Assembly: GCA_016184115.1 (NCBI GenBank)
Contig: JACPDH010000030.1
Span: 1 to 41,306, forward strand
Origin: Acidobacteriota bacterium
GTDB lineage: Bacteria > Acidobacteriota > Thermoanaerobaculia > Gp7-AA8
DNA: 41,306 nucleotides
Direction of reading: 5' to 3'
In this document: positions 1 through 41,306 of the stretch, piece by piece
Numbering within the stretch: the stretch's first letter is position 1
Layout of the letters: each line of letters begins with the position of its first letter
Notes under the pieces: generated by a model
Databases searched by the model: none
What the model was told of the DNA's origin: nothing
The model's input: only the letters and a program-made list of their open reading frames with translations
Translations under genes and position numbers: made by a program

Positions 1-1239
1 CGCGACCACGCCGCCGTTCTCATCGCGGTCGGCGCAAAGAGCTCCCGCGCCCTCGGTCTCCCGGGCGAGAACGGCCCCGGCGTCCTCGGCGGCGTCGACC
101 TCCTCCGCTCGGTGAATCTCGGCGAGCCGCTCGACCTAGGGGACAAGGTCGTGGTCATCGGCGGTGGCAACGTCGCGTACGACGTCGCGCGCACGGTGCT
201 TCGCCAGATCGCCTACGACGCCGCGCGCACCGCGGCACGCCTCGAGACGACGCACGCCGTCACGCTCGTCTCGCTCGAGACGCTCGAAGAGATGCCGGCC
301 GACACGGTCGAGATCGTCGAAGGAGACGAAGAAGGAATCCGCCGCCTCAACGGCTGGGGTCCGCTCGAAGTCGTCCGCAACGTCGACGGTCGCGTCACCG
401 GCGTGAAGTTCCGCCGTTGTGTCCACGTCTACGATGCGGACCGCCGTTTCGCGCCCGTCTACGACGACAGCGACGTTCAGGTCGTCGAGGCGAACACCGT
501 CCTGATGGCAGTTGGGCAGTCGCCCGACATCTCGTTCCGCGCGAGCGGCGGCGATGACATCGAAGAGATGCGGCCCGGCTGGCCGAAAGTCGACCGCGAG
601 ACGCTGATGACGAGCGCTCCGGGCGTATTCGTGGCGGGCGATCTGGCGCACGGCACGCGCCTCATCATCGACGCCGTCGCCTCGGGCAAGGCGGCGGCGC
701 GCTCGATCTACCGGCACCTCACCGGCCGGCCGCTCGACTCTGAGATCACGACCTCGTTCGAGCTTCTCGAGCGCTATCGGCGCGAAGAGGGTTTCGAGCG
801 GATCCGCCGCCAACCCGTTCCGACGATCGAGCCGGAGGAACGGCTTCACCATCCCGACAAGGTCGTCGAGCGCGGATACGACGCTGAGCTCGCGATGCGC
901 GAGGCGTCGCGCTGTCTCGACTGCGGCGTGACGCCGGTGTTCGACGGCACGCGCTGCGTCCTCTGCGGCGGCTGCGCCGACGTCTGCCCGACGCAGACGC
1001 TCAAGCTCGTCTCGCTCGACGCGCTGGAGCGGACGGGCGACGTAGACGCGGCGATCATCGGAGCGCTCGGCGAGGGCGCCAACCTCTCCGAGAACTCCGC
1101 GATCCTCAAGGACGAGGACCGCTGCATCCGCTGCGCTCTCTGCGTGATGCGCTGCCCGGTCGACGCGATCGGGATGGAGCGCGTCTGCTTCACCGCATCC
1201 TGGTCGAACCCGAAAGCCGCCATCCAAACATCGAGGTGA
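1..1239 (+). CDS. FAD/NAD(P)-dependent oxidoreductase with C-terminal 4Fe-4S clusters (GltD-like), 5' truncated
   Basis: The frame is open from the first base, so the N-terminus lies outside the window. The visible part resembles the pyridine-nucleotide-disulphide oxidoreductases related to the glutamate synthase small subunit. There is a nucleotide-binding glycine motif GGGNVAYDVAR and, further on, the FAD-end motif GVFVAGD followed by an alanine-rich helix. The last ~120 residues hold two ferredoxin-like clusters: CLDCG, CVLCGGCADVCP and, after a spacer, CIRCALCVMRCP. The family moves electrons between NAD(P)H, FAD and ferredoxin-type centres. It lies 4 bp before the Rieske gene and heads the collinear operon, so I infer that it couples the NAD(P) pool to the cytochrome b complex. 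The protein has no obvious membrane segment in the visible part. The family call is firm; the electron partner is inference. Confidence 0.87.
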   Translation, partial: RDHAAVLIAVGAKSSRALGLPGENGPGVLGGVDLLRSVNLGEPLDLGDKVVVIGGGNVAYDVARTVLRQIAYDAARTAARLETTHAVTLVSLETLEEMPADTVEIVEGDEEGIRRLNGWGPLEVVRNVDGRVTGVKFRRCVHVYDADRRFAPVYDDSDVQVVEANTVLMAVGQSPDISFRASGGDDIEEMRPGWPKVDRETLMTSAPGVFVAGDLAHGTRLIIDAVASGKAAARSIYRHLTGRPLDSEITTSFELLERYRREEGFERIRRQPVPTIEPEERLHHPDKVVERGYDAELAMREASRCLDCGVTPVFDGTRCVLCGGCADVCPTQTLKLVSLDALERTGDVDAAIIGALGEGANLSENSAILKDEDRCIRCALCVMRCPVDAIGMERVCFTASWSNPKAAIQTSR

Positions 1240-1243
1240 CACG

Positions 1244-1720
1244 ATGACGACGATGTCGAAATCTTCAAGACTTGACCCCGAGCCGATGCCCCGCCGCGAC
1301 TTCCTCGGACTCGCCGCCATGTGGGCGATGGGGGCGTCGGCCGCGTTCGCGCTGCTCGGCATGCTGCGGCTCCCGCGTGCCGCGGTCCTGCCCGCGCCGT
1401 CGAAGAAGTTCAAGGTCGCGCTGCCCGAATCGCTCGCGGACGGCGAGCCGTTCGTGCCGGCGGGCCGCTCGGTGGCGCTCTTCAAGGACAAGGAAGGCGT
1501 CTACGCGGTGTCGACCGTCTGCACGCACCTCGGATGCATCGTAAAGCAGAGCGCCGATGGCTTCGCCTGCCCTTGCCACGGATCCGAGTTCAACAAGGAC
1601 GGCACCGTGAAGAAGGGCCCTGCGCCCAAGGCGCTGCCGTGGCTCGCGGTGACGAAGGACGGCGGCGCGTTCGTGGTCGATGAGGGCAAGGTCGTCGATC
1701 CGGGAACGAGGCTCGCATGA
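1244..1720 (+). CDS. Rieske 2Fe-2S iron-sulfur protein
   Basis: This 158-residue protein has the two Rieske cluster-binding boxes: CTHLGC (C93, H95, C98) and CPCHGS (C109, C111, H112). The cysteines at 98 and 111 would form the usual disulphide. The N-terminus has a Tat-like motif PRRDFLG followed by a hydrophobic stretch (about residues 20-42), as expected for a Rieske subunit anchored by an uncleaved helix. It should carry electrons from quinol at cytochrome b to a periplasmic cytochrome. The start at 1244 is 4 bp after the preceding stop; a second ATG at 1253 is possible. The stop overlaps the cytochrome b start (ATGA), so the two are translationally coupled. Confidence 0.95.
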   Translation: MTTMSKSSRLDPEPMPRRDFLGLAAMWAMGASAAFALLGMLRLPRAAVLPAPSKKFKVALPESLADGEPFVPAGRSVALFKDKEGVYAVSTVCTHLGCIVKQSADGFACPCHGSEFNKDGTVKKGPAPKALPWLAVTKDGGAFVVDEGKVVDPGTRLA

Positions 1721-3267
1721 GCGAAGCCACCACCGAACCAGCGATGGGCCGCTTTCTCGCGAACCTGCGCGAGATCCCGAAAACCTTCCGCGAATCGTTC
1801 GTGCGCGGTGGGGCGCCGACGACCGATCGCACGCGCTCGAGCTTCGTCTTCGGAAACGTCTTCCTTCACCTGCACGCTGTACGCACGCACCGATGGAGTC
1901 TCCGCTGGTCGACCACGGCGGGGCTCGGGATCGTGTCGGTCGCGGCATTCCTCATCACGCTGATCACCGGCGTGCTGCTGATGTTCTATTACAAGCCGTA
2001 TCCCGACGCGGCGTACGTCTCGATCAAGGACATCCACTTCGTCGTCCCGACGGGGCGCTTCATCCGCAACATTCACCGCTGGGCGGCGAACGTGATGGTC
2101 GTGGCGGTGCTGCTGCACATGGCGCGCGTCTTCTTCACCGGCGCCTACCGGAAACCGCGCGAGTTCAACTGGCTCGTCGGCATGGGGCTTCTCGTCATCA
2201 CGTTAGGCCTCTCGTTCACCGGCTACCTGCTCCCGTGGGACCAGCTGGCCTACTGGGCGATCACGATCGGCGCGAACATCGCGCAGTCGCCGCAGGAGGT
2301 CACCGACGCCCTCAAGATCACGCAGTACTTCGATCCGGGTGGCATGCAGCGGCTGCTGCTGCTCGGCTCGAGCGACGTCGGCGAGGAAGCGCTGATCCGC
2401 TTCTTCCTGCTCCACGTGATGATTCTGCCGCTCGCGCTCGTCGCGCTGCTCGGCGTGCACATGTGGCGTGTCCGAAAGGATGGCGGCATCGCGCGGCCCG
2501 ATGACGCCGACGCGCGCCTCGGGCCGCCGCCCGCCGATACGTATCCCGTATTCACCGAGGCGCCGCAGAAGACGTATCAGATCGCGACGATCGTGAAGGG
2601 GAGGACGCCGGCGGTCGGCAAGGGACCGGAGAACACGGTGCCGTCGATGCCGCATCTCTTCTACGCGGAGATGGGCGTCGCCATGCTCACCGTGCTCGTC
2701 TGCGTCGCGCTCGCGCTCGTCTCCGACGCGCCGCTCAAGGAGCTCGCGAACCCGAACGTCCCGGAGAATCCGGCGAAGGCTCCCTGGTACTTCCTCGGGC
2801 TTCAGGAGCTCGTCGCCTACTCCGCGTTCATGGGCGGGATCGGCATTCCGTCGATCGTGCTGATCGGCCTCGGGCTGATCCCGTACCTCGATCGCGAGAA
2901 GGAAGGGACGGGGCTCTGGTTCGGCGGTCCGGGCGGCGTGCCGCTCGTGATCCTATCGACCGTCTACGGCTTCGGCACCGCGCTCGCGCTCGAGGCGTTC
3001 GCAATCCGCTTCGGGTGGATACGACAGTGGTGGCCCGACGTGCCACAGCTGGTGATCACGGCGCTCAACCCGGGGACCGTGCTCACCGCGCTCTACGCCG
3101 GGTTCTCGATCTGGGCCGTGAAGAAGTGGGGCTCGACGCGAGCCGGTGCGCTCGCACTCTTCACCTGTTTCCTCTGCGGATTCATTCTGCTGACGATCGT
3201 CGGCGAGCACTTCCGCGGGCCTAACTGGGTCTTCTACTGGTCGCCGTCGGAATGGCCGGGGCACTGA
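1717..3267 (+). CDS. Cytochrome b (b6/subunit IV-type fusion) of a Rieske/cytochrome b complex
   Basis: This is a 516-residue polytopic membrane protein. The N-terminal half carries two haem-binding histidine pairs: IHRWAANVMVVAVLLH (histidines 14 apart) and LLHVMILPLALVALLGVH (15 apart). The extra residue in the second pair is the b6f-type spacing. The C-terminal half has subunit IV-like helices, with KAPWYFLGLQE at the quinol-oxidation site where many family members have PEWY, plus an additional C-terminal helix region ending in EHFRGPNWVFYW. It should oxidise or reduce quinone and pass electrons to the Rieske protein. It overlaps the Rieske stop by 4 bp and is followed 1 bp later by the multihaem cytochrome gene, which replaces the usual cytochrome f/c1. 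Confidence 0.94.
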   Translation: MSEATTEPAMGRFLANLREIPKTFRESFVRGGAPTTDRTRSSFVFGNVFLHLHAVRTHRWSLRWSTTAGLGIVSVAAFLITLITGVLLMFYYKPYPDAAYVSIKDIHFVVPTGRFIRNIHRWAANVMVVAVLLHMARVFFTGAYRKPREFNWLVGMGLLVITLGLSFTGYLLPWDQLAYWAITIGANIAQSPQEVTDALKITQYFDPGGMQRLLLLGSSDVGEEALIRFFLLHVMILPLALVALLGVHMWRVRKDGGIARPDDADARLGPPPADTYPVFTEAPQKTYQIATIVKGRTPAVGKGPENTVPSMPHLFYAEMGVAMLTVLVCVALALVSDAPLKELANPNVPENPAKAPWYFLGLQELVAYSAFMGGIGIPSIVLIGLGLIPYLDREKEGTGLWFGGPGGVPLVILSTVYGFGTALALEAFAIRFGWIRQWWPDVPQLVITALNPGTVLTALYAGFSIWAVKKWGSTRAGALALFTCFLCGFILLTIVGEHFRGPNWVFYWSPSEWPGH

Positions 3268-3268
3268 G

Positions 3269-4929
3269 ATGAAGAAGAACAAACATCTTCTGCTTTGGTC
3301 GAGCCTCGGAGTTCTCGCGTTGCTGGTGGTCGCGGCAGTCCAGGAGAATTTCTTCAAGGAATGGCGGCGCCATCAGCTCCGCGCCGCGTCACAGGCCGAG
3401 GGGGGCGTCGACATCAAGCTGCGGCAGGTCGTCGTGCCGAGCCTGAACGTGATGGATCGTTGCGTCTCGTGCCACGTCGGCATGGCTCCGGGCGAGCCGG
3501 CGGTGGCGGGCGACAAGGTGCTGGCCGCGCACAAGCCGGTGGTCCACGACCCTGCGGAGTTCGGCTGCACGGTCTGTCACGGCGGGCAGGGGCGAGCGAC
3601 CGACCGAGAGGACGCGCACGGCGAGGAAGGGCATTACTGGCCGGAGCCGATGATCCCGGCGAAGTACGCCGAGGCGGGGTGCGGGACGTGCCACACGCAC
3701 ATCGAGGTGCCCAACTACGAGTTGGTGCGGCGTGGCGAGAAGCTCGTCGAGCGGTACGACTGCCTCGCGTGTCACGCGCTCGACGGGCGCGGCGGAACGC
3801 TGAGGCCGCTCGGCGCAGCCGCGGTCACGTCGCCCGACCTCACGTACGTCGGGGTTCGCGGATACGACGCGCAGTGGTACGAGAAGCACATCGCCAGGCG
3901 CGCGGCCGCGGCCGACGGCCCCTGGCACGCGTCGTTCGGCGAGATCGCGGAGTCCGATCTAGCCGCGCTCAAGGTGCTGCTCGACTCGCGGGTCGGCACG
4001 CCGCGCCTCGTCGAGGCGAAGGCGCTCTTCCACACGTTAGGCTGCCGCGGCTGCCACAAGATCGGCGGCGTCGGCGGCGAGGACGGCCCCGATCTCACGC
4101 GCGAAGGCGAGAAGGATCCGGGGCTTGCCGACTTCACGCACGTGCCTGGGCCACGCTCGCTCGAAGGCTGGTTCAAGGAGCACTTCCGCGCGCCGGCAAC
4201 GGTCGTTCCGGGCTCGAAGATGCCGGAGTTCAGCCTAACCGCGGAGCAGATCGACCTGCTGACGCTCTACATGTTCTCGCTGCGGCGCAGCGATCTGCCG
4301 GAAGCCTACTGGCCGAAGGATCGAATCAAGGTCGTGCGCTTCGGCGCGAGCGAGTTCTCGCGCGACGGAGAGACGCTCTACGGCACCTTCTGCGCGTCGT
4401 GTCACGGAACCGCGGGGCAGGGAATGCGCTTCGCCGGCATGACCGCGTTCCCCGCGGTCGCATCGGAAGGATTCCTATCGCTCGCGTCGGATCGCTTCAT
4501 CGCCGAGACGATCAGGAAGGGGCGGCCCGGAAGGCGCATGGCGGGGTGGGGACACGCGAACGGGATGACCGACGAGGAGATCGGACGGGTCGTCGCGCAC
4601 ATTCGCGCGCTGGGCGGCGGCGTCGCGCCGGTCGAGCCCGAGGACGTCGCGCAGAGGCTCGGCGGAAACAAGGCGCGAGGCGCCGCGCTCTACGGCGAGC
4701 ACTGCTCGGTCTGTCACGGCAAGGCGGGCGAGGGAGGCGAGGGGACGGCGCTCAACAACCGCGTGCTCCTCGCGACGGCAACGGACAAGTACATGGCGGA
4801 GACGATCCGGCTCGGGCGGCCCGGAACGTCGATGCCGACGTTTGGAATGGCGTCGACCGTACGGCCGGCGCTCGCACCTGACGAGATCGCGTCGATCGTC
4901 GCCCACATCCGAAGCTGGGAGGTAGCTCG

Positions 4930-4933
<4 letters not shown>
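3269..4933 (+). CDS. Membrane-anchored heptaheme cytochrome c
   Basis: The protein has 554 residues and one N-terminal hydrophobic helix (about residues 6-24) without a clear cleavage site, so it is probably an uncleaved anchor with the rest in the periplasm. Seven CXXCH haem sites are visible, starting near residues 65 (CVSCH), 100 (CTVCH), 138 (CGTCH), 165 (CLACH), 259 (CRGCH), 375 (CASCH) and 479 (CSVCH). The last two lie in tandem class I mono-haem domains (HGTAGQG and HGKAGEG, each followed by a candidate methionine ligand in RRMAGWG and TSMPTFG). It sits between cytochrome b and the molybdopterin alpha subunit and overlaps the latter by 4 bp. I infer that it is the electron relay between the Rieske/b complex and the Mo enzyme. 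The family is clear; the haem order of transfer cannot be read from sequence. Confidence 0.93.
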
Positions 4934-8442
<3,509 letters not shown>

Positions 8443-8445
8443 GCG

Positions 8446-9576
<1,131 letters not shown>

Positions 9577-9586
9577 GGAGGATGCG

Positions 9587-10738
9587 ATGAGGCGTTTGAT
9601 GAATGTGAGACACGATCGGTCCGCGCCGTCCCACCCCGAAGGGGTGGCGGAGAGTAGCCGGTGGCAAGCGGCGAAGCCGCGCCGCCACCGGTCGCGATCG
9701 CGAATTGATTCAGCGCCCCGATGGGGCGCCGGAATGACCACGGCCGATGAAGATCCGGCGCCCCTCCGGGGCGCGTCACGGGTGGGTGGCTCTCATCCGG
9801 TGGCGGCGCAGCTTCGCTGCTTGCCACCGACCCCGGTGGCGGCGCGGCTTCGCTGCTTGCCACCGGCTACTCTTCGTCGCCCCTCCGGGGCGATGGTGCT
9901 CGGGATGCTTCTTATCGTCGGGCTTCTCTCCTCCTGCGCCAAGTCTCCCAAGCCCACCCCCGACGTCGTCGTCGTCGAGCGCCCCGCTCTGACGCTCGAC
10001 CCGAACGATCGCGCATGGAAGGATCTGCCGGAGCATGTCGCCCCGCTGCTCCTGCAGGACATGGTCGACCCGCGCCTCATGGAGCCGTCGACCGCGGTCG
10101 TGCACGTTCAGGCGATGACCGACGGCAAGGAGATCGCGTTCCGGCTCTCGTGGGACGACGCGACGATGAACGACATGCCTGGCCCGGCGAAGTTCACCGA
10201 TGCCTGCGCGGTACAGCTTCCAAAGAAGGCCGAGCCTGACCTTCCCGCGCCACAGATGGGGGAGACGGGGAGGCTCGTGGAGATCGCGTTCTGGCGCGCG
10301 AGCTGGCAGGCGGTCGTCGACGGCCGCGGCGACACGATCAAGGATCTCCAGCCTAACGCATCCGTCGACCACTACCCGTTCGAGGCGCCGTCGCTGCAGC
10401 CCGGATCGACGGAGCAACAGGAGATGCAGCAGCGCTACTCGCCTGCGCGTGCGACCGGGAACACGATGGCGGGTCCGCGTGAGCGCCCCGTCGAGTGTCT
10501 CGTGGCCGCGGGCCCCGGCACGCTGACGCCCGACCCCGCACTGAAGGCGAATGGCAGCGGCAAGTACGCGAAGGGGAAGTGGGCGGTCGTGATCTCGAGG
10601 CCGCTCCCTGAAGTTCTCAGGGCCGCGCCTCGCTCGCAGGCGGCATTCGCGGTGTGGGAAGGGAGCCATCAGGAAGTCGGAGCGCGGAAGATGCGTACCG
10701 GCTGGGTTCCGATCGTCAGGGAACAGAGGAAATCATGA
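9587..10738 (+). CDS. Haem-b gamma subunit (ethylbenzene dehydrogenase/NxrC-like) lipoprotein, with a repeat cluster inserted in its N-terminus
   Basis: The conserved part starts at M103 (base 9893): a lipoprotein signal ending in LLSSC, then a 260-residue domain like the haem-b subunits of type II Mo enzymes. It contains FTDACAVQLP, a candidate methionine ligand in APQMGETGR and a lysine-rich AVWEGS...RKMRTGW region that may hold the axial lysine. The frame is open upstream to ATG 9587, which has a strong ribosome-binding site (GAGGAGG, 5 bp before the ATG). The 100 residues in between are arginine/alanine/proline-rich and come from a palindromic repeat cluster (about 9630-9892), not from a protein domain. 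Translation may run through it or restart at 9893, giving 281 residues. The gene should wire the enzyme to the cytochrome and anchor it to a membrane. Its end overlaps the chaperone start (ATGA). Confidence 0.82.
   Translation: MRRLMNVRHDRSAPSHPEGVAESSRWQAAKPRRHRSRSRIDSAPRWGAGMTTADEDPAPLRGASRVGGSHPVAAQLRCLPPTPVAARLRCLPPATLRRPSGAMVLGMLLIVGLLSSCAKSPKPTPDVVVVERPALTLDPNDRAWKDLPEHVAPLLLQDMVDPRLMEPSTAVVHVQAMTDGKEIAFRLSWDDATMNDMPGPAKFTDACAVQLPKKAEPDLPAPQMGETGRLVEIAFWRASWQAVVDGRGDTIKDLQPNASVDHYPFEAPSLQPGSTEQQEMQQRYSPARATGNTMAGPRERPVECLVAAGPGTLTPDPALKANGSGKYAKGKWAVVISRPLPEVLRAAPRSQAAFAVWEGSHQEVGARKMRTGWVPIVREQRKS
9630..9892. repeat. Composite palindromic (REP-like) repeat cluster inside the gamma-subunit reading frame
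   Basis: Three copies of a ~33-38 bp module are visible. One at 9655-9692 is in one orientation; 9798-9830 and 9834-9870 are in the other. The first and third are reverse complements over about 38 bp with one mismatch (core GTAGCCGGTGGCAAGC). The outer flanks also match in inverted orientation (CCCCGAAGGGG...GGAGAGTAGCC at 9634-9660 against 9865-9891). Two short palindromes, GCGCCCC-gat-GGGGCGC (9713-9729) and GCGCCCC-tcc-GGGGCGC (9758-9774), lie between. This is the layout of intergenic REP/BIME-type repeats, but here it separates a ribosome-binding site and ATG from the signal peptide they should serve. Confidence 0.85.
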
Positions 10739-11385
10739 GCGAGATCTCGATTTCGGGCGACGTTAGGGAGCTGATCGAAGAATCGGTCGCGTGGCGGATG
10801 TTCAGTCTCGCGTTCGAGCGGCCGCGTAATGGTTGGCGCGACCACGTGGATGCGATCGCCCACGACGCGAACGACGACACCGTTCGCGCAATCGCATTGA
10901 TGGCACAGGAACAGGCCGACGAAGCGCTCTTTCTAGAAGTGTTCGGTCCTGGCGGAGCCGTGTCACCGCGTGAAGTCGCGTATCGCGGCTTCGCCGATCC
11001 GGGCCACGTTCTCGCAGAGCTCGAGGCGATCTACCACGCGTTCGCATACGAGCCGGCATCGGAAGAGTGTCCTGACCACGTCTCGGTCGAAGCGGGCTTC
11101 GTCGGCTACCTTCGAATGAAGCAGGCGTTTGCGCGGATCGTGGGAGACGAGGAAGCCGAACGACTCTCCGCCGAGGCGAGCGCGATGTTCATCAAAGAAC
11201 ACCTCGGCGCGATCGCCGCCGGCCTCGCGAAACGCTTCGACGACGACGACTCGTTCTACATCGCGAGCGCCGCGAAACTCATGCGCGAAACGATTGGCGA
11301 CGTCGAGATCCGCGAGGAAGTTGCGCCCCCTGACGACGACGGCGAGATGAGCTGCGCCGGCGGCTGCCCTGTTGGCGAAACCTGA
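10735..11385 (+). CDS. TorD/NarJ-family molybdoenzyme chaperone
   Basis: This 216-residue, mainly helical, acidic protein has no signal peptide. It contains PDHVSVEAGFVGYLRMKQ, which fits the conserved E(P)DHxxxEL.F..L region of TorD/DmsD/NarJ chaperones. These proteins bind the apo-alpha subunit and its Tat signal in the cytoplasm until the Mo cofactor is inserted. The start overlaps the gamma stop (ATGA), so it closes the respiratory operon. The C-terminus carries an unusual cysteine tail, MSCAGGCPVGET, which is not part of the usual family fold. A dedicated chaperone supports the view that the preceding alpha subunit is a functional, Tat-exported enzyme. Confidence 0.85.
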   Translation: MSEISISGDVRELIEESVAWRMFSLAFERPRNGWRDHVDAIAHDANDDTVRAIALMAQEQADEALFLEVFGPGGAVSPREVAYRGFADPGHVLAELEAIYHAFAYEPASEECPDHVSVEAGFVGYLRMKQAFARIVGDEEAERLSAEASAMFIKEHLGAIAAGLAKRFDDDDSFYIASAAKLMRETIGDVEIREEVAPPDDDGEMSCAGGCPVGET

Positions 11386-11748
11386 CGAACCAGGTCGTCG
11401 CCTGGGCGACCGCGCAGACTCCTGGATAGCCGCGATGGCCTGAACATAGGATGAAGAGGTTGAAGTTAGAACGATGAACGATGAAGTTTGAACCCGGAAA
11501 AGGGCCCCGGGCGGGGGTTTCAGGGTTCAGCATTCATGGTTCTACGTCCTAACTTCGAGGCTTACGTCCCTGAGTTCAGGCCATTAGGGCTGGGCGAGCC
11601 TCACTCCGATCGTCTTCCTGCCTCGGCCCGATGTCCATTTCTCACCGCCGCGTGAGAGATAGGTCACGAAGCGTTGTCTCTCCAATCATGGCGGATGTGG
11701 AACGCTTCACGCACCGTGAAGTTGCGTTCCCGATGCAAGGAGGCCAAC
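11386..11748. other. Non-coding stretch after the respiratory operon
   Basis: I see no convincing gene here. It holds a long imperfect hairpin built from heptamer-like repeats (11462-11556) and a 6-bp dyad CTTCAC-gcacc-GTGAAG at 11705-11721, which lies 27 bp upstream of the next start and could be an operator or a leader hairpin (weak). A 14-mer at 11411-11424 recurs at 14023-14036, also just after a gene end. No clear promoter or T-tract terminator was found. Confidence 0.6.
11462..11556. repeat. Long imperfect inverted repeat of GAACGAT-type heptamers
   Basis: The left arm (11462-11495) reads GAAGTTAGAACGATGAACG then ATGAAGTTTGAACCC. The right arm (11523-11556) is its imperfect reverse complement (GGGTTCAGCATTCATGG then TTCTACGTCCTAACTTC). 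The loop contains GGGCCCCGGGCGGGGG. The arms are made of degenerate GAACGAT/GAACCAT heptamers, a type of short repeat often found between genes in AT/GC-mixed bacterial genomes. It could fold into a large hairpin in RNA and may serve as a transcription end or RNA stabiliser for the upstream operon. Confidence 0.7.
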
Positions 11749-11985
11749 GTGGAGATCACTCCTGCTGTGGTCCTCTGGCGTACCCGCGGCGCGGAGCATT
11801 TCGTCCAGTGCATCGTCGAGGAGACTGGCGAAGCCTGTTTCGAGCTCCGCATCCTCTGCGGCCATGAGCTCCTCCTCGCGGAGTCGTTTCAGGAGACGGC
11901 GCCGATGCTCGCGCGTGCCGAAGCGCTTCGCGCACAGTACGCACCGCGCCGCTCCACCGGCCGCGGAGGCGCGAGCACAGGTTAG
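11749..11985 (+). CDS. Small hypothetical protein
   Basis: A 78-residue protein that I do not recognise. The GTG start at 11749 is chosen because a near-perfect ribosome-binding site (AAGGAGG, 11737-11743) lies 5 bp before it; an upstream in-frame ATG at 11674 has no such site. The sequence begins VEITPAVVLWRTRG, has a pattern suggesting alternating strands (HFVQCIVEETGEACFELRIL), and a helix with FQETAPMLARAEALRAQY, then a basic, glycine-rich tail. There is no signal peptide or membrane segment. It stands alone between the respiratory operon and the thiolase pair, about 82 bp before the latter. Confidence 0.62.
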   Translation: MEITPAVVLWRTRGAEHFVQCIVEETGEACFELRILCGHELLLAESFQETAPMLARAEALRAQYAPRRSTGRGGASTG

Positions 11986-12067
11986 GGAAAGGCCTCGGCG
12001 AAGCACGGGCCGAGCGATCGAGCCCGCAATCGCATGTCGTCACTTCACTCGCTCCCGGAGGTGAACG

Positions 12068-13468
12068 GTGATCAAGTTCGGCAAAGGAAATCTCCGCATT
12101 CCAAAATGGACGCGACCCGTCTACCTCGTCGCGGCGGGCATGTCAGACTTCAGGAAGCGCTATCCGGAGAAGAAGCTCGAGGAGCTTTGCATGATGGCGT
12201 TTCGGATGCTCCTCGAGGAGAACGACCTGAAGAAGGAGCCGCTCGAGGTGAAGTCGCTGATCAACTTCGCCTCGTACGGCGAGTTCGCGGATCACTTCCA
12301 GGACCAGCTTCTCTGCGAGGCGAAGGTCCACGACTATCTGGGACTCGATCTCTTGCCGAACGTCGGTGTGAAGACGGGCGGCGCGACCGGCGGTTCGGCG
12401 ATTCTCGTCGGCGCGCAGTCCGTCGCGAGCGGCTATTCCGACTGCACGCTCGTCCTCGGCTGGGAACGGATGGACGAGGTGAGGACGTGGACCGGCAACT
12501 ACTACATCGCTTCGGCTGCGTGCAAAGACTTCGAGACGCGGCTCGCCCGCAATTACGCAAGCTACTACGCCCCGATGGCGCGCCGCTTCCAGGAGATCTA
12601 CGGCGTCGACGAGAAGGTCCGCGCTGAGATCGCGGTGCGTAACCGCCGCAACGCCTGCTACTCGCCGTACTCACAACAGCCCGGGAAGCACACGATCGAG
12701 GAGGTGCTGTCGGGCGACGTGGTGTCCGACCCGCTGCGCTTCCTCGAGTGCTGCGCGATGAGCGTTGGCTCGGCGGCCGCGCTCCTCTGCTCGGAGGAGG
12801 TCGCATATCAGCTCAGCGACAGGCCGGTCAGACTCTACATCGCCGGCGGCTCGCACACGCTTCGCACGGGCGACCGGAGACCGATGGAAATTCCGCTGTT
12901 GCCTAACGAGACCGAAGAAAGCTACAGATGGCTGTACGAGGACATGAAGAAGCAGGACGGTCGCTGGCCAGGGTTCGAGAGCTTCGGCGCGACGCGTTTT
13001 GCCGCGTACATGGCGTACGGCATGGCCGGCATCAGGGAGCCGATCGAGGATCTCGATCTCGTCGAGACGCACGACGCATTCACGATCTCCGATCTTCAGA
13101 CGTACGGCGATGTTGGTCTCGCACTCTACGGGCGTGAACAGGAGTTCGTCACCTCGGGCGAGTCGTACCTCGTGAACCCGAAGACGGGCAGGCCGGGGAA
13201 GTGCCCGGCGAACCTCTCGGGCGGGCTGCTCGGGACGATGCACGCGGTCGGTGCGACTGGAATTTTCCAGTGTGCCGAGGTCGCGTGGCAGATTCAGGGG
13301 AAGTACGACAGGTTCCATGGTGATCCGGCGCTCTGGCGAAGATACGGCAAGGAAAAGCCGACCGACTGGACGAGCATGCAGGTTTCGGATCCGCGCCGCG
13401 GGCTCGCGATCTCCCACGCGGGCGTCGGCAGTCACGTGACCTGCGCGGTGCTGGAGAAGGGTTGGTAG
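12068..13468 (+). CDS. Thiolase-like acyl-CoA acyltransferase (SCP2/acetyl-CoA acetyltransferase family), partner of a DUF35 protein
   Basis: This 466-residue protein shows the thiolase fold signatures: LVLGWERMDEV in the first half, ETHDAF in the second half, and GGLLGTMHAVGATG near the C-terminus, where thiolases have GGxxxxGHPxGATG. The nucleophile region, usually a cysteine in a CASG-like turn, reads TGGATGGS (residues 103-110), so I do not find the expected catalytic cysteine there. The C-terminal Cys-Gly motif is also replaced, by AISHAGVGSH. The GTG start is preceded by GGAGGTGA. The DUF35 gene follows 10 bp later; such thiolase/DUF35 pairs act as one enzyme in archaeal mevalonate synthesis and in BbsAB of anaerobic toluene degradation. 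The acyl-CoA substrate is unknown. Confidence 0.83.
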   Translation: MIKFGKGNLRIPKWTRPVYLVAAGMSDFRKRYPEKKLEELCMMAFRMLLEENDLKKEPLEVKSLINFASYGEFADHFQDQLLCEAKVHDYLGLDLLPNVGVKTGGATGGSAILVGAQSVASGYSDCTLVLGWERMDEVRTWTGNYYIASAACKDFETRLARNYASYYAPMARRFQEIYGVDEKVRAEIAVRNRRNACYSPYSQQPGKHTIEEVLSGDVVSDPLRFLECCAMSVGSAAALLCSEEVAYQLSDRPVRLYIAGGSHTLRTGDRRPMEIPLLPNETEESYRWLYEDMKKQDGRWPGFESFGATRFAAYMAYGMAGIREPIEDLDLVETHDAFTISDLQTYGDVGLALYGREQEFVTSGESYLVNPKTGRPGKCPANLSGGLLGTMHAVGATGIFQCAEVAWQIQGKYDRFHGDPALWRRYGKEKPTDWTSMQVSDPRRGLAISHAGVGSHVTCAVLEKGW

Positions 13469-13478
13469 GAGGCGAACG

Positions 13479-14012
13479 ATGAGCGACCGCAATGCAGTCG
13501 ATACGCCGGTACTTCCCAAGATCACGCCGTCGTCGATCGACGTCGTCGGTGACGCCTGGGTCGTCGAGCTTCCGCGCTTCGGCGACGAGGGAACGCACTT
13601 TCACACCTACGGCCTGTTGACTCCCTATTTCAAAGGGCTTGCGGAGGGGCGGTTGATGGCGACGCGGTGTGTCTTCGAGAGATGTCCGATCGGCAAGGGG
13701 AACGGCGAGCTCTGGCTGCCGCCGCGGGCCGACTGCCCCGACTGTCATCAACCGATGGTCTGGCAGCAGATTCGCGACCCGCACGGCTACGTTTACTCCT
13801 ATACGCTCGTCGAGCGCGGAGGAGCGGGCCTCGAGATTCCGACGCCTTACTACCAGATCGACGTGAAGATCGCCGGGGTCTGTTCGATCGTGAAGAGTTA
13901 CCTCGTCGGAGAGATGACGCCGCTCCGGATTGGCGATCGTGTTCGCGCTGCATTCCGCACAGGCAGATCGGCGACGCACACGGCGCTCGATCTCTACTTC
14001 GAGCGAGAGTGA
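13479..14012 (+). CDS. DUF35 Zn-ribbon/OB-fold acyl-CoA-binding partner protein
   Basis: A 177-residue protein with an N-terminal rubredoxin-like zinc ribbon (C64, C69 and, after a 16-residue spacer, C86-P-D-C89) followed by an OB-fold (PHGYVYSYTLVERGG ... YYQIDVKIAG ... IGDRVRAAF). The family normally guides acyl-CoA into a partner thiolase. Its start lies behind a ribosome-binding site TAGGAGG that overlaps the thiolase stop, so the two are an operon. The ribbon spacing is longer than the common Cx2C...Cx2C version, and the first pair is Cx4C. Confidence 0.85.
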   Translation: MSDRNAVDTPVLPKITPSSIDVVGDAWVVELPRFGDEGTHFHTYGLLTPYFKGLAEGRLMATRCVFERCPIGKGNGELWLPPRADCPDCHQPMVWQQIRDPHGYVYSYTLVERGGAGLEIPTPYYQIDVKIAGVCSIVKSYLVGEMTPLRIGDRVRAAFRTGRSATHTALDLYFERE

Positions 14013-14360
14013 CGACTGCGTTCGCGCAGACTCCTGCCCCCGCGATAGAGGCACGCCGGGATGACACCGCGTGTGCCTCGGTCTTCGACGGTCGTCAGCC
14101 GCCGGCGGGGATTGCGGTTTCACTTCGAGTCGCTCGTCCCTGACCCCTCGCTACCGGGACTGAACACGACTTCTTTGCGGATTGCGGCTTCCGCGATCTC
14201 CAATCGTCCAACGCTGACAGGATCGTGACGGCTGTTCGCGTAATGCGACAACACCGTGACAGCCTGCGAGGCTGCTGGCGCTAACTTTTTCTCCGTAGCT
14301 GCGTCGGAATGCCTGAACGCCCTCCGGGTCGGAATTCGTGTTGCGATCAGAACGAGGTGA
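14013..14360. other. Non-coding stretch before the DUF5916 gene
   Basis: No gene is supported here. It holds the second copy of a 14-mer (14023-14036) shared with 11411-11424 and a short hairpin followed by a T-run (14260-14290). I see no confident -35/-10 pair for the DUF5916 gene; the ribosome-binding site GAGGTGA lies at 14354-14360. Confidence 0.55.
14260..14290 (+). terminator. Possible weak terminator (hairpin plus T5)
   Basis: The stem CAGCCT-gcg-AGGCTG (14260-14274) is followed, 11 bp on, by TTTTT (14286-14290). The distance between stem and T-run is longer than in a classic intrinsic terminator, so this is tentative. Confidence 0.3.
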
Positions 14361-16964
14361 ATGATGGTGAGTTGCGCTCGCAGACTGATGTTCGTCTTCC
14401 TCGGGTCGAGCGTCCTGCTCGTCTCTCCGTCGGTGTCGGGCGCCGAGGAGCAGGAAAAGAGGCGTCCGTCGTACCGCAGTGTGCGGATTGCCGCGCCACC
14501 TCGGCTCGACGGAGACCTCGGCGATCGTGCGTGGCTCGATGCGGCGGAGATCACGGGGTTCACCCAGATCGACCCTGACGAGGGAAAACCTGCGAAGGAT
14601 CAGACGCGGGTGAAGGTCGTGTACGACGACGACGCGATCTACTTCGGCCTCACGATGGAGGACAGCGGAGCGCCGACGCCGCTGCTCGCGCGTCGCGACA
14701 GCGATTTGAACAATGGCGACTATGTCCGGATCAGCATCGACTCGCAGCACGATGGCGTAAACGGCGCCGCTTTCGTCGTGAATGCCTCGAACGTCCAGAT
14801 GGACATGATTCTCTACAACGACATTTACAGTGACACAAGCTGGGACGCGGTGTGGGAATCGGCGGCGAGGATCGTGCCGGGAGGCTGGGTCGCGGAGCTC
14901 CGCATTCCGTACTCGCAGCTGCGGTTCCCTGCGAAGGACGCGCACACGTGGGGCTTTAACGTGAGCCGATGGAATGCCCGCACGTTCGAGAACTCGCGAC
15001 TCGTCTTTACCCCGAAGAGCGTGAGCGCGTTCGTGTCTCATTTCGCGGAGCTCGACGGGATCGAGGGGATCAGTCCGCGAAAGGGCCTGGAGTTGATGCC
15101 GTATGCCATCGCGCGCTCCGACCATCGCTCGCAACTCGACAACCCGCTGCTCGAGTCGTCGGACCAGAATCTCGACGGCGGTCTCGACCTGAAGTACGGA
15201 CTGACGTCGAGCCTGCGGTTGACGGCAACGATCAACCCTGATTTCGGTCAGGTCGAGGTCGACCCTGCCGTCCTGAATCTCAGCCAGTTCGAGACGTTTT
15301 ATCCGGAGAAGCGCCCCTTCTTCACGGAAGGCGCGAACATCTTCAACTTTGGGAACGGACCGGCGAACAGCCGCTGGGGCTTCAACATGTGGTTCCCGAC
15401 GTTTTTCTATTCGCGACGGATCGGGCGCTCACCGCAACGGTTCGTGCCGGCCGAGTTTTCCGACGTTCCCGGGGAGACGACGATTCTCGGAGCGGCGAAA
15501 GTGACGGGAAAGGCGGGCGAGAAGTGGACGGTCGGCGTGCTCGACGCGGTGACCGACGAGGAGACTGGCTACTTTGGCACGCTCGTCACGGCGGAGGATG
15601 GATCGAAACGGCTCGAGCGGTGGGGGACGGTCGTTGAGCCGATGACGAATTACTACGTCTCGCGGGCCACGAGGGAGTATGGCAAGAGCTCCCGCGTCGG
15701 GGCGTTCTTCTCCGCGACGAACCGGGACCTCTCGGGGCCGCTCGAAAGCACGCTCCGGGACGGGGCGTACTTCGGAGGGATCGACGGGCACAGCTTCTTC
15801 GACGACAAGAGCTGGCTCCTCGAGTGGCTCGGGGGCGGCTCGCTGGTGGAGGGCTCCGAGGAAGCGATCGCTCTAACGCAGCAGAGTGCGGCACGCTATT
15901 ACCAGCGTCCCGACGCGGGGCACGTCGAGCTCGATGCGACGCGCACTTCGCTCAGCGGCTGGATGGGTCGTGCGATGCTTGCGAAGCAGGACGGCAAGTG
16001 GCGGCCGAATATTCAGGTTCAGGCGCTCTCGCCGGGACTCGAGCTCAATGACGTCGGGTTTCTTCCGCGCGTCGACGCGATCTCGTCGCACGCGCTCATC
16101 CAGTACCGCGACACCGACGTCAAGGCGAACCGGCGCATGCTGAATTGGTGGGCCGGCAAGTATCAGAACTGGAACTTCGACGGCGACCTAACTGCGAATG
16201 GCGTCGCGTCGGCCTATTACCGCGAGTTTACGAACTACTGGTGGACCGAGGCGTGGGCGGGCGCGCGGCTCGACGTGATCGACGACCAGCGGACGCGGGG
16301 AGGCCCGGCGGTCCGAGGGCCTGGCAACCACTACGTCGGCGGCGGATTCGGGAGTGACAGTCGAAAGCCACTCTCGTTCAACGTCTGGGTCGAGCGCTCC
16401 AGCGCGAACGATGGTGGCAGCGGCTTCTACACCGGAGGTACGTTCACCTGGCGACCGAGCCCTGCGATTCGATTTCAGATCTCACCCGAGTACAACGACT
16501 CGACCAGCGCGACACAATACGTCACGACGCTCCGCGACTCCGGCTACGAGCCGACATACGGCAACAGCTACATCTTTGCGGTTCTCGACCAGAAGCTCCT
16601 CGATATCGGAATCCGGACGGAATGGACGGTCAGTTCGAGGCTCTCGTTCCAGCTCTTCGTGCAGCCGTTCATCGCAAGCGGCGACTACGAGGATTTCAAG
16701 CAGCTCGTACGGCCGCGAGACGACGAGTACGTCGCGACACAAGAGTCGTTCGATCGCGATTTCAACGTGCGAAGCGTGCGCGGGAGCGCCGTCGTGCGAT
16801 GGGAGTTCCGTCCCGGCTCTTCGGTCTACGTCGTCTGGAACGAGAACCGAGCCGACGAGGCCCCGGTGGGCGACTTCAAGCCGAGCCGCGATCTTTCCGC
16901 GCTCTCCGACGCCCCGTCGCGCGACGTCTTCCTCGTGAAGTTCTCGTACTGGCTTCCGATCTAG
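14361..16964 (+). CDS. DUF5916 outer-membrane protein with N-terminal carbohydrate-binding-like domain
   Basis: An 867-residue exported protein. The signal peptide is MMVSCARRLMFVFLGSSVLL through a VSGAEE cleavage region. An N-terminal CBM9/DOMON-like domain follows (PPRLDGDLGDRAWLDA, then VKVVYDDDAIYFGLTMED, GGWVAELRIPYSQLRF). The rest matches the DUF5916 layout: TINPDFGQVEVDPAVLNL, FYPEKRPFFTEGANIF, then a long region of alternating aromatic strands ending in KFSYWLPI, as in an outer-membrane beta-barrel. The function of DUF5916 proteins is not established; a role in binding or taking up glycans or other polymers is often assumed. The start has a ribosome-binding site GAGGTGA immediately upstream. 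It stands as a single gene. Confidence 0.87.
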   Translation: MMVSCARRLMFVFLGSSVLLVSPSVSGAEEQEKRRPSYRSVRIAAPPRLDGDLGDRAWLDAAEITGFTQIDPDEGKPAKDQTRVKVVYDDDAIYFGLTMEDSGAPTPLLARRDSDLNNGDYVRISIDSQHDGVNGAAFVVNASNVQMDMILYNDIYSDTSWDAVWESAARIVPGGWVAELRIPYSQLRFPAKDAHTWGFNVSRWNARTFENSRLVFTPKSVSAFVSHFAELDGIEGISPRKGLELMPYAIARSDHRSQLDNPLLESSDQNLDGGLDLKYGLTSSLRLTATINPDFGQVEVDPAVLNLSQFETFYPEKRPFFTEGANIFNFGNGPANSRWGFNMWFPTFFYSRRIGRSPQRFVPAEFSDVPGETTILGAAKVTGKAGEKWTVGVLDAVTDEETGYFGTLVTAEDGSKRLERWGTVVEPMTNYYVSRATREYGKSSRVGAFFSATNRDLSGPLESTLRDGAYFGGIDGHSFFDDKSWLLEWLGGGSLVEGSEEAIALTQQSAARYYQRPDAGHVELDATRTSLSGWMGRAMLAKQDGKWRPNIQVQALSPGLELNDVGFLPRVDAISSHALIQYRDTDVKANRRMLNWWAGKYQNWNFDGDLTANGVASAYYREFTNYWWTEAWAGARLDVIDDQRTRGGPAVRGPGNHYVGGGFGSDSRKPLSFNVWVERSSANDGGSGFYTGGTFTWRPSPAIRFQISPEYNDSTSATQYVTTLRDSGYEPTYGNSYIFAVLDQKLLDIGIRTEWTVSSRLSFQLFVQPFIASGDYEDFKQLVRPRDDEYVATQESFDRDFNVRSVRGSAVVRWEFRPGSSVYVVWNENRADEAPVGDFKPSRDLSALSDAPSRDVFLVKFSYWLPI

Positions 16965-17018
16965 CCAGGATCATTCATGAGGGTTTGTCGCGAGGCGCGC
17001 ACGAATGGTTCGGCGACC

Positions 17019-18059
17019 TTACGTGAAGGTGGCCCCGACGGATTCCGCGAAGCCGGCGCCGAACGCTCGCGATGGGGTCCACGCTCCCGGGGGGACGGTG
17101 CCGGCGATTACCCGCTCGACGCTCGACACGGCGGACTCTGCTGTGAATCGATACCCCTCCGCCGTTCGCATCGTCATCGCAATCGGTTCTGCTCCCGGCT
17201 TCGAGACCTGACCCCAGAGGTGCATGCTGGCGCGCGCCCGTACGTCGGCGTCGGGCCCTTGCCTGCGGCCGGCGGCCAGCTGCAGGAGGCGGCGAAGGGG
17301 TGTAAATCCGAGGATCGGAAGCAGCGGTCGAAGTCGTCGCAACCGCGCAGTCGCGCGCGGTGACGAGCCGGCGAAGACACGAATGTTCGGAATTCTCGTC
17401 GTGTGCCAGGCGGTCGAGACGTCGCCCCAGGGAATCGTCACGGCGTGGTGCGCTCCGCAGTCGAAAGGGATCTCCTTCGCCTGCCACGCCACGGGCACTC
17501 GCACGATGCGTCCTTCCGCGCGGATCGCTCCCCCTTCGTGAATTCCTTCGATCATCGTGAGGAGCGTTCCGCGGCTGAGACCTCCGCCCTTCGAGTGGAA
17601 CGCGAGCTCGAGATCGGTGGCGTCCGGCATTTTCTCGGCGAGCAGTGCCGCGAGGCAGTCCGAGGGGACGACGTCGAAACCGACGCCGGGTACGAGTGCG
17701 ATGCCGGCCTGCTTCGCGTCGTCGCCGCGACGGATGACCGCTTCGAACACGGCGATCTCTCCCGTGATGTCGAGATAGTGCGTTTTCGAGCGAACGCATG
17801 CGTCGACCATCGGTGCGCTGGTGTGAACGAACGGGCCCGCACAATGAACGATGGCGGATACCCCCTCGAGGTTGCCAGCGAGTGCGTCGTTGTCGCCGAG
17901 TGAAAACGCCCGCGAAGGAAGTGAGAGCTCGCGAGCGATGCTCTCAATCGACTGAGCCGAACGCGCCGCGAGTATCGGTTTGTGGCCTCGTCGCACTGCT
18001 TCTCGCGCCACGAGCTGGCCCGTGTAGCCGTTCGCTCCGTAGATCATCCAATGGCTCAT
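17019..18059 (-). CDS. Saccharopine dehydrogenase-like / trans-acting enoyl reductase family protein
   Basis: A 346-residue NAD(P)-binding protein. The N-terminus MSHWMIYGANGYTGQLVAREA holds the Rossmann motif GANGYTG. Further family signs are VSAIVHCAGPFVHTSAPMVDAC and THYLDITGE, then ALVPGVGFDVVPSDC. This combination is typical of the saccharopine-dehydrogenase-like reductases that include the trans-acting enoyl reductases of mycobacterial lipid synthesis; the real substrate here is unknown. The start at 18059 gives the motif at the usual place. A TATGAT box ends 6 bp before the ATG, so the mRNA is probably leaderless and no ribosome-binding site is seen. It is transcribed towards the DUF5916 gene and divergently from the S10 peptidase. 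Confidence 0.85.
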   Translation of the reverse strand: MSHWMIYGANGYTGQLVAREAVRRGHKPILAARSAQSIESIARELSLPSRAFSLGDNDALAGNLEGVSAIVHCAGPFVHTSAPMVDACVRSKTHYLDITGEIAVFEAVIRRGDDAKQAGIALVPGVGFDVVPSDCLAALLAEKMPDATDLELAFHSKGGGLSRGTLLTMIEGIHEGGAIRAEGRIVRVPVAWQAKEIPFDCGAHHAVTIPWGDVSTAWHTTRIPNIRVFAGSSPRATARLRRLRPLLPILGFTPLRRLLQLAAGRRQGPDADVRARASMHLWGQVSKPGAEPIAMTMRTAEGYRFTAESAVSSVERVIAGTVPPGAWTPSRAFGAGFAESVGATFT

Positions 18060-18065
18060 GAGTCG

Positions 18066-18071
18066 ATCATA
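18066..18071 (-). promoter_or_regulatory. -10 box (TATGAT) of the saccharopine-dehydrogenase-like gene
   Basis: Read on the minus strand, TATGAT is followed by 6 bp and then ATG, which places the expected transcription start at or next to the start codon. No good -35 box is visible, and no ribosome-binding site separates the box from the gene. Confidence 0.45.
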
Positions 18072-18159
18072 GGCGAGGAGGGAGCAGTCCGGCGCAGAAT
18101 CGACCTGCCTTCGCGAGGGCGCGTTGGTATTGCGAGCGCTGCGCGGAGTGAATCCCTCA

Positions 18160-18165
18160 TATAAT
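18160..18165 (+). promoter_or_regulatory. -10 box (TATAAT) of the S10 peptidase gene
   Basis: A perfect TATAAT lies 39 bp upstream of the TTG start and about 25 bp upstream of the ribosome-binding site, in an otherwise GC-rich region. No strong -35 hexamer is found 16-18 bp upstream (CGCTGC at 17 bp). Confidence 0.5.
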
Positions 18166-18204
18166 CGCGGCGTCCGCTCTCGAGTAACGAAGGAGGCTCC
18201 TACC

Positions 18205-19731
18205 TTGATCACTACGCGCGCTGCGATAGTTGCTGTACTGCTTTTCGGCATCACTCCCTTCGCAGTTCCCGCGTTCGCGGAGGAGGCCAAGCCAGCCGAC
18301 GCGAAGAAGCACGAACCAATTCCAGATCCATTGAAGGTCGTCACGCAGCATCGCCTCAAGGCGGGAGCGACCGACATCGCATACACCGCGACGGCGGAGG
18401 AGATCGATCTTCGCGATGGCGAAGGAAAACAGACCGCACGCTTTTTCACGATCTCATACGTGAAGGCTGGCGTCGCGCGCGCCGAAGAGCGGCCCGTTAC
18501 GTTCGTGTTCAACGGCGGCCCGGGATCGGCGTCGATCTGGCTTCACTTCGGCCTCGTCGGCCCGAAATTGATCGACATCCCGAGCGATGCCTCCGATCCG
18601 GGAGCTCCGCCTTACAAGTTGCGCGACAACCCGTGGAGCATTCTGCGCGCAACCGATGTCGTCTTCGTCGATCCCGTCGGGACTGGTTTTAGTCATGCGC
18701 TGGGCGAGAAGAAGGACGAGGACTTCTGGGGATACGACGAAGATGCCGACTCGGTCGCCGAATTCATCCGCACGTTCGTCACGATGAAGAATCGTTGGAA
18801 CTCGCCGAAGTACATCCTCGGCGAAAGCTACGGCGGAATTCGCGGCTCGTTGCTCGTTCCTAGGCTGCAGCAACGGCTGAACATTGGACTCAACGGCGTA
18901 ATCCTGATCTCGCCGGCTATCAATATGGCGATGCTGCCGTTCGACGTGACGGGTAACGATCTTCCCTACGTCACGCTTCTTCCCGCACAGGCTGCGACGG
19001 CTCATTACCACGGCAAACTCCCCGATGGATGGCCGAGCCGCGAGGAGCTCCTCAGGGAAGTTGAGACGTTCGCGGGGGGTGAGTACCTTGCGGCGCTTTT
19101 CAAGGGAGACACGATCGATTCGGCGGAGAAGCGGCGGGTGGCCGAGAAGCTTCACCGGTACACCGGGCTTCCCACCGAGTACATCGTGAGGAGCGACCTC
19201 AGGATCTACGGCGAGCGCTTCCTCAAGGAGCTGCTGCGCGATCACGGTAGGGCGATCGGCCGGCTCGACTCTCGCTATGTGCAGGACGAGCTGGACAAGG
19301 TCGCCGAGATGCCGGAGAGCGACCCGTTCGATGCGAAGACTGGGTCAATCTACGTCGCCACGTTCCAGAGCTATCTTCGAAACGATCTGAAGGTCGACCT
19401 CGTCAAGCGCTACATTTCCTCGAGCGAGAAGGCGGGGAAGATCTGGAAACGCCCCGAAGGACGCAACCATGCGTTCGCTGGCTACATCGACGTGACCGGG
19501 AGCCTCGCCCAGGGGACGAAAGACAACGAGGCGCTCCGCGTGTTCGCAGCGAGCGGCTACCACGATCTCGCCACGTCTTACTTTGCCACAGAGTACATGC
19601 TTCGCCACAGCGGGATCGATCCGAAACGCCTCACGCTGAAGAACTACGAAGGTGGGCACATGATGTACCTCCACCAGCCGTCGCTCGAGGCGCTCTCGAA
19701 CGACATCGTCGCGTTCATCGACGGGAAGTAG
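18205..19731 (+). CDS. Secreted serine carboxypeptidase, peptidase family S10
   Basis: The TTG start at 18205 is chosen because AAGGAGG (18190-18196) lies 8 bp before it and the sequence then begins with a good signal peptide (MITTRAAIVAVLLFGITPFA, cleaved near AFA-EE). The mature part has the S10 hallmarks: VFNGGPGSASIW (oxyanion region), VGTGFSHA, and the nucleophile motif GESYGG with S208. The acid and base of the triad are likely the aspartate in SGYHDLATSY and the histidine in EGGHMMY. It removes C-terminal residues from peptides, probably in the periplasm or outside. It is monocistronic, with its own -10 box. It fits with the other secreted peptidases in the window. Confidence 0.92.
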   Translation: MITTRAAIVAVLLFGITPFAVPAFAEEAKPADAKKHEPIPDPLKVVTQHRLKAGATDIAYTATAEEIDLRDGEGKQTARFFTISYVKAGVARAEERPVTFVFNGGPGSASIWLHFGLVGPKLIDIPSDASDPGAPPYKLRDNPWSILRATDVVFVDPVGTGFSHALGEKKDEDFWGYDEDADSVAEFIRTFVTMKNRWNSPKYILGESYGGIRGSLLVPRLQQRLNIGLNGVILISPAINMAMLPFDVTGNDLPYVTLLPAQAATAHYHGKLPDGWPSREELLREVETFAGGEYLAALFKGDTIDSAEKRRVAEKLHRYTGLPTEYIVRSDLRIYGERFLKELLRDHGRAIGRLDSRYVQDELDKVAEMPESDPFDAKTGSIYVATFQSYLRNDLKVDLVKRYISSSEKAGKIWKRPEGRNHAFAGYIDVTGSLAQGTKDNEALRVFAASGYHDLATSYFATEYMLRHSGIDPKRLTLKNYEGGHMMYLHQPSLEALSNDIVAFIDGK

Positions 19732-20022
19732 TTCCCGTTAGGGCTCGATCGAATCGGCAGATCGAGATCACGAATCGCTCCAACCGATCGGCAAGCGCTC
19801 GGGGACGAGCATTCTCAGTCGGCGACCTATCCAAAGATTCACCTCGGCGTACAGGCATTCCGTTTAGAATGGCGCGCGCCGTTCCGGCCGGGTTCACGGA
19901 ACAGCCTCCCGTTTATCGAATCGCCGCGCAGTACGGGCTTCGAATGGCCCGGACGGGCGAGTGTCTGCTCACGTTCTGGCCTACCACCGCTTGATGCTGC
20001 TCTTCCCTGGAAGGAAACCGAA

Positions 20023-23000
20023 ATGAAGCTCACGTGCAAAATCACCCCTCGCGTCGCCTTTCACGCCCTGCTACTCATTGCCGTGTTCGCGCCGGGCGTC
20101 GCGTCGGCGCAGACGCTGACGGTCAGTCCGCTCGCGTGGAACGTGATCGGCCTCGACAGCAACCTCCCGACGTCGGGGCCGAAGAACTTCCCCGTCGGGG
20201 CACGCATCTGCAGCAGCGTCGCGACGACGAATGTGGACGTGAACTTCTTTTGAGATTCAGCAAACGCCAACATTGACCTGCGGCCAGGGTCACTCGCCAC
20301 GGTCACGTTGCCGTCGATCGGCGCGGGAGGGTGCGCCGACGCGTACTTCGAGGCTGAAGTGAATCAGGTGGCGGGGGCGTACGACACGACACGCAGGTAC
20401 CACATCACGGCGACCGATGGATCGGGGACCGTTTCGACGCCGACTCCGCGCGAGCTTTACGTCGAGCATCTCGTGTCGCAAGCGCGCAACGCGGTCACCG
20501 ACGTGAAGTACGGCCCTAACCCGCTGAGCCTCACGTCCGTGGCACCGGGCGGTTCGATGAGTCTCGTCGTCGGCAACACCTACACGATTCAGCTCATCGG
20601 CGGCACGGCGACCCAGGGTTACAACCAGTTCGAAGCGTTCATCAACTTTCCCAACACGATCTTCCAGGTGCTGGGCGTGGCGACGACCTACTCGGCCAAC
20701 GACTCTCCCTACGTGAGCGGCCCGTTTCCCGCGGTTCACGATCGGCTCTACGCCGACGCGTGCCTCTGGCAAAACGATCCGAACAGTCCCGTCTACCGTT
20801 CATGCGTCGGCGGCGACTTCAAGTCGGGCGGATCGAACGTCGTCACGACCTACACGATCAAGATCGTCGGCGGAGGGGGCACGAGCCAGTCGCTCAACAC
20901 GCTGCTCTACGATTTTTCCGGCAGCAGCCACCACTACAACGGCGACTATTCGACCGGAGCGCGCATCGCAAACGTCATCGACCCTACGGCGGCGGCGATT
21001 GCAAAGAGCTTCAGCCCGAATCCGACGAACGTCAACGGCGTGTCGGCACTCACGATCACGTTGACGAACCCGAACCCTGGAGCTCTCGGCGGGTACAACT
21101 TCGTCGACAATCTGCCGGCGAACATGGTCGTCGCGGCGCCTAACGGAGCGAGCACGTCGGGCTGCGGCACGCCCACGCTGACGGCGGTTGCGGGCTCGAG
21201 CTCGATCTCGTTCTCGAACGGGACCCTTGCGGCGAACAGCTCGTGCCAGATCAAGGTGAACGTCACGCCGACGGCGACCGGTACCCTCACGAATACGACA
21301 GACAATCTCTTCATTGATGCGATTGACACCGGCAAGAGCGCGACCGCAGACCTGACGGTGAACACGACGCCACCGCTTCCCCCGGCGCCCTCCAGTTGCT
21401 CGACTCCCGTCACGCTGGCCACGTGGACCATGCCTGGTTCCGGACAGGGGTCCGGTGGTCCCCCTCCTCCCTTTGCGACGAAGGCTCCGGACGTTGCCAC
21501 GGCGACGGCAAGCTACACGACCGTCTCGGGAACGCAGACGATCAGCTCCGCGGTTGGCGACCCCGTCAACGCATGGGGCGGCACGGCTCCGACGCTCCCC
21601 GGTCCTGGCGGATGGGCTGAAACTGCCACCTCGATGAACAACTACTTTCAGTTCGACCTGGATACGTCGAACTACGGAGGTGTCTTCGTTACATTCAGTG
21701 TGAGGCCCGACAATGCCGGCGACTGGGCCAATCCAACGAGCAACGTGTTCATCAATACCAGCGCCGACGGCGGGGCGTTCACCGCATACACACCAGTGCC
21801 CACTGCGGCCAAGAACGCCTGGTCGGCGCTCGTAACGACCGCCGTGCCCACCGGTACGGCTACGACGACATTCCGGTTCGGGCTGGATGGGGCCGGTTCC
21901 AACAAGCCTAACGCCACGGCCTACCTGGACAACGTGGTTTTCCAGGGCTGCCCGCGCCCGAGTCCAGCGACCATCACGAAGTCGTTCGCTCCGGATCCGA
22001 TCGCGGTGAACGGTGTTTCGACGCTCACATTCACGCTCACGAATCCGAACACGGACGCGCTATCCGGTGCGGGATTCACGGACGCGCTACCGGGCGGCGT
22101 GCAGGTCGCGTCGACGCCTGCGGCCGTTACGACCTGCGGTGGAACCTGGACGCCGTCGGCTGGAGCGACGAGCCTATCGTTGAGCGGCGGCACGATTCCG
22201 GGGAGTGGTTCGTGCACGGTCAGCGTCAACGTCACCGCGACGACATCGGGTCCGCACGGAAACGTCAGCGGGTTCCTGTCGACGACCGAGTCGGGAACGA
22301 CGACGACGAGTGTTGCGACCGATTCGTTGACCGCGGTTCTGCCGCCGAGCATCGCGAAGCAGTTTGCGCCGAACCCGATTCTCGCCGGCGCTGTGTCGAC
22401 GCTGACGTTCTCACTCGCCAACCCGAATCAGAACGATGTGCTGAGCGGCGTCGCGTTCTCCGACACCTTCCCGACGTCACCTGGAAACATGGTCGTCGCG
22501 TCGACGCCTAACGCGACGACGAGCGGTTGCGGTGCGCCGGCATTCTCTCCGGTCGCAGGCGCTGGGTCGATTTCGTTTTCGGGTGGCACGATCGCGGCCG
22601 GCGGCACGTGCACCGTGACGGTGAACGTCACCGCGCCCGTCGATGGTACGTACAGCAATACGAGCGGGCCGGTCTCGCACATCATCAACGCTGCGACCGT
22701 GAATGGCAACACGGCGAGCGATTCGCTTAATGTGAACCCGCCGCAACCGGCGATCTCGTTAGGCAAACAGATTGGCCTCGGCGCGAGTGGGCCGTGGCTC
22801 GCGTTCCTTCCCGTGTCCGCAGGTACGCCGGTCTACTACAAGTTCACGGTGGAGAACACGGGCGACGTGCCGCTGAGCCCGATCAGCATTACGGACGACA
22901 CGCTCGACGTCTCCTCCTGCAACGCGACCTTTGCGTCGCTCGCGCTTCCGGTCGCTGTCGCCGCGAACGACGATCACATCGTGGTCTGCGTCGTCGGCCC

Positions 23001-25980
23001 GGTGATCAGCTTGAGCGGCTCGCACACGAATACGGCACACGCGACAGGAACCTTCGGCACGACGGCGTACGATTCGGCGAACGACACCGCGATCTACGCA
23101 ACGACTGGACTCACGCTCGACAAGAGTGCGGCCGAGAGCTCGTTCACGGTGGCCGGCGACACCATCAACTACAGCTACCTCGTGACCAACAGCGGCTCCG
23201 CGACGCTGGCAGATCCGGTGACCGTCGCCGACGACAAGGCAACCGTCTCATGTCCGTCGACGACCACAATCGGCGACTTCGATCTCTTCCTCGACCCGGG
23301 AGAGGCTCTCACGTGCACGGCGGCGTACGTCGTCACCGTGACGGATGTCGCGAGTTCGGGCGTGACCAACATTGCTTCAGCGAGCGCGGACGGAGTCACG
23401 TCTAACAGCGATAGTGTGACCGTTCCACTCGCGAGCGCCGCCGATGTCTCGATCTCGAAAGTGCTCGACACGGTAGGTCCTTTTGTCGCAGGGCAGCCGA
23501 TCCAGTACACACTGACTGTGGCGAACGCAGGGCCTTCGACGGCGACGAGCATTCAGGTCACCGACTCGCCGACGAACCTGACGATTACGAGCGTTTCAGG
23601 AAGCGGATGCGCTTCTCTCCCCTGCACGATCGCAAGCCTTGCTTCGGGCGCGAACACGACGATCACCGTCACGGCGACGATCGTCGCCGTGGGCGCGTTC
23701 GACAACAGCGCGACGGCGACAGGGCTCGAGCCCGACCCGAATCCGGGCAACAACACCGACAACACGGGGAACGGTGGCAACACCGGATCGACACCTCCCG
23801 ACCTTTCGATCTCCAAGAGTGACGGCGGCGCGAGCATTGCGCCGGGCGGGACGGTGGCGTACACGCTGACTTATAGCAACGGCGGCGGGGCCGCAACGGG
23901 CGTTGTGCTGACCGAGACCGTCCCCGCGAACACGACGTTCAACGCGGGGGCAAGCACGGCCGGATGGGTCTGCGTGCCTGACAACAATGCGGGAAGCACC
24001 TGCACACTGGTGATCGGCGCGGTCGCGGCGAGCGGCGGTGGGTCGGTGACGTTCGCCGTGACGGTTGCGACTCCGCTGCCTGGAGGCGTGACGCAGATTG
24101 CGAACACGGCGACGATCGCGGACGACGGAACGAACGGAACCGATCCGACGCCCGGGAACAACACAGGAAGCGACACGACACCGGTGACGGGCGCACCCGA
24201 CATGTCGGTGACGAAGAGCGACGGCGGGGCGAGCGTCGCGCCGGGCGGAACGGTGTCGTACACGCTGAGTTATGGATCTGCGCGCCTAACAACAACGCGG
24301 GAAGCACGTGCACGTTCGCGATCGGCGCGGTCGCGGCGAGCGGCGGTGGGTCTGCGACGTTCGCTGTGACGGTTGCGACTCCGCTGCCTGGAGGCGTAAC
24401 GCAGATCGCGAATAGCGTGACGATTGCGGACGACGGAACGAACGGAACCGATCCGACGCCGGGGAACAACACAGGAAGCGACACGACACCGGTGACGGGC
24501 GCACCCGACATGTCGGTGACGAAGAGCGACGGCGGGGCGAGCGTCGCGCCGGGCGGAACGGTGTCGTACACGCTGAGTTACGGCAGGATGGATCTGCGCG
24601 CCTGATAACAATGCCGGCAGCAGCTGCACGCTGGCGATCGGCGCGGTCGCGGCGAGTGGCAACGGCTCGGCGACGTTCGCCGTGACGGTTGCGACCCCGC
24701 TGCCGGGAGGCGTGACGCAGATTGCGAACACGGCGACGATCGCGGACGACGGTACGAATGGTGCCGATCCGACGCCGGGGAACAACACAGGAAGCGACAC
24801 GACACCGGTCATTGTTGCGGATGTTTCAATCGTGAAGACCCTGACGACTGCGGGGCCGTACACTGCGGGGCAGTCGATCAGCTATTCGCTGGTCGTCTCG
24901 AACAGCGGCCCGTCGACCGCGACCAATGTGCAGGTCACTGACGCACCGACGAATCTGACGATTACCAACGTGACGGGGAGTGGGTGCGCGGCGCTGCCGT
25001 GCACGATCGCGAGCCTCGCGGTGGGAGCCAACACGTCGATCACGGTGACCGCGACGATCGATGCCGCGGGAGCTTTCGACAACAGCGCAACAGTGACGGC
25101 GGCCGAGCCCGATCCCGACCCGTCGAACAACACCGACAACACGGGGAACGGCGGCCTAACGGGAGTCTCGGCCGACGTATCGGTCGTCAAGACGCTCGAC
25201 ACGGCGGGACCGTACTCGGTGGGGCAGACGGTGACCTTCACGTTGACGGTGGCGAACGCAGGTCCGTCTCCGGCGACGAGTATCCAGGTGACCGACACGC
25301 CGGCGAACCTGACGATCACAAACGTGGCGGGCAGCGGCTGCGCGGCGCTGCCATGCACCATCGCGAGCCTTGCGGTGGGAGCCAACACGTCGATCACCGT
25401 GACCGCGACGATCGATGCCGCGGGAGCCTTCGACAATGGCGCAGCAGTCACGGCGACCGAGCCCGATCCGAACGACGGAAACAACAGCGACGAGAATGGC
25501 AACGGCGGAACGGCACCGGCTGGATCGGTCGACCTTGCGATCACGAAGGCGATCTCCACGACGACGCCGGCCGTTGGTCAGCCGTTCGACTACACGATCG
25601 TCGTCACCAACCTCGGGCCCGGCGACGCCACGAACGTCGTCGTGACCGATAGTCTGCCGGCCACCTTCGCGCTCGTCTCCGCAAGCTCGACACAGGGCAG
25701 CTGCAGTGGGACTACGACGGTGACCTGCAGCCTCGGCGCGATGCCGAACGGCGGTAGCGCGACGATCACGATCGCCGGGCACGCGACGGCGGCCGGTTCG
25801 TTGTCGAACACGGCGTCGGTCGCAGCGACCGAGGTCGAGTTGTCGATGGCGAACAACGATGCGACCGCCCTCGCGTCCGCGCATGCGGAGGCGGTGATCC
25901 CGACGCTGGACGAGTGGGGGCTCATGCTCCTCGCGCTCGGTCTCGCGCTCGCCGGCCTCTTCGCGATGAAGCGAATGTAG
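20023..25980 (+). pseudogene. DUF11-repeat surface protein with IPTL-CTERM tail, broken by one TGA and two frameshifts
   Basis: The start has a ribosome-binding site (GGAAGGA) and a signal peptide (MKLTCKITPRVAFHALLLIA...ASAQ). The frame then meets TGA at 20251-20253 (VNFF-stop-DSANANIDL) and stays open in the same frame, so this looks like a nonsense change, probably from TGG. Many DUF11-type repeats follow (KSFSPNP..., KSDGGASVAPGGTVSYTLSY...). Near 24272 and 24588 the frame shifts from 1 to 3 and back to 1; the two deletions (91 and 83 bp relative to the intact repeat) sum to 174 bp. The last part ends with IPTLDEWGLMLLALGLALAG and basic residues, an IPTL-CTERM sorting signal for exosortase-type processing. 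The intact protein would be a cell-surface or matrix protein of nearly 2000 residues. It could be a true pseudogene or partly an assembly artefact. Confidence 0.8.
23802..24830 (+). repeat. Near-identical 399-bp (133-codon) tandem repeats in the DUF11 gene
   Basis: Equivalent points fall at 23815 and 24214 (399 bp apart). The next unit starts 308 bp later, which is 399 minus a 91-bp gap. Units two and three are identical over the stretch encoding GAPDMSVTKSDGGASVAPGG and beyond, then both lose the middle of the unit and resume at TGGATCTGCGCGCC. The third lacks 83 bp. Confidence 0.8.
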
Positions 25981-25993
25981 AGATCTCACCCTC

Positions 25994-26025
25994 GGAAAGG
26001 CCGCCCGGTTGCGGGCGGCCTTTCC
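25994..26025 (+). terminator. Strong intrinsic-terminator-like hairpin after the DUF11 gene
   Basis: A perfect 14-bp stem (GGAAAGGCCGCCCG, loop GTTG, then its exact complement) begins 13 bp after the stop codon. The right arm ends CCTTTCC, giving only a short T-rich tail. It separates the DUF11 gene from the Tricorn-type gene. Confidence 0.7.
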
Positions 26026-26101
26026 GCGCGGGGCCGTTGCTCTTCCCTTACACGCTCCTCGCGCTCCGCTCGAATACAATCTCGCGCCGGAGGCTTTCCC
26101 G

Positions 26102-29100
26102 ATGCGCGTCCGCTCGTTTGTTCTCGCTCTCACCCTTCTCCTCGGCGCCGCCACCGCATTTGCAGATGAGGCGCTGACCCGGCTGCTCCGATTCCCAGAC
26201 ATCGAAGGCGAGCTGATCGCCTTCGTCTACGCGGGCGACATCTGGGTCGTCGACGCGAAAGGAGGAGTCGCGCGCAGACTCACGTCGCACGAGGGCATGG
26301 AGCTTTTCCCGAAATTCTCTCCCGACGGACGTTCGATCGCCTTCACCGGTGAGTACAGCGGGACGCGGCAGGTGCACGTCATCAGCGTCGACGGCGGAAC
26401 GCCGAGGCAGCTCACGTTCTATAACGACGTAGGAGTCATGCCTCCCCGCGGTGGCTTCGACAATGTCGTTCTCGGTTGGACCCCCGACGGCAAGAACGTC
26501 CTCTTCCGTGCGAACCGGCTTCCGTGGGGCGAGCGAATGGGGCGTCCCTTCGTCGTGCCAATCGCGGGAGGAATGGAGACTCCACTCGAAGTGCCGGAGT
26601 CGGGGAGTGGGTCGCTCTCACCCGACGGGACGAAATTCGTCTACACGCCGATCGAACGCGAGTTTCGCACCTGGAAGCGTTATCGCGGTGGGCGCGCGCA
26701 GGATGTCTGGATTTACGATCTCGCCAATCACGCCTCCGAGAAGATCACAGACTGGGTGGGAACTGACAACCTGCCTCAGTGGGTGGGCGATACGATCTAC
26801 TTCGCCTCCGACCGCGAGCACACGCTCAACCTCTACGGCTACGACACGAAGACGAAGCAGACACGCAAGCTGACGAGCCACGGCGATTACGACGTCCTCT
26901 GGCCAAGTGGAGGCTCGAACGCGCTCGTCTACGAGTGCGGCGGGTATGTCTATCGGTTCGATCCTGCGAAAGGCGTGTCGACACGCGTGCCGATACGCGT
27001 CTACGGCGACTTCGAGGCCACGCTTCCTTACTTCAAGAACGTGAGCAGCGACATCGAATCGTTCGAGATCTCTCCGAGCGGTGCGCGCGCGATTCTCGTC
27101 GCGCGCGGTGACGTCTTCACCGTGCCGGCCAAAGACGGGAACATCCGCAATCTCACGCGCTCATCCGGTGTCCGCGAACGCGACGCGTCGTGGTCTCCTG
27201 ACGGGAAGTGGATTGCCTATCTGAGTGACAAGACCGGCGAGTACGAGATCTTCGTCCGCTCCGCCGACGGAAGCGGAGACGAGCGTCGTGTGACCACGGA
27301 TGGAAGTGTCTGGCGATTCGAACCGCGTTGGTCGCCCGATGGGACGAAGCTCGCATACGCCGACAAGGATCTGCGTCTCCGCATCACCGACGTTGCCACT
27401 GGCAGGACGATCGATGTCGACCGAGGAGGTTATGGCGACATCACACACTACCGCTGGTCGCCCGACAGTCGCTGGCTCACGTTTTCGAAGGACATCGAGA
27501 CGAGGCTCTCTGCGATCTTCGTCTACGAGCTCGGCTCGGCGAGGTTGACGCGTCTCACCTCTGGCATGACGAACGATCGCGAGCCGGTCTTCGATCCGAA
27601 GGGGCGCTACCTTTACTTTCTCTCCGATCGCGACTTCAACCTGAATTTCAGCAGCTACGAGTTCGTCTATCACTACACCGACTCGACCCGCGTCTATCTC
27701 GCGCTACTCACGCCGACCACGCTGGCGCCGCTCCTGCCGAAGAGCGACGAGGAATCGCCCGCGGCCGCGGAAACGAAGAAGAACGAGCTGAAGAAGGATG
27801 AACCGAAGAAAGGGGAGGCGAGCGCGAAGCCCACGCCCCCCGCGGTCGCGGTCTCGATCGAGGCGGCGGGATTCGAGTCGCGCGTGCGTGCAGTGCCTGG
27901 ATCGGCGGGAAGCTACTCGCAGCTCGCCGCGACTGCCGACGGGCCGATCTACCTCGTCGGAGATGACGGCGCGAAACGTCTCGCGCTCTACAACCTCGAG
28001 CAGCGCAAGGAAGAGACGGTGATCGACGGCATCAACGGCTACGCGCTTTCCGCGCAAGGAGAAAAGCTCGCGTACCGGCGCGGAAGCGAGTATGGCATCG
28101 CGGAAGCGAAGGGATCGCAGAGTGGAACGAAGCTCAACCTCGAACGGCTCGAGATGAAGATCGTTCCTCATGAGGAGTGGGCACAGATCTTCGACGACGG
28201 CTGGCGCCTGCTGCGTGACTGGTTCTACGACCCGAAGATGCATGGGCTCGACTGGAACCGGATGCGCGAGCGCTACGGCGCGCTCGTTCCGCACGTCGCC
28301 CATCGCGCGGACCTCGACTTCATCTTTGGCGAGCTCGGCGGCGAGCTCAACGCGGGCCACGTCTACGTCGATTGGGGAGATTTCCCTCGGCCGAAGCGGC
28401 GCGAAGGCGGATTGCTGGGCGCGGAGGTGGTGGCCGATCCTTCGGGCTACTTCCGGGTTGTGAAGATCTTCGCCGGGGAGAACTGGCACGAAGCGTTTCG
28501 TTCTCCCCTCACTGAGCCGGGCGTCCGCGTGCAGGAAGGGGAGTTCATCCTCGCGGTCGACGGATTTCCGACGAAGGGAGTCGAGAATTTCTACCAGTTG
28601 CTCGAGAACAAGGGAGGGCAGGTCGTGACGCTGCTCGTCAACGGCAAACCGGAACCGTTGGGAGCTCACAGCGAGAAAGTCCGCACGATAACGCGTGAGA
28701 CCAACCTCCGCTACCTCGACTGGGTTCGAGGGCGCCGGGAAATGGTGGAGAAGGCGTCGGGCGGAAGAATCGGTTACATCCATCTCCCTAACACCGCAGT
28801 CGAAGGAAACCGTGAGCTCTTCAAACACTTCTATCCACAGGCGGGGAAAGAGGCACTCATCATCGATGACCGCTACAACGGCGGCGGGTTCATTCCCGAT
28901 CGGATGATCGAGCTGCTCGACCGCCCCGTGCTGAGCTACTGGGCACGACGCGGCGTCCAGCCCAGCCAGACGCCGGGGTTTGCGCATCAGGGGCCGAAGG
29001 TCTTACTGATGAATGGATACTCGTCGTCTGGTGGCGACGCGTTTCCATACTACTTTCGCAAGCGCGGGCTCGGAAAGCTGATCGGCACGCGAACGTGGGG

Positions 29101-29368
29101 CGGCCTCATCGGGCTTTCGGGGAATCCGGCCTTTGTCGACGGAGGCGGGCTCAACGTTCCGGAGTTTCGCTTCTTCGACACTGAAGGGATGTGGGCGGTC
29201 GAGAATCGAGGTGTTGAGCCCGACATCGAGGTCGTCGACCGCCCGGAGCTCGTCGCAAAAGGAGAAGACCCGTCACTCGCGAAGGCGCTCGAGGTGCTCC
29301 TCGACGAGTTGGCGAAAGGGCCCAGAAAGCCGGTTACGATCCCCGCTCCGCCCGACGAGTCGAAGTAA
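26102..29368 (+). CDS. Secreted Tricorn-type protease (peptidase family S41)
   Basis: The ATG at 26102 gives a clean signal peptide (MRVRSFVLALTLLLGAATAF-ADE) and has GGAGG upstream; an earlier in-frame ATG only adds a non-coding-like stretch. The 1088-residue protein follows the Tricorn order: an N-terminal beta-propeller with repeated FSPDGRSIAFTG / WSPDGKWIAYLSD motifs (about residues 25-530), a charged lysine/glutamate linker near 570-590, a second propeller-like part, a helical region with H714 (DPKMHGLDW), a PDZ domain (VQEGEFILAVDG) and the S41 catalytic part with DDRYNGGGF and GYSSSGGDAFPY. S976 is the likely nucleophile by alignment to Tricorn. Archaeal Tricorn is cytosolic; the signal peptide predicts a periplasmic enzyme here, as is common in bacteria of this type. 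It would degrade peptides. Confidence 0.92.
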   Translation: MRVRSFVLALTLLLGAATAFADEALTRLLRFPDIEGELIAFVYAGDIWVVDAKGGVARRLTSHEGMELFPKFSPDGRSIAFTGEYSGTRQVHVISVDGGTPRQLTFYNDVGVMPPRGGFDNVVLGWTPDGKNVLFRANRLPWGERMGRPFVVPIAGGMETPLEVPESGSGSLSPDGTKFVYTPIEREFRTWKRYRGGRAQDVWIYDLANHASEKITDWVGTDNLPQWVGDTIYFASDREHTLNLYGYDTKTKQTRKLTSHGDYDVLWPSGGSNALVYECGGYVYRFDPAKGVSTRVPIRVYGDFEATLPYFKNVSSDIESFEISPSGARAILVARGDVFTVPAKDGNIRNLTRSSGVRERDASWSPDGKWIAYLSDKTGEYEIFVRSADGSGDERRVTTDGSVWRFEPRWSPDGTKLAYADKDLRLRITDVATGRTIDVDRGGYGDITHYRWSPDSRWLTFSKDIETRLSAIFVYELGSARLTRLTSGMTNDREPVFDPKGRYLYFLSDRDFNLNFSSYEFVYHYTDSTRVYLALLTPTTLAPLLPKSDEESPAAAETKKNELKKDEPKKGEASAKPTPPAVAVSIEAAGFESRVRAVPGSAGSYSQLAATADGPIYLVGDDGAKRLALYNLEQRKEETVIDGINGYALSAQGEKLAYRRGSEYGIAEAKGSQSGTKLNLERLEMKIVPHEEWAQIFDDGWRLLRDWFYDPKMHGLDWNRMRERYGALVPHVAHRADLDFIFGELGGELNAGHVYVDWGDFPRPKRREGGLLGAEVVADPSGYFRVVKIFAGENWHEAFRSPLTEPGVRVQEGEFILAVDGFPTKGVENFYQLLENKGGQVVTLLVNGKPEPLGAHSEKVRTITRETNLRYLDWVRGRREMVEKASGGRIGYIHLPNTAVEGNRELFKHFYPQAGKEALIIDDRYNGGGFIPDRMIELLDRPVLSYWARRGVQPSQTPGFAHQGPKVLLMNGYSSSGGDAFPYYFRKRGLGKLIGTRTWGGLIGLSGNPAFVDGGGLNVPEFRFFDTEGMWAVENRGVEPDIEVVDRPELVAKGEDPSLAKALEVLLDELAKGPRKPVTIPAPPDESK

Positions 29369-29396
29369 GGCGGGCGACGAGGCGAAGGTCTCGCAG

Positions 29397-29417
29397 GGGC
29401 GACCCGCCGGGTCGCCC
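29397..29417 (+). terminator. Perfect hairpin after the Tricorn-type gene
   Basis: GGGCGACCC-gcc-GGGTCGCCC forms a perfect 9-bp stem 28 bp after the stop codon. There is no T-run, so termination by this alone is uncertain; it may be an RNA-stabilising hairpin. Confidence 0.45.
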
Positions 29418-29529
29418 ATTGGCTGGCTGCGCGACGCGGTCGCGCTTCGGTGCGCGGATTGACGAGTCCGACTGACGTTGCGGCGGTCGCAATGAAGGGT
29501 GTTTCGCGCGAGGAGTGCGGAGAAGAAAA

Positions 29530-29556
29530 GAAGAGCGGCCTCAGCGGCCGCTCTTC
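29530..29556 (-). terminator. Intrinsic terminator of the VWA/OmpA-lipoprotein operon
   Basis: On the minus strand an 11-bp perfect stem (GAAGAGCGGCC with loop GCTGA) starts 24 bp after the OmpA-like stop codon and is followed by CTTTTCTTCT. The T-rich tail on that side gives the direction. Confidence 0.75.
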
Positions 29557-29580
29557 CGGATCAGATCTCGAAGGGAGTGA

Positions 29581-30198
29581 CTACTCGAGAACGACGATGA
29601 CGACGCGGCGGTTCTGTCCGCGGCCATCCTTCGTCTTGTTGTCGGCGACCGGAGCCGTCTCGCCGTACGAGATCGTCGACATGCGGCCGAGCGGAAGCGA
29701 GTGCTGCTTGTTGAGGTAGCGGCGGACCGACTCGGCGCGCTGCTGGCCGAGCATCTCATTCGACGCCTCACTGCCACGGTTGTCGGTGTAACCCTGGATC
29801 TCCACGTACACGGCGCGGTCGAGAGCCTTGACCTTGCCCGCGAGCTCGTCGAGAGCGGCGGTTGCGGTCTCGTCGAGGACCCACGAGCCGGTCTTGAAGC
29901 GGATGCGATCTTCGTTGAAGGTCTGCTCAAAGACGACCTTACCCTTGGCGAGCATTCCTGCCTCTTCGGCGCGCTTGAGAGCGTCGGCCGAGCTCTTGCT
30001 CAGCTCGTCGAGCTTCACGTCGGTCTGGCGCTGCTTCTCCTGGAGGTCTTCGACCTGGCCGGAGACTGATTCGATCTTCTGGTCGGTCTGGGCGGTGGCG
30101 GCGGCAATCTTCTCGTCGACCTGCTTCTGCGTGGCGCAGCCGGCGGCGACGACGGAGCTCAGCACGAGCGTGGAGAGGATACTGATAGTACGTTTCAT
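29581..30198 (-). CDS. OmpA/Pal-like peptidoglycan-associated lipoprotein
   Basis: A 205-residue lipoprotein: signal MKRTISILSTLVLSSVVAAGC with lipid-accepting C21, then a short Lpp-like coiled coil (ATQKQVDEKIAAATAQTDQK and following heptads to about residue 80), then an OmpA C-terminal domain (VYVEIQGYTDNRGSEASNEM, RAESVRRYL, GRGQNRRVVIVV). The motif TDxxG...N..LxxxRA..V is the peptidoglycan (diaminopimelate)-binding signature. It should tether the outer membrane to the cell wall. The start at 30198 is preferred over an upstream ATG because it gives the lipoprotein signal and has AAAGGA before it. It lies 41 bp behind the VWA gene and is probably co-transcribed. Confidence 0.92.
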   Translation of the reverse strand: MKRTISILSTLVLSSVVAAGCATQKQVDEKIAAATAQTDQKIESVSGQVEDLQEKQRQTDVKLDELSKSSADALKRAEEAGMLAKGKVVFEQTFNEDRIRFKTGSWVLDETATAALDELAGKVKALDRAVYVEIQGYTDNRGSEASNEMLGQQRAESVRRYLNKQHSLPLGRMSTISYGETAPVADNKTKDGRGQNRRVVIVVLE

Positions 30199-30239
30199 CG
30201 GTGTGTCCTTTCGTTCTTTCGTGGTTGTTTCGGTTCGCC

Positions 30240-31514
30240 TCACTGCTTCCTGACTACCTGCTTGTACGGCGGCTCGGTACCCGAGTAGCCTGCACGAGCG
30301 CGGACCTGCCAGGATGCCTTGGCGAGCCGGATTGAAAATCTGCGGTACTTTACACCACCTTTGCCCGTTGGGGTGAACCCGATAAGGTATTGCGATCTCA
30401 TGTCTTGATGGATCATGTAGACCGCCTGCTTGAGCGCGTCGACGTCAGTCTCGACCGCCATCCTCGCTCCCGACGCGTCCGCAATCTGTTGAAGGAGCTG
30501 AAGATCGAGTCCCTGCTCGTCTCCCGGCGGGAGTGTCGTATCGACGGGGAACCGGATTGTGAGCGGGTAGATCGGAACGGAGACGCCCTGGAGCGCCTTT
30601 GCCAGCTCGGAGCGCGTCATCGCCGACGCGTTGTCGAGACCATCAGTGATCAGAATGATCGTCTTCGCGCCGTTCTCACCCAGCAGTGACTTGTCAGGCA
30701 TCACCGCGAGCGCGTCGTAGAAGGCTGTCTTGCCCCATGGCTCGACCGCGTCGATCGCCGCGAGGATCTTCCTCGCGTCCTTCGAAAAGGGCACGACTTC
30801 CTTCACTTCGCGGTTCGCAAACACGTAAAGCGCGAAATCATCTCCCCTGCGACGAAGCCCAAGGAGCGTTTCCACTGCAAGGCGCGCTCCCTGCATCTTT
30901 CCCGCGAGGCCCATCGAACCTGACCCATCGAGGAGGATGGTGAAAGAGATCGGCGCGTTCTCGACCCGCTCGAACATGTCGGTCGCAACCGGTTTGCCGT
31001 CGACGAGCAGCGAAACGTCCTTCGCCTGCAGCGTCCCGACCGATCGTCCCTTCTTGTCGGCGACGGCGAACGGGATCATCGCGTAGCCGACCGAGATGGA
31101 GTCGGAGAAGTGTGCCGGAGCGTCCGGAGACTTTGGAGCCGCGGGCGACGATGCCGAGGCGGACGGTGTCGTTGGTTTCGTACTCGTGTTTGACGATGTC
31201 GTGGTTCTGGGAGTGGATGCCGTCGGCGCGACGGTGGTCGTCGCGGTGAGCTTCGTAGTCGACGCCGGAGACGCGGGTCCCGACGTCGTGCCCGGCGCGG
31301 CCGGCGTGGTCGCTGTCGCTGGAGCCGCCGGTTTTGTCGTCTGCGGAGGAGGTTCCTTCCTGAGCGACGGAAGTTTTTGCGGAGGACGAGGCGGCGGCGA
31401 GAGCACTCTTACGCCCCCGCTCGAGGGTGGCGGTGCCTGGGCATAACCCGACTGCGCCCCTATCGAGGCGACGCCGAGTAGCACCACTATTGCAATCGAT
31501 CTGGTTCGAATCAT
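30240..31514 (-). CDS. Secreted VWA-domain protein with low-complexity Pro/Thr/Ala linker
   Basis: A 424-residue protein. The start at 31514 gives the signal peptide MIRTRSIAIVVLLGVASIGA...YAQ; the frame upstream of it is not signal-like. Residues about 35-130 are a low-complexity proline/threonine/serine/alanine-rich stretch. A von Willebrand factor A domain follows: the MIDAS motif FTILLDGSGSMG, a threonine in GKTAFYDAL, and the aspartate in IILITDGLDN. This layout recalls the VWFA-related proteins expanded in Acidobacteria. Such domains bind other proteins through a metal ion. It is transcribed ahead of the OmpA-like lipoprotein, so both may act in the cell envelope. The partner is unknown. 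Confidence 0.87.
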   Translation of the reverse strand: MIRTRSIAIVVLLGVASIGAQSGYAQAPPPSSGGVRVLSPPPRPPQKLPSLRKEPPPQTTKPAAPATATTPAAPGTTSGPASPASTTKLTATTTVAPTASTPRTTTSSNTSTKPTTPSASASSPAAPKSPDAPAHFSDSISVGYAMIPFAVADKKGRSVGTLQAKDVSLLVDGKPVATDMFERVENAPISFTILLDGSGSMGLAGKMQGARLAVETLLGLRRRGDDFALYVFANREVKEVVPFSKDARKILAAIDAVEPWGKTAFYDALAVMPDKSLLGENGAKTIILITDGLDNASAMTRSELAKALQGVSVPIYPLTIRFPVDTTLPPGDEQGLDLQLLQQIADASGARMAVETDVDALKQAVYMIHQDMRSQYLIGFTPTGKGGVKYRRFSIRLAKASWQVRARAGYSGTEPPYKQVVRKQ

Positions 31515-31619
31515 CACCACGATTTTGCCATACGGAGAACTGAGATCGCGAAACGCTCGATCCTGGAAAGCGTTGATTGTCTCAAATCTCCCCTCGATCA
31601 CGGATCTGTTGCTACGATC

Positions 31620-32507
31620 ATGCCAACGATGCGCGAATTTCATCTCATCGACGCGAGCCCCTTCGTCTTCCGTGCCTACTTTTCGCTTCCGACGACGATG
31701 GTCGACACCTCAGGGAGACCGGCGAACGCCGTTCACGGCTACGCCAGCTTTCTCCTCCGATACCTCGAGACGGAGAAGCCGACGCATATCGCGGTCGCCT
31801 TCGACGAGAGCCTGACTACCAGTTTCCGAAACGAGATCTATCCTGCGTACAAGGCCCAGCGCGATCTGCCCCCCGCCGACCTGGAAGCGCAGTTCGACGA
31901 TTGCCGCGAGCTCACCGAGGCGATGGGGCTGACGACGTTCGCAGACCTGAAGTACGAGGCCGACGACTTTATCGCGACGCTCGTGCACCGTTTTCGCGGC
32001 GACGGGAACCGATTCGTCGTGGTCAGTCCCGACAAGGACCTTGCTCAACTCGTGTCATCCGCGGTGACGCTCTTCGACTTTGCGAAGGAGCGCCGGTTTG
32101 GCCCCGAGGAGGTGAAGGTGAAGTTCGGCGTGACGCCGGAACAGATCGCTGACCTTCTCGGCCTCATGGGCGATGCCGTCGACAACATTCCCGGTGTGAA
32201 GGGGATCGGCGCGAAGACTGCCGTGGCGTTGCTCGATGCGTTCGGCTCGCTCGACGCACTACTCGAAGGACTCGAGCGCGTGCCGGCGTTGCCGATTCGT
32301 GGGGCGAAGGGGATCGCGGTCAAACTCGAGGCATCGCGAGAGATTGCGCTCCTTTCGCGTCGCCTGGCGACGGTATCGATCGATGCGCCGGCCGCGGTCG
32401 GCCCCGACGCGCTGCGCCTGCGGGAGCCCGATCGCGTGCGACTCGAGCCGCTCCTCGCTCGATTGGGGCTCGGAATGGTCCGGCGGTGGGGCTGGGGGCC
32501 TACCTAA
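31620..32507 (+). CDS. Stand-alone 5'-3' exonuclease / flap endonuclease (PolA N-terminal-like)
   Basis: A 295-residue protein with the metal-binding acidic residues of the FEN family: LIDASPFVFRAYF at the N-terminus, VAFDESLTTSFRNEIYPAYKAQR, YEADDFIATL, VSPDKDLAQLV, and the helix-hairpin-helix LMGDAVDNIPGVKGIGAKTA. It is the 5' nuclease domain of DNA polymerase I without the polymerase, longer than E. coli Xni (251). It would cut RNA primers or flaps during replication and repair. The first ATG (31620) is used; a second at 31629 is equally possible. It runs divergently from the VWA gene, and the aminotransferase follows 2 bp after its stop. Confidence 0.88.
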   Translation: MPTMREFHLIDASPFVFRAYFSLPTTMVDTSGRPANAVHGYASFLLRYLETEKPTHIAVAFDESLTTSFRNEIYPAYKAQRDLPPADLEAQFDDCRELTEAMGLTTFADLKYEADDFIATLVHRFRGDGNRFVVVSPDKDLAQLVSSAVTLFDFAKERRFGPEEVKVKFGVTPEQIADLLGLMGDAVDNIPGVKGIGAKTAVALLDAFGSLDALLEGLERVPALPIRGAKGIAVKLEASREIALLSRRLATVSIDAPAAVGPDALRLREPDRVRLEPLLARLGLGMVRRWGWGPT

Positions 32508-32509
32508 CG

Positions 32510-33694
32510 ATGTTCAGCACCCGCGCGCGCCTCGACGCGCAACCTAACAAACTCACGGAAGTGCTCGCGCATCGCCGGGCGACCGGTTCGCGACTGATCG
32601 ACCTGACGGCGAGCAACCCGACGACGTGCGGGCTCGACTACCCGAACCGGGAGATCGGCGAGGCGCTTGCGTCGGGCGCCCGGTCGTCGTATCAGCCCGA
32701 GCCGCTCGGAATCGCTGCAGCGCGCGAAGCGGTCGCCGCGCATCTCCGCTCGCGAGGAGAGTCGGTCGATCTTTGCGACGTGATGATCACCGCCTCGACG
32801 AGCGAAGCGTATGGTTACCTCTTCAAGCTGCTTGCAGACCCGGGCGATGCGGTTGCGACAGCGCGTCCCGCCTATCCGCTGCTCGAGCACCTCGCGGCGT
32901 CAGAATCGCTCGAGCTCGTACAGTTCCCACTCGTGCGCGACGTCCGATGGCAGGTCGACCTCCACGAGCTCGAGCGCGTGCTCGAACCGCGAACGCGCGC
33001 AATCGCGCTCGTTCATCCTAACAATCCCACCGGCTCGTACCTGACAAGGAATGAACTACTCGCGGTTGCAGAGCTCTGTGCCGCGCGAGGCATTGCACTC
33101 GTGTCGGACGAGGTCTTTCACGATTACCCGCTCGAAGCGCCGGACGGCCGAGCGCCCTCCGCGGTCGAATGCGATCTGCCTTGTCTGACATTCTCTCTCG
33201 GCGGCCTGTCGAAGAGTGCAGGTATGCCTCATCTCAAGCTCGGTTGGCTCCGCGTCGGCGGCCCCGAGAGGCTTCGCCGTGAGGCGCTCCGAGGTCTCGA
33301 AGCAATCGCGGACGATTACCTTTCCGTCGCGACGCCGGTGCAGATCGCGCTTCCGCGGCTTCTCGAGATCGGCGCGTCGGTTCGCGATCAGATCGTCTCG
33401 CGATGCCGCCTCAACCTCCGCGCGCTCCGGGCGTCGCTTACGGCGGAGCGCTCGATCGAAGTGCTGCCGGTCGAGGGAGGCTGGTCGGCGGTCGTGAGGG
33501 TTCCGTGCCTCACGTCGGATGAGGAGCTGGCAGTCGCTCTCGTCGAGTATTTCGGCGTCGTCGTACACCCAGGCTATTTCTTTGATTTCGACCGCGACGG
33601 CCACATCGTCGTCTCGCTGCTCACGCCACCGGACGATCTCCTGGAGGGTGCGCGTCCGATCGTCGAGCTGGTGAGTGCGCTCGCTGCGCCGTAG
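32510..33694 (+). CDS. PLP-dependent class I/II aminotransferase
   Basis: A 394-residue fold-type I aminotransferase. It has DLTASNPTTCGLDYP near the N-terminus, the HPNNPTGSYLT motif (N172), the cofactor aspartate D200 in LVSDEVFHDY and the Schiff-base lysine K235 in GGLSKSAGMP. The C-terminal arginine region is less clear (HIVVSLLTPPD). The sequence around ASNPT resembles alanine or aromatic aminotransferases, but the substrate cannot be fixed. The ATG at 32510 lies 2 bp after the exonuclease stop; an upstream in-frame ATG at 32486 would overlap that gene. Confidence 0.9.
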   Translation: MFSTRARLDAQPNKLTEVLAHRRATGSRLIDLTASNPTTCGLDYPNREIGEALASGARSSYQPEPLGIAAAREAVAAHLRSRGESVDLCDVMITASTSEAYGYLFKLLADPGDAVATARPAYPLLEHLAASESLELVQFPLVRDVRWQVDLHELERVLEPRTRAIALVHPNNPTGSYLTRNELLAVAELCAARGIALVSDEVFHDYPLEAPDGRAPSAVECDLPCLTFSLGGLSKSAGMPHLKLGWLRVGGPERLRREALRGLEAIADDYLSVATPVQIALPRLLEIGASVRDQIVSRCRLNLRALRASLTAERSIEVLPVEGGWSAVVRVPCLTSDEELAVALVEYFGVVVHPGYFFDFDRDGHIVVSLLTPPDDLLEGARPIVELVSALAAP

Positions 33695-33697
33695 AGG

Positions 33698-33755
33698 CTA
33701 GTGTTCTGTCCGTGAATTCGACGAAACTGCGCCCAATTCACGGACAGAACACTAG
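33698..33755. repeat. Dispersed hairpin repeat, copy 1
   Basis: Perfect 21-bp inverted repeat (arms 33698-33718 and 33735-33755, inner part GTGTTCTGTCCGTGAATT) around a 16-bp loop, starting 3 bp after the aminotransferase stop. A diverged copy of the same length lies at 38409-38466 in the opposite orientation. Confidence 0.9.
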
Positions 33756-33779
33756 CAGCGCCGTTGCCCGTGCGGGTGA

Positions 33780-33829
33780 CCTCGCGAAGCGAGGGGGGAT
33801 GGGGCCTCGCCGGCGTTACGCCGGCGAGG
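33780..33829. terminator. Two palindromes between convergent genes
   Basis: CCTCGC-gaa-GCGAGG (33780-33794) and CCTCGCCGGCG-tta-CGCCGGCGAGG (33805-33829) lie between the convergent aminotransferase and TldE genes. They have no T-run, but their place suits a two-way transcription end; they could also be REP-type elements. Confidence 0.45.
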
Positions 33830-33878
33830 TTGCCCGCGAGACGTGGGCGCTACGACCCGCGGACGCTACGAGATGCCG

Positions 33879-35222
33879 TCACACGCCTGCGAAGCTGACT
33901 CCATCGAAGACCAGTGTCGGAGTGCGCAACGCCGAGTAGGGGAACGGGTCGTTGCCGACTGCTGCAAGCTGCTTCCAGAACACGAGGTGATTCCCCGAAA
34001 TGTTCATTTCGCCCACCGGCTCGGCGAGCTTGCCACCGCGGATCCGGAATCCCTGAACGCCTAACGAGAAGTCGCCGGTGAGGCCGTTCGAGTTCCCGCC
34101 GAGGAAGCTGGTGACGAGGATCCCGTCCTGAAGTCCGGCAACGAGCGCATCGCGATTCTTGTCCCCGAGCGTCCAGCGAAGGTTCGACGCACTGCCCGAC
34201 GTCGGCGCGACGCCGAGCTTCCGTCCGTAGTAACTGTCGATGTAGTAGCTCTTCAGGACGCCCGCTTCGACCACGGGACGTGTCTTTGCGGAGATTCCTT
34301 CGGCGTCGAAGAGGCGCGATCCGAACGCTTTCGGGATGAATGGGTCGTCGACGATCGTGATCTTGTCGGAAAAGACCTGCTTGCCGAGCTGTCCCTCGAG
34401 GAACGAACGCTTCTGCTGAATCGAGGCGCCCGAAAGCGGGCCCATCAGGAAGCCGAGCATGCGTCCCGACGCACGGTTGTCGATGACCATCGTCATCTCG
34501 GCCGATTCCCCCTTCTTCGCTCCGAGCCGCGCGATCGTCCGCTCGCCAGCTTCGCGACCGATGACCGCTCCTCCCGGAACCTCGGCGAAGTGGCGCGCGC
34601 CGGCGTACGAGTAGTCCTCGGGGCGGCGCCCGTCCTTGTCTTTGACGCTCACCTGGGCAGAGACGAAGAATGAGGTGTCGCGCCGCTTTCCTGCAAACCC
34701 GTTCGAGCTCACGAGGAAGCGTTCGGTCAGGGTGTCACTGACGTTGGAGGTGACGGAGAGGATCGCTTCGTTTCCCTTCACCGCACGAGCCGCCGTCTCT
34801 GCCTCCTTGGCGATTCTCTGACGAAGCTCTGGAGTTACCGTGTCGTACTTCGGGTCCTCGAGACCGAGGTCGACGGTCGACTGTCCTTTGTACAGCTCGG
34901 GATCGGGGAGCGAGCGGAACGGGTCCTTCGCGAGGCTCTTCGCCAGATCGACGGCGTCGCCAATGAATGTCTCGAGTGCCTCCCGGCGGAGGTCGCTCGT
35001 CGAGACGACCGCATAGCGCTGATCGGCGAAAACAGCGAGCTGGACTCCGCGGGTTGTCGATTCCTCGACTTTCTCCGGCTTGCCGTCACGCCACTGAAAG
35101 TCGACGTTCCGGACGCGGTAGGCTGCGGCCGACGCTTCCGTCGCCCCGCCCTTCTTCGCGATCTCGATGCACGACCGGGCGATCGAGAGCATGTCATCCG
35201 TCTGTTTCATCGTCGTGCTCAT
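33879..35222 (-). CDS. TldE/PmbA-family protein (partner of TldD)
   Basis: A 447-residue member of the TldD/PmbA family without the HExxxH motif, as expected for TldE. Recognisable parts are DFQWRDGKPEKVEESTTRGV, VVSTSDLRREAL, and the C-terminal LVTSFLGGNSNGLTGDFSLG and PVGEMNISGN stretches. With TldD it forms the heterodimeric metalloprotease that trims unfolded peptides and matures some RiPPs (microcin B17) and other substrates. The start at 35222 has GGGAGG upstream; an earlier frame would overlap TldD. There is no signal peptide, unlike its TldD neighbour. It starts 10 bp after the TldD stop, in one operon. Confidence 0.9.
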   Translation of the reverse strand: MSTTMKQTDDMLSIARSCIEIAKKGGATEASAAAYRVRNVDFQWRDGKPEKVEESTTRGVQLAVFADQRYAVVSTSDLRREALETFIGDAVDLAKSLAKDPFRSLPDPELYKGQSTVDLGLEDPKYDTVTPELRQRIAKEAETAARAVKGNEAILSVTSNVSDTLTERFLVSSNGFAGKRRDTSFFVSAQVSVKDKDGRRPEDYSYAGARHFAEVPGGAVIGREAGERTIARLGAKKGESAEMTMVIDNRASGRMLGFLMGPLSGASIQQKRSFLEGQLGKQVFSDKITIVDDPFIPKAFGSRLFDAEGISAKTRPVVEAGVLKSYYIDSYYGRKLGVAPTSGSASNLRWTLGDKNRDALVAGLQDGILVTSFLGGNSNGLTGDFSLGVQGFRIRGGKLAEPVGEMNISGNHLVFWKQLAAVGNDPFPYSALRTPTLVFDGVSFAGV

Positions 35223-35232
35223 CGCCGCCTCC

Positions 35233-36786
35233 CTAACCCTTCTTCGTCTCGGCGCGACCGCCGACGGTAATCGACGCGACGCGAACGGTCGGCATCCCCT
35301 GCGAGACCGGCACCATCTGCCCGTCCTTGCCGCAAGTCCAGCCACCCTCGTCGATCTTCAGGTCATCGGCGACCATGTCGACGAGCTCGAGAACCTTCGG
35401 TCCGTTGCCGATGATGTTGACGTCTTTGATCGGCGTCGTCAGCTTGCCGTCTTCGATGAGGAAGCCGTTCTTCACGAAGAAGGTGAAGTCGCCCGCCCCG
35501 ATGTTGACCTGGCCGTTCGAGAAGTGATCGCAGTAGATCCCCTTCTTGACCGAAGCGATGATCTCGTCCTTCTTGTGGGGACCAGGAAGCATGTACGTCG
35601 AGCGCATGCGCGGCATCGGGGCGAACTCGTAACCCTGCCGCCGGCCGTTGCCGGTCGGCTTCACGCCATAGTGCTTCGCCGAGATCGAATCATGCAGGTA
35701 CGTGGATAGGACGCCTTTCTCGACGAGCATCGTCTTTCCGACCTGGTTCCCTTCGTCATCGACGTTGATCGCACCGCGTGCCGCGGGCTGCGTCCCTTCG
35801 TCGATGATGTTGACGAACTCCTTCGCGACCGGTTTGCCGATCTTGTCGGAGTAGATCGAGACGTTCTTTCGGTTGAAGTCGGCCTCCATGCCGTGACCGA
35901 TCGCCTCGTGAAGCAGGATGCCCGCGGAGCCCGCGCCGAGCACGACCGGCATCTCGCCTGCCGGCGGCTGTACTGCATCGAAGAGGATCATCGTCTTCGC
36001 GATGCCATCGGCGACGAGCTTGTCGAGTCGCGCCGGATTGTAGAAGTCGATGTCGGAGCGCGCCGCGACGTTGACCGTGTTGTTTTCCTTGCGGCCGTCT
36101 TGCTCGGCGACGACGGAGAGGTAGACGCTCGTCATCGGCTGGATGTCCTCGACGATGCGCCCGTTCGAGTCGGCGACGAGAATCACGCCGTTGCCGTCCA
36201 TGAAGTTGATATTGACCTTCTGCACCCGTTTGTCGGCGGCGAACGTCTTCTCGTTGAGTCCGTTGAGGATCGTCAGTTTTTGAGTCGGTCGGACGTCCTC
36301 CCACTTCACCTTGACCGGATAGCGGTTGTCCTTTTTCGTGACGTTGAGCCGCTTCGGCGCGCTCTTCGAGGCTCCTTGCGCGATCGCCGCCGCCGTGAGC
36401 GCGGCGCGCTTCATCGCGTCCGCCGTGAGATCCTCGGTGAAGCCGTAGCCCGTCTGGTCTCCCTTGACGACGCGAACGCCGACACCGAGCGCGACGTTTG
36501 CGCTCGCGCGGTTCACGGCTCCGTCCTCGAGCGTCATGTTGTTCGTGATGCGATGCTGGAAGAAGACGTCGGCATAGTCGCCGCCCCGCGAGAGCGCCGC
36601 GCCGAGCGTGTCCTTGATCAGCTTTTCCGTGACGCCGAAGCGTGAGAAGTAGCCGATCCCTTCCGCCGGGCCGGTCGCGGCGAGGGCTTTGCCGAGGCCG
36701 AACAGGTCGGTCACCGCGAGGGCCGCCGCGGTGGTTGCGGTCGCCTGGACGAACGTCCGGCGATCGATGCCGTTGCGATCCTGCAT
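35233..36786 (-). CDS. tldD: TldD-family metalloprotease with Tat signal
   Basis: A 517-residue protein. The start at 36786 follows a perfect AGGAGG. The first 38 residues are a Tat signal: IDRRTFVQATATTAAALAVT and a small-residue region to about ALA. The catalytic motif HEAIGHG (H293, E294, H298) and the C-terminal cysteine in GGWTCGKDGQ, the third zinc ligand, are intact, so it should be active. Also typical are VLGAGSAGILL before and RGAINVDDEGN after the zinc motif. TldD normally works in the cytosol with TldE; the Tat signal predicts export. The TldE gene follows 10 bp after its stop. The gene symbol is by family. Confidence 0.92.
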   Translation of the reverse strand: MQDRNGIDRRTFVQATATTAAALAVTDLFGLGKALAATGPAEGIGYFSRFGVTEKLIKDTLGAALSRGGDYADVFFQHRITNNMTLEDGAVNRASANVALGVGVRVVKGDQTGYGFTEDLTADAMKRAALTAAAIAQGASKSAPKRLNVTKKDNRYPVKVKWEDVRPTQKLTILNGLNEKTFAADKRVQKVNINFMDGNGVILVADSNGRIVEDIQPMTSVYLSVVAEQDGRKENNTVNVAARSDIDFYNPARLDKLVADGIAKTMILFDAVQPPAGEMPVVLGAGSAGILLHEAIGHGMEADFNRKNVSIYSDKIGKPVAKEFVNIIDEGTQPAARGAINVDDEGNQVGKTMLVEKGVLSTYLHDSISAKHYGVKPTGNGRRQGYEFAPMPRMRSTYMLPGPHKKDEIIASVKKGIYCDHFSNGQVNIGAGDFTFFVKNGFLIEDGKLTTPIKDVNIIGNGPKVLELVDMVADDLKIDEGGWTCGKDGQMVPVSQGMPTVRVASITVGGRAETKKG

Positions 36787-36938
36787 GAATTCCTCCTGGT
36801 TCGAATCATTGGGGATTTCGTCAGCGCAAAGTTCTAGCACGGAAGTGTCACCGGAACGATAAACGCGCCAGATGTCTCGAGGTTCCAAACAACGTGTGAA
36901 CAACTGTGGCAGAGCTGGTTCGGTTTACACAAATGCAC

Positions 36939-36972
36939 GCCCGGCCACGCGCCCGCAGGGCTGTGGCCGGGC
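36939..36972. repeat. Hairpin in the gap upstream of tldD
   Basis: GCCCGGCCAC (36939-36948) and its exact complement GTGGCCGGGC (36963-36972) enclose a 14-bp loop, in the 250-bp gap between the tldD start and the end of the DUF3037 gene. With no T-run, it may be a terminator for the upstream minus-strand genes or a repeat. Confidence 0.4.
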
Positions 36973-37035
36973 AAGAAGGAACCGCTGACGAACTTGCGGG
37001 CCTCACAAAGCAACGCAGTGAATCCGGCGCGGCCG

Positions 37036-37434
37036 TCAGTCCGAGCCGACATGCGCTACGAACCGCTCGAACAGGCAGTCGAGGGCCTGCCTTGGATCGT
37101 GATGGAGCCCGGAATGGACCTCGGACGTCTGGATGATCGTGCTACGAGGAGCGACGAGCCAATGGAACCGCGCGCGCTGCGGAAGGTCGCCGATGTCGCC
37201 TGCTCCGCTGCCGCCGGCGCAGATTTTCGGAATTGCCGACAGGTGACTTTCGACGAAGTCGGTATCGATCGCAGGCGCGAGCGCCCGCAGGCGGGCGCAG
37301 TCGAGCTCGACGCGCGCATCGAGGAATCCAAGCGTGGGACAGAAGAGGATCACGCCGGCGTTGAGGAGCTCGCCTCGCTCGACCCGCGGGACAACGCGGA
37401 CGACCGCGTAATCAAACACGTGGCGATCGTGCAC
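37036..37434 (-). CDS. DUF3037 protein, overlapping the HipA-like kinase gene
   Basis: A 132-residue protein that fits DUF3037: it opens with FDYAVVRVVPRVERGELLNAGVILFCP, followed by LDARVELDCARLRAL, and ends in a helix (RQALDCLFERFVAH). The GTG start at 37434 has GGAGGA 8 bp upstream; a second GTG at 37419 would overlap the kinase stop by 8 bp and also fits. The gene begins inside the kinase gene, so translation is coupled. DUF3037 has no established function. As far as I know it is often found next to HipA-like kinase genes, which suggests a two-protein unit. There is no signal peptide or membrane segment. Confidence 0.83.
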   Translation of the reverse strand: MHDRHVFDYAVVRVVPRVERGELLNAGVILFCPTLGFLDARVELDCARLRALAPAIDTDFVESHLSAIPKICAGGSGAGDIGDLPQRARFHWLVAPRSTIIQTSEVHSGLHHDPRQALDCLFERFVAHVGSD

Positions 37435-38200
37435 GGGCGGCGTCCTCCATCCACTCCCTGGGTGATTCGAGTCGCTTCGTCAGGTAGTCGCGGTACGCCG
37501 CGCGATGCTCGTCCGGGCCGGCAAACCGCGGCTCCTCGACGAGCCACGAGTCAGGGATCATACCGACGACTCGCGCGACCGCTTCCGGCGTCAGCATCGC
37601 CGTGAGCTCTGCGTCGACTCCTGGCAGCTCGGTCGCCCAGCGGAGCAGAACATGGTCGCCGATCTGTCGGAACGGGAGGCGGCTCCGGTTTGCCGCGTCG
37701 TCCCAGTTGTGGTGAAAGATCAAGCTCGCTCCATGGTCGATCATCCAGAGCTTGCGGTGCCAGACGAGGAGGTTCGTGTTCTTCACCGTGCGATCGACGT
37801 TCGTGACGAGGGCGTCGAACCAGACGATCGCCGACGCGAGACGAGGGTTGATGGCACTCTTCGCATCGATGAGCGGATCGAATGTAATCGAGCCGGGAAG
37901 GTAGTCGAGCGCCAGATTGAGCCCGTTGCTCTTTCGGAGAAGATCCTGGATCTCTGGATCGCGCTCGGTCATCGCCATCCGCGGGTCGAAATCGACGAAG
38001 ACGATCTCGGGCACCGGAAGGCCGAGAATCCGCGCGATCTCGCCGGAGACGAGCTCCGCGATCAGCGCCTTCACCCCCTGGCCAGCGCCTCGGAACTTCA
38101 AAACGTACGTTCCGCTGTCGTCGCCGGCAACGATCGCAGGGAGCGAGCCTCCCTCGCGCAGCGGCGTGACATACTCCGTGGCGGTAATTGTGCGGATCAT
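37412..38200 (-). CDS. HipA-like kinase domain protein
   Basis: A 262-residue protein with the HipA kinase fold but without the N-terminal HipA subdomain. Visible kinase residues are K35 in TYVLKF (ATP lysine), the catalytic loop NVDRTVKNTN with D136 and N141, and D155 in WMIDHG as the metal-binding aspartate. All catalytic positions are present, so it should phosphorylate a substrate. HipA of E. coli phosphorylates glutamyl-tRNA synthetase and is blocked by HipB; there is no HipB-like helix-turn-helix gene here. Instead a DUF3037 gene overlaps the 3' end by 23 bp. The target and the role of the pair are unknown. Confidence 0.85.
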   Translation of the reverse strand: MIRTITATEYVTPLREGGSLPAIVAGDDSGTYVLKFRGAGQGVKALIAELVSGEIARILGLPVPEIVFVDFDPRMAMTERDPEIQDLLRKSNGLNLALDYLPGSITFDPLIDAKSAINPRLASAIVWFDALVTNVDRTVKNTNLLVWHRKLWMIDHGASLIFHHNWDDAANRSRLPFRQIGDHVLLRWATELPGVDAELTAMLTPEAVARVVGMIPDSWLVEEPRFAGPDEHRAAYRDYLTKRLESPREWMEDAARARSPRV

Positions 38201-38582
38201 GGCGTTGGCTGGCCCCCCCGCGTGCGGGAAAGTCGTCTATCGGGTCCCGATTTTCACTTCGCGGCGACCTCATTTGCGGATTCGGCCTGGTCGGGTCGCT
38301 TCTCGTTCCGGCCGGTGCACACCGGGCGGCGGGAGAATTCTACCCTTCCGCAGCTCTCTGAACGGCGATGCGATTTGGCGAGTCATCATTCGGGCGTGTC
38401 GTTCGGCCCTCGTGTTCCGTCCGTGAACTGGGCGAAAATGAACCCGTTTCACGGACGGGACACGAACTGTGACACTTTTCCCCCCGTGCGCCGCCTCACT
38501 TCCGGCTGTGCGCAGTACACGAGTGCGTCGCCCTTCGGATCTGATTGAATGGCGCGGGAACGACAACAACTACGAGGAACAC
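38201..38582. other. Divergent intergenic region between the HipA-like kinase and pepF genes
   Basis: No gene is supported. It contains copy 2 of the dispersed hairpin repeat (38409-38466). A TAGAAT hexamer on the minus strand (38337-38342) is a possible -10 for the kinase/DUF3037 operon, but its -35 is poor. The pepF gene has a ribosome-binding site (GAGGA) just before its ATG; I do not see its promoter. Confidence 0.5.
38409..38466. repeat. Dispersed hairpin repeat, copy 2
   Basis: Arms 38410-38427 (TCGTGTTCCGTCCGTGAA) and 38448-38465 pair over 18 bp with one G-T wobble. It matches the reverse complement of copy 1 (33698-33755) through both arms and the first loop bases (TGGGCG), and has the same overall length. 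The differences between copies are mostly changes on both sides of the stem that keep pairing. Confidence 0.85.
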
Positions 38583-40457
38583 ATGCGAACGAAACACCTG
38601 CTCATTGGAATCATCTGTCTCCTGACCGTCACCGCCGCCTTCGCGCAACAGCCGCGCGACCGGGCGTCGATCCCCGACAAGTACAAGTGGAATCTCGCTG
38701 ACCTCTACGCGTCCGACGATGCGTGGCGTGCAGAAAAGGAGAAGCTCGAAGCGGGGCTCCCGGCACTCGCAAAATATCAGGGCACGCTCGGCAACTCGCC
38801 CGCCGCGATGCTCGAGGCGTTCGACGCAATCTTCACGGCACAGAAGGAGCTCTACAAGCTCTACGTCTACGCCTCGATGTCCGCCGATACCGACACGCGT
38901 GATTCTGCGAAAGAGGGGATGCGGCAGCAGATGACCGGTCTCTCGACGAAGTACTCCGCGACGATCGCGTGGATGCAGCCCGAGGTGCTCGCTCTCGGTA
39001 AGGACAAGGTCGACGGGATGATGAAGGCGGAGCCGAAGCTCGACCTCTATCGCCTCGTGCTCGACGACATCGTCCGCCGCGCGGCGCACACCGGAACCCC
39101 GGGCGAGGAAAAGATCCTTGCCGATGCGGGGCTTGCCACCGCCGGTGCGGGGAGCATTCGCAACGTCTTCGCGAACGCCGACTTCCCGTACCCGACAGTC
39201 AAGCTCGCCGATGGCAACGACGTCGTGATCGATGCGGCCGCGTTCACGAACCACCGCGCGAGCGCGAACCGTGCCGATCGCGAGAAAGTCTTCTCGACGT
39301 TCTTCGGCGCGTTAGGGAAATACAAAGGCACCTACGGGGCGATGCTGAACGCGAAGGTGCAGAACGACGTCTTCTACATGCGCGCGCAAAAGTACGACTC
39401 GACGCTCGAGCAGTCGCTCGACAGCTTCAATATCCCGACGGCCGTCTATCACGCCCTCCTCGACGGCGTGAACGCGAACACGGCGACGCTGCAGCGATAC
39501 CTCGCGCTTCGAAAGAAGATGATGGGCGTCGACGAGCTGCACTATTACGACCTGTACGCGCCCCTCGCCGGCGAAGTCGGCACGAAGTACCCGATCGACG
39601 CCGCCAGGAAGAACATCACTGCGTCGCTCGAGCCGCTCGGTGACGACTACGTCGGCGTGATCAACGAGTCGCTCGACAATCGTTGGATCGACCTCTACCC
39701 GTCGGCCGGCAAGCGCTCCGGGGCCTACTCCGAGAGCGCCTACGACACGCATCCGTACATGCTCCTCAACTACAACGACAACTGGGAGGACATGACGACG
39801 CTGACGCACGAGCTCGGTCACACGATGCAGAGCTACTACTCGAACAAGGCCCAGCCCTACGTGAAGGCGAACTACCCGATCTTCGTCGCCGAAGTCGCAT
39901 CGACCTTCAACGAGGCGCTCCTCGTCGACTACATGCTGAAGACGACGAAGGACAAGGCAACTCGGCTCGCAATCCTCGGCAACTACCTCGAGGGGCTACG
40001 ACTCACGGTCTTCCGGCAGACGCAGTTTGCGGAGTTCGAGCTCCGGATCCACGAGATGGCGGAGAAGGGGCAGCCGCTGACGGGCGAAACACTCGACGCG
40101 ACCTATCTCGACATCGTCCGCAAGTACTACGGCCACGACAAGGGCGTCTGCATCGTCGACGATTACGTCAAGAGCGAGTGGTCGTACATTCCGCACTTCT
40201 ATTACAACTACTACGTCTACCAGTACGCGACGTCGTTCACCGCGTCGGCCGCGCTCTCCGAGAAAGTGATGGCGAGCGACAAAGTGGCGACGAAAAAGTA
40301 CCGCGACTTTCTCGCCGCGGGAGGATCGAAGTATCCAATCGATCTGCTCAAGGATGCCGGCGTCGACATGACGTCCGCCGAGCCGCTCACTCTCACGATG
40401 AAGAAGATGAACCGCGTGATCGACGAGATGGAGAAGATACTGGCAGAGAAGAAGTAG
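38583..40457 (+). CDS. pepF: Secreted oligoendopeptidase F (peptidase family M3B)
   Basis: A 624-residue metallopeptidase. The ATG at 38583 gives the signal peptide MRTKHLLIGIICLLTVTAAF-AQQ; upstream codons are not signal-like. The body matches PepF: KYKWNLADLYASDDAW at the N-terminus, and the zinc motif LTHELGHTMQ (H409, E410, H413) with the third ligand probably in EVASTFNEALL. The C-terminal FYYNYYVYQYATSF is also typical. PepF is usually cytosolic and cleaves peptides of about 7-23 residues; the signal peptide predicts a periplasmic version here. It is a single gene, transcribed towards exonuclease III. The symbol is by family. Confidence 0.92.
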   Translation: MRTKHLLIGIICLLTVTAAFAQQPRDRASIPDKYKWNLADLYASDDAWRAEKEKLEAGLPALAKYQGTLGNSPAAMLEAFDAIFTAQKELYKLYVYASMSADTDTRDSAKEGMRQQMTGLSTKYSATIAWMQPEVLALGKDKVDGMMKAEPKLDLYRLVLDDIVRRAAHTGTPGEEKILADAGLATAGAGSIRNVFANADFPYPTVKLADGNDVVIDAAAFTNHRASANRADREKVFSTFFGALGKYKGTYGAMLNAKVQNDVFYMRAQKYDSTLEQSLDSFNIPTAVYHALLDGVNANTATLQRYLALRKKMMGVDELHYYDLYAPLAGEVGTKYPIDAARKNITASLEPLGDDYVGVINESLDNRWIDLYPSAGKRSGAYSESAYDTHPYMLLNYNDNWEDMTTLTHELGHTMQSYYSNKAQPYVKANYPIFVAEVASTFNEALLVDYMLKTTKDKATRLAILGNYLEGLRLTVFRQTQFAEFELRIHEMAEKGQPLTGETLDATYLDIVRKYYGHDKGVCIVDDYVKSEWSYIPHFYYNYYVYQYATSFTASAALSEKVMASDKVATKKYRDFLAAGGSKYPIDLLKDAGVDMTSAEPLTLTMKKMNRVIDEMEKILAEKK

Positions 40458-40505
40458 GCGAAAGGCGAGAGGCTCGAGTAGCCTGCTCCTGACTCGTTTT
40501 CGGGG

Positions 40506-40555
40506 GCCGTCGCTTTCGTGGCGACGGCCTCCGGCCGTCGCGCGGAGGCCGGAGG
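40506..40555. terminator. Two hairpins between convergent pepF and exonuclease III genes
   Basis: GCCGTCGC-tttcgtg-GCGACGGC (40506-40528) is followed at once by CCTCCGGCC ... GGCCGGAGG (40528-40555, loop of 10 bp). Their place between two converging genes suits a two-way terminator, although there is no long T-run. Confidence 0.5.
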
Positions 40556-40564
40556 CCGCCGCCA

Positions 40565-41305
40565 CTAATATTCCATGACCACCGGCGCGTGGTCGCTCGT
40601 GCCGAACTGCGGCATCACGATGCACGATGCTGCACGCGAGGCAATGCCGCGAGAGGCGAGGATGTAGTCGATGCGCCATCCGATGTTGCGCTGGCGCATC
40701 TGGCGCCATGGGGCCCACCAGGTAAAGAGCATCTCATTCGCCGGGTCGATCGCGCGCCCCACGTCGACGAGATCGTCACCCAGGAGACATGCGAAGAGCT
40801 CGCGCTCCTCGGGGCGTTGCCCGATCACGTCAGGCTTGCGCTCCTTCGGGTGCACGTCCACGTCGGAGCGCGTGATGTTCATGTCACCGCAGAGCACGAG
40901 ATTCAGTCCGCTCGCATGTACGTCTCGGACCCAGCCGCAGAGCTTCGTGAAGAAATCGATCTTCGCGCCGAAGTCCTTTCCTCCGTTAGGCACGTAGACC
41001 GAGACGAAGAGCGTGTCTCCCACCTGACCGGAAACGATTCGTCGCTCCATGTCGAAGGCGGGATGCGCGAACGCCGGCTCGGCGGCGTACGCGCCCTTCT
41101 TCAGATGAAGCGAGACTCCTGAGTAGCCTTTCTGGCCGTGCCAGTACGTCTCGTACGCGTCGAGCTTCACGCTGGCAGGGATCTGCTCCGGCGCGGCCTT
41201 GAGCTCCTGCAGACAGATGACGTCGGGGGCGACCGTCGTCGCGAACTCGATGAACTGAGCCTCGCGCGCACGGATGCCGTTCACGTTCCAGGTGGCGACT
41301 TTCAT
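40565..41305 (-). CDS. xth: Exodeoxyribonuclease III (AP endonuclease, XthA/ExoA family)
   Basis: A 246-residue endonuclease/exonuclease/phosphatase-fold protein, complete, with the ATG one base from the end of the window. Family motifs: MKVATWNVNGIRAR, ICLQELK (catalytic glutamate), VSVYVPNG, LCGDMNI, the YILASR region (GWRIDYILAS) and the C-terminal GTSDHAPV with the catalytic aspartate-histidine. It cuts DNA at abasic sites and trims 3' ends in base-excision repair. The spacing and length are those of the ExoA type (about 250). It has no operon partner inside the window. Confidence 0.95.
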   Translation of the reverse strand: MKVATWNVNGIRAREAQFIEFATTVAPDVICLQELKAAPEQIPASVKLDAYETYWHGQKGYSGVSLHLKKGAYAAEPAFAHPAFDMERRIVSGQVGDTLFVSVYVPNGGKDFGAKIDFFTKLCGWVRDVHASGLNLVLCGDMNITRSDVDVHPKERKPDVIGQRPEERELFACLLGDDLVDVGRAIDPANEMLFTWWAPWRQMRQRNIGWRIDYILASRGIASRAASCIVMPQFGTSDHAPVVMEY

Positions 41306-41306
41306 G

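Follow-up and report, generated by a model that had tools for sequence, protein, structure and literature searches.

Two published descriptions come closest to the gene pair considered here. In retron-Sda1, according to the available part of PMC12548924, a kinase/DUF3037 pair is able on its own to protect against phage Bas51; deletion of the kinase abolishes defence whereas deletion of the DUF3037 gene is toxic, and therefore the kinase is the effector there. The second is DS-6, which consists of a HipA-related kinase and a DUF3037+DUF1829 protein and has been renamed HipAD, a name that PMC13092281 credits to Brenes and Laub 2025. As the accessible portion of PMC13092281 describes, a catalytic mutant of DS-6 loses defence, and AlphaFold3 predictions give ipTM values of 0.76-0.79 for the kinase with its partner and of 0.67 for the partner with DNA. 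In the literature that we found on the pair, no partner made of DUF3037 only is described, and the neighbourhood data of PMC12548924, a source used here in part, may hold such loci.

A pair of this kind lies near one end of the stretch of DNA analysed here as a whole (the window, 41,306 nucleotides of an Acidobacteriota bacterium, contig JACPDH010000030.1). Its features are the following:

37412 to 38200, minus strand: HipA_2-family kinase gene, 262 aa, ATG start, presumed toxin/effector
37036 to 37434, minus strand: DUF3037 gene, 132 aa, GTG start, single domain, presumed kinase inhibitor/antitoxin
37412 to 37434, minus strand: overlap of the kinase and DUF3037 reading frames, 23 bp
37443 to 37448, minus strand: GGAGGA, Shine-Dalgarno-like site for DUF3037 within the kinase gene, 8 nt before the GTG
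37793 to 37795, minus strand: codon of kinase Asp136, invariant in the short class (80/80 aligned kinases)
36903 to 38535, no strand assigned: block unlike the congeneric genome G001, homology breaking at 36902 and 38536

The first-pass annotation had read these genes, from the letters alone, as a HipA-like kinase overlapping a DUF3037 gene without HipB, and profile searches confirm it. The kinase belongs to the Pfam family PF20613 HipA_2 (E 3.2e-19) and, over residues 1-165, to the PADLOC family PDC-M66A (E 2.4e-23). Its partner matches PF11236 (E 5.3e-43) over residues 9-126 of 132, ending 6 residues past the domain, and PDC-M66B (E 1.1e-11) at profile positions 3-131 of 281 only; phrog_3162 and phrog_5137 of PHROGs also match the proteins of the pair. 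No HipB-like gene stands beside the pair, which is flanked by a TldD/PmbA peptidase gene and an M3 peptidase gene, and PF11236 is the only Pfam match of the DUF3037 protein. The suggestion of a toxin-antitoxin or defence system with DUF3037 as inhibitor agrees with the published relatives, as far as the available parts of PMC12548924 and PMC13092281 describe them. It does not stand as a claim of something unknown: the pair, also called HipAD or DS-6, is named by PADLOC (PDC-M66) and in both of those papers, so an unknown kind of system is ruled out. The kind of system is already known, and the short class is a consistent variant of it in which the C-terminal region of the partner is missing. 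The window copy belongs to a distinct "short" class, whose DUF3037 protein lacks the region of ~150 aa with which published and long-class partners continue at the C terminus. By analogy with these relatives, the window probably encodes a short-class HipAD-type module, in which a kinase toxin would be held by a translation-coupled DUF3037 inhibitor devoid of the DNA-binding half.

A 56-nt palindrome (38410-38465), with 23-nt arms and a DNA fold z of -5.3, lies ahead of the kinase in the divergent promoter region. It is one member of a dispersed family, of which about seven other sites in the genome hold similar copies. This genome has eight matches to Y1 transposases (REP-type), and near those loci the palindrome was not found save for one weak half-site. 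Rfam and tRNA scans were empty.

How tightly are the two genes linked? Relatives were collected by a pattern scan of genome contigs that used DUF3037 similarity alone, and the best 80 of at least 553 confirmed relatives were kept, a set that leans to the short class. In all 80 of these best loci, a kinase gene is found directly upstream on the same strand. The distance matrices of the two proteins correlate with an r of 0.63, against a maximum of 0.16 for shuffled pairings, a value to which shared descent also contributes. Chance is excluded because of the profile scores and because this adjacency is conserved in loci that were picked by DUF3037 alone. Among 396 genomes of the same phylum, 41 have the short kinase, and precisely these 41 have the short DUF3037. 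None of the 41 holds an intact short kinase without DUF3037. The opposite arrangement, a broken kinase with an intact DUF3037 gene, was seen in L102, where the frame is broken, and in G146, two cases being too few for antitoxin asymmetry. One divergent lone kinase (E 3e-54) without DUF3037 was found in G409, and this argues against the reading of a toxin held by its inhibitor.

The frames overlap in 79 of 81 loci, and the commonest length, exactly 23 bp, is seen in 48 of the 81. Within the kinase gene, 70/81 loci have a Shine-Dalgarno-like site, compared with 46.2 ± 3.3 expected when synonymous codons were resampled from each kinase's own usage, start codons having been set regardless of the ribosome site. 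The conserved Glu-Glu-Ala motif of the protein thus does not suffice to explain how often the Shine-Dalgarno site is kept, and the translational coupling first proposed from the overlap in the window gains support both from the conservation of that overlap and from the selection on this site.

That the kinase keeps its catalytic residues was likewise confirmed, since eight residues of catalytic type (K35, N134, D136, R137, N141, N143, D155 and G157) are invariant in 80/80 aligned kinases. We take the invariant residues, K35, D136, N141 and D155 among them, to be the equivalents of the HipA catalytic residues, Asp136 presumably corresponding to the catalytic Asp309 of HipA. In-frame TGA codons in five kinases drew attention as a candidate anomaly and were dismissed as the natural ends of those genes. 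PDB sequence searches gave no match for either the kinase or the DUF3037 protein. The AlphaFold2 model of the kinase (pLDDT 91.7) finds its nearest folds in CtkA (Z 16.0), PI4K-II (Z ~14), CotH (Z 12.7), HipT (Z 11.9) and HipA (Z 11.4). The HipA chain 3dnt aligns over its own residues 139-435 only, to residues 10-249 of the model; such a start, together with the 262-aa length of the kinase, supports the absence of the HipA N-terminal subdomain.

The AlphaFold2 model of the DUF3037 protein (pLDDT 91.9) has no confident match in the PDB, the best hits being a Foldseek E of 1.9 and a VIA Z of 3.5, by which a new fold is not thereby proven; its best BFVD match has an E of 6.8e-4. Across 81 aligned short DUF3037 proteins, the polar residues R20, E22, N25, S98, Q102 and H107 are invariant. 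Ser98 could then be a phosphorylation site, and DUF3037 both substrate and effector, phosphorylated by the kinase and doing the work in that form. The constant company of the two proteins agrees with such a role as much as the invariance of Ser98 does. However, this serine is kept in only 8/15 long DUF3037 sequences, and the long relative of retron-Sda1, as the available part of PMC12548924 has it, becomes toxic when DUF3037 is deleted and defenceless when the kinase is, so that we find an effector role of DUF3037 very improbable.

In the phylum sample, DUF3037 matches split into two groups separated by a gap: 41 score at least 121.9 bits and 50 no more than 87.0 bits (counted by eye). Short-class proteins carry 0-28 aa behind the domain in 80 relatives. 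Long-class open frames, inspected at 20 loci, are mostly ~270-310 aa with at least 145 aa behind the domain, the frame of L144 being only 160 aa, and the short-class kinase profile detects a HipA-like kinase upstream in 17 of the 20. PDC-M66B is matched more fully by long-class partners, those of a Klebsiella phage as well as those of Acidobacteriota (positions 6-271 of 281 in one case). Long-class tails run ~150 aa, and Pfam names no DUF1829 in five long partners scanned. The two classes may coexist, as in G013 of the same family, which has one short and two long DUF3037 loci (L013/L025 and L012/L024). Where both are present, in 18 genomes, it is the short pair that moves and the long pair that is resident. 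Mean identity there is 68% for short against 74% for long kinases, and 64% against 70% for DUF3037; the short kinase is the more conserved in only 34 of 153 pairs of these Acidobacteriota genomes. The idea of the short class as a slow-evolving housekeeping form opposed to a defensive long class is ruled out, the short pair being slightly less conserved and changing location. For the same reasons, the short class is better described as accessory, with a life like that of a toxin-antitoxin system.

One Acidobacteriota family (f21; L134-L149, L228-L245) is peculiar in its long class. There the kinase carries Asn for the catalytic Asp, within the motif NxNGRQ, in 29 of 30 distinct long-class loci with a motif found; L144 has Asp, no motif was found in L145, and kinases without DUF3037 (L219, L222 and L226) keep Asp. 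By its sequence, this long-class pair is apparently a resident pseudokinase with DUF3037. It lies between genes for a phage-type terminase large subunit and a phage portal protein (L234:4671-11883, equivalents in L228-L245), near purE/purK in many genomes, and is syntenic in 16/18 compared; in G276 and G312 the long pair is next to purE/purK, and neither a terminase nor a portal gene was matched. The region looks like a long-kept phage-derived block.

The short pair behaves differently from this resident block: it moves between chromosomal sites, as a mobile accessory element does. In family f21, 20 short loci occupy at least eight contexts. Among 17 genomes of the same family as the window, the pair is intact in nine and absent or a remnant in eight. 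The congener G001, whose flanks are 87.4% and 85.6% identical to those of the window, has a spermidine-synthase-like gene where the pair would be, and therefore the intergenic slot between TldD and peptidase M3 accepts unrelated inserts. The gene in question (L208:3864-5945) encodes a ~694-aa membrane-type protein with a spermidine-synthase domain. Another genome of the family, G016, retains of the pair just the first ~60 kinase residues, fused in frame to the C-terminal two thirds of DUF3037 (L011:1486-1935; L011/L023), the remnant of a deletion inside the pair. Such a fusion, and the loss or decay in 8/17 genomes, is what one might expect if a two-gene insert, selfish or in decay, had no function now in the genome of the window. 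Both window genes are nevertheless intact, with all conserved residues and the conserved Shine-Dalgarno site, and this explanation is to our mind hardly credible.

Beyond the phylum, the short kinase is chromosomal and spread over at least nine phylum-level groups. On a quick tree, whose root and long branches are unsure, it groups imperfectly by phylum, with 15 label changes against a mean of 46.8 after shuffling. The short DUF3037 has no match in 50,697 phage records, and no DUF3037 relatives were found in the viral contigs scanned; it is present in 6 of 72,556 plasmid records, among them one Bacteroides sugar-gene region and one Streptomyces biosynthetic region. Such a distribution is unusual for a defence module and weighs against the toxin and inhibitor reading, as does the neighbourhood of the pair, which has no clear enrichment of defence genes. 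In the window, PADLOC at 1e-5 gives no defence match among nine proteins (a subset of its genes, picked by size). Next to the relatives, no recurrent defence gene was found in 120 of 155 picked flank ORFs, the longest and shortest having been left out: no PADLOC family occurs in more than three and no Pfam family in more than five, single PADLOC matches including SoFic, SduA and mad3. Within these scanned sets a defence island is rejected, and the first-pass annotation's check on distance to such islands gave no clear link.

A solitary pair among housekeeping genes, clustered by phylum label and not found in the phage or viral collections searched, could also be a regulatory kinase with a dedicated adaptor, DUF3037 presenting a substrate or a signal and some cell process being controlled in a way neither toxic nor defensive. 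The many invariant polar residues of DUF3037 are consistent with this. The patchy presence and the frequent changes of context are less so, and in the 18 genomes holding both classes the conservation of the short pair does not exceed that of the long; with the toxicity of a published long relative without DUF3037, as given in the part of PMC12548924 available, we judge a regulatory kinase unlikely.

The toxin and inhibitor reading is built on several observations: the families to which the proteins belong, the order and overlap of the genes, the conservation of catalytic residues, the co-occurrence and mobility of the pair, and the absence of a C-terminal region from the partner. Toxicity without DUF3037, inhibition and a defence that depends on the kinase are taken over from long-form relatives. 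The short form would thus act as the long form does, with a target, a trigger and a loss of autoregulation that we infer. In this module, the small HipA-like Ser/Thr kinase would, when unbound, halt growth by phosphorylating some target in the host, and the one-domain DUF3037 protein would bind and silence the kinase. DUF3037 would be translated, through the overlap and the internal Shine-Dalgarno site, by ribosomes finishing the kinase message, so that synthesis of the kinase would always bring synthesis of the inhibitor with it. When a phage infects or some other stress sets in, the kinase would be released, leading to growth arrest or abortive infection. Lacking a C-terminal region on the antitoxin, the module can probably not use that protein to repress its promoter, and its balance may rest on translational coupling.

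A broader proposal, possible but doubtful, is that the short class is a widespread kinase/inhibitor module devoid of antitoxin transcriptional control, in which the single DUF3037 domain is the sole neutraliser and the selected internal Shine-Dalgarno site sets dosage, perhaps acting in soil and environmental bacteria as a switch for stress or growth, unlike the long class with its phage defence carried by prophages. Should the short DUF3037 suffice to neutralise the kinase, it would be the inhibitor domain and the C-terminal region an optional DNA-binding add-on. As a minimal form, the short class is useful for telling which domain of the HipAD partner neutralises the kinase; being far from the tested E. 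coli examples and spanning many phyla, it also bears on the reach of the published function.

Compared with known systems, the window shares with HipAD/DS-6/PDC-M66 a HipA-like kinase gene followed by a DUF3037 gene on one strand, without HipB, and both its proteins match PDC-M66. It differs in the partner, which is DUF3037 alone, whereas DS-6B, in the accessible portion of its description, joins DUF3037 to DUF1829 with predicted DNA binding. The retron-Sda1 pair has the same gene types and is described, in the part of the source available, as a stand-alone defence pair whose kinase is toxic without DUF3037; that pair lies beside a retron RT and its DUF3037 C-terminal region resembles a retron DNA-binding protein, neither of which the window has. 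HipBA shares the kinase fold and the catalytic motif (HipA chains, Z 10-11), but the window lacks HipB and the HipA N-terminal subdomain. As in HipBST, a separate small partner accompanies a small kinase that lacks the N-terminal subdomain (HipT, Z 11.9), although in the window this partner is DUF3037, not identified as HipS, its gene is downstream and HipB is missing. The closest solved fold, CtkA of Helicobacter pylori (Z 16.0, 211 residues aligned, 14% identity), belongs to a family other than that of the window kinase, and we know of no DUF3037 partner for it.
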